Below, in pieces: positions 1-43,365 of a stretch of DNA of 43,365 nucleotides; position 1 is the stretch's first letter; each line of letters opens with the position of its first letter. The DNA comes from Actinomycetota bacterium (GTDB taxonomy: Bacteria > Actinomycetota > Acidimicrobiia > Acidimicrobiales > Palsa-688). A model generated the notes under the pieces. That model was not told the origin of the DNA and did no database searches. It worked only from the letters and a program-made list of their open reading frames with translations. The position numbers and the translations under genes were made by a program. Location of the stretch: the NCBI GenBank assembly GCA_023489205.1, contig JAMDDF010000047.1, forward strand, positions 1 through 43,365, written 5' to 3'.

Positions 1-2871
<2,871 letters not shown>

Positions 2872-2876
2872 GGTTG

Positions 2877-5800
2877 CTAGAAGCTCCTCTCGCTGGCGCG
2901 ACGCGCGTCCTCCTCGTCAGAGCCCCGCTCGGGCCGGCTGATGTCGATGCCAAGCTCTTCGGCAGTACGGAACACGTCCTCGTCCAGCTCGCGCATCTCA
3001 ATCTGCTCGCCCGTCGTCGAAAGCACTTCGACGTTCAAGCAAAGGCTCTGCATTTCCTTTATGAGCACCTTGAAGCTCTCCGGTATCCCGGGTTCGGGGA
3101 TGTTGTCGCCCTTCACGATCGCCTCGTAGACCTTGACCCTGCCCAGCACGTCGTCGGACTTGATCGTGAGCAGCTCCTGCAGTGCGTAAGCGGCACCGTA
3201 GGCCTCGAGCGCCCAGACCTCCATCTCGCCAAAGCGCTGCCCACCGAACTGGGCCTTGCCGCCAAGAGGCTGCTGGGTGATCATCGAGTAGGGCCCGGTC
3301 GAGCGGGCGTGGATCTTGTCGTCGACCAAGTGGGCGAGCTTCAATATGTAGATGTACCCGACCGAAACCGGGTTGTCGTAGGGCTCCCCGGTACGGCCGT
3401 TGTAAACCACGGCCTTGCCGTCCGGCCCGATCAGGCGCCCGTGGTCCCCATAGCTAGTGCCCGGCGCTTCGGGGTTGAGGTTCTCGAAAATCTTCTTGAT
3501 GGTCGGGTGCTTGCCGGTCGGGTCTGTCTCGTCCCAGTGGGCGCCGTCAAAGCTCGGGCTCGCCAAAAAACTGGCCGGCTTCGCGAGCGGGGATGTCTTG
3601 CGGCCATCGGGCACAGCAGGGGCCGGCCCCCTACCGTCGACGTCCCAGCCCCAGCGGGCGGCCCAACCCAGGTGGCTTTCTAGGACCTGGCCTACGTTCA
3701 TGCGCGAGGGGACGCCTAGGGGGTTCAAAATTATGTCGACTGGGGTACCGTCGGCCAAGTGAGGCATGTCCTCGATGGGCAAGATCTTGGAGATCACGCC
3801 CTTGTTGCCATGGCGGCCAGCGAGCTTGTCCCCCTCGGTGATCTTGCGCTTTTGGGCCACGTAAACACGCACCAGCTGGTTGACCCCGGGCGGCAGCTCG
3901 TGGGCGTCCTCGCGTGAAAACACCCGCACGTCTATGACCTTGCCCGACTCGCCGTGAGGCACCTTGAGCGAGGTGTCGCGCACCTCCCTGGCTTTTTCAC
4001 CAAATATGGCCCGCAACAGGCGCTCTTCTGGCGTGAGCTCCGTCTCGCCCTTGGGGGTGACCTTTCCCACGAGCACGTCGCCAGCACCGACCTCGGCGCC
4101 GACGCGAACGATGCCACGCTCATCAAGGTCTTTTAGGATCTCCTCTGAGAGGTTCGGGATGTCACGCGTGATCTCCTCCGCACCGAGCTTGGTGTCACGG
4201 GCGTCGACCTCGTGCTCTTCGATATGGATCGACGACAGCACGTCGTCGCGCACGAGGCGCTCCGAGAGGATGATCGCGTCTTCATAGTTGTAGCCCTCCC
4301 AGGGCATGAAGGCGACGAGGAGGTTTTTGCCGAGGCCAAGCTCGCCGCCCTCGGTCGAAGGGCCGTCCGCCAAGACATCGCCCTCGGCCACTTCCTGGCC
4401 CTCGTCGACCACTATTCGCTGGTTGAAGCAGGTGTTCTGGTTGGAACGGCGGAACTTGTAAACGGGGTAGATCTTGCGGGCCAAGCTACGCCCATAGCGG
4501 TCCTGTTGGCCCGGCTTGTAGTCGACCACGATGTGGTCACCGGTGACCTCGACGACCGTGCCCACACCCTCGGCCAGCACCACATCGCCCGTGTCACGTG
4601 CCGCTCGGCCCTCGACCCCGGTACCGACAAAGGGTGCCTCGGGGCGCACGAGGGGGACCGCCTGCTTCTGCATGTTGGCCCCCATCAGCGCCCTGTTGGC
4701 GTCGTCGTGCTCGATGAAGGGTATTAGCGCAGTCGAGATGGACACGATCTGCTTGGGCGAGACGTCCATCAGGTCGACTTCGGTCGGGGGCACGAAGTCC
4801 ACCTCGCTCGTCGTGCCGTAAGTCGTCCCGCCAGCGCCAACTTGGACCCCGGGCCCCTGAGGTGCACGCCGAACGAGCACGCGCTCGTCAAGGAGGGTCC
4901 CATCGGGGGCGAACTTGGCATTTGCCTGGGCGATCACATACTCCTCTTCTTCGTCGGCCGCTAGGTACACGATCTCGTCAGTGACCTTGCCGCCGATGAC
5001 CCGGCGGTAGGGCGTCTCGATGAAGCCGTACTCGTTGATCCGCCCATAGGTGGCGAGGTGCCCGATCAGGCCGATATTCGGGCCTTCAGGGGTCTCGATC
5101 GGGCACATACGCCCGTAGTGGGAAGAGTGCACGTCGCGCACCTCGAAACCGGCCCGCTCCCGCGAGAGCCCGCCGGGCCCCATTGCAGAGAGGCGGCGCT
5201 TGTGGGTGAGGCCCGAAAGCGGGTTGGTCTGGTCCATGAACTGGCTGAGCTGGCTCGTGCCGAAAAATTCTTTGATCGCGGCCACCACGGGGCGGATGTT
5301 GATCAACGTCTGGGGAGTGATGGCCTCAACGTCCTGGGTGGTCATGCGTTCGCGCACCACCCGCTCCATACGGGAAAGGCCGACCCGGACTTGGTTTTGG
5401 ATGAGCTCGCCGACCGAGCGCACCCGCCTGTTCGCGAAGTGGTCCTGGTCGTCCAGCCTGTAGCCGGCTTCACCTTGGGCCAAGTGGAGCAAGTAGGTGC
5501 TAGCTGCCAGCACCTCGCTGCGCGAGAGCACGGTCTGGCCAGGTGCGGGGCGCTCGAGCTCCACGCCGAAGGCGGCTTCGGCCTTGGCTATCTCGGGGCC
5601 GAGCTTGCGGTCGAGCTTGTAGCGGCCGACCCTGGTGAGGTCGTAGCGCTTGGCATTGAAAAAGGCGTTCTCAAAATAGGCCCGGGCGGAATCGACCGAC
5701 GGGGGCTCCCCCGGCCGCGCCCGCTTGTAGATCTCGAGCAGGGCCTCGTCTTGGGTGGGCGCAAGGTCGCGCTCTTTTTGCCACTGAGGCTCCAGGAAGT

Positions 5801-6455
5801 CGAAGTGGCGCACGAAGCGCTCGAGGAAGGCGTCATCGGCGTAGCCGAGTGCCCGCAGCAACGTGAAGAGCGACACCCTCCGCTTCCGGGCGACCCGGGA
5901 GCCGGCGGTGATGTCCTTCCCCGGCTTGGCTTCGACGTCGAACTCGATCCACTCACCCCGGTAGGGGTGCACGGTCCCCGTGACGATCGTCTTTTGGTCG
6001 CGTCCCGGCTGGAAGATGACCCCGGGCGACCGCACCAGCTGGGAGACCACCACGCGCTCAGTGCCGTTGATGATGAAGGTGCCCCTCTCGGTCATCACGG
6101 GGAAGTCCCCCATGAAAACCGTTTGCTCCTTTATCTCACCGGTGCTGGCATTTTGGAACTGGGCGCGCACAAAAATCGGTGCCGCGTATGTCATGTCCTT
6201 TTCCTTGCACTCCTCCACCGAAAACTTCGGGGGAGGGCGCAGGTCCAGGTCGTCGGGGTCGAACTCGAGGACCAGCTTGAGCGAGCCGGAAAAGTCCTCG
6301 ATGGGGCTTATGTCGCGGAACGCTTCAGCCAAGCCCTTGTCCAAGAACCACTTGAACGAGTCGCGCTGTACTGAGATCAGGTCCGGGAGCGGTAGTACCT
6401 CGTCGAGGTTGGCGAAGCTGAGCCGCTCCCGCTGTGCGGGGCGAAACGGCAACAA
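2877..6455 (-). CDS. rpoB: DNA-directed RNA polymerase subunit beta
   Basis: Second-largest RNA polymerase subunit, 1192 residues, a normal actinobacterial length. The start is TTG at 6455, preceded at 6 nt by AAGGAG (6462-6467). The rifampicin pocket is easy to place: [10 protein letters not shown] begins at F406, so D408, H418 and S423 match E. coli D516, H526 and S531. All are wild type, which predicts rifampicin sensitivity. The one visible difference in the core is Thr410 where E. coli has N518. The motif [14 protein letters not shown] and the C-terminal [22 protein letters not shown] block that contacts beta' are intact. It forms an operon with rpoC downstream. A 259-nt spacer with hairpins and a possible own promoter separates it from rplL. 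Confidence 0.99.
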
Positions 6456-6562
6456 GGATCACTCCTTGGTAGGTGCAGAGGGTGCGGGAAGTAGTAGCAG
6501 CGCGCGCCAGACCGCCGCCCTAACCCGAAGGGACGCGGACAAACACAGCACGGCAACTGACC

Positions 6563-6592
6563 ACTATACAGCGCGTCCGCCGGACGCGGCAA
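6563..6592 (-). promoter_or_regulatory. Candidate internal promoter for rpoBC with palindromic spacer
   Basis: On the minus strand TTGCCG (6592-6587) and TATAGT (6568-6563) are separated by 18 nt, resembling a vegetative -35/-10 pair. Most of the spacer is a perfect inverted repeat, GCGTCC-GCC-GGACGC (6573-6587). Transcription would begin near 6556, about 100 nt before rpoB. The palindrome could be an operator or simply an RNA hairpin of read-through transcript. Motif match only. Confidence 0.35.
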
Positions 6593-6644
6593 ACGACCCG
6601 AGCACCTGGTCCAGCGCTCCACCCAACAGGGTAAGCCAGCCCTG

Positions 6645-6680
6645 CCCCCAGGTCAAGCACTTGGTGCCTTAGCCTGGGGG
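6645..6680 (-). promoter_or_regulatory. Hairpin in rplL-rpoB spacer (attenuator or RNA-processing site candidate)
   Basis: An 8-bp perfect stem, CCCCCAGG (6645-6652) with CCTGGGGG (6673-6680), encloses an inner stem AAG-CAC/GTG-(C)-CTT around a TTG loop. A second small hairpin, CAGGG/CCCTG, follows at about 6627-6644. No U-tract follows on the transcribed strand, so a full intrinsic terminator is unlikely. In E. coli the same spacer holds a partial terminator and an RNase III site that set the ribosomal-protein to RNA-polymerase ratio. An equivalent role here is inference from position. Confidence 0.45.
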
Positions 6681-6714
6681 CCTCCTGGCAGGACGACGAA
6701 CTCGCCGTTGGCTC

Positions 6715-7110
6715 TTACTTGAGCTCGACCGTAGCGCCGGCGCCTTCGAGCTGGGCCTTTGCCTTGTCGGCGTCCTCTTTGCTCACCTTTTCGAGCACGG
6801 TCTTGGGGGCACCGTCCACCAGGTCCTTCGCCTCTTTTAGCCCGAGGTTGGTGAGTGCCCGGACCTCTTTTATGACCTGGATCTTCTTGTCGCCGGCACC
6901 GGTCAGCACGACGTCGAACTCGTCCTGCTCCTCCACCGCTGCAGCCTCAGGCGCCGCGGCGGCTGGGGCGAGGCCTGCCGCAGCTACAACCGGGGCAGCC
7001 GCCGTCACGCCGAAGCGCTCTTCGAACGACTTAAGCAGCTCGGAGAGCTCGAGCACGCTCAGCTCAGATATGGCGTCCAAGATCTCGTCTTTAGACAACT
7101 TTGTTGGCAT
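6715..7110 (-). CDS. rplL: 50S ribosomal protein L7/L12
   Basis: Stalk protein of the large ribosomal subunit that recruits translational GTPases; 131 residues, full length. The N-terminal dimerization helices (about 1-33) precede an Ala/Pro-rich hinge (about 36-58). The C-terminal domain carries the factor-binding helix [17 protein letters not shown] start with AGGAG about 10 nt upstream. It follows rplJ by 39 nt, as expected because L10 and L7/L12 form one complex. Confidence 0.98.
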
Positions 7111-7149
7111 TTTATAATATCTCCTGTTTATGTAGCGGGTGAGGGAGGC

Positions 7150-7680
7150 TCATTCTTCGGCGTTGCGCTGGTCCTTGAGCGCAGCTAGCCCATAGGCAAA
7201 GTTCCTCGGAAGGGCACTCAAGGCGCTGGCCATGCCCTGCAATGGCGCAGCCAGTGCGCCGGCCAACCGGGCAAGGAGCTGCTCGCGAGGAGGTAGGTCG
7301 GCGAGCGCGTTGGTAGCGTCTGGCCCCAGGACCGACGTGCCAAGGAGGCCTCCTTTGATGAGGAGCGCCGGCTTGGCCCGGGCGAACTCGCGCATGGCCT
7401 TGGCCACAGCAACTGCGTCACCTTTCACAAACGCGAGACCAGTGGGCCCAGAAAGCAGGCTTTCAAAGCCCTGAGCCGCCCCCTGGGCGGCGGCGATGCG
7501 AGCGAGGGTGTTCTTGTAAACGCGGTACTCAGCGCCCAAGGGCGCAAGGCTCCTTCGCAGCGCCTCCAGGTCCTTTACCTTGAGCCCGCGGTACTCGGTG
7601 ACGATTACGGCATCTGACTGCTCAAGCTGGGAACGCACCCGCTCGACTGCGGCCACCTTTTCAGGTCTCGGGTTATCCAT
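7150..7680 (-). CDS. rplJ: 50S ribosomal protein L10
   Basis: Base of the ribosomal stalk: it binds 23S rRNA and carries L7/L12 dimers on its C-terminal helix. 176 residues, the usual length. The N-terminal block SDAVIVTEYRGLKVKDLEALR and the Lys/Asn of YRVYKNTLAR are characteristic of L10. AAGGAG lies 6 nt before the ATG. L10 normally represses its own operon by binding a structured leader; such a leader is visible upstream (about 7730-7846). Confidence 0.97.
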   Translation of the reverse strand: MDNPRPEKVAAVERVRSQLEQSDAVIVTEYRGLKVKDLEALRRSLAPLGAEYRVYKNTLARIAAAQGAAQGFESLLSGPTGLAFVKGDAVAVAKAMREFARAKPALLIKGGLLGTSVLGPDATNALADLPPREQLLARLAGALAAPLQGMASALSALPRNFAYGLAALKDQRNAEE

Positions 7681-7729
7681 CTGCTACTCCTTCTCAGGCG
7701 TGCGAGCAAAACACACCGTCCAAGGAGTG

Positions 7730-7846
7730 CAAGCTCGCCTCGTCGGGCAGGGTGCCAGCCAAACCAGCTACCCACTTAGGCGCCCCACAGGGTGGCTGGG
7801 GACGCACCAGATTTCTTCGGCGCTATGTACTAACCGGTTATGTTAG
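7730..7846 (-). ncRNA. L10 leader candidate (autoregulatory 5' leader of rplJL)
   Basis: The 170-nt spacer between rplA and rplJ carries L10-leader-like signatures on the minus strand. These are CCGAAGA (7820-7814) in a kink-turn-like context, and a CCCC/GGGG stem (7801-7798 with 7786-7783) followed by GCGCCUAAG. The leader opens with a hairpin CUAAC/GUUAG (7846-7830) that contains the 10-bp palindrome TAACCGGTTA (7831-7840). L10 leaders bind L10(L12)4 and repress translation. The assignment rests on position plus these short motifs. Confidence 0.55.
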
Positions 7847-7850
7847 CAGT

Positions 7851-8582
7851 TCAAGCAGCAGTGGCAGCCAGGTCCTCGTCGCTCACCCGCGCCCGGGCCG
7901 GGTCGATGTCTATGCCAGGGCCCATCGTGGACGACACCGACACCGACTTCACGTAGCGGCCCTTGGAAGCCGCTGGCTTCACCCTTTGCAGTTCGTCAAG
8001 CACGGCTCGAACGTTGGTCAAGAGCTGGTCCCGGCTGAAGCTCACCTTGCCAATGGGCACCTGCACGACCCCATGGCTTCGAGCGTCAGCCCGGTACTCG
8101 ACGCGGCCCCCCTTGAAGTCGCTGACCGCTCGGCCGACGTCGGCCGTGACTGTCCCGGTCTTAGGGTTGGGCATCAAACCGCGCGGGCCAAGCTTGCGGC
8201 CGAGGCGCCCGACCTGGGCCATCATGTCGGGGGTGGCTATAGCCACGTCGAAGTCCATGAACCCGCCGTCCACCTGGGCAACAAGGTCGTCAGAGCCCAC
8301 GATGTCGGCACCGGCCGCCCTGGCCGCCTCAGCAGCCTCGCCAGCGGCGAACACGGCGACCCGAACCGACTTACCCGTGCCCGCAGGAAGTGACACCGTC
8401 CCGCGCAGGGCCTGGTCCGCCTTTCGGGGGTCTATCCCCAAGCGCACGGCAAGCTCTACGGTCTCGTCGAAGCTGGCGTGGGCAAGCTTCTTCACCATGT
8501 CGATGGCCTCGAGCGGGCCATACAGCTGGGCCTCGTTCACGGCCTTGGCGGCCTCGACGTACTTCTTTCCTCGCTTGGGCAC
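7851..8582 (-). CDS. rplA: 50S ribosomal protein L1
   Basis: L1-stalk protein that binds 23S rRNA and moves E-site tRNA; 243 residues. The L1 signature [16 protein letters not shown] is present, as is the N-terminal [11 protein letters not shown] block. The start is GTG at 8582 with AGGAGG 5 nt upstream, which decides the start. It lies 49 nt after rplK, the standard L11-L1 pair. L1 usually represses this pair by binding near the rplK start; no clear site was recognised here. Confidence 0.98.
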
Positions 8583-8631
8583 CCCTACCTCCTCTGGTCT
8601 TGCCTACCGGGCGTGGCCAACTTTGCGGGCT

Positions 8632-9057
8632 TCAACCGACCTTCACTCCCATGGAACGCGCCGTGCCTAGGACCTGGGCTTTCGCCGATTCGAGGTCGTT
8701 AGCGTTGAGGTCTGGCATTTTCACCTGGGCAATCTTGGCTACCTGGGCGTCACTAAGCGTGCCGACGACCTCCCGGCCAGCCGTCTTGGAACCCTTGTCG
8801 ATGCCAAGCTCCTGACGGATGAGAACGGCGGTCGGTGGGGTCTTCAGCACGAAGCTGAAGCTGCGGTCCGAGTAGATGGTCACCTCTACCGGTATGACCT
8901 GGCCTGCTTTGTCCTCGGTGGCCGCGTTGTACTGCTTTACGAACTCCATCGTTTGGATACCGTGCGGGCCAAGGGCCGTGCCTACGGGGGGCGCGGGCGT
9001 AGCTTTGCCGGCAGGGAGCTGGATACGGACTATAGCTGTGACTTGGCGCTTGGCCAT
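8632..9057 (-). CDS. rplK: 50S ribosomal protein L11
   Basis: Binds the GTPase-associated region of 23S rRNA and is the target region of thiopeptide antibiotics; 141 residues, full length. The N-terminal domain has the Pro-rich thiostrepton-contact region ([16 protein letters not shown]). The C-terminal RNA-binding domain contains the [11 protein letters not shown] segment. ATG with AGGAG 6 nt upstream. It sits between nusG and rplA in the conserved order. Confidence 0.98.
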
Positions 9058-9091
9058 GGGGTACTCCTAATTGCAGGGCTCTGGCAAGGGG

Positions 9092-9868
9092 TCAGAGCTT
9101 GGCCACCTGGGCGAACTCGAACTCTACCGGTGTCTCGCGACCGAAGATGTTGACGAGCACCTTTAGCTTGAGCTGGTCCTCGTTGATCTCGGCAACTGTG
9201 CCGCTGAAGTCGGCGAACGGCCCTTCGCGAACGCGTACAGACTCTCCCACCTCGTACTCGAGCCGCGGCTTGGTCTTCTTCGGCACGCCGGCCCCTTCCG
9301 CCTTGGGGGAGAGGATGCCCTCGACCTCACGGCGCGACAAGGGCGTCGGGCGGGCACCGAGTCCGACGAAACCCGTCACGCCGGGAGTGTTGCGCACGAC
9401 GTACCAGGAGTCATCGTCGAGATCCATGCGGACCATCAAGTAACCGGGGAAGACCTTGCGCGACACCACTTGGCGCTTGCCGCCCTTCAGCTCGACAACG
9501 TCCTCCAAGGGGATCACGACCTCGAAGATGCGGTCCTCCATGTTCATGGAGGAGATGCGGCTCTCCAGGTTGGACTTGACCTTGTTTTCGTAGCCGGCAT
9601 AGCTGTGCACTACGTACCAGCTCCCAGGGCGGTCATAAGGGCTCTCTTGAGGGACGCTGCCCTCGCCCTCTGCCTCGGGTTCACGCACCTCGCCGTTGCC
9701 CTCGAGCACCGCTTCAAGCGCGACGCCACCCTCGCCGCCAGGCGCTAACTCTTCAGCCCCTTCACCTGGGGCCTCTTCACCTGGGGCTTCATCTAGGGCC
9801 TCTTCATCTAGGGCCTCTTCATCTAGGGCCTCGGCCATGGTCGAGTCCGTGAAAGTCTCCTCAGCCAT
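9092..9868 (-). CDS. nusG: Transcription elongation/antitermination factor NusG with acidic repeat extension
   Basis: NusG couples RNA polymerase to ribosome or Rho. The protein has 258 residues; the NGN domain begins near W84 ([20 protein letters not shown]) and a KOW domain occupies about 212-258. The first 80 residues are an acidic tail containing five degenerate copies of an ALDEE/APGEE pentapeptide, encoded by tandem repeats at 9763-9834. Actinobacterial NusG proteins often have acidic N-terminal extensions; the clean pentapeptide array is the odd part. The ATG at 9868 has GAGAGG only 2 nt upstream; Met11 is an alternative start that would keep the repeats. It starts 9 nt after secE ends. 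Confidence 0.96.
9763..9834 (-). repeat. 15-bp tandem repeats inside nusG
   Basis: Three near-identical 15-bp units on the plus strand, catctagggcctctt at 9790-9804 and 9805-9819 with catctagggcctcgg at 9820-9834, follow two variant units (cacctggggcctctt at 9763-9777 and a 12-bp form at 9778-9789). All unit lengths are multiples of three, so copy-number change would only lengthen or shorten the acidic tail of NusG. Confidence 0.9.
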
Positions 9869-9877
9869 CGCCTCTCG

Positions 9878-10183
9878 CTACTTGAACAGGGACGACGCGC
9901 CCAGCGAATAGAGGTAGTCCAAGCCGTAGGTGAGCGCCATCAAAAACGCCAGGGTAAAAAATACGACGGTGGCGTAGTTGACCAGCTCCGCACGCTTGGG
10001 CTTCATGACCTTGCGCAGCTCGAGCACTACCTCGTCCAAGTACTGGCGAGGATGGAAGCCAGTGCGCGCCGGGACACCCGATGGCGGCCTCCGCTCCTCT
10101 CGCCTGAAGTTGGGCGCGCCTTCACCCAGGTCCTGGCCCTCTAACAGGTTCTTTTCTTCCCGGTTGAACTCGCTTACGCTCAC
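9878..10183 (-). CDS. secE: Preprotein translocase subunit SecE
   Basis: Small essential subunit of the SecYEG channel; 101 residues. A charged N-terminal tail of about 45 residues precedes the amphipathic segment FHPRQYLDEVVLELRKVMKP. A single transmembrane helix follows (about 68-90). This one-TM form is typical of Actinobacteria. The start is GTG at 10183 with a purine-rich AAGGAAGG upstream. Its neighbours tRNA-Trp and nusG are classical. Confidence 0.95.
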   Translation of the reverse strand: MSVSEFNREEKNLLEGQDLGEGAPNFRREERRPPSGVPARTGFHPRQYLDEVVLELRKVMKPKRAELVNYATVVFFTLAFLMALTYGLDYLYSLGASSLFK

Positions 10184-10217
10184 GTCGCTGACCTTCCTTG
10201 CGGACTTCTAGCTTACG

Positions 10218-10291
10218 CAGGGCAGGAGGGACTTGAACCCCCAACCGCCGGTTTTGGAGACCGGTGCTCTGCCATATTGAGCTACTGCCCT
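10218..10291 (-). tRNA. tRNA-Trp (anticodon CCA)
   Basis: The cloverleaf is complete on the minus strand. The acceptor pairs AGGGCAG (10291-10285) with CTGCCCT (10225-10219). The anticodon stem is CCGGT/ACCGG around loop CTCCAAA with CCA at 10257-10255, and the T-loop is GTTCAAG. The 3' CCA is not encoded. It lies directly upstream of secE, a conserved actinobacterial position. Confidence 0.97.
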
Positions 10292-10497
10292 ATGTCCAGT
10301 TGACCTGCGTGTTTAACTTTTTGGTCACCGAAGCGCACAGACCACGGACAGCCACCTGCTCAGCGTACCAGAGCTACCGGCGCGCTTGTTGGGCGCGACC
10401 GAGCCTGCTAAGCGCACAGCGTAGGCGAAGAGCTCACGTTGAGCACGTGGGGCCCTCAGCCCGTCACCAGTCCTAGATCGTCGAGCTCTAGCCGGCA

Positions 10498-11202
10498 CTA
10501 GCGGGAGTCGAGGAAGGCCAGCACGGCGAGGACGCGGCGGTGGTCGTCGTCGGTATCTGGCAAGAGCAACTTGTTCAAGATGCTGTGCACGTGCTTTTCG
10601 ACCGTGCCCTCTGATACGTAGAGCCGGTGGGCGATGCCGGCGTTCGAACGCCCCTCGGCCATGAGGGCCAGCACCTCGCGTTCGCGCTCCGTGAGCTCGT
10701 CGAGGGGGTCGTGGGCTCGCCGGGCCGCGACCAGCTCGGCCACGACGGCAGGGTCGACCACTGTGCCCCCCTTTACGACCCGCTCGAGGGTGTCCAAGAA
10801 CTGCTCCACGTCGGTGACCCGGCTCTTCAACAGGTACCCGCTGCGCTGACCGGTAGCGAGCAGGTCCATGGCCTGCTCGACCTCGACGTAGGCCGAGAGC
10901 AGGAGCACCGCGGTAGAAGGGAACTGTGCGCGGATGTACTTCGCCGCTTCCAAGCCCTCGGTGCCGTGCTTGGGGGGCATGCGGATATCGACCACTGCCA
11001 GCTCAGGGCGGTGCTCGCTCACAAGGTTGACGAGCGTGGTGGCCTCGCCGCACTTGCCGACGACCTCGTAACCGGAGCGCTCTAGCAAGCTCGCCAGCCC
11101 TTCGCGAAGCAAAACGTCGTCGTCTGCCAGCACCACATGGGCCTTGGTGGCCGCCCTCGGGCCTTCGGTCGTCCCACTGGCGGCTGTCAGCTCTTCGGTC
11201 AT
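10498..11202 (-). CDS. NarL/FixJ-family response regulator (orphan)
   Basis: Two-domain transcription regulator of 234 residues. The receiver domain (about 21-140) has an acidic pocket at D27-D29 and phospho-acceptor D72 in VVDIRMPP. The C-terminal LuxR-type helix-turn-helix (about 168-232) contains LTEREREVLALMAEGRSN and the recognition segment VSEGTVEKHVHSI. No histidine kinase lies next to it, so partner and signal are unknown. It follows the alcohol dehydrogenase gene on the same strand by 78 nt, with a 6-bp hairpin between them. The 206 bp to tRNA-Trp (10292-10497) hold no recognisable gene. Confidence 0.9.
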   Translation of the reverse strand: MTEELTAASGTTEGPRAATKAHVVLADDDVLLREGLASLLERSGYEVVGKCGEATTLVNLVSEHRPELAVVDIRMPPKHGTEGLEAAKYIRAQFPSTAVLLLSAYVEVEQAMDLLATGQRSGYLLKSRVTDVEQFLDTLERVVKGGTVVDPAVVAELVAARRAHDPLDELTEREREVLALMAEGRSNAGIAHRLYVSEGTVEKHVHSILNKLLLPDTDDDHRRVLAVLAFLDSR

Positions 11203-11228
11203 AGCTGCCGAGACCCTACCGTCGGCTC

Positions 11229-11253
11229 GGCACCATGGTCCATGAGCGGTGCC
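11229..11253. terminator. Short hairpin between adh and response regulator
   Basis: Inverted repeat GGCACC (11229-11234) and GGTGCC (11248-11253) with a 13-nt loop in the 78-nt spacer. There is no U-tract, so it may be a weak terminator of the upstream adh gene or an operator. Confidence 0.3.
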
Positions 11254-11280
11254 AAGGGAGTTGCCCCGGCCAGCCCAACG

Positions 11281-12291
11281 CTACCCAGCTTGGCCCACCA
11301 CGATCACCGCTGCACCGTTGACCTTGTCGTGGGCCAAGTCGGAAAGGGCCTGGTCGACCTTGTCGAACGGGTAAGACACCGTGGTGGCATGGACCCTCAA
11401 GCGGGTGGCCGTGGCCAGCATCTCCTCTCCGTCGGCACGGGTGTTGGCTGTAACGCTGGTGAGCGTACGTTCCTGGAAAAGGTCGGCCTGGTAGTTGAGC
11501 GACGGGATGTCGGTTAGGTGCACGCCGGCCACGGCCAAGGTCCCTCCCCGCTCAAGGGCCTCCAGGGCCACCGGCACCAGGTCGCCCACGGGGGCGAACA
11601 AGATGGCGGAGTCAAGGGGCTCGGGTGGGCGGTCCGCAGCGGCACCGGCCGAGGCAGCCCCGAGCGACAACGCTAGCCTGCGTGCTTCCTCCGAGCGCGT
11701 GAGCACATGCACAATGGCCCCCTCGTGCACGGCTACCTGGGCGGTCAGGTGTGCGGAAGCGCCGAAGCCGTAGATGCCGAGCCTGCCCCCGGGCGGCAAC
11801 TTGGCGCGCCGCAGGGCCCGATAGCCGATGATCCCAGCACATAGCAGGGGGGAAGCTTCGATGTCGGGGTAGGCCTCGGGCAAGCCGTAGGCGTAGCGCT
11901 CGTCGACCAGCACGTACTCGGCGAAGCCGCCGTCGTCGTCCCAGCCAGTAAAGCGGGGTGACAGGCACAGGTTCTCACGCCCGCTAAGGCAAAACCGGCA
12001 GGTGCCACAGGTCTTGGCCAACCAAGCGATGCCTATTCGCTCGCCGGGCACGAAGCGCCTGGCCCCTTCCCCTAGAGCGTCTACGACCCCAACCACCTCA
12101 TGGCCAGGAACCACACCTGGCCGGCGAGGGGGGAGATCCCCCTCGGCCAGGTGCAGGTCGGTCCGACAGACCCCGCACGTCAGCACGCGCACCCTCACCT
12201 GGCTCGGGCCTGGTACTGGGGTTGGCTTCTCGACAAGCCGGAGCGGCCCCTCGTCTATGGGGGCCGGGTGGTCAACAACCCACGCGCGCAT
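11281..12291 (-). CDS. Zinc-dependent alcohol dehydrogenase (AdhA-like, MDR superfamily)
   Basis: Predicted cytosolic NAD(P)-dependent medium-chain dehydrogenase, 336 residues. Catalytic zinc ligands are C39, H64 and C151, with E65 in the GHE motif. A structural zinc site is formed by C95, C98, C101 and C109. The Rossmann motif GIYGFGASA begins near residue 172. The overall pattern resembles actinobacterial AdhA and related alcohol dehydrogenases; the substrate cannot be read from sequence. ATG with GAGG about 5 nt upstream. It is the first gene of a minus-strand pair with the NarL-type regulator and is divergent from the peroxide-stress operon. Confidence 0.88.
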   Translation of the reverse strand: MRAWVVDHPAPIDEGPLRLVEKPTPVPGPSQVRVRVLTCGVCRTDLHLAEGDLPPRRPGVVPGHEVVGVVDALGEGARRFVPGERIGIAWLAKTCGTCRFCLSGRENLCLSPRFTGWDDDGGFAEYVLVDERYAYGLPEAYPDIEASPLLCAGIIGYRALRRAKLPPGGRLGIYGFGASAHLTAQVAVHEGAIVHVLTRSEEARRLALSLGAASAGAAADRPPEPLDSAILFAPVGDLVPVALEALERGGTLAVAGVHLTDIPSLNYQADLFQERTLTSVTANTRADGEEMLATATRLRVHATTVSYPFDKVDQALSDLAHDKVNGAAVIVVGQAG

Positions 12292-12598
12292 CGGACCTCA
12301 CCCTTTCGCATCCCCTTTCGAATCCTCGGCTAACAAACCGAAACGGGCTAACTGCTCGCCATCTTCGTGGGCCTGGGAAGCTATCAATAGGGCCGAACGT
12401 CCCTTGGCGTCGCTTGCCCAGTTGCCAATGCCAGGCCACCAGCTGCAAGCCAACAATGGTCGGGTTGCTGGCATGGAGGCCCGTGCTCATGCCAAGCACG
12501 CGACCCATATTTAGTCTGCCCAAGCCCACGGGCCCAAGTCGGTGCACCCGAGCCACCCAAACCTGCCGATAATGATTGTTAGGTGCTAATCTCTCACC
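12292..12598. other. Divergent intergenic region between adh and perR, with strong dyad
   Basis: These 307 bases hold no convincing gene. A two-part dyad is present: GGGTTGC-TGGCATG (12462-12475) pairs with CATGCCA (12488-12494) and, after a 5-nt bulge AGCAC, with GCGACCC (12500-12506). A competing upstream element TGCCAG (12429-12434) could instead pair with CTGGCA (12468-12473). Mutually exclusive pairings of this kind recall attenuators or riboswitches, but neither strand shows a U-tract and the transcribed strand is unknown. The right end carries the perR promoter. Confidence 0.4.
12568..12592 (+). promoter_or_regulatory. Fur/PerR-box-like operator and leaderless -10 of perR
   Basis: GATAATGATTGTTAG (12568-12582) resembles half to two thirds of a classical Fur/PerR box. 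It is followed by TAATCT (12587-12592), a good -10 hexamer ending 6 nt before the perR ATG. No Shine-Dalgarno sequence is present, so the transcript probably starts at or next to the ATG. The operator would overlap the promoter, which fits autoregulation. Confidence 0.5.
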
Positions 12599-13063
12599 AT
12601 GCAGGCACCTGCAGAGGTCGCGAGGCTGTTTAGAGAGCGTGGCCTCAAGCTCACGCCGCAACGAGAATGCATCTTCAGTGTGCTCTACGGCAACGACCAG
12701 CACCCAAGTGCCGAAGCAGTGTTCGCGCGAGCCCGGGCACGGATGCCCACCCTGTCGCTCAAGACCGTGTACCAAACCCTGAACGAGCTCACGGAAATGG
12801 GCGAGCTAAACCAGTTGGACCTCGGCACTGGCGCTGCGCGCTTCGACCCCAACGTCAAGCCACACCACCACCTAGTCTGCGTAGGCTGCGGGGCGGTGCA
12901 AGATCTGTACCTGGAGGTCCCTCGCTTCGACGTTCCGGCGTCTTTGCTCCAGGGCTTCGAGGTCTCCGGGACCGAGGTCGTGTTCCGGGGGCTGTGCGCC
13001 GCCTGTAGGCGCGCAGACCCTGACCAGCGACCGCAAGTACCGACCGGCCCGGTGGGGCCCTGA
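12599..13063 (+). CDS. perR: Fur-family regulator, PerR-type peroxide sensor
   Basis: Metal-dependent repressor of 154 residues. After alignment to B. subtilis PerR (offset 2), all five regulatory-site ligands are present: H35, D83, H89, H91 and D102, matching H37, D85, H91, H93 and D104. The Asp at D83, rather than the Glu common in Fur, favours a peroxide sensor. Structural zinc Cys pairs are C94/C97 and C133/C136. The gene heads an operon with rubrerythrin, whose family acts in peroxide removal. Start: ATG at 12599 with no Shine-Dalgarno, likely leaderless. A Fur or Zur role cannot be excluded from sequence alone. Confidence 0.85.
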   Translation: MQAPAEVARLFRERGLKLTPQRECIFSVLYGNDQHPSAEAVFARARARMPTLSLKTVYQTLNELTEMGELNQLDLGTGAARFDPNVKPHHHLVCVGCGAVQDLYLEVPRFDVPASLLQGFEVSGTEVVFRGLCAACRRADPDQRPQVPTGPVGP

Positions 13064-13106
13064 CCTAAACCAACAACCCAAACACCGAGTACCAAGGAGA
13101 CATCAA

Positions 13107-13526
<420 letters not shown>

Positions 13527-13574
13527 GCACTTGCACGCTACAGCGCTTCACGACTCTCGAAGGGAGGGGACCAG

Positions 13575-14957
13575 GTGACGACCACCTATGACCCTAAGCA
13601 CCCCGCGTACTACCAAGAAGCGGACTTGCGAACCGAGCTCACGCGGGTGTTCGAGCTCTGCCACGGCTGCCGCCTGTGCGTGTCCCTGTGCCCGTCGTTC
13701 CCTACCCTGTTCGGCTCGATCGACGCCAAGGACGGCGACGTCCCGGCGCTCAGCGACGCCGAGCAAGACAAGGTGGTCGACGAGTGCTACCAGTGCAAGC
13801 TTTGCTATGTGAAGTGCCCTTACGTCCCGCCCCATGACTGGCAGCTCGACTTCCCACGCCTCATGCTGCGCGCACAAGCGGTCCGCCTGCGCCAGCACCC
13901 CTCCCTCAAGGAGAAGCTAACAACTCAGGCCCTTGGCCGGACCGACCTGCTCGGCAGGCTGGGGAGCGCTGTCGCACCTGTCGCCAACGCGGCTCTCAGG
14001 TCTCCAGGGTCGCTGGCGCGCAGGGCCATGGAGGCGACGGTTGGCATCGCGTCCGAGCGAGTGTTGCCCCCCTACGCAAGGACCAGGTTCAGCGTCTGGT
14101 TCAAGGACCGCCTGCGCAGCGGGCGATCAGTGCCCACACTCCCTGAACAGGCCCGGGCCGCCGTCTTCGCCACCTGCCTGGTGGAGTACCAGCGGCCCGA
14201 CGTGGGCCAGGACCTGGTGAAGGTGTACGAGCGCAACGGCATCGCCTGCACCGCGATAGGTGGCGCAGGCTGCTGCGGGGCGCCCTGGCTGCACGCCGGC
14301 CATTTCGACCAGTTCGAAAGCCAGGCAAAGCGCAACCTCGGCCCGCTCGCCCAAGCCGTAAGGGCGGGCTATGACATTGTGGTGCCCGAACCGACCTGCG
14401 GCTACGTCTTGAAAAACGACTACGTAACTTACGTTGGAGGCAAGGACGCCGAAATGGTGTCCGAGCACACTTACGACGCCTCGGAGTACCTCTGGCGCCT
14501 ACACCGCGGCGAGGGCACCAAACTCGACCTGGACTTCCCAGGGCAGGTGCCCTCCAGCATCGTCTACCACGTGCCTTGCCACCTGCGAGCCCAGAACATC
14601 GGCCTACGTAGCCGGGACCTACTGAAGCTGACCGGCGCAAAGGTAGTCCTCGCTGACAAGTGCTCCGGCATCGACGGTACCTGGGGGCTGCGCTCGGAGA
14701 ACTACGAGCTCGCCCGCAAGGTTGCCCAGCCGCTGCGCGACGCCATCAACGGCTCGCGCGCCGAGGTCGTTGCCGGCGACTGCGCCCTGGCGAACACCGC
14801 TATTGAACAGGAAACCGGCAGGCGTCCCCAGCACCCCTTGCAGGTCCTAGCACGCGCTTATGGGATCGAACCCGAGCCGGGAGCGCCCCTCAAGCACGGT
14901 CCCGACCAGCCGGCACCTAAGCTGGTGGGTGGACAGGGAGCTGAGCGCAGTGCGTAA
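13575..14957 (+). CDS. GlpC/HdrD-like 4Fe-4S and CCG-domain oxidoreductase subunit
   Basis: Predicted electron-transfer protein of 460 residues. The N-terminus has two 4Fe-4S motifs, C29-C32-C35-C39P and C71-C74-C77-C81P. The C-terminal half has two CCG-type cysteine domains (GGAGCCGAPW with PTCGYVL, then VPCHLRAQN with DKCSG), as in heterodisulfide reductase subunit D, GlpC and glycolate-oxidase Fe-S subunits. There is no catalytic flavin domain, so it probably passes electrons, perhaps to rubrerythrin. Start: GTG at 13575 after a GGGAGGGG tract. The DUF3501 gene overlaps its end by 8 nt. Confidence 0.88.
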   Translation: MTTTYDPKHPAYYQEADLRTELTRVFELCHGCRLCVSLCPSFPTLFGSIDAKDGDVPALSDAEQDKVVDECYQCKLCYVKCPYVPPHDWQLDFPRLMLRAQAVRLRQHPSLKEKLTTQALGRTDLLGRLGSAVAPVANAALRSPGSLARRAMEATVGIASERVLPPYARTRFSVWFKDRLRSGRSVPTLPEQARAAVFATCLVEYQRPDVGQDLVKVYERNGIACTAIGGAGCCGAPWLHAGHFDQFESQAKRNLGPLAQAVRAGYDIVVPEPTCGYVLKNDYVTYVGGKDAEMVSEHTYDASEYLWRLHRGEGTKLDLDFPGQVPSSIVYHVPCHLRAQNIGLRSRDLLKLTGAKVVLADKCSGIDGTWGLRSENYELARKVAQPLRDAINGSRAEVVAGDCALANTAIEQETGRRPQHPLQVLARAYGIEPEPGAPLKHGPDQPAPKLVGGQGAERSA

Positions 14958-15543
14958 CGCCAAGCTCACGGTGGCCGACATCGAAGACCTGCGGACCTAC
15001 GAGCGCTCCCGCGCGGCGTTCCTTGACCACGTCATTGCTTTGAAAAAGCGCCGCCGCGTTGGGGTCGGGCCGTTCGTGACGTTGCTGTTCGAAAACGTAG
15101 ACACCGTCCGGGCGCAGGTACAAGAGATGGCGCGCGCCGAGAGGATGCTCACCGATGCACAGATCCAAGCCGAGCTCGACATCTACAACCCCCTCATACC
15201 ACAACCGGCCAACCTGGCCGCGACCCTCTTCGTCGAACTCACCACCGAGGCAGAACTGCGCGCGTGGCTGCCGAAGCTGGTCGGCATCGAGCGCTCGGTA
15301 GCGCTCAGCGTAGGGCCCGAGACGGTCTGGGCGAGCGTTGACCCTGCCCACGCCGCCCAGCTGACGCGCGAAGAAGTGACCGCGTCCGTGCATTACGTCC
15401 ACTTCTCATTTACCCCGGCACAGGTTGAGGCCTTCCGCTCGGCACCCGTCACCCTCGCTGTCAGGCATCCCGCCTACGAGCACGCGACCCCCCTCACCGA
15501 GGACACCCGCGAGAGCCTGCTGGAGGACCTCCTGGGAGACTAG
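14950..15543 (+). CDS. DUF3501 family protein
   Basis: Conserved protein of unknown function, 197 residues from a GTG at 14950 that overlaps the stop of the Fe-S gene. GGGAG about 9 nt upstream supports this start; the longer in-frame ORF from 14860 lies wholly inside the Fe-S gene. The sequence begins NAKLTVADIEDLRTYERSRA and is soluble and charged, with no membrane helix. DUF3501 genes are typically linked to rubrerythrin and GlpC-like Fe-S genes, as here, so a role in the same peroxide or electron-transfer pathway is likely but unproven. Confidence 0.85.
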   Translation: MRNAKLTVADIEDLRTYERSRAAFLDHVIALKKRRRVGVGPFVTLLFENVDTVRAQVQEMARAERMLTDAQIQAELDIYNPLIPQPANLAATLFVELTTEAELRAWLPKLVGIERSVALSVGPETVWASVDPAHAAQLTREEVTASVHYVHFSFTPAQVEAFRSAPVTLAVRHPAYEHATPLTEDTRESLLEDLLGD

Positions 15544-15639
15544 CGCCGGCTCGAAATGGGGGCCTCCCGACTCCCAGCCAGTGCTGCGGCGCCCTAGAGT
15601 GGGTGACGGCGTCAAGGCCCCAACGCTTGGAGGTACCTC

Positions 15640-15843
15640 GTGGATCCTAGCAATAGCAGGCACGCTCATCCCCTAGTCAAAGCCGCTGTTGTGACCATCG
15701 CTGCCTTGCTGGCGCTGATGTTCGTCCTTTCTGCCATTTCTTTGATAGTCGGTTTGGTCTGGACGGTGGTCAAGGTCGTTCTCGTCGTCGCATTGGTCGC
15801 GGGCCTGGTGCACTTGGGCCGGCGGATGTTCCGGCACACTTAG
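15640..15843 (+). CDS. Small hydrophobic membrane protein
   Basis: Protein of 67 residues with a GTG start at 15640 and GGAGG 6 nt upstream. After a short polar N-terminus, residues about 12-58 are almost entirely hydrophobic, enough for two transmembrane helices, and the protein ends in a basic tail (GRRMFRHT). No family recognised. It lies 96 nt after DUF3501 on the same strand and 80 nt before the DtxR-like gene. Confidence 0.65.
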   Translation: MDPSNSRHAHPLVKAAVVTIAALLALMFVLSAISLIVGLVWTVVKVVLVVALVAGLVHLGRRMFRHT

Positions 15844-15880
15844 GTGCCCTCCCCAGGCCTCTTGGGCCCTGCCTGCTGTT

Positions 15881-15925
15881 ACTTTGCCAGCCGGTACTTT
15901 GCCAGCCGGTACTTTGCCAGCCGGT
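15881..15925 (+). repeat. Three perfect 15-bp tandem repeats at the dtxR-like start
   Basis: The unit actttgccagccggt occurs at 15881-15895, 15896-15910 and 15911-15925. The last two bases of copy three are the first two of the GTG start codon of the following gene. Because they sit where a ribosome binding site or operator should be, copy number could affect expression. No Shine-Dalgarno sequence is otherwise visible. Confidence 0.95.
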
Positions 15926-16604
15926 GACTGCGTCGACCCTGCCCTCCCCTGCACACCTCAGCCCCACCGCGGCCCACTACCTCGAAGTCGTCTATTACAT
16001 CGCGCACGAAAACGAGGTCCCAAGGCCCGGGCGCCTGGCCGAGTGGTTGGGGGTAAGCCACCCCACCGTGACCGTGACGCTCCAGAAGCTGGCACGAGCC
16101 GGCTGGCTCGAGGTCAGCTCCGACCACGTCATCGCCCTCACCCTCGCAGGCAACGCTGCCGCGTCATCGGTCGTCCGCCGGCACCGCCTGCTCGAGCGCT
16201 GGCTCGTAGACAGCCTCGGCTTCGATTGGGCCTCGGCTGACCGGGAGGCCGCCTCCCTTGCGCCGGGGGCTTCTGACACGGTCCTGGAGCGCTTGGACCA
16301 GGTGCTAGGCCACCCCCGTTCTTGCCCGCACGGCAACCCTATCCCTGGCCGGGGAGAGGTACCCCCCGGAGTGCGCCTTGACTTGTTGGCCGAGGGCCAG
16401 CCGGCGAAAGTGGTACGGATTTCCGAGCTCGCCGAGCACGAAGCTCCCCAGGTGTTGCTCCAATTGCACCGCCTTGGCCTTACCCCGGGGCGACGGGTGG
16501 TAGTGCGCTCCACGGGCACCGAGATCGGCCTAGGGATCGAGGGCCGGAGCGCACAAGTAGACCGCAGCGCCGCCAGAGCAGTCTGGGTTGACCTGCCCGC
16601 CTAG
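15924..16604 (+). CDS. DtxR/MntR-family regulator with degenerate primary metal site
   Basis: Predicted regulator of 226 residues with the three DtxR domains: winged helix (about 1-75), dimerization domain (about 76-150) and a C-terminal FeoA/SH3-like domain (about 157-226). Ancillary-site residues H87 and E91 match DtxR H79 and E83. The primary site is altered: aligned with C102, E105 and H106 of DtxR are A110, A113 and P114; M10 aligns with H18, and H98 with D106. In MntR numbering the Glu-Glu-His core is likewise missing. It may sense metal differently or not at all. Start: GTG 15924, inside a 15-bp repeat array. Confidence 0.85.
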   Translation: MTASTLPSPAHLSPTAAHYLEVVYYIAHENEVPRPGRLAEWLGVSHPTVTVTLQKLARAGWLEVSSDHVIALTLAGNAAASSVVRRHRLLERWLVDSLGFDWASADREAASLAPGASDTVLERLDQVLGHPRSCPHGNPIPGRGEVPPGVRLDLLAEGQPAKVVRISELAEHEAPQVLLQLHRLGLTPGRRVVVRSTGTEIGLGIEGRSAQVDRSAARAVWVDLPA

Positions 16605-16685
16605 GACAACCTTAGCTTTTACCCCAGGGCACCTAGGATTGGCAGCCAGCCTCAAACCGCAACCACAGAAAGGGAGGCAGGATCA

Positions 16686-17237
16686 GTGCGCACCCGGGAA
16701 CACGTCCCCGCTCGTAAGCTCGCGAGCCTTGTCGGCAGCGCGAGCGCTTCGCTGGCGGCGTTGATCGCCCTGGCCGCCCCGGCGAGTGCCACGCTGCCCC
16801 AGCGGGGCACATCGAGCCACGCACGCACGACGGTCACGAAGATCGAGGTGAAGGCGACCAAGATCGGCAAGTACGCCAAGGTCCTGGTCAACCAAAAGGG
16901 GCTTGCCCTTTATTACAATACTGCCAACAAACCCCCTAAGCACTGGGCCTGCACCGCCAAATGCCTCACCGTGTGGCCGCCGCTGGTCCTCCCGAAGGGC
17001 CAAAAGGCAGCCATCGCCTTGGCCGGCGTGAGCGGGCTCGGCACCGTCAAAAGCCCCTCAGGTGTACAAGTAACCTGGCAGGGCAAGCCTCTGTACACCT
17101 TCAGCGCAGACAAGGCGGGACAGGCCAAGGGGGAAGACGTCCTTGGTGTCTGGTTCTTGGCCGGTACCGCTCCGGAAAAACCCCTCGCCAAGAAGACCAC
17201 TACCACTACTGCCAAGAGCAGCTACGGCGGCTACTAG
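16686..17237 (+). CDS. Secreted COG4315-type repeat protein (one repeat pair, YGGY C-terminus)
   Basis: Exported protein of 183 residues. The Sec signal has a basic start, a hydrophobic core (about 15-33) and an APASA cleavage region near 36. The mature part carries the secreted-repeat pattern (LYYNT, CTAKCLTVWPPL, VTWQGKPLYTF, GEDVLGVWFL) of Pfam family PF03640, function unknown. Two Cys may form a disulfide. The C-terminus is a Thr/Lys-rich linker ending SSYGGY, shared with the triple-repeat protein at 32044-33390. GTG start after GGGAGG. Confidence 0.8.
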   Translation: MRTREHVPARKLASLVGSASASLAALIALAAPASATLPQRGTSSHARTTVTKIEVKATKIGKYAKVLVNQKGLALYYNTANKPPKHWACTAKCLTVWPPLVLPKGQKAAIALAGVSGLGTVKSPSGVQVTWQGKPLYTFSADKAGQAKGEDVLGVWFLAGTAPEKPLAKKTTTTTAKSSYGGY

Positions 17238-17328
17238 AGCCAGCCAGCAGCCTCCTCGGACGGCCCCGCCCAAACCCTAGGCCGGCGCCAACCTTCGCAC
17301 ACCTGGGCCCGCTACGCTACCTGCACCG

Positions 17329-18423
17329 ATGCGAAGGCGGATGGCGGTAGCTGCGGTAGGCCTTGCCGCAGTCCTGGTCTCAGCGACGGTGTTCGCTGGG
17401 TGGTCGATGGAGGCTAGCGGTGCCCCCAGGGCCCTTCGGAGGACTGGGCCCCAGCCAACAACGCCTCGGTGCACCTCAGCGCAGGGCGCGCCGCTCCGGG
17501 CAAAAACTACCTGTGGCGCCCCAGAGCGGACTTTCCAGGTGGCCACGACCGAGCTCCAGGTGCCAACGCCCTCAACTGGGGCTACCCTGCCTACCGAGGT
17601 CTGGTACCCCGCGACCAAAAAGGCAGGCAAGCTTGTCCCCGAGCGCAGCAGCGCTCCGTATCCCCTGGTGGTCTTCTCCCAGGGCTTTGACGAAGCGGTG
17701 AGCGCTTACTCGGCCCTTATCGAGCACTGGGCCGCCGCTGGCTTCGTCGTGGCCGCCCCCACTTACCCTGACACAGCGCCACCTGGGCCCCTTCACGAGT
17801 GGGAGATCATCTACCATCCAGCGGAGCTCCGCTCGGTGCTCGGAGCACTTACGAGCATTTCGCCCAAGGCGAGGTCGGTCCTGGCGGGCTTGGTCAACGC
17901 CAACGAGGTCGGCCTTGCTGGCCAGTCCGACGGTGGCGACGTCAGTTTGGCGGTCGCTGACAACACCTGCTGCCACGACCCGCTGGTGAAGGCTCTAGCC
18001 GTCCTATCAGGAGCTGAGCTGTCAAGCTTCGGCGGCAACTACTTCGCAGGCCCGCAGGTCCCGCTCCTTGTCGTCCAAGGCAGCGCCGACACCGTCAACG
18101 TGCCGGCGTGCAGCGCCCAGATCTTCGACGAGTCCAAGAGCCCCAAGTACTACCTGGACCTTCTCGGGGCCAGCCACCTGGAACCTTACGTCGAGCCGAG
18201 CGGGCAAGGCACTGAGGGCAACGACTACGCAACTGGCCCCGGCGTTGCCTACCGCCGCATTGCGGCCCAGGTGACAACTGACTTCTTCGAGGCCGAGCTA
18301 TCTGGGAGCCGGGTCGCACTGGCGTCGATGAGACGGGCCGGAGCGGTCCCCCACTTGGCTCGTCTATTGGTCGGGGGACAAGCGCCGCCTGCAGGGGGCT
18401 GGTGCCCGGGCTCGCCAGCCTGA
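17329..18423 (+). CDS. Exported alpha/beta hydrolase (dienelactone-hydrolase/PAF-acetylhydrolase-like)
   Basis: Predicted secreted or membrane-anchored hydrolase of 364 residues. The N-terminal hydrophobic segment (about 5-24) is a signal peptide or anchor. The core has the strand PYPLVVFSQGF, a nucleophile elbow G-Q-S200-D-G-G, and likely acid and base D254 (GSADTVN) and H283 (GASHLEPY). Several Cys (C48, C62, C214/C215) could form disulfides outside the cell. The family cleaves esters or lactones; the substrate is unknown. It lies 91 nt after the secreted-repeat gene on the same strand. Confidence 0.8.
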   Translation: MRRRMAVAAVGLAAVLVSATVFAGWSMEASGAPRALRRTGPQPTTPRCTSAQGAPLRAKTTCGAPERTFQVATTELQVPTPSTGATLPTEVWYPATKKAGKLVPERSSAPYPLVVFSQGFDEAVSAYSALIEHWAAAGFVVAAPTYPDTAPPGPLHEWEIIYHPAELRSVLGALTSISPKARSVLAGLVNANEVGLAGQSDGGDVSLAVADNTCCHDPLVKALAVLSGAELSSFGGNYFAGPQVPLLVVQGSADTVNVPACSAQIFDESKSPKYYLDLLGASHLEPYVEPSGQGTEGNDYATGPGVAYRRIAAQVTTDFFEAELSGSRVALASMRRAGAVPHLARLLVGGQAPPAGGWCPGSPA

Positions 18424-18709
18424 CCCCACCCGAGGGCCCAAGCAATGTCCACGACCAACCAGAAGTGGGGCTATGGCCCAACGGCCCTAGGAACTTGGGA
18501 CTAAAGCAGCGGCGTTACCACCGACGCTGCTGCCAAGCTTGTCTCAAAAGGTTAGGTCACGCGAACCCTACAATTAGGTACGCCTGAGCTGGGCGTACGA
18601 TGGCTGAGAGCGAGCTTAACACTGGGGCATTTGTCGGTGAGGATCCTGCAAATGAGATGCTAGTAAGGTACTTTGGCCAGCTACTTTGGGTACCTACAAG
18701 GAGACAAAA
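18424..18709 (+). promoter_or_regulatory. Leader region of the sulfation cluster with promoter and hairpin
   Basis: These 286 bases hold no gene and are less GC-rich than their neighbours. TACAAT (18569-18574) is a near-consensus -10, but no good -35 sits 16-18 nt upstream. A perfect hairpin GTACGCC/GGCGTAC with 7-nt loop (18578-18598) would lie at or just after the transcription start, leaving a leader of about 130 nt. A CTGAGA motif is present, but the rest of a TPP riboswitch is not. Confidence 0.35.
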
Positions 18710-19408
18710 ATGGGGTTGAAATTAATTGGCGCTGGGCTACCTAGGACCGCCACCATGACACAAAAAGTTGCGCTCGAAATCCTCGGCTTTGGCCCATGTT
18801 ACCACATGGCCAACGTGTGGGGCGACTTGGGCACGGTCCCGCGCTGGCACGAAGCGTTCCTCGGCCGCAGGGACTGGGACGACATATTCGGCGAGTTCCA
18901 GGCCGCAGTGGACTGGCCTGCGTCCTTTTACTACAGAGAGCTCATGGAAGCCTACCCCGATGCCAAGGTCCTGCTGTCGGTGCGCAGCGGGGAGTCTTGG
19001 GAGCGCAGCATGGAAAACACGATCTGGGGCACCTTTTACGGGGACATGCTGGTACACGACCTTTCCACAGCTTGGGCGCGGGTGGACGAGCGCTGGGCCA
19101 ACTACATCACTTTAATGAAGGCCATGTGGGAAAAGATCGGCCTGCTGGCAGGGGAGTTCGAGGGGCCATGGGAGGGGACCATGGCGACGGCGATGGAGCG
19201 CTACAACGAAGAAGTGAAGGCCACCGTGCCAGCGGACCGCCTGCTCGTGTGGTCACCGCTGGAGGGTTGGGGCCCACTTTGCGAGTTCTTGGAAGTGCCC
19301 GTGCCGAAGGTCGCTTTACCACATATAAACGACACTAGAGGCTACGAGCTTGGGGTCATCGACCTAGCCTTGGCTGCGCTCGCTGAGTGGCGCAAGAAGC
19401 AGTCCTAG
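18710..19408 (+). CDS. PAPS-dependent sulfotransferase family protein
   Basis: Predicted cytosolic sulfotransferase of 232 residues, like the Sulfotransfer_4 group. The 5'-phosphosulfate-binding loop is IGAGLPRTATMTQKVAL (residues 6-22). The 3'-phosphate-binding segment is VLLSVRSGESWERSMENTIW, with R92 and S100 at the expected places. It would use PAPS and release PAP; the acceptor is unknown. Start: ATG 18710, chosen because AAGGAG (18698-18703) is 6 nt upstream; an in-frame ATG at 18686 lacks one. It is followed 35 nt later by the transporter-arylsulfotransferase fusion and then a PAP phosphatase, which supports a real sulfation role. Confidence 0.85.
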   Translation: MGLKLIGAGLPRTATMTQKVALEILGFGPCYHMANVWGDLGTVPRWHEAFLGRRDWDDIFGEFQAAVDWPASFYYRELMEAYPDAKVLLSVRSGESWERSMENTIWGTFYGDMLVHDLSTAWARVDERWANYITLMKAMWEKIGLLAGEFEGPWEGTMATAMERYNEEVKATVPADRLLVWSPLEGWGPLCEFLEVPVPKVALPHINDTRGYELGVIDLALAALAEWRKKQS

Positions 19409-19443
19409 GCCCGCACCAACACCCAAGGAGTGCTGAAGCGCTC

Positions 19444-22431
19444 ATGAAAGGCACCCTAGTTGACGCGGCGGGTGCCGGTGGCCCCGACAGCGCCTTGACG
19501 TCCACCCGAGCAGGGGCGAGCCGCCAGGGATGGCTCCTGGCTGTCACCTGCGTCGCGCAGTTCATGGTGATCTTGGACCTCTCGATCGTCAACGTAGCCC
19601 TGCCCTCGATCCAGTCAAGCCTCCATTTCTCTAGCGTCGAGCTCCAGTGGGTGGTAGACGCATACTCCATCGTCTTCGCTGGCTTCTTGATGCTCGCGGG
19701 GCGCGCCACTGACTTGTTCGGGCAGCGGCGCACGTTCGTGGCGGCCCTGGCGCTGTTCTCGCTCACCTCGCTCGTAGGCGGGCTTTCCATAAACGACCAG
19801 ATGCTCATGATCGCCCGTGGCTTGCAGGGCCTCTCGGGCGCCATGATGGCCGCTGCCTCGCTCGCGATCATAACTTCGTCCTTCCCCGAAGGTCCGGCCC
19901 GGCACCGGGCGATCGGGCTGTGGGGCGCCATGAACGGGGCGGGAGGTGCTGCGGGGACGCTGCTTGGCGGCATCATCACCCAAGAGCTCACTTGGCGCTG
20001 GGTCTTGCTCATCAACCCCCCGATCGGGGTGGCAGCCGCCCTGGTCGCATACAGGGTGGTCGCGAACCGGCGCAGAAAAAAGGATGAGGCGCACTTTGAC
20101 ATAGCCGGTGCCTTGACGCTCACCATCGGCCAGTTGGTCCTCGTGTACGGGATCGTGGACACAGGGGTAGACGGCTGGTCCTCGGCCAGATCGCTCGTGC
20201 CCATCGTGGCTGGTGTGCTATTGCTGGGCATCTTCGGCCTGGTAGAGAGGCACTTCGCGAGCTCGCCCCTGGTGCCCCTGCGCGAGCTGACCGGCCCGCT
20301 AAAAGTCGCCAACTTGATCGTGTTGCTCTTCAGTGCGTCGCTTTTCGCCATGTGGTACGTGAGCTCGCTCTACCTTCAGCAGGTCCTCGGGCTGTCCCCT
20401 TTGGACACAGGGCTCGCCTTTTTGCCGATGACCCTCATGATCATGCTCGGCGCGTCGCAGGCCGGAAAGCTGGTCGGCCTTTTTGGGGTCCGTGCCGTGC
20501 TCGCCGGCGGGCTGTTGTTGCTGTTCTCCGGCATGGTCCTGATGGCCCGGGTCGGCCCAAGCGGCAGCGCCCTCGGCTACGTGGTGCTGCCCGGCGTGCT
20601 CACCGCCGCTGGGATCGGCCTTTCAGTCGTGCCGTCGACGATCTTTGCCACCCAGGGGGCCGGGGCGGGACAGGCCGGCCTGGCGTCGGGCCTAGTAAAC
20701 ACCTCCCGCCAGGTGGGCGCTGGAGTGGGCCTGGCGCTCCTCGCCACCATGGCGACCCAGGCCACGAGCGCGGCGGTGGGCCACAACGTTGCAGTGCCCC
20801 AAGCGCTCACCGACGGCTTCGGGCTCGCCTACCTGGTCGGTGCTGGCTTCGTGGCGCTCGCCATCGTGGCGACACTAGCCCTTGCCCGCGAGCACGTGCC
20901 CATCCCCAAGAGGCACCGCCTGGGCGTCGGCATGAGCGCCCTGTCGGTGGTGGGTTGCTTCGCGGCTTTAGACTTCGCCCTAGCAGGCGGGCAGGGCCCC
21001 TCGATCGGTGCGTACAAGACTTCGGGCGCCTACAGCTTCGTCTCGGCGCCAGGCTTGCACCCTCCCAAAGTGAGGGCCCTCAGCCCGACACACAGTTCCG
21101 AACTGGCACCCGGCTACATCATGATGGCCAACTTCTATGACATAAGCGACCCGCCGATGACCGGCCAGAGTGGCCCGCTCATCATGGACAACCAGCTCCA
21201 ACCGGTGTGGTTCCAGCCTCTTCCAAAAGACGTTGTCGCTTCCAACCTGGAGGACCAGGTCTATAACGGCCGGCCGGTACTCACGTGGTGGCAAGGGACC
21301 GTGTCTAGTTCCGGCGAGACCGAGACGGGGGAGGACGTGGTCGTCAACCAGCACTACCAGACCGTCGCGACGCTCCGAGGCAGCGACGGCTGGGTCCTAA
21401 CGATGCACGAGATGCTGATCAGGGGGGACGACGCGTGGGTCACAGCCAACAAGACCATGCCCATGGACCTTTCCAGGTACGGAGGCCCCGTGGACGGCGT
21501 CCTCGACGATTCCGCCGTGCAAGAGTACGACATCTCTACGGGCAAACTGCTCTACAGCTGGGACGCTTTAGGCCACATCCCGCTCTCAAGCTCGCAAGCG
21601 ACGATGCCAGCCAACGGCTTCCCTTGGGACGCCTACCACGTCAACTCGATCAGCTTTGTAAACAAGGGGGAGTTCTTAGTCTCGATGCGCAACACTTGGG
21701 CTGCTTACCTGGTCAAACAAAAAACGGGCTCCATTGTGTGGGAACTCGGAGGGAAGCATTCCAGCTTCGCCATACCCAAAGCTGCCACGTTCCAGTGGCA
21801 GCACGACGTCAAGTGGCAAGGCAATTCGCTCGTGACCATGTACGACGACAACTGCTGCCAGTTGACCAGCGGCGGGACCTACGTAGCTCCCGACGGGCCG
21901 TCGCGCGGCCTCGAGCTGAAGCTCGACATGGGCGACCACAGCGTGTCTATGGTGGCCCAGTACGTCTATGCGAAGGGCTTCGACTCGGCCTACATGGGGG
22001 ACATGCAACTGCTTGCCAACGGCAACGTGTTCATCGGATGGGGCTCGCAGCCCAATTTCAGCGAGTACTCGAGGTCGGGCAAGCTCCTCTTGAACGCCTT
22101 GCTGCCCGGGAGCGACTTGAGCTACAGGGCCGAGATTGCCAACTGGGTAGGGCTACCCCTTAGCCCGCCTCAGGGCGCGGCCCGCTCGGGGCCAAGGGGG
22201 ACAACAATTTACGCCAGCTGGAACGGCGCCACCGAGGTTGCGTCGTGGAAAGTCCTAGCGGGCAACACGGCGTCTCACCTCGCCGAGGTAGCGAGCACTC
22301 AAAGAAGCGGCTTCGAGACCCAAATCGTGGTCAAAGGCAGCTTCACCAGCTTCAAGGTAGAGGCGCTCAGTTCCAGCGGCCAGGTAATCGGGAGGTCGAA
22401 GAGCTTCAGCCCGGCGCGCTCTGGGAATTGA
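19444..22431 (+). CDS. Fusion of 14-TM MFS exporter (DHA2/EmrB type) and arylsulfotransferase domain
   Basis: Single uninterrupted frame of 995 residues. Residues about 30-490 form a DHA2-type exporter with 14 hydrophobic helices, the TM1 motif LDLSIVNVALP, motif A-like LAGRATDLFGQRR and a Gly-rich TM5. A basic loop (about 482-492, PIPKRHR) is followed by a fifteenth hydrophobic helix (493-516). Residues about 557-995 form an ASST beta-propeller of the Arylsulfotran_2 type. Candidate catalytic residues are H655, H732, R749 and H787. Their spacing (77, 17, 38) is identical to the Tat-exported paralogue at 23217-24809. With both ends of a 14-TM transporter in the cytosol, the extra helix would place the ASST domain outside. 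An in-frame ATG at 19387 lies inside the preceding gene; AAGGAG sits 13 nt before 19444. Confidence 0.9.
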   Translation: MKGTLVDAAGAGGPDSALTSTRAGASRQGWLLAVTCVAQFMVILDLSIVNVALPSIQSSLHFSSVELQWVVDAYSIVFAGFLMLAGRATDLFGQRRTFVAALALFSLTSLVGGLSINDQMLMIARGLQGLSGAMMAAASLAIITSSFPEGPARHRAIGLWGAMNGAGGAAGTLLGGIITQELTWRWVLLINPPIGVAAALVAYRVVANRRRKKDEAHFDIAGALTLTIGQLVLVYGIVDTGVDGWSSARSLVPIVAGVLLLGIFGLVERHFASSPLVPLRELTGPLKVANLIVLLFSASLFAMWYVSSLYLQQVLGLSPLDTGLAFLPMTLMIMLGASQAGKLVGLFGVRAVLAGGLLLLFSGMVLMARVGPSGSALGYVVLPGVLTAAGIGLSVVPSTIFATQGAGAGQAGLASGLVNTSRQVGAGVGLALLATMATQATSAAVGHNVAVPQALTDGFGLAYLVGAGFVALAIVATLALAREHVPIPKRHRLGVGMSALSVVGCFAALDFALAGGQGPSIGAYKTSGAYSFVSAPGLHPPKVRALSPTHSSELAPGYIMMANFYDISDPPMTGQSGPLIMDNQLQPVWFQPLPKDVVASNLEDQVYNGRPVLTWWQGTVSSSGETETGEDVVVNQHYQTVATLRGSDGWVLTMHEMLIRGDDAWVTANKTMPMDLSRYGGPVDGVLDDSAVQEYDISTGKLLYSWDALGHIPLSSSQATMPANGFPWDAYHVNSISFVNKGEFLVSMRNTWAAYLVKQKTGSIVWELGGKHSSFAIPKAATFQWQHDVKWQGNSLVTMYDDNCCQLTSGGTYVAPDGPSRGLELKLDMGDHSVSMVAQYVYAKGFDSAYMGDMQLLANGNVFIGWGSQPNFSEYSRSGKLLLNALLPGSDLSYRAEIANWVGLPLSPPQGAARSGPRGTTIYASWNGATEVASWKVLAGNTASHLAEVASTQRSGFETQIVVKGSFTSFKVEALSSSGQVIGRSKSFSPARSGN

Positions 22432-22450
22432 AACTTAGGAGGAACAGCCA

Positions 22451-23215
22451 GTGCCAGACAAGGACCAACCCCGCGGGCCCGACGATGCAGCCGCGGCCTG
22501 CATGGCTAGGGACGCGGGCAAATTGCTGCTGGAGCTGCGCAAGGGGATCGGTACGCTGCTCACGGCACAACAGGCTCGTCATGAAGGCGACAGGCGCTCA
22601 CACGAGTTCTTGGCTGCAGCCATCGCCGAGCGCTACCCCGACGACGGGTTCCTTTCCGAAGAAGGGGCCGATACCACGGAGCGTCTCAGCCGCGACCGTG
22701 TCTGGATCGTCGACCCCCTGGACGGGACCAGGGAGTTCGGGGAACCGCCGCGTACGGACTGGGCGGTGCACGTGTGCCTAGCGCACCACGGTACTGCGGT
22801 AGTGGGAGCTGTTGGGCTGCCCGCGAGGGACATGGTGCTGTCGACGGCCGAGCCGCCAGGGGTGAGGCCCCGGCAGCCGGGGCCTTTGCGCATTGCGATC
22901 AGCCGCACCCGGCCTCCGGCTTTTGTCGAACAGCTGGCGGCAAGGCTCTCCGGGGAGCTGGTGCCCATGGGCTCCGCCGGCGCCAAGGCAATGGCGGTCA
23001 TGCTCGGCGAAGTGGACATTTACATCCACGCCGGAGGCCAGTACGAGTGGGACTCAGCGGCACCCGTGGCCGTGGCACGCCACGCCGGCCTACACGTCTC
23101 GCGCATAGACGGGTCGGCCCTGGTGTACAACCAGCCCAACCCGTGGCTCCCCGACTTGTTGGTCTGCCGGCCCGAAAACGCAGGGCAAGTACTTGAGGCG
23201 CTAGAAAGCACTTGA
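22451..23215 (+). CDS. cysQ: CysQ-type 3'(2'),5'-bisphosphate nucleotidase (PAP phosphatase)
   Basis: Mg2+-dependent phosphatase of the inositol-monophosphatase superfamily, 254 residues. Metal-binding motifs are complete: E70-E71, D88-P-L-D91-G-T93 and W200-D201-S-A-A-P. In actinobacteria CysQ hydrolyses 3'-phosphoadenosine 5'-phosphate, the product of PAPS sulfotransferases. Its place 19 nt after the fusion gene, with a sulfotransferase upstream, makes PAP recycling the likely role. An inositol- or fructose-phosphate phosphatase remains possible. GTG start with AGGAGG 8 nt upstream. Its stop is 1 nt from the stop of the convergent ASST gene. Confidence 0.87.
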   Translation: MPDKDQPRGPDDAAAACMARDAGKLLLELRKGIGTLLTAQQARHEGDRRSHEFLAAAIAERYPDDGFLSEEGADTTERLSRDRVWIVDPLDGTREFGEPPRTDWAVHVCLAHHGTAVVGAVGLPARDMVLSTAEPPGVRPRQPGPLRIAISRTRPPAFVEQLAARLSGELVPMGSAGAKAMAVMLGEVDIYIHAGGQYEWDSAAPVAVARHAGLHVSRIDGSALVYNQPNPWLPDLLVCRPENAGQVLEALEST

Positions 23216-23216
23216 G

Positions 23217-24809
23217 CTAAAGGTCAAATGGGCTCGCCAGCTTCGTCGTGCTCGACCGGCCGATCTGTTTGCCCGCGGCGTCCTCCGCCACCACGACGAA
23301 GTAGGGCCCGCTCGAGTTGACGGCTATGGAGGTCTCAAAGCCCGTACGAGGCTGTGAGCCGACCTCGGAGAGCTTGCTGGGCGAACTCCCCGCCAAGACT
23401 ACCCAGCGAGCGACCGCAGTTGCACCGTTCCAACTTGCGTAGACGACAGCCCCACCCGGGGGGTTGGCTAGCGCGCTGACGTCAGGTGGCGTGGACGGCT
23501 GGCCAGACCACTCCTGACAAAATGCCCGGTACGAATGGCAGCCGACTGGGAGCTGGCCGTCTAGGACGAGCGTCCCGTCTGCGGCGAACTCCGAGAAGTA
23601 GTTCTGGTTGCCCCATCCGATAAAGACGTGCCCATTAGGGAGCACCTGGACGTTTCCTTGGCTACCGGCGATAAAACCGGCACTGTTTCGGTAGGCATGG
23701 GACAGGGTCACTTCCTGCGTCTTGGAGTTCAACTGGAGCAGGAGCCCTTGCGACGCCTTGTCAAACGTCTCGTAGCCGTCGTCGAACACACTTATGCTGG
23801 CCGGCCCGAGAGAGCGCGCGTCGTGCTGCCAATAGAAGTTAGTGCCCGGGCCCATCTTCCAGTTGGAACGCTTGCCGTTCATCCGCCAAAGAACCTTGCC
23901 GTTGGCACGGTCCAGTTTGTAGAGCGCCCACGTGTTCCTCGCCGAGACAAGGAAGTTGCCATCGGGCATCTCGTCCACAGAGTTGATGTGGAAATAGTCA
24001 AAAGGCCCAGACTTAGGCGGCGAAAGATAGCTCTCCGAGTAACCAATCTGGCCAAGGCTGTCCCAGTCGAAGAGCACTTTGCCCGTTGCTACATCGATTT
24101 CTTGGGCATGGCCCGCTATCACTTGGCCTTTGGGTGACCCTCCGACAGAGCTCAGGTCCCCAGTCACGACCTGGTACGCCGTTATGAGCGCCGTCCCCTG
24201 AGACGTCAACAAGAATTCGTGCAGGTCAGCGCTGAGGCCGTCGCCAGCACGCACAGTGTGGCGCGTCACGTAAGTGTCGTCGGCGATCTCGTCGGCCCCA
24301 GTGCCATAGTCGTACAGGAGCGAACCCTGCCACCAAGTAAGCACGGGACGGCCCTCATAGGACTGGGCGCTAAAATTAAACGGTGCCGCTGGTATAGGCA
24401 TGAACCACACGAGGCGGCCTAGGCGGTCCACTATCATGAGGCCGGCCTGGCTCGGGGCGGCCGCTAGGTAGTTGCGGACCGACAGGAACACATAGGGCGG
24501 GGAGCTCGGCGACGTGATGTAATTCGTGACAGTCAGAGCTGGTGGACGGAGGTCGGGGCGAGTTACGAAGGACTGGACCGGGGCAACACCAGCAAGGGTC
24601 GGGCCCGCCACTGGTCCGAACACTTGGTCGGCGAGATGAGCGGTCCTCATGGCCCCAGGGGCTCGAGAGCCTTGCACGTAGCCCGGTACGGCGCCCAGCA
24701 CGGCGGCAGCCAAGCCTCCACCTGTGATCCCCATCAGCTGCCGGCGGCTCAGTTGGCTTGCCCGGCATGCCTCTCCTATGCGTGCTTTGTCGTCGTCCAT
24801 GCCCCTCAT
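23217..24809 (-). CDS. Tat-exported arylsulfotransferase (ASST) family protein
   Basis: Predicted extracytoplasmic enzyme of 530 residues. The N-terminus carries a twin-arginine signal, S-R22-R23-Q-L-M, followed by a hydrophobic Gly/Ala stretch and likely cleavage near 47-50. The beta-propeller is paralogous to the fused domain of the transporter; shared blocks include GRPVLTWWQG, the N-x-x-VFIGWG region and YASWNGAT. Candidate catalytic residues H197, H274, R291 and H329 mirror the fusion exactly. ASSTs move sulfate from an aryl sulfate to another hydroxyl without PAPS, so this enzyme can work outside the cell. Start at 24809; Met4 (24800) is an alternative. It converges on cysQ. Confidence 0.88.
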   Translation of the reverse strand: MRGMDDDKARIGEACRASQLSRRQLMGITGGGLAAAVLGAVPGYVQGSRAPGAMRTAHLADQVFGPVAGPTLAGVAPVQSFVTRPDLRPPALTVTNYITSPSSPPYVFLSVRNYLAAAPSQAGLMIVDRLGRLVWFMPIPAAPFNFSAQSYEGRPVLTWWQGSLLYDYGTGADEIADDTYVTRHTVRAGDGLSADLHEFLLTSQGTALITAYQVVTGDLSSVGGSPKGQVIAGHAQEIDVATGKVLFDWDSLGQIGYSESYLSPPKSGPFDYFHINSVDEMPDGNFLVSARNTWALYKLDRANGKVLWRMNGKRSNWKMGPGTNFYWQHDARSLGPASISVFDDGYETFDKASQGLLLQLNSKTQEVTLSHAYRNSAGFIAGSQGNVQVLPNGHVFIGWGNQNYFSEFAADGTLVLDGQLPVGCHSYRAFCQEWSGQPSTPPDVSALANPPGGAVVYASWNGATAVARWVVLAGSSPSKLSEVGSQPRTGFETSIAVNSSGPYFVVVAEDAAGKQIGRSSTTKLASPFDL

Positions 24810-25010
24810 ACTTACGCATTTGCCCTAGTCAAAGCCAGGAGGACCTGTGGGCTGGGCCAAGGTGGGCCCGCAAGGTGGCCATTGGCGCCAAGCCCGAGAG
24901 CTGAGCTCAGGGTTCCTTAATGCCACCTTCACCAAGGTGCTCCTAGCGTTGCGGCGAGGTTTTGCCGTGAAGCTGTCAGCCACAAGCCTGCCAATACTGA
25001 GGCCACAACC

Positions 25011-25991
25011 GTGACTTGGTCACCGTCGCCGAGCGCTAAAGGCGCGTCGGCACAGGCAGGTCGCGCTATGGTCGTCGTACAGGCAGCCGGGACGCCACCG
25101 CCACCCCGAGGTCTGCCAGCGCTCTTAGCGGCACTTAGGCCCAAACAATGGCCAAAGAACGTGCTCGTGTTCGCCGCGCCCGTCGCGTCGGGCGCAGTCT
25201 TGCACCCCTGGGTGCTAGCCAGCACGTTCGCGGCTTTCTGGGTGCTGGTGGGCGCTTCAGGCGCTACCTATTTGCTAAACGACGTCCACGACGCTAAGGC
25301 CGACCGCCTCCACCCTGTCAAGCGCGACCGCCCAGTGGCATCGGGCCGGTTGGGCACCAAGGCGGCCCTGTTGACCGCCGCTGGGCTGGCGACAGCCTCG
25401 CTTTTGGCGGCGGGCTTCCTATCAGTCGGCCTTGGCGTGGTCGTTGCTTGCTACCTGGGGGTCAGCGCGGGCTACACGCTGGTGCTCAAACGCCTTGCGG
25501 TGATCGAGCTGGCGAGCGTCGCCTCCGGCTTCACCCTCCGGGCCGTGGCCGGAGCCGCCGCCGCGCACGTCGGCGTGTCCCCCTGGTTCTTGGTCATGGT
25601 TTCTTTTGGGGCTCTCTTGGTGGTTGCCGGCAAACGGAGGTCAGAGCAGATGGCCCTCGGCAGCGCCAAGGCTGTCCACCGCCAAAGCTTGGGCGCCTAC
25701 CCACCAGAGTTCCTCCGCAGCGTGAGGTTGTTGGCCATGTCGGTGACCCTCACGACTTACTGCCTTTGGGCCTTCCAGCGCGCGACCGACCTGGCCCTCG
25801 GGCGGAGCACCAAACACCTTGTCTGGTTCGAGCTCTCGATCATACCTTTCGTCTTGGCCCTCCTTTTGGTAGAGCTGGCCGTGGCACGCGGCCGCAGCGG
25901 CGAACCCGAGGAGCTGGCCCTCAAGGACCACGTGCTCCAAGCGTGCGGGCTAGCCTGGGTGGCATTGGTGGTTATAGGTATTTACGCTTGA
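25011..25991 (+). CDS. ubiA: Decaprenyl-phosphate phosphoribosyltransferase (UbiA superfamily)
   Basis: Integral membrane prenyl-type transferase, 326 residues with about eight hydrophobic segments. It resembles M. tuberculosis Rv3806c, which joins PRPP to decaprenyl phosphate as the first step of the DPA pathway. The Asp-rich motif N90-D91-x2-D94-x3-D98 followed by HPVKRDRPVASG is intact. The start is GTG 25011 with a weak GAGG; an ATG at 25068 is also possible and would lose only an unconserved tail. The stop overlaps the dprE1 TTG (TTGA), so translation is coupled. The assignment is strengthened by dprE1 and dprE2 directly downstream. Confidence 0.9.
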   Translation: MTWSPSPSAKGASAQAGRAMVVVQAAGTPPPPRGLPALLAALRPKQWPKNVLVFAAPVASGAVLHPWVLASTFAAFWVLVGASGATYLLNDVHDAKADRLHPVKRDRPVASGRLGTKAALLTAAGLATASLLAAGFLSVGLGVVVACYLGVSAGYTLVLKRLAVIELASVASGFTLRAVAGAAAAHVGVSPWFLVMVSFGALLVVAGKRRSEQMALGSAKAVHRQSLGAYPPEFLRSVRLLAMSVTLTTYCLWAFQRATDLALGRSTKHLVWFELSIIPFVLALLLVELAVARGRSGEPEELALKDHVLQACGLAWVALVVIGIYA

Positions 25992-27394
25992 GCACAGGCC
26001 AGTTGCACCTCCTCAGCGGATGGGGGCGAGCCACCTGGAGCGCAGCCCACGTCGCGGCGCCAACCACCCAAGCAGAGCTCGACACCCTAGTCCTGGAAGG
26101 ACTGGGGCCCTTCGGGCGCTTCATACCTCGAGGCCTCGGGAGGGCTTACGGTGACGCCGCCCAGTGTGCCGGTGGGCTGGTCCTCGACTGCCGCGGCCTG
26201 CGCTCGGTCCTTGAGCTGGACCAAGAGCGTGGCGAGGTCCGCGCGAGCGCGGGGATATCTTTTGACGAGCTACTCGCGTTCGTCGTACCCCGGGGCTATT
26301 TCCTCCCGGTCACGCCGGGTACGCGCTTTGTCACCGTAGGCGGTGCTATCGCGAGCGATGTGCATGGTAAGAACCACCATGTCGACGGCTCTCTCGGCTC
26401 TCACGTGCAATGCTTGCGCTTGGTTGCCCCAACGGGCGTGGTCGAATGCGGCCCGCACGACCACAGGGAACACTTCGACGCGACATGTGGCGGCATGGGC
26501 TTGACGGGGGTCATCACCCAAGCCACGCTCCGCTTAGTCAAGGTCGAAAGCTCCTCGATGGTGGTCGACACAGAACGCGCAGCAGACTTGGACGCCTGCC
26601 TGTCGCTTTTGTCCACCGACTCGGCCAAGTACCGCTACTCGGTCGCCTGGGTGGACTCTCTTGCCCGGGGCAGGCGGCTCGGGCGTAGCGTGCTCACGAG
26701 GGCAAACCACGCACGCGCAGCTGAGCTGCCCAAGCGCTGGCAAGACAAGCCGCTCTCCTACCGTGCCCCGCACCCTCTAAATCTCCCCTTAGCGGCCCCC
26801 TTCCCCCTGCTCAACCCGGCTACGGTGAGCGCGTTTAACGAGATGTGGTACCGCAAAGCACCAAAGCACCGACAAACGCGACTGGAGCCGTTCGCGACTT
26901 TTTTTTACCCCCTAGACGGTATCGGCAATTGGAACCTCCTTTATGGGAACAGGGGCTTTACCCAGTACCAGTTCGTCGTGCCCTTTGGGGCGGAGAAAGC
27001 CCTAGAAATGGCCCTAGAGAAGCTGAGCGGTGGGCGGGTAGGATCTTTCTTAGCAGTGCTCAAGTCCTTTGGGCCAGCGGGGGAGGGCCTATTGTCGTTC
27101 CCCACCGAAGGCTGGACGCTAGCCTTAGACATACCTCTTGGCACAGCCGGCCTGGCACAGTTGCTAGACGAGCTCGACACGCTCGTCGTGGGAGCAGGAG
27201 GACGGGTCTATTTGTCCAAAGACGCCCGCGTGCGACGCGAGCTGATCGGGGCGATGTACCCCCGCTTAGGCCAATGGCAGGCGTTGCAGGCCCAACTCGA
27301 CCCAGATGGTGTGCTCGTTTCAGACCTCTCCCTCCGCCTCGGCCTGACCCGCCGGCCAGGCCCGAGGGCGCCACAGGCGATAGACGCCAAATAA
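25988..27394 (+). CDS. dprE1: Decaprenylphosphoryl-beta-D-ribose 2-oxidase (DprE1)
   Basis: FAD-dependent oxidase, 468 residues, that with DprE2 epimerises polyprenyl-phosphoryl ribose to arabinose. The start is TTG 25988, overlapping the ubiA stop; it gives the expected N-terminus LSGWGRATWS. The FAD-binding region holds the motif VHGKNHH (H126), and active-site K411 lies in YLSKDAR, equivalent to K418 of M. tuberculosis. The residue aligned with C387, the covalent benzothiazinone target, is A379 (GWTLALD against GWNICVD), and N385 is T377. That predicts natural resistance to nitro-benzothiazinones. No other substrate-site oddity was noticed. Confidence 0.93.
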   Translation: MSTGQLHLLSGWGRATWSAAHVAAPTTQAELDTLVLEGLGPFGRFIPRGLGRAYGDAAQCAGGLVLDCRGLRSVLELDQERGEVRASAGISFDELLAFVVPRGYFLPVTPGTRFVTVGGAIASDVHGKNHHVDGSLGSHVQCLRLVAPTGVVECGPHDHREHFDATCGGMGLTGVITQATLRLVKVESSSMVVDTERAADLDACLSLLSTDSAKYRYSVAWVDSLARGRRLGRSVLTRANHARAAELPKRWQDKPLSYRAPHPLNLPLAAPFPLLNPATVSAFNEMWYRKAPKHRQTRLEPFATFFYPLDGIGNWNLLYGNRGFTQYQFVVPFGAEKALEMALEKLSGGRVGSFLAVLKSFGPAGEGLLSFPTEGWTLALDIPLGTAGLAQLLDELDTLVVGAGGRVYLSKDARVRRELIGAMYPRLGQWQALQAQLDPDGVLVSDLSLRLGLTRRPGPRAPQAIDAK

Positions 27395-27404
27395 TGGGCA
27401 TGCC

Positions 27405-28166
27405 GTGATAGACGGGACCGGGATGCCCGAGACGGCCGTGGTAATCGGTGGCAGCTCGGACATAGCAGTGGCCGTGCTCAGGCTCCTCGCACTTCGCCGG
27501 CTCCGCCATGTAGTCCTGGCCGGTCGGTCTGAAGCCGCTCTGTACCAGGTGGGCGAAGAGCTCCGTGGCCTAGGTGTCCACTCCGTAGACTGCCGGCACC
27601 TCGACATCACAGCGACTGCAACGTTGGCACCATTTGCAGCCGAAGCGGCCGGCATCCTCGGCCAGGTTGACCTTGTCTTGGTGGCCGCAGGCCAACTCGG
27701 CTCATCAGCACTAGAGGATCTCGGCGCACAAGGTGTTTGGTCCCTCTTGGCAACCAATTTTGCCGGCCCAGCGGCGCTAACCGCAGAGTTTGCCAACTAC
27801 ATGGCCCATCAGGGCTACGGACGGATAGTAGTGCTCAGTTCCGTTGCCGGTGTGCGCACCCGTAAAGCCAACTTCGTCTATGGTTCGGCAAAAGCAGGCC
27901 TGGACGGCTTTGCGACGGGTCTTTGCCACGCGCTCGCTGGCAGTGCTGTAAGGGTCAACGTCGTGCGGCCCGGCTTCGTGTCCACAAAGATGACAGCGGG
28001 CATGAAGCCAGCGATCTTCTCCGTCGACGCCGCCACGGTCGCCAAGGCCATCGTCCGCGGTCTCGAGACCGGCCAGGAAGTTACCTGGGTGCCTCCTAAA
28101 CTCCGTTACCTCTTCGCTGTCCTCCGTCTTGTGCCACGACCGCTCTGGCGGCGCTTGGGAGGATGA
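27405..28166 (+). CDS. dprE2: Decaprenylphosphoryl-2-keto-ribose reductase (DprE2)
   Basis: NADH-dependent short-chain dehydrogenase, 253 residues, completing formation of the polyprenyl-phosphoryl arabinose donor. The cofactor-binding motif is VVIGGSSDIA near the N-terminus. The catalytic Ser lies in VLSSVAG and the Tyr/Lys pair in FVYGSAKAGLDGF. The C-terminal block LRYLFAVLRLVPRPLWRRL closely follows mycobacterial DprE2. GTG start at 27405, 10 nt after dprE1. No arabinosyltransferase (Emb/Aft) gene is in the window, so the user of this donor is not seen. Confidence 0.92.
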   Translation: MIDGTGMPETAVVIGGSSDIAVAVLRLLALRRLRHVVLAGRSEAALYQVGEELRGLGVHSVDCRHLDITATATLAPFAAEAAGILGQVDLVLVAAGQLGSSALEDLGAQGVWSLLATNFAGPAALTAEFANYMAHQGYGRIVVLSSVAGVRTRKANFVYGSAKAGLDGFATGLCHALAGSAVRVNVVRPGFVSTKMTAGMKPAIFSVDAATVAKAIVRGLETGQEVTWVPPKLRYLFAVLRLVPRPLWRRLGG

Positions 28167-28189
28167 CCTAACCGTTCAGCTCGCTTGGC

Positions 28190-30367
28190 TCAACCCGTTG
28201 CCAAGTGAGTAGGGGTGACCCCACCTGGTGCGAGGATGTCGAAGCCGTCGGGCTTATAGAGGTAGCCGTAGGCAGTGCCTGGGACACCGGTATGGCCGTA
28301 CTGCCAGACGATCGCCCCCGTTGAGGGGTCGATAGCGACCATCCGGTCGTTGTGGTCATCGTTGAGCATGAACACACCGCTAGGCAACATCTCGACCAGA
28401 GAGGGGTCGTTGAGCTCGCCCGGCCCAGAGGTCGGAGAGTAGTTGTAAAGGATCTGGCCCGCCCTGTTGAACTCGACGATCCCGCCTGGGTGCTGGTAGG
28501 CGGCGACTAGGTAGCGGTCCGGGCCGATCTGCTGGGGGTCAGAGGGGTAGCCGATCGGTAGGTGCACCGTCCAGACCAGTTTGCCAGTCAGCGTGTACTC
28601 GTCGATCCAGGTCCCGTTGATCTCAGAGACGAGAAGGTTGCCGTCCGACAGGGGCGTGTCGCCATTGGGTGACCCGAGGTAGTTAGGTGGCTTGTGGACA
28701 CACACGTCGTTGGTACCGATCTGGTGGACTACCGCCTTGGTGGCAGGGTTGATGACCAGGATCCGGCAGTTCATGATGTCCGCCACGGTGACGTCGCCGT
28801 TGCGTAACAGGTATGCGTCGTCGGGGTTGCTAAGGTAACCAGGGGCGTAACCAGCTTGGCGCGGGTGGCCGTACTGCCAAAGGACCTTCCCAGATGGGTA
28901 CCCTATCTCGACGATCGTCTCGTTGTTTTCCTGGTTGGAGATGATCGCCGTGCCATGGCGGATAAAAAAAGCGTCGTCGGGGAAATAGAAGCCCCCGGGC
29001 GGAGGCGGTTTTGTTGCCGAAGGGTACTGCCACACGATCTTGCCGGCGTCGTCCAGCACTATCAGGCGGTTGTTGCCCCGGTCGGCTATGAGCAACTTGT
29101 CGCCGTAGTACGGCGACCCCGCACCCACGGTCCCAGCGACTCCAAAACGCCTGTCCGGCCTTATGAACTGCGCCTGTGCGGTCTCTTGGCCACCGGGCAC
29201 CTGGCCGCCCACTAGGTAGAGGCGCCCGGCCGAGACCGCCGTGCCGGCATAGGCCACGGCCACTTGCAACGACCCAGCATGCAGGACGGTATTGTTTGCC
29301 GCGTCGAAGGCGAAGACGTCATTAACGGGGCCGGGTGGGCTCGCCGGCGCCCCGGCACCAGGGGTTTGGCCCGCGCTCACGCCACCCGCCAAGTAGATGA
29401 CCCCGTCGAGGTTGCCCGCGGACGCGCCGGCCAGAGGGAAGGGAAGGTGCCCCACGACCTTGGCTGTACGCGTCCGCGGGTCCACCCGTTGGATGGAGCT
29501 CACCAGGCCGCCCGAAGCCGACTCACCTCCGAACACGTAGATGAAGCCGCCGAGGCTGGCCACGGCCGGGTAGCGCACGGGGACGGGGAGGGCGGCCACA
29601 GTACGGTAAGCATGGCCACGGGTCGTGGCCAGCACCTCGGGGTCCATCTGGGTGCCGCTGTAACCCCCCACAATGTACGCCACGCCGCCCATCACGACGC
29701 CCGCAGCGTCGGCTCTCGCCTGGGGTAGCGGGGCCAGTGTCCTGGAGGCTCCCGTCGGCGTTAGGTACTGCGAGGTAACGACGGGCGAGGTGCTACCCCC
29801 TCCGAAGACCAAGCCCGTCCCGTCCAGCACCACCGCCGCCGCGTCGTGAGTTGGGGAAGCCAAGTCCCCTATCGAGCTGAGCTGGCCCGTCGACAGGTTG
29901 AGCCGGAACCCAGCACTGGCGGTCGCAGCGCCCGACATCAGCCCCCCGGCGATAACCAAGCTACCGGCAGGGCCCTCCGCCAACAGGGCCTCCCGGCTGA
30001 TAGGCGCCTGGAGCTGCCAGGGCAGGAGGCCGGCCATTGCAGCGGGGAGGACGACGCCGGTGGTCTGTGCCCGCACCTGCGCCTTAGCCGGCCCCGGCGC
30101 CCCATGTGCAGCAGCGGGCCGTTGTTTGTGCACCGGGGCCTTTGCCCCAGAGCCTCCAGCCGACCACATCCCTACGATCAGTGCGGCGAGCACTAAGACG
30201 CCCACGACTGGCGGCGCCCAGCCCCGGCGCTTTGGCTTACCAGGTCGAGGCCGGGAGCGAGACGGGCGTCGTATGTGGCCCGACGACTGCCGGTTCGGCC
30301 GAGGTGGCCGGCCGGCACCGTAGTGGCCGTCAGCAAAGCCTGGTCCTCCGCCCGGTTCGTAACCCAC
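28190..30367 (-). CDS. Membrane-anchored double beta-propeller protein (Kelch plus NHL/PQQ-like)
   Basis: Surface protein of 725 residues, function unknown. A basic, Pro-rich cytoplasmic tail (1-50) precedes one transmembrane helix (about 51-69). The first extracellular domain has Kelch-type blades marked by repeated Gly-Gly pairs (FGGG, VGGYSG, FGGES, AGGVSAG, VGGQ). The second, from about residue 420, has NHL/PQQ-like blades with recurring IVWQY/VLWQYG and D-x-N-x-R turns. It is ASST-like in general fold, but the His set of the neighbouring ASSTs was not found. GTG start without a clear Shine-Dalgarno; the exact start is uncertain. It is divergent, by 86 bp, from the glycosidase gene. Confidence 0.8.
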   Translation of the reverse strand: MGYEPGGGPGFADGHYGAGRPPRPNRQSSGHIRRPSRSRPRPGKPKRRGWAPPVVGVLVLAALIVGMWSAGGSGAKAPVHKQRPAAAHGAPGPAKAQVRAQTTGVVLPAAMAGLLPWQLQAPISREALLAEGPAGSLVIAGGLMSGAATASAGFRLNLSTGQLSSIGDLASPTHDAAAVVLDGTGLVFGGGSTSPVVTSQYLTPTGASRTLAPLPQARADAAGVVMGGVAYIVGGYSGTQMDPEVLATTRGHAYRTVAALPVPVRYPAVASLGGFIYVFGGESASGGLVSSIQRVDPRTRTAKVVGHLPFPLAGASAGNLDGVIYLAGGVSAGQTPGAGAPASPPGPVNDVFAFDAANNTVLHAGSLQVAVAYAGTAVSAGRLYLVGGQVPGGQETAQAQFIRPDRRFGVAGTVGAGSPYYGDKLLIADRGNNRLIVLDDAGKIVWQYPSATKPPPPGGFYFPDDAFFIRHGTAIISNQENNETIVEIGYPSGKVLWQYGHPRQAGYAPGYLSNPDDAYLLRNGDVTVADIMNCRILVINPATKAVVHQIGTNDVCVHKPPNYLGSPNGDTPLSDGNLLVSEINGTWIDEYTLTGKLVWTVHLPIGYPSDPQQIGPDRYLVAAYQHPGGIVEFNRAGQILYNYSPTSGPGELNDPSLVEMLPSGVFMLNDDHNDRMVAIDPSTGAIVWQYGHTGVPGTAYGYLYKPDGFDILAPGGVTPTHLATG

Positions 30368-30453
30368 CAGTTCGAGGTTAATTGAAAGGACCTGACGCGA
30401 TGGTGAACCGTTGGCACGCCAGGTTCATGCTCGGGCAAGGTGCTTAGCCAAAG

Positions 30454-31932
30454 ATGGGCGCAATGGCCAGGAAGCTTGACCGACCGATCGGTTCGCACCC
30501 GGTGCCGCCCGGGTGGGCAAGGCCGCCCCGCAGGCCCCCTTACCAAGGGCCCCCGCTTCAACCGACACCCAGGGGTGCACGCAGGGGCGCAGGTACCTTT
30601 AGGCACACCGCCGGGCAGCAGGCCATACGCCGGCGCCGGCGCTACTGGCTGGTCGTGCCAGGCTTGCTCGGCACTTTGATCGGTGTCTCCTTTGTTGGGG
30701 CAGCTTTATCGCCGGGCAACATCAGTTTCGAGGCCAAGTGGGCGGACTGGCTGCGCGCCAACCACGGCGGGTGGTTCGCAAAGCAGTTCGAGCAGGTCTA
30801 CTACTCCTTGAAAGCCCCGCCCAAGGGCGGCCAACCAAGAGGCCTCAACAGCGTCCCCGGCACAGTAGCCGCCAGCCCGGTGGGCACCCACAGCCCTTCC
30901 TCTACCGCCAGCCCAGGCACGTCTTTAGCAAGCCCGGGCGCTTCGGCCACCAAGACGAACGAGGCTACGGCCTCAACGGGCCAGACCACCACAGTCCCGC
31001 TCAGGACGACCCGGGTGCTCAACCAAACGAAGCGGCCGGGCCTGGCACCTCCCTCGCCAGTGCCGCTAGTGGTGCAGCCGGCGCTGCCAGGAGAGGGGAA
31101 GTGGCAACCGACCGGCCCGCTCGTAGACGGTACCCCGGCCATGTACGTTGCCCAGTTCAGGGCTGACAAGATCTACACGAGCGAGATCACCTCGGCCGTA
31201 TGGATGGACCCGAAGCTGTTGCGCTTCGAGCTCGTGCCGGGCCAGCTCGAGCCCGGCGGCAAGTGGGCGCACCCTCCCTACGTGACGCGCGCCGAGCTGC
31301 CCTACCTGGTAGCAGCGTTCAACGGGGGCTTCCTGTTCTCGAACGCCAAGGGCGGCTTCTACGCACAAGGAAGGGCTGCTGTGCCCCTCGTGAAGGGAGC
31401 GGCTTCGTTCGTCATCTACAAAGACGGCCAGGTCGACATCGGCGCTTGGGGCACCCAGGTGAAGATGGGCCCCGGCGTGGCCTCCGTGCTGCAAAACTTG
31501 GTCCTTCTCGTGAACAACGGCCACATAGCACCCTCGGCCACCTACACAGACAACGCCATTTGGGGCTACACCCTCGGAGGAGGGGCCGTCGTGCCCCGTA
31601 GTGGCGTCGGCATAACGGCCGATGGGGCGCTCGTATACGTCGCCGGCCCGGCGCTCACAGCCAGGACGCTCGCCGAGTCGCTCCAGCGCGCCGGGGCAGT
31701 GAGAGCCATGACCCTCGACATGAACCCCTACTGGGTAACCTTCAACTTCTATTCGCACCCCTCCGGGGACCCCTTGGACGTGACCGGGACCAAGCTCTAC
31801 CCCGAGATGCAGCGCTCCGCGGACCGCTACCTCCCGCCCGTGCTAGAGGCGCGCGACTTCTTCGAGGTGCTCCTCCCGGGTGCCCCAGTCCCGAGTACCC
31901 CAGTCCGGAGTACCCCGGCGTCAAGCTCGTAG
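30454..31932 (+). CDS. Membrane-anchored phosphodiester glycosidase family protein (NAGPA domain)
   Basis: Predicted extracytoplasmic enzyme of 492 residues. A basic, Pro-rich cytoplasmic tail and one transmembrane helix (about 64-85) are followed by a low-complexity Ser/Thr/Pro linker (about 130-200). The C-terminal domain (about 215-470) is of the NAGPA type (PF09992), with the landmarks AAFNGGFLF, LVNNGHIAPS and PRSGVGITADG. Members cleave sugar-phosphodiester bonds, for example GlcNAc caps. The build of tail, helix, linker and domain parallels the divergent propeller protein, so both may act on the same surface glycan. An ATG at 30463 is an alternative start. Confidence 0.82.
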   Translation: MGAMARKLDRPIGSHPVPPGWARPPRRPPYQGPPLQPTPRGARRGAGTFRHTAGQQAIRRRRRYWLVVPGLLGTLIGVSFVGAALSPGNISFEAKWADWLRANHGGWFAKQFEQVYYSLKAPPKGGQPRGLNSVPGTVAASPVGTHSPSSTASPGTSLASPGASATKTNEATASTGQTTTVPLRTTRVLNQTKRPGLAPPSPVPLVVQPALPGEGKWQPTGPLVDGTPAMYVAQFRADKIYTSEITSAVWMDPKLLRFELVPGQLEPGGKWAHPPYVTRAELPYLVAAFNGGFLFSNAKGGFYAQGRAAVPLVKGAASFVIYKDGQVDIGAWGTQVKMGPGVASVLQNLVLLVNNGHIAPSATYTDNAIWGYTLGGGAVVPRSGVGITADGALVYVAGPALTARTLAESLQRAGAVRAMTLDMNPYWVTFNFYSHPSGDPLDVTGTKLYPEMQRSADRYLPPVLEARDFFEVLLPGAPVPSTPVRSTPASSS

Positions 31933-32043
31933 CGGCTAGGCCACCGGCCTCCGGCCCGCACCCTACCGCTCGAATCCGTTCCGCCGGGCCCCACGTAGCT
32001 AGACCCAGTAAGCGCTTCAACGTAACTGGGAGGAATGTCGACT

Positions 32044-33390
32044 ATGCGTGCCTACGGCCACACGTGCTCAACAGCGAAAACCCCGTTTCGGCGGGCCTTG
32101 GCGCAGGCCGGCACAGCCCTTTGTGCCACCGCCCTGGCCGCCTCGGCCTTGGTGGGCTTCGGCGCCTTCGCGCCGCCGGCCTCGGCCGCCAGCCCTACGA
32201 TCTCGAGCCACATGACCCCACAAGGCAGGGTCCTCGTCGGGCCCACGGGGCTGTCGGTGTACATGTTCAGCGGCGACTTGTCTACCTCGACGGCGTGCAC
32301 TTCGGCCCTCTGTTTAAAGATATGGCCCCCCGTGTTATCGACAAGTGGTGCCATCAGTGCCGGGCCCGGCGTCAACGCAGCCAAATTGGCTGTCTACAAG
32401 AGGCCCGGGGTCGGTGACCAGGTCACCTACTACGGCCACCCGCTGTACTACTTCTTGAAAGACACCGCCCCAGGGCAGTCCAACGGCGAGGACGTCGCTT
32501 CCTTCGGCGGCGTCTGGCAGTTGGTGTCGGTCGCAGGCCATCCCGCTGCCAACAAGGCCCAGTTGCAAGTGGAGCCGACGCCCCAAGGCTTGGCCCTCGG
32601 TGCAGTAAGTGCCTTTGGTGCACTGAAGACCGTCTACACCTTGTCCGCAGCGACGGCCAGCTCCACCACCTGCACAGGGGCGTGCGAGGCTTTTTGGCCG
32701 CCGCTCATAAGCAACGGCCCAGCTGAGGCCGGCCCAGGGGTCAACAAGTCCCTGCTTGGCTTGGTCCGCCTCCCCGACGGCACCGCGCAGGTAACCTACA
32801 GCGGACACCGTCTCTACCTCTTCACCAAGGACCTCGCCACAGGTGCAGCGTCGTCAGAGACCAACGGCGAGCTCGTGATGGCACAGCCCTTCGACGGCGT
32901 GTGGTACACGGTCTCCCCGAGCGGCTTCGACCTCGCAGGCGCGGCCCACCTGAAGGCCGAGACCTCGTCCGCCGGCGCCATCGTGGCCATGGTCGGGGCC
33001 GGTGGGGCCTCGGCGACGGCGTACACCTTCACCGGGAGCAACTGCAGCGCTCAGTGCGCCGTTGCCTGGCCTCCTGTGCTCACCACCGAACCGCCCGTCG
33101 CCGGGCCGGGCATCTCTGCAGCGGCTCTCGGGACCAAGCGCCTAGCCAACGGGAGCTTCCAGGTGACCTACCACGGCCACCCCCTGTACCTGTTTTTCAA
33201 AGGCCTGAACAGCTCCACCTCCGGTGCTGGCATCAAAGCCTTCGGGGGTACCTTCCAACTGGTGACCTCCAAAGGTGCTAGCGTGCCACCGGCCTCCAAG
33301 CCCAGCGCGCCGACGACCCCGGCCCCCAAGCCGACGCCAACGACCGCCTCCAGCACCACCAGCACCACTTCGGCCTACGGCGGCTACTGA
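32044..33390 (+). CDS. Secreted triple-repeat COG4315-type protein with YGGY C-terminus
   Basis: Exported protein of about 448 residues. The signal peptide has a hydrophobic core (about 20-45) and likely cleavage after ASA. Three copies of the secreted-repeat pair follow (about 55-165, 180-300, 310-405). Each has a C-x(3-4)-C pair before a WPP motif, then QVTY-x-GHxLY and a Phe/Trp-rich strand. The C-terminal Pro/Thr/Ser-rich tail ends TSAYGGY. The start at 32044 is preferred because GGGAGG (32028-32033) is 10 nt upstream; the ATG at 32035 abuts it. It converges on an FMN-binding/flavocytochrome pair, suggesting extracytoplasmic redox, though no metal or heme motif is visible. Confidence 0.82.
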   Translation: MRAYGHTCSTAKTPFRRALAQAGTALCATALAASALVGFGAFAPPASAASPTISSHMTPQGRVLVGPTGLSVYMFSGDLSTSTACTSALCLKIWPPVLSTSGAISAGPGVNAAKLAVYKRPGVGDQVTYYGHPLYYFLKDTAPGQSNGEDVASFGGVWQLVSVAGHPAANKAQLQVEPTPQGLALGAVSAFGALKTVYTLSAATASSTTCTGACEAFWPPLISNGPAEAGPGVNKSLLGLVRLPDGTAQVTYSGHRLYLFTKDLATGAASSETNGELVMAQPFDGVWYTVSPSGFDLAGAAHLKAETSSAGAIVAMVGAGGASATAYTFTGSNCSAQCAVAWPPVLTTEPPVAGPGISAAALGTKRLANGSFQVTYHGHPLYLFFKGLNSSTSGAGIKAFGGTFQLVTSKGASVPPASKPSAPTTPAPKPTPTTASSTTSTTSAYGGY

Positions 33391-33418
33391 GCAACCAGGC
33401 CCGCAGCTCTGCCAACCA

Positions 33419-33465
33419 TGAGCTTGCCCCTCCCCGCTCGGGGACCGGACTGAGGGGCAAGCTCA
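33419..33465. terminator. Bidirectional intrinsic-type terminator
   Basis: A perfect 13-bp inverted repeat, TGAGCTTGCCCCT (33419-33431) with AGGGGCAAGCTCA (33453-33465), lies between convergent genes. An inner CCCC/GGGG hairpin occupies part of the loop. The right arm includes the stop codon of the FMN-binding gene. The symmetric stem could end transcripts from both sides. Confidence 0.75.
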
Positions 33466-33990
33466 GATGTTCAGCTTCTTTAGTGCCGACTGCACGGAGA
33501 GGAGGTAGGCCTCGGTAGTGTAGGTGGCCCCAGAAATGAAGTTGACCTGCACGCCCTGGGCCTTCAGCACTTCCTGGCGCAGCATAGGGATGACCTCGCG
33601 GGCGATCATCTGCGAGTAGGACTCGGCTGTCTGCAGGTTGGCCACCCTCACGTCTGTGATATGGCCACCCTCTGCCGTGACCTTGACCGAGAGGACGCCA
33701 TAGCCGTACTGCTCGCTCGCCCCAACGGCCGAAGCCGCCGGGCCGGTCGACGCCGGCACCGTCGTAGTGACGCTACTCGGCGCAGGCGGCCCTATCGCGC
33801 CAGCGCCAGAGCGGCTTGGCGACGTCGTCGTAGCCGAGGAGGCCGGCGGCGAAGTGCTGCCAGGCGAAGCCTCGGGCGCGCTGAGGACCAACCTGTGCGG
33901 GGACGGACCGGCGATATGGGCGCCAAGCACTGCGCCAAAACCGGTTACCGCAGACCCAATGGTAGCAACGGTCCTTTTTACATTGCTCAT
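33463..33990 (-). CDS. FMN-binding domain protein (exported, covalent flavin acceptor)
   Basis: Protein of 175 residues. An N-terminal hydrophobic segment (about 10-30) acts as anchor or signal, followed by a Ser/Thr/Pro-rich linker (about 35-90). The C-terminal FMN_bind domain (PF04205) has the flavinylation motif S153-G-A-T-Y-T158; FMN would be linked to T158 by ApbE, whose gene is not in the window. Its start overlaps the stop of the flavocytochrome gene (ATGA), so the two are coupled and probably form an electron-transfer pair outside the membrane. Confidence 0.87.
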   Translation of the reverse strand: MSNVKRTVATIGSAVTGFGAVLGAHIAGPSPHRLVLSAPEASPGSTSPPASSATTTSPSRSGAGAIGPPAPSSVTTTVPASTGPAASAVGASEQYGYGVLSVKVTAEGGHITDVRVANLQTAESYSQMIAREVIPMLRQEVLKAQGVQVNFISGATYTTEAYLLSVQSALKKLNI

Positions 33991-35372
33991 GTCAGCTCGT
34001 ACGCCTCGAAATGAATTGATTCTTCTGGTACTCCTAGGCGCGAAACCACATCAACCACTGCGCCGACAAACCCCTTTGGCCCGGCAACATACACATCACG
34101 CTTTTTGAGGTCTGGCACCACTTCGTAAAGACGTTCGATCTTTACGACCGAGCGCGGCCCGACCCACTCATAGACGCGGCCCTTGCGACTGGTAGTTAGC
34201 TTCAAAATTTCGTCGGAGAGCACGAGGTCCTCCCGGCGAGAGGCTCGCATGATCACCACCGGCTCAGCGTCTTGGGGCACGTCTTCTAGCAGCGACCGGA
34301 TCGCAGTCACGCCGACCCCTCCAGAGATGAGGAGGACCTTCCGCCGGCGTCGGCGCTGCAGGGTGAAGACACCGTAGGGGCCCTCGATCACGACCGGCGT
34401 ACCTGGCTTCAGCCGCGCTAGCCGAGAAGAGTAGTCCCCGAGCGCTTTTACCGTCAGGCGAAGCTGGGAGGCGCTGGTACGGCCCGACAGGGTAAATGGG
34501 TGGGCTTGCCACCACATCCCCCGGGTAAGGAACCGCCACTCGAAGAACTGCCCGCCCCTGGCCCCAAGGCGGTCAAGGTTTTTCCCAACCAAGATGACCG
34601 AAACCACCCCAGGGCCCTCGGGTTTCACCTCTAAGACCCGTAGGCGGTGGCGCAGGCTGCGCACAAGGGGCAGGCCAAAGCGGTACGCGATGACGAGCCC
34701 GGCCGTAGCCACCCAGAAAAGCACCCAAAAAAGCCGCGTGAGGGGGTGATGGACAAAAGAGGGGCCAAGGGCAATTATGTGTGCGAAAGAAAGTGCCAAG
34801 GCTAGGTACATGAAAAGGTGGAAGGCCCACCAACGCTCCCGGCGTACCCTGCTGCGGATAACACGGGCGGACGTGGCTGCGACTGCCATCATTATGCCAA
34901 AGCCGATCGTGGCCGAGACCATGTAGGGGAAGGTCGACACCAAGACTCCAACCTCATGCCAAAGACCCGTCTTTGCCGCCTGTGCGTACGCGACTACAAG
35001 GAGGACAACGTGAGCAGCAATTAGCGAAATGGGCCAAGGCGCCAACCGACGGTGCCAACGCAAAAGGCCGTCAAACCCGAGCACTGTTTCGACAATTGGT
35101 ACACGAGACACGAGCAGCACCATTATGAGCGCCAAGTAAGTGCCGGCGAGGCCTGCCACCCCACCAAGGAACATGGCGATGCCTCCAGGCGCGCTGAGCT
35201 CCGACATCGTCTCAGTGGTTAGTGCCGTTGCCATAACAGCGCCGAAGCCGAGCCCTAGCACCACCAACGAGACGGTCGGTGCCCAAGTTGCCCCAGGGCG
35301 CGAGGTAAGAGCCGGGGGCCGGGCCCTGTTAGGGGCGCGTACCGGCCGAGTCCGGGGCTGGGCGACAACCAT
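33987..35372 (-). CDS. Ferric-reductase-like transmembrane flavocytochrome
   Basis: Predicted membrane oxidoreductase of 461 residues. About six transmembrane helices (about 32-240) carry two His pairs, H107/H121 and H185/H198, spaced as in bis-heme ferric reductases and NADPH oxidases. The C-terminal part has a flavin-binding segment (QAHPFTLSG, near 292-300) and an NAD(P)-binding fold (VLLISGGVGVTAIRSLL). Electrons would go from cytosolic NAD(P)H via FAD and two hemes to an outer acceptor, probably the coupled FMN-binding protein. Whether the final acceptor is Fe(III) is not shown by sequence. ATG at 35372. It is divergent from the two-component system by 166 bp. Confidence 0.88.
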   Translation of the reverse strand: MVVAQPRTRPVRAPNRARPPALTSRPGATWAPTVSLVVLGLGFGAVMATALTTETMSELSAPGGIAMFLGGVAGLAGTYLALIMVLLVSRVPIVETVLGFDGLLRWHRRLAPWPISLIAAHVVLLVVAYAQAAKTGLWHEVGVLVSTFPYMVSATIGFGIMMAVAATSARVIRSRVRRERWWAFHLFMYLALALSFAHIIALGPSFVHHPLTRLFWVLFWVATAGLVIAYRFGLPLVRSLRHRLRVLEVKPEGPGVVSVILVGKNLDRLGARGGQFFEWRFLTRGMWWQAHPFTLSGRTSASQLRLTVKALGDYSSRLARLKPGTPVVIEGPYGVFTLQRRRRRKVLLISGGVGVTAIRSLLEDVPQDAEPVVIMRASRREDLVLSDEILKLTTSRKGRVYEWVGPRSVVKIERLYEVVPDLKKRDVYVAGPKGFVGAVVDVVSRLGVPEESIHFEAYELT

Positions 35373-35526
35373 GACGAGAAAGATAAGCAGGCACCCTGTC
35401 GCGTGGGTTAAGGGCCAAAAAACCTACGTGGCCCCCGCTGGCGCCAACCCAAGCCGTGCAGCTCCCCCGTAGCCCTTGGCGCCAGCCTAGACTGGTTAGT
35501 GTCAGCTTCAGTTCATATTTCGAGGC

Positions 35527-35541
35527 TAAATATTGGTCATG
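35527..35541 (+). promoter_or_regulatory. Possible leaderless promoter of the OmpR-type regulator
   Basis: An AT-rich patch in GC-rich DNA, with TAAATA (35527-35532) 6 nt before the ATG at 35539 and no Shine-Dalgarno at a useful distance. The arrangement matches a leaderless actinobacterial transcript, but no clear -35 was found. Confidence 0.4.
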
Positions 35542-36207
35542 CGCGTGTTGCTCGCCGAAGACGACCAAGCCCTACGCTCAGTGGTCGAACGTGGTCTGAA
35601 GGAGCACGGCTACGTCGTGGACGCAGTCGCAGACGGTGAAGCGGCACTCGGTTACCTGCGCGAGTTCGAGTATGAGGTCGCCGTTATCGACTGGCGGATG
35701 CCAAAAGTTTCTGGCCTCGAGGTGGTCCGGGTGCTGCGGGCGAGACGGGACCAGGTGCCCGTGCTCATGCTCACGGCCCGAGACGCTGCAGCGGACCGCG
35801 TTGCCGGGCTCGACGAGGGAGCGGACGACTACCTCGTGAAGCCGTTCGACTTCGGCGAGCTGCTCGCCCGCCTGCGCGCCCTGCAGCGCCGCCCCCGGTC
35901 CTTGCAACCAGCCACCCTGGTGGTGGGCGACGTCGAACTTGACCCAGCCACAAGGGAGGTGCGCGCAGCCGGTGAGCGCCCGGTTCTCACCTCCACCGAG
36001 CTTGCCATACTCGAGCTACTTATGCGCCGCTCGCCCGCGGTCGTGCACCGCCGCTCGATCGCACTTCATGTGTGGGAGCAGGAGGCCGATGCGGTCGGTT
36101 CCAACACGATCGACGTCCACCTGGCTCGCCTGCGGGCCAAGCTCGCCCCCGCACACGCCCGGATCGAGACCGTCCGAGGGGTCGGTTACCGGGTCCTAGC
36201 TTCGTGA
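35539..36207 (+). CDS. OmpR/PhoB-family response regulator
   Basis: DNA-binding response regulator of 222 residues. The receiver domain has the acidic pair in AEDD near the N-terminus, phospho-acceptor D51 in VIDWRMP, and the Lys of LVKPFDF. A C-terminal winged helix (about 125-222) ends in the usual RGVGYRVL strand. The start is ATG 35539, probably leaderless; a TTG two codons upstream is less likely. The stop overlaps the kinase GTG (GTGA), so the pair is coupled. It is divergent from the flavocytochrome gene, a plausible target. Confidence 0.93.
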   Translation: MRVLLAEDDQALRSVVERGLKEHGYVVDAVADGEAALGYLREFEYEVAVIDWRMPKVSGLEVVRVLRARRDQVPVLMLTARDAAADRVAGLDEGADDYLVKPFDFGELLARLRALQRRPRSLQPATLVVGDVELDPATREVRAAGERPVLTSTELAILELLMRRSPAVVHRRSIALHVWEQEADAVGSNTIDVHLARLRAKLAPAHARIETVRGVGYRVLAS

Positions 36208-37613
36208 GACCCACGAAGCCCAGCGCGACCTTGGCAGGCCCGAGCCGCCTGGCGTCCATGGTGCGCCGGCTGGCTGGCTGGTCCTTTGGCTGGGTCTCGG
36301 CTTGGGCACGCCAACCGGGCCTTGCCCACGCAGCACGGGTAGCCGCAGTTGCGGCCGCCCTTATGGCTGCTCTTTACATCGGGGTGGTGGTCAGCTTTGA
36401 CGTGCTAGACAGCACCCACCTGGTCGGCGCGCTCGATGCCCAACTGGCCGACAGGCTTCAAGACGTGGCGCGCTTGGAGGCCCGCAACCCCGGGGAGGGC
36501 TTGGTCCTGCCCGGCACTACGGGCGCCTCGGAAGGCGGCGCCATAGCTTCTGACAAGGAGGTCGACAGCGACGGCGACAGCGATATCGACGGGCCGCCCG
36601 TGCTCATCTGGCTAGCCGGGAAAAGTGGCAAGGCCGTGGCGCTCAGCACCAACGCTCCCAGCCTCCCCAGCTTGGACTGGGCCGCCTTGGCAGGGCCTGT
36701 CACCATAAGGCTAGGCCACGAAAACTTCCGTCTCCTCGCGACCCGCAGCGCTAGCGGGTGGGTTGTCGCGGGCGAGAGCTTGGCTGACACCGAGCGAGTG
36801 AGCGCCGTCGTCGACAGGGCAGAGCTGATCGCCGGCCCCGTGCTCGTCGTGGCAATGTTCCTGGCAGCACTGGCTATAGGCGTCATGGCTTCCCGCCCCG
36901 TCGAGCAGGCGCGCCGGCGCCAGCTTGACTTCACTGCAGATGCCTCCCACGAGCTGCGCACGCCGCTAACGGTCATAGAAGCTGAGGTTGGCCTCACCCT
37001 GTCAGCGGAGCGCGACAGCACCGCCTACCAAGAAGCCCTCGAACGGATCGGCAAAGAGGGAAAGCGCCTCCGACATATAGTCGAAGAGCTGCTGTTCCTC
37101 GCACGCTTCGATTCTGCTCCCCCGCCCCCCGGCGACGAGCCCGTCGACCTGGCCGCCTTAGCCACCAGCTGTACCGCGCGCTTTGCTGCGGTCGCCGCCA
37201 GCAGCAACATCGACCTTTCGGTGAAGACCGATAGCACCAGCCCCGCGCTTGTCAAGGCACCCCCTGCTTGGCTCGAACGACTTTGTGGCGTGCTGGTCGA
37301 CAACGCCTGTCGCTACGCCGGCCAGGGTGGCTCCGTGGTCGTCACCGTCGCCGCACGCTCAGGTACGGTCAGCCTGGCCGTAGACGACACGGGCCCGGGC
37401 ATACCACCCGAAGCGCGCCCGTGGCTCTTCGACCGGTTCTACAGGGCCAGCCAGGTGGCACAGGACAGCAATACTGGAGCCGGGCTCGGGCTTGCCATCG
37501 CTGACGCAGTGGTAAAGAGCACCGGGGGTAAATGGCGCGTTGGCGACGCCCCGATCGGGGGTGCCCACCTGGAGGTCTCCTGGCGCCGCGCCAGCGTGTT
37601 CAGACAGGTGTGA
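36204..37613 (+). CDS. Membrane sensor histidine kinase with Asp-rich extracytoplasmic loop
   Basis: Kinase of 469 residues from GTG 36204; the longer open frame upstream lies inside the regulator gene. Two transmembrane helices (about 44-68 and 209-229) flank an external sensor of about 140 residues. The phospho-accepting H249 is in DASHELRTPLTV. The ATPase domain has an N box (DNACRYA), G1 (DTGPGIP) and G2 (GAGLGLAI). The sensor contains E-V-D-S-D-G-D-S-D-I-D-G (119-130), an EF-hand-like acidic loop that could bind Ca2+ or another cation; that role is inference. Partner is the OmpR-type regulator just upstream. Confidence 0.92.
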   Translation: MRPTKPSATLAGPSRLASMVRRLAGWSFGWVSAWARQPGLAHAARVAAVAAALMAALYIGVVVSFDVLDSTHLVGALDAQLADRLQDVARLEARNPGEGLVLPGTTGASEGGAIASDKEVDSDGDSDIDGPPVLIWLAGKSGKAVALSTNAPSLPSLDWAALAGPVTIRLGHENFRLLATRSASGWVVAGESLADTERVSAVVDRAELIAGPVLVVAMFLAALAIGVMASRPVEQARRRQLDFTADASHELRTPLTVIEAEVGLTLSAERDSTAYQEALERIGKEGKRLRHIVEELLFLARFDSAPPPPGDEPVDLAALATSCTARFAAVAASSNIDLSVKTDSTSPALVKAPPAWLERLCGVLVDNACRYAGQGGSVVVTVAARSGTVSLAVDDTGPGIPPEARPWLFDRFYRASQVAQDSNTGAGLGLAIADAVVKSTGGKWRVGDAPIGGAHLEVSWRRASVFRQV

Positions 37614-38058
37614 GAAACCTATGTAGCGCGGGGAGCAAGCGGGCCTGCCGAGTGGCCCGTACGATCGCCGCACCGCCCCCGAGCGCGGCCGCGATCAGCG
37701 CGAGACAACCAGCCAGCCTCCAGCGGGCGCACGCGCGTGAGCGCGCCTCGAGGCATTCACGGATCGCACGCCAACCCTCTTCCCCGATCGAGGGGGCTGT
37801 GGAGCCCACGGGCTCATTACTCAAGCTTTTGAGGACCCGAAGCAGGTGCCGGTACCTGGCCAGCTCGGCTTGGCAAGAAAGGCAAGACTGAAGGTGCTCG
37901 GACATGGCCCGGCTTGGCCTCCTGGTGCCGTCAACGACCAAAGGGAGCTCCTCAGACACGGCGTCGCATGAAAGCAGTGCCCGCAAGTACCCGACGCGCA
38001 GAGGGTGCTTGGCGGACCTGCCGACAGGGACGCTAGGAAGCTCAGCTGGCCACGGCAT
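37600..38058 (-). CDS. Membrane anti-sigma factor with zinc-finger motif
   Basis: Predicted regulator of 152 residues from ATG 38058, which overlaps the end of the sigma gene by 17 nt. The cytosolic part has a ZAS-type motif, H55-x3-C59-x2-C62, with an upstream C31. One transmembrane helix (about 114-133) follows, then a short basic outer tail. Such proteins hold ECF sigma factors at the membrane until a redox or envelope signal releases them. Its 3' end overlaps the convergent kinase gene by 14 nt. Confidence 0.8.
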   Translation of the reverse strand: MPWPAELPSVPVGRSAKHPLRVGYLRALLSCDAVSEELPLVVDGTRRPSRAMSEHLQSCLSCQAELARYRHLLRVLKSLSNEPVGSTAPSIGEEGWRAIRECLEARSRACARWRLAGCLALIAAALGGGAAIVRATRQARLLPALHRFLTPV

Positions 38059-38746
38059 CGTCGTCGTCGTTGACAACCGCTCGAGCACCTGGCGAGGTTC
38101 CATCGCCTTGGGGGTGGGGCCCGGCACGCCTCGTGCCGGGCCTTGGGCGCCTACGAGCGCCCGTTTCTTGCACATGGCGGGAGAGGTCCTCGCGCAGGCG
38201 TTTCCTCGCTCGCTGCAAGCGCACCTTGGCAGCCGCTTCTGAGATGCCCACCTGCGACGCGATCGTGCGATGCGAAAGGTCATAGATGTCGCGCAACACC
38301 ACTACCTGTCGCAGCCGCCAAGGCAAGCGCATCAGCGCCTCGGCCAATATGGCCCGCTCGTCCCACGAGGAAGCCGCAGTCTCGGGGTCGTGCTCGGGAC
38401 GTGAGTCCGCCAAGCTCGCGAGGCCTTCGCCCTCGGGGTCGAGGTGGTCATGCCAAGCACGCCTCTTACTGGCCATTTGGTTGCTCGCACAGTTCGCCGT
38501 GACCCTGTACAACCAGGTAGAAAACCGTGCCTCACCCCGGAACCTCGGCAGGCTGCGAAAGGCTCTAAGGTAGGCCTCTTGGGTCACGTCCAAGGCATCC
38601 TGCTCGTTGCCCGTCAAACGGAAGGCGAGGGTGTAGGTGCTTTGCCAGGTGGCATGGACGAGCTGCTCCGGAGCACCCGGGTCACCTCGGCGCACAGCGT
38701 CCACCAAGACCTCGAGCGCCTTGTCGCTCAGGTGGCGCCCGGGCAA
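38042..38746 (-). CDS. ECF-type RNA polymerase sigma factor
   Basis: Sigma-70 family member of 234 residues. Region 2 contains DALDVTQEAYLRAFRSLPRF and RFSTWLYRVTANCA. Region 4 contains LPWRLRQVVVLRDIYDLSHRTIA and the recognition helix SEAAAKVRLQRARKRL. Region 3 is missing, as in ECF sigmas. A disordered C-terminal tail of about 35 residues ends in an Asp run. The start is TTG 38746, only 5 nt after the rpmG stop; other starts slightly downstream are possible. The rpmG-sigma-anti-sigma order suggests that sigma level follows the ribosomal-protein transcript. Confidence 0.88.
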   Translation of the reverse strand: MPGRHLSDKALEVLVDAVRRGDPGAPEQLVHATWQSTYTLAFRLTGNEQDALDVTQEAYLRAFRSLPRFRGEARFSTWLYRVTANCASNQMASKRRAWHDHLDPEGEGLASLADSRPEHDPETAASSWDERAILAEALMRLPWRLRQVVVLRDIYDLSHRTIASQVGISEAAAKVRLQRARKRLREDLSRHVQETGARRRPRPGTRRAGPHPQGDGTSPGARAVVNDDDDAVAS

Positions 38747-38751
38747 AGCCC

Positions 38752-38916
38752 TTACCTGGTCTCCTTGTGGAGGGTGTGACAGCGGTCCCAGCGACAGTAC
38801 TTGCGTATCTCGATGCGGTCGCGGTCGTTTTGCTTGTTCTTGGTCGTTATGTAATTGCGCCGTTTGCAGACCTCGCAGGCCAGTGTCACCTGCACCCTTC
38901 TGTCACTCTTGGCCAT
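38752..38916 (-). CDS. rpmG: 50S ribosomal protein L33
   Basis: Ribosomal protein of 54 residues, begun by ATG 38916 with AAGGAG 8 nt upstream. The core [21 protein letters not shown] is typical of L33. It looks like a zinc (C+) form, with C14 and C17 in place, but the second pair is C41 and C46 rather than the usual C-x2-C. The expected Cys position is D44 (CRWDRC). The zinc ribbon is therefore rearranged or only partly liganded. It lies downstream of tRNA-Thr and tRNA-Met, the usual actinobacterial order, but far from tRNA-Trp/secE. Confidence 0.93.
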
Positions 38917-38958
38917 CTGGCCCTCTCCTTAGTAACTGAGTGTTGAACAGCTCCTGCG

Positions 38959-39031
38959 TAGCGGCGGTCGGACTCGAACCGACGACTCCTCGATTATGAG
39001 CCGAGTGCTCTGCCAACTGAGCTACGCCGCC
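38959..39031 (-). tRNA. tRNA-Met (elongator, anticodon CAT)
   Basis: The minus-strand cloverleaf has acceptor GGCGGCG (39031-39025) paired with CGCCGCT (38966-38960, one G-U pair). The anticodon loop is CTCATAA with CAT at 38998-38996, and the T-loop is GTTCGAG. The normal G1 pairing, without the C1-A72 mismatch of initiators, makes it elongator Met. CCA is not encoded. It sits 42 nt upstream of rpmG. Confidence 0.95.
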
Positions 39032-39211
39032 CTGCCTCCCATGCCCGGCCTCCCGGCTGGTGCAGGCCGAACCCTAAACGCCTCTCCACGTCGGTAAGCC
39101 CCGTTCAAAGCTTGTGCATAGATGGCGAGTGTAACTGACAAAGCACACCGGGCGGGAGCTGGCGGGACTCGGGCGAGTAGGCCAGCGGTACAGCCCCCCG
39201 TGCCGACAGGG

Positions 39212-39284
39212 AGCCCCCTGTCGGAATCGAACCGACGACACCAGCCTTACCATGGCTGTGCTCTGCCGACTGAGCTAAGGGGGC
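39212..39284 (-). tRNA. tRNA-Thr (anticodon GGT)
   Basis: The minus-strand cloverleaf has acceptor GCCCCCT (39284-39278) with AGGGGGC (39219-39213). The anticodon stem is CAGCC/GGCTG around ATGGTAA, anticodon GGT (39251-39249), with T-loop GTTCGAT. CCA is not encoded. A 9-bp inverted repeat, CCGACAGGG with CCCTGTCGG, spans its 3' end into the trailer. The 180 nt to tRNA-Met hold no recognisable gene. Confidence 0.96.
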
Positions 39285-39328
39285 GGGCTCGCCAGTACTG
39301 CTGGGAGCGCAGCTCATAGTAGCCTGTG

Positions 39329-39355
39329 CCTAGCATCCCTGGCTAGGTCCTAGCC
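39329..39355. promoter_or_regulatory. Palindrome cluster between tRNA-Thr and GNAT gene (operator candidate)
   Basis: A perfect 15-bp palindrome GGCTAGG-T-CCTAGCC (39341-39355) is preceded by another half-site CCTAGC (39329-39334), giving three half-sites in 27 bp between divergent genes. TAGCCT (39351-39356) ends 7 nt before the GTG of the acetyltransferase and could be a leaderless -10. A minus-strand TACTAT near 39317-39322 could serve tRNA-Thr. Confidence 0.4.
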
Positions 39356-39363
39356 TGTCGGGC

Positions 39364-39882
39364 GTGGGAGCAGGCCCCAGTGAAAAAGTCGCCCTGCGGG
39401 TCGTACCGGTCACCTCGGCGCACGCCGAAGGCACGCGGGCCATATACAACGAGGCCGTCGAGACCACCACGGCAACTTTCGAGATGACCCCCCGCTCGGC
39501 TTCCGAGCAGCTCGAATGGGTAAACGAGCACTCGGGTGCCTACCCGGCGGTGGTGGCGCTCGGGGAAGGCGGACAGGTCCTGGGCTTCGGGTCGCTTTCC
39601 CCCTACCGGCCTCGGCCCGCGTACAGCACGACGGTCGAGGACTCCGTGTACGTCCACTCGCTCTACCGCCGGCGAGGAGTGGGCAAAGTGCTCCTAGAAG
39701 AGCTAGTCGACCTGGCCGGTGCTTATGGGTTCCACGCCATCATCGCCCGCATCGCGGGCGGCAACGAACCATCGGTCCTCCTTCACAAGGCGTGCGGCTT
39801 CGAGGTGATCGGGGTCGAAAAACAGGTCGGGCGCAAGTTTGGCCAATGGCTCGACGTCGTGTGCATGGAACGACTCCTCTGA
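39364..39882 (+). CDS. GNAT-family N-acetyltransferase (phosphinothricin acetyltransferase-like)
   Basis: Acetyl-CoA-dependent transferase of 172 residues, close to the Bar/Pat group that acetylates phosphinothricin, methionine sulfoximine or related amines. The N-terminal segment RAIYNEAVETTTATFE and the acetyl-CoA loop VHSLYRRRGVGKVLLEEL are typical. The C-terminal block KFGQWLDVVCMERLL also fits the group. GTG start at 39364 with no Shine-Dalgarno; the transcript may be leaderless. The true substrate is unknown; many members act on cell metabolites rather than herbicides. Confidence 0.88.
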   Translation: MGAGPSEKVALRVVPVTSAHAEGTRAIYNEAVETTTATFEMTPRSASEQLEWVNEHSGAYPAVVALGEGGQVLGFGSLSPYRPRPAYSTTVEDSVYVHSLYRRRGVGKVLLEELVDLAGAYGFHAIIARIAGGNEPSVLLHKACGFEVIGVEKQVGRKFGQWLDVVCMERLL

Positions 39883-39928
39883 GGCCTCCCAGCTGGGCCT
39901 GCGGCCACCCAGACCTGGGCGCCCAGAC

Positions 39929-42192
<2,264 letters not shown>

Positions 42193-42239
42193 GCCCCTGA
42201 AGGCTACCAGTCGGCGCACTTCGGCTACGCTACGGCGCC

Positions 42240-43206
42240 GTGCCGTCTGAAAAGCGCGTCCAGCAGCGACGAAACAGGACCATGAAAGAGCTGCGCATGC
42301 AGCAGGAGCAAAGGAGGCGGCGCCAGCGCATCTTCCTCGGCGGAACTGGCGCAGCCATCGTCATCGTGGTGATCGTTGTGGTGGTCACAGTCGCCACCGG
42401 AGGAAAGAAAAAGCCGGTGGCGTCCAAGACATCGGGTTCGTCCACCTCGACGACGGCTTCGACCACGACCTCCACGGCGCCCCCGGTCTCGGTGCCGCTG
42501 ATAGCCGCTCCCGCCAAGGTTGGCTGCCCACCGATCACCGGGTCCACCAAGCACTACACCCGCTTCTCGTCCAAGCCGCCGATGTGCATCGACCCGGCAA
42601 AAACCTACACGGCCAACATCGACACCACGGCCGGCAAGATCACAGTCGCCCTGAGAGCGGCCCAGAACCCCGTCACGGTCAACAATTTCGTGTTCTTGTC
42701 CCTCTACCACTTCTACGACGGCACAGCCTTCCAGCGCGTCTGCACGGGCCTCGGTTCGCTCGTGGCCGGGCGGGTGGTCTTGCGCAGGCGAGTGGTCCTT
42801 CGTGTTCTTGTCCCTCTACCACTTCTACGACGGCACAGCCTTCCAGCGCGTCTGCACGGGCTTCGTGGACCAAGGCGGGGACCCGACCGGGACAGGGGCC
42901 GGCGGGCCGGGGTACTCCTTTGACGGAGGTGCCCCCAAGAGCGCCAGCGTCTACACGGCAGGGGCGCTCGCCATGGCCAACTCGGGCAGCCCCAGCAGCG
43001 ACGGGAGCCAGTTCTTCTTCGTTGTGGGCAGCGGTGGCAAGGGGCTGTCAGCGAACTACAGCTACTTTGGCCAGGCAACAGGGGCGAGCAGCCTCGCTGT
43101 GCTCAACAAGATAAACGCTGGTGGCAGTTCGTCGGCTTCCACCAATGGCAGTTGCCCGCCCAAGGTCGTCTACAAGGTCACCAGCATCAAGATCACGGAG
43201 TCCTGA
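42240..43206 (+). pseudogene. Cyclophilin-type peptidyl-prolyl isomerase, frame broken by 112-bp duplication
   Basis: The 5' frame (42240-42923) encodes a basic tail, one transmembrane helix (about 32-54), a Thr/Ser linker and the start of a cyclophilin domain. The 3' frame (to 43206) encodes the rest, with FVDQGGDPTGTGAGGPG and DGSQFFFVVG. A 63-bp segment occurs twice, at 42687-42749 and 42799-42861, separated by 49 bp. The 112-bp insertion is not a multiple of three, so the frames are split. Removing 112 bp restores a continuous 284-residue membrane-anchored isomerase. This is either a genuine recent lesion or an assembly error. Confidence 0.88.
42687..42861 (+). repeat. 63-bp perfect direct repeat with 49-bp spacer inside the cyclophilin gene
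   Basis: Copies at 42687-42749 and 42799-42861 are identical over 63 bases and encode the same cyclophilin segment (FVFLSLYHFYDGTAFQRVCTG). The spacer 42750-42798 does not match a cyclophilin in any frame and has no obvious source in the window. Identity with no drift implies a very recent event or an artefact. Confidence 0.97.
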
Positions 43207-43223
43207 CCACAGGCCGGTGCTGA

Positions 43224-43241
43224 GAGGCCGGACTGGGCCTC
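43224..43241. terminator. Short hairpin between convergent genes
   Basis: GAGGCC (43224-43229) and GGCCTC (43236-43241) form a 6-bp stem with a 6-nt loop between the cyclophilin stop and the stop of the minus-strand membrane protein. There is no U-tract; a weak bidirectional terminator is possible. Confidence 0.35.
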
Positions 43242-43365
43242 ACGACAAGCCGACAAGTACGGCGAGGAAAACCGCGTAGGCAGCCGCCAAAAGACCAGCC
43301 GTGGAGCGGTCCACACCCCGGCCGGCGTAAGCAAGGCCCACAGCGGCTAACGTGATGCCCGCCGG
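43240..43365 (-). CDS. C-terminus of a membrane protein (possible CaCA-type cation exchanger), partial
   Basis: An open minus-strand frame enters from the right edge and stops at TGA 43242-43240, giving 41 visible residues. They include two hydrophobic stretches (GITLAAVGLAYAG and GLLAAAYAVFLAVLVGL) joined by a short charged loop (GRGVDRST). The pattern of the final helix resembles the C-terminus of calcium/sodium exchangers, but too little is present to be sure. Confidence 0.5.
   Translation of the reverse strand, partial: PAGITLAAVGLAYAGRGVDRSTAGLLAAAYAVFLAVLVGLS

Follow-up and report, generated by a model that had tools for sequence, protein, structure and literature searches.

A conserved fusion of a DHA2-type MFS exporter with an arylsulfotransferase domain, possibly the envelope half of a two-step sulfate relay

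Introduction

Cpz4, the arylsulfotransferase (ASST) of caprazamycin (PDB 9kf4, 9kf6), belongs to a system that also includes Cpz8 and a type III PKS, and spends an aryl sulfate that Cpz8 makes (PMC4257720, in part). The adipostatin cluster brings together AdpPKS (a type III PKS), AdpST (a PAPS-dependent sulfotransferase) and an adenylylsulfate kinase (PMC12135136, in part); as far as the available part of that text goes, it has a single sulfotransferase and no ASST, and the words 'transporter' and 'MFS' occur 0 times. The ASST of E. coli CFT073, EcAST, is a free periplasmic enzyme encoded in an operon with DsbL/DsbI, with the catalytic set His252, His356, Asn358, Arg374 and His436, and natural acceptors have not been identified for most PAPS-independent ASTs (PMC13426309, in part).

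The window analysed here, by which we mean the whole stretch of 43,365 nucleotides, comes from a soil actinobacterium. In contrast to Cpz4, an ASST encoded in it is joined to an MFS exporter and an added helix, and, unlike in the caprazamycin system, no antibiotic cluster was recognised in the part of the window's genes that was scanned. EcAST and the fusion ASST have PF05935 in common, but the latter is fused to an MFS exporter. DHA2 relatives transport drugs and lipids. Chains of EfpA, a mycobacterial DHA2 efflux pump (8ufd, 8x6x, 9bii), match residues 3-487 of the fusion at most, and EfpA lacks the fifteenth helix and the ASST. The literature searched gave no description of an MFS-ASST fusion, in agreement with an earlier note on this DNA that knew of none, and nothing on one was seen in the available part of the survey PMC8692599.

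Results

The fusion is encoded by one open frame, 995 codons plus stop without interruption (19444-22431, + strand), as the earlier note had read it, and both of its domains score above their Pfam cut-offs. An alternative GTG start upstream at 19387 would give 1014 aa. The features of the gene are as follows.

19425..19430, + strand: AAGGAG, candidate ribosome-binding site, 13 bases 5' of the ATG at 19444
19444..22431, + strand: MFS-ASST fusion, 995 aa (open frame, Pfam, conservation, structure model)
19507..20883, + strand: MFS (DHA2-type) exporter part, residues 22-480, 14 helices
20908..20982, + strand: fifteenth hydrophobic helix, residues 489-513, with a basic loop (480-491) before it
21025..22416, + strand: ASST domain, residues 528-991

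The Pfam family MFS_1 matches residues 36-429 (165 bits, cut-off 33.4), while Arylsulfotran_2 (PF14269) matches residues 605-884 (144.6 bits, cut-off 27) and Arylsulfotrans (PF05935) residues 691-873 (36.3 bits, cut-off 24.2). Against TIGR00711, the NCBIfam family of EmrB-type DHA2 proteins, the fusion scores 204 bits, under the curated cut-off of 230.2, and we therefore call it DHA2-type by fold and do not file it under TIGR00711. An AlphaFold2 model from 120 sequences (pLDDT 87.7, pTM 0.84), which supersedes an earlier 35-sequence model (pLDDT 70.5, pTM 0.53), predicts in order the MFS helices, the extra helix at 489-513 and an all-beta domain. Residues 22-480 form 14 helices if 64-92 and 185-205 are each taken as one broken helix, and on this count the MFS part has the 14-helix DHA2 fold, which bears out the complete exporter of the earlier note. 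The basic loop and fifteenth helix had been read from the sequence as well, the helix at 493-516, within a few residues of its modelled position. The ASST part has the predicted fold of Cpz4, its closest solved structure among the matches listed.

Averaged over the family, the hydropathy of helix 15 peaks at 2.40 (residue 504), and that of helix 1 at 2.39. A stand-alone relative (L026) carries a cleavable-looking, Sec-type signal peptide at the position of helix 15, and all 60 ASSTs that are complete and stand alone at the related loci bear export signals (57 found by script, 3 by eye). The 15 helices of the model, taken with these exported stand-alone enzymes and the L026 signal peptide, suggest that the ASST domain of the fusion very probably lies outside the cell, and the view that the extra helix puts it there is the most likely one. 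The L026 signal peptide would also suit a processed precursor, in which helix 15 is an internal signal peptide, signal peptidase frees a secreted ASST and an exporter, and fusion provides for equal expression rather than coupling. A loose scan finds an A-x-A motif behind helix 15 in 27/35 sequences, as such processing would have it, but the motif is missing in 8/35, and the high pTM of the joined protein would be fortuitous, even if docking cannot be proved by pTM alone. We regard processing as quite unlikely.

The candidate active site of the ASST domain comprises the following residues, each paired with EcAST by order.

21406..21408, + strand: H655, candidate active-site residue, invariant in 120 sequences; EcAST His252
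21637..21639, + strand: H732 of an H-V-N motif, invariant in 120 together with N734; EcAST His356/Asn358
21688..21690, + strand: R749, candidate active-site residue, invariant in 120; EcAST Arg374
21802..21804, + strand: H787, candidate sulfated nucleophile, invariant in 120; EcAST His436

The His/His/Asn/Arg/His set is thus present in the fusion and invariant among the 120 aligned relatives, and H655, H732, N734, R749 and H787 parallel the EcAST set in a mapping that is one of order only, made without alignment to EcAST. EcAST and the fusion ASST give no sequence match at E 10, nor is EcAST among the matches listed for solved structures, which a single domain can fill. The H/H/R/H set is identical in the Cpz4 chain, where H787 aligns with the QHD histidine of 9kf4. 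The four candidates put forward in the earlier note are all intact across the 120 relatives, and their spacing, 77/17/38, is that of H197, H274, R291 and H329 in a Tat-exported paralogue encoded nearby.

The MFS-ASST fusion is a conserved family. A search for both domains in one protein, suggested in the earlier note, found them in 120/120 relatives among the matches listed, which come from several sources, and some fused relatives lie on contigs over 3 Mb. At 55 related genome loci both domains share one frame in 43, a count that includes L048, whose MFS half was seen by Pfam; 9 are cut by contig ends and 3 are unfused. We considered whether L048 is an independent fusion with another MFS and rejected this, as its MFS and ASST both fall within the fused clades. 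In one locus (L036) residues 161-369 are unmatched. The unfused loci (L050, L054, L055) have an MFS without a fused ASST on a branch outside the fused clade, and these nearest unfused MFS relatives adjoin two or three separate ASST genes. A split of the frame into two genes was discarded, there being no stop between the halves at the 43 loci and the unfused MFS lying outside the fused clade. That misassembly or annotation merged two genes has a vanishingly small chance of being right: the loci derive from genome records that are mostly metagenome-assembled, but the recurrence of the fusion in every listed relative and at 43/55 loci refutes an artefact or a chance ORF.

The genes beside the fusion, which the earlier note did not mention, are listed below.

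18707..19408, + strand: PAPS-dependent-type sulfotransferase (Sulfotransfer_4, PF17784; 200.7 bits, E 3.4e-59); the ORF may open at TTG 18686
22451..23215, + strand: inositol-phosphatase-superfamily protein, CysQ-like (PF00459, 114.5 bits)
23217..24809, - strand: stand-alone Tat-exported ASST paralogue, 530 aa (SRRQLM Tat motif and hydrophobic stretch)

The sulfotransferase gene is likely the first of an operon with the fusion. Its closest solved chain is 9kf1, 'Sulfotransferase family protein' (E 1.5e-38), which may be Cpz8, to judge from the neighbouring codes of Cpz4, 9kf4/9kf6. The CysQ-like frame follows the stop codon of the fusion after 19 bases, which include AGGAGG (22437-22442), and the gene also occurs in L003, L006 and L027; its best NCBIfam match is TIGR01331 CysQ at 101.4 bits, under the cut-off of 228.8, and a role as PAP phosphatase is plausible from sequence. 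The Tat paralogue scores 181.3 bits with PF14269 and matches 9kf4 at E 3.5e-93.

When locus DNA was searched, a PAPS-dependent-type sulfotransferase lay immediately 5' of the fusion in 19/20 loci of the window's group, the window included, and by family and position such an enzyme appears to accompany the ASST of this group. Outside the group, where many loci are short, a sulfotransferase is present in only 5/36 (L008, L018, L042, L045, L055) and a type III PKS in only 4/36 (L008, L018, L042, L055). Since so few of these loci hold it, the PKS-sulfotransferase pair mostly sits elsewhere in the genome in relatives outside the window's group. L008 and L018 show the grouping of type III PKS, sulfotransferase and adenylylsulfate kinase of the adipostatin cluster. 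Sulfotransfer_4 was not seen in 3/43 genomes, whose completeness is not given. Relatives in the Solirubrobacterales have a sister sulfotransferase next to a type III PKS, and five genomes of this order (G007, G010, G019, G020, G041) encode both a [sulfotransferase-PKS] and an [exporter-ASST] fusion; in four of the five, another sulfotransferase lies beside the PKS. The PKS-fused sulfotransferase domain is not the operon sulfotransferase, as the two form separate clades. A type III PKS was found in 15/28 genomes outside the window's group, a count that leaves out a sub-threshold fragment in L074 (24.9 bits), and G154, G166 and G237 are among genomes with the PKS-sulfotransferase pair but no fusion. 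Co-occurrence in the class of G001 (3/3 against 28/244, p 0.002) is weak evidence, from a test that ignores kinship. Unlike the caprazamycin system, neither the window nor any of the 15 searched genomes of its group has a type III PKS; we therefore rejected such an enzyme as the source of this group's carrier and say for the window that the system would work like caprazamycin-type sulfation, not that it is a member of it. No recurring acceptor candidate was found.

Discussion

The earlier note proposed that the transporter's cargo is sulfated during export. In such a scheme the MFS would export the acceptor (a metabolite of phenolic type, for example), which the outer ASST would sulfate on exit with aryl sulfates of other origin, blocking re-entry. 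The architecture and the probable outside location fit this too, and the closest solved MFS relatives among the matches listed are drug or lipid efflux pumps. Cargo sulfation gives no reason, however, for a sulfotransferase directly 5' in 19/20 loci of the window's group, nor for the separate ASST genes beside the unfused MFS. The neighbouring genes point rather to a relay of a sulfate donor, and the upstream sulfotransferase, the PKS pairing in Solirubrobacterales and the likeness to Cpz4 together lead us to favour a relay and to consider cargo sulfation the lesser prospect, on the whole unlikely. Scavenging or detoxification, in which the ASST would remove sulfate from aryl sulfates outside the cell and the MFS would deal with the freed phenols, with no relay from inside, appears to us very improbable. 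Various phenyl sulfates serve ASTs as donors, and hydrolysis of these compounds is known for at least one AST (PMC13426309, in part); moreover, sulfatase genes occur in L019, L028, L032, L037, L041 and L050, but the operon with a PAPS-dependent-type enzyme and the type III PKS pairing would be left unexplained.

We give somewhat better than even chances to a relay in which an aryl sulfate leaves through the MFS and serves the outer ASST as its donor, and we lean, to the same modest degree, towards the fusion being the envelope half of a two-step system that works like the caprazamycin one. The caprazamycin two-step toolkit would here be split across the membrane, with exporter and second enzyme fused. 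Inside the cell, the upstream Sulfotransfer_4 enzyme would move sulfate from PAPS to a small phenolic carrier, which a type III PKS probably makes in Solirubrobacterales, and the by-product PAP would perhaps be removed by the CysQ-like enzyme. The negatively charged aryl sulfate would then leave through the DHA2-type MFS half by proton exchange. Helix 15 would keep the ASST half at the outer face, where it would take the sulfate onto a histidine (H787 by analogy) and pass it to a hydroxyl acceptor with no access to cytosolic PAPS, for example a glycan of the envelope or a metabolite that has been exported. The same donor could serve neighbouring ASSTs that leave the cell by Tat, as lipoproteins or by Sec. 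The fuller picture, a dedicated phenolic shuttle loaded from PAPS and handed through the membrane by one fused exporter-enzyme that sulfates the outer envelope, is more tentative, and we put it at somewhat less than an even chance. As for the 'new kind' of export-coupled modification claimed earlier, the membrane-spanning exporter-enzyme fusion is new, but its chemical logic was already known.

In the fusion family an ASST is part of the same protein as an exporter, and its gene is linked to that of a PAPS-dependent-type sulfotransferase, which makes the source of activated sulfate outside the cell testable with three or four genes. The family also offers a rare exporter whose fused domain allows a guess at its substrate, and a possible natural scaffold for sulfation from inorganic sulfate. 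If true, the relay would supply bacteria with an energy-charged donor of sulfate on the outside, where no PAPS is made, and in some Solirubrobacterales it would consist of fusions at both ends, with [sulfotransferase-PKS] in the cell and [exporter-ASST] in the membrane.

A single MFS-ASST protein with a conserved candidate active site

The earlier note had described one continuous frame joining a DHA2-type MFS exporter to an arylsulfotransferase (ASST) domain, and this was borne out: the frame is open for 995 codons and holds both domains, each far over the Pfam cut-off.

Fusion protein, 19444-22431, + strand
residues 36-429, MFS_1 domain (PF07690)
residues 605-884, Arylsulfotran_2 domain (PF14269)

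The architecture also held in a protein database search with the fusion (7997 candidates scored, 2044 at E <= 0.001), where PF07690 and PF14269 occurred together in 120/120 of the best 120 of the 2044 relatives, the query among them. The other proteins in this best 120 are 62-84% identical to the fusion; some are borne on contigs >3 Mb, and where the source names them they are called MFS or EmrB/QacA transporters. A non-exhaustive locus scan (one genome per species, two peptide patterns) gave 58 loci, 55 of the fusion family and 3 delta-proteobacterial with an MFS only. Both halves share one uninterrupted frame in 43 of the 55, including L036, where residues 161-369 find no match, and L048, whose MFS half is detected by Pfam. 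Nine are truncated at a contig end (L009, L010, L033, L039, L045, L047, L049, L051, L052) and three have an unfused MFS (L050, L054, L055). The full fusion was found in 5/199 genomes surveyed in the class of genome G007, which we read as Thermoleophilia, and in 3/247 in the class of G001, read as Acidimicrobiia (threshold 1e-200, which cut copies would escape); both G007 and G001 are among these fusion genomes.

The four candidate catalytic residues proposed earlier, H655, H732, R749 and H787, are present in the fusion, invariant across 120 aligned relatives, and align with H/H/R/H of the chain of Cpz4, the ASST of caprazamycin sulfation. N734, C804 and C805 are likewise invariant. In E. coli ASST, according to PMC13426309, His252, His356, Asn358, Arg374 and Thr501 surround the sulfated His436; matched by position in the chain, and with Thr501 excepted, the residue order and the H-x-N motif agree with those of the fusion. 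The adjacent cysteines C804-C805 (21853-21858) could be a vicinal disulfide or a metal site.

A probable sulfotransferase operon around the fusion

The fusion stands between two co-directional genes, followed by a convergent gene for a Tat-exported ASST.

18707-19408, + strand, Sulfotransfer_4 gene (PF17784, by Pfam), 35-base gap to the fusion
22451-23215, + strand, CysQ-like gene, 19-base gap after the fusion
25011-28166, UbiA-family gene, DprE1 and DprE2-like dehydrogenase, beside the sulfation genes

In 19/20 of the loci that we call Group A (L001-L007, L009-L012, L027, L033, L034, L036, L040, L043, L044, L048 and the window), the gene immediately upstream of the fusion, on the same strand, is Sulfotransfer_4; L036 has none within the 662 upstream bases available. 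In 7 of these 19 (L007, L010, L011, L027, L034, L040, L044) the Sulfotransfer_4 stop and a possible start of the fusion frame share 4 bases, a layout that suggests translational coupling. The CysQ-like gene occurs at L003, L006, L027 and in the window. Two copies of the sulfotransferase-fusion operon are present in G001 (L001, L005) and G002 (L002, L012) and, by accession prefix, also as L003 and L010.

Sulfotransferase and type III PKS beyond Group A

The 36 non-Group A loci are mainly from Solirubrobacterales and many are short; only five have Sulfotransfer_4 (L008, L018, L042, L045, L055) and four a type III PKS (L008, L018, L042, L055). APS kinase occurs at L008, L018 and L024, and a sulfatase at L019, L028, L032, L037, L041 and L050, with a weak match in L039. 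We searched whole genomes for 43 carriers of family loci: 15 from Group A, 25 further genomes in which the fusion is complete or truncated, and 3 (G040, G042, G043) from which we know just the unfused form. Sulfotransfer_4 was found in 40/43 (15/15, 22/25 and 3/3, respectively) and in 0/14 control genomes. Type III PKS exceeded the cut-off in 15/43, namely 14/25 of the other fusion or cut-copy genomes, 1/3 of the unfused-only and 0/15 of Group A. All 15 PKS genes are linked to Sulfotransfer_4, 10 adjoining it and 5 fused with it in one ORF (L008:8895-10583; also L060, L064, L070, L072). This fusion too is real, since PF17784 and type III PKS domains occur together in 103/120 listed relatives of L008:8895-10583.

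In a sulfotransferase tree of 44 rows (L066 and L096 being the same gene), the operon genes of Group A (19) fall in one clade (99/98) with L045, with the 12 Solirubrobacterales genes that adjoin a PKS (13 rows) and with L097, a gene from a genome without the fusion. A second (97/98) holds the PKS-fused domains together with the genes next to a PKS in G154, G166 and G237.

Within the class of G007 (199 genomes), strong Sulfotransfer_4 matches (E < 1e-19) occur in 5/5 fusion genomes vs 9/194 others (p 8e-7), and Sulfotransfer_4-linked type III PKS in 5/5 vs 3/194 (p 2e-8); in the class of G001 (247 genomes) Sulfotransfer_4 occurs in 3/3 vs 28/244 (p 0.002), all uncorrected for kinship and with genome completeness not given. 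A PKS-family gene exceeds the cut-off in seven further genomes of the class of G007 (identity about 26-28%, one match marginal), with no Sulfotransfer_4 in the 1.5 kb available on either side. Sulfotransfer_4 adjoins 5/5 fusion copies in the class of G001, with 122-184 bases separating the matches. Two genomes without the fusion have Sulfotransfer_4 near a DHA2-type MFS lacking an ASST: L093 (42% identity) and L092 (39%, ~2.5-3 kb away).

History of the fusion

Further ASST genes, one or more per locus, occur in 32/42 of the loci that span at least 10 kb and in 38/56 overall. The fused-type ASST domains (50 rows, L026 inside) form one clade against 62 paralogues (SH-aLRT 100, quick tree), as do the fused MFS domains (98/99; 46 rows plus L033 and L049, both cut by contig ends). 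The nearest unfused MFS genes (L050, L054, L055) fall just outside the latter clade and stand among separate ASST genes; at L055 Sulfotransfer_4 and a type III PKS are there as well. Their arrangement looks like the probable state before fusion. A stand-alone ASST of the fused clade, L026:4638-6254 (-), has its own Sec-type signal peptide, and two further ASST-half matches without an MFS half lie at G034:C64:32178-33650 and 33693-35249.

Comparison with caprazamycin and the proposed mechanism

In caprazamycin biosynthesis, PAPS-dependent Cpz8 sulfates triketide pyrones to phenolic sulfate esters (PMC4257720), which are the donors for PAPS-independent Cpz4 (PMC4257720; PMC6731281 much the same). 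A type III PKS is reportedly required there as well (Tang et al. 2013, by its title). Similarly, the fusion family combines an ASST of predicted Cpz4 fold with a neighbouring PAPS-type sulfotransferase, and some of its carriers also have a PKS. The solved chain closest to the operon sulfotransferase is 9kf1, which we infer to be Cpz8 from its code, next to those of Cpz4 (9kf4, 9kf6). What the fusion family has beyond caprazamycin is an exporter in one chain with the second enzyme. We lean towards the MFS half exporting an aryl-sulfate donor for an ASST that is very probably outside, because this link would bring a donor made inside to the outer enzyme and so explain how it gets there. The earlier note had instead proposed that exported cargo is sulfated on leaving; we rank this lower and consider it unlikely. 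Counting against donor export, three genomes that lack the fusion (G154, G166, G237) still have the pair of PKS and sulfotransferase. Its largest gap is that PKS is missing from the window's group, and the carrier there must therefore come from elsewhere.

As for the acceptor, the UbiA-family, DprE1 (NF053785, 509.9 bits; cut-off 500) and DprE2-like genes recur in the same order in L001. They may serve decaprenyl-phospho-arabinose synthesis in the window's lineage, perhaps an acceptor pathway; their nearness in both loci is a hint, nothing more, of envelope arabinan as sulfate acceptor. A TauE/SafE-family permease also lies beside the cluster at L001:12985-14073 (Pfam) and L006:7467-8582 (grouped with L001 by BLAST), and secreted Lipoprotein_15 repeats (PF03640) occur in two flanking proteins of the window (16686-17237, 32035-33390).

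The earlier note knew of no described example, and the literature searched, with subscription papers mostly outside it, likewise held no MFS-ASST fusion, though absence is unproven; "arylsulfotransferase" and "MFS transporter" came together there in only one paper, on a fungus. As to a new kind of system, the parts and the chemical logic were already known; what we count as new is the fusion and its probable arrangement split across the membrane.
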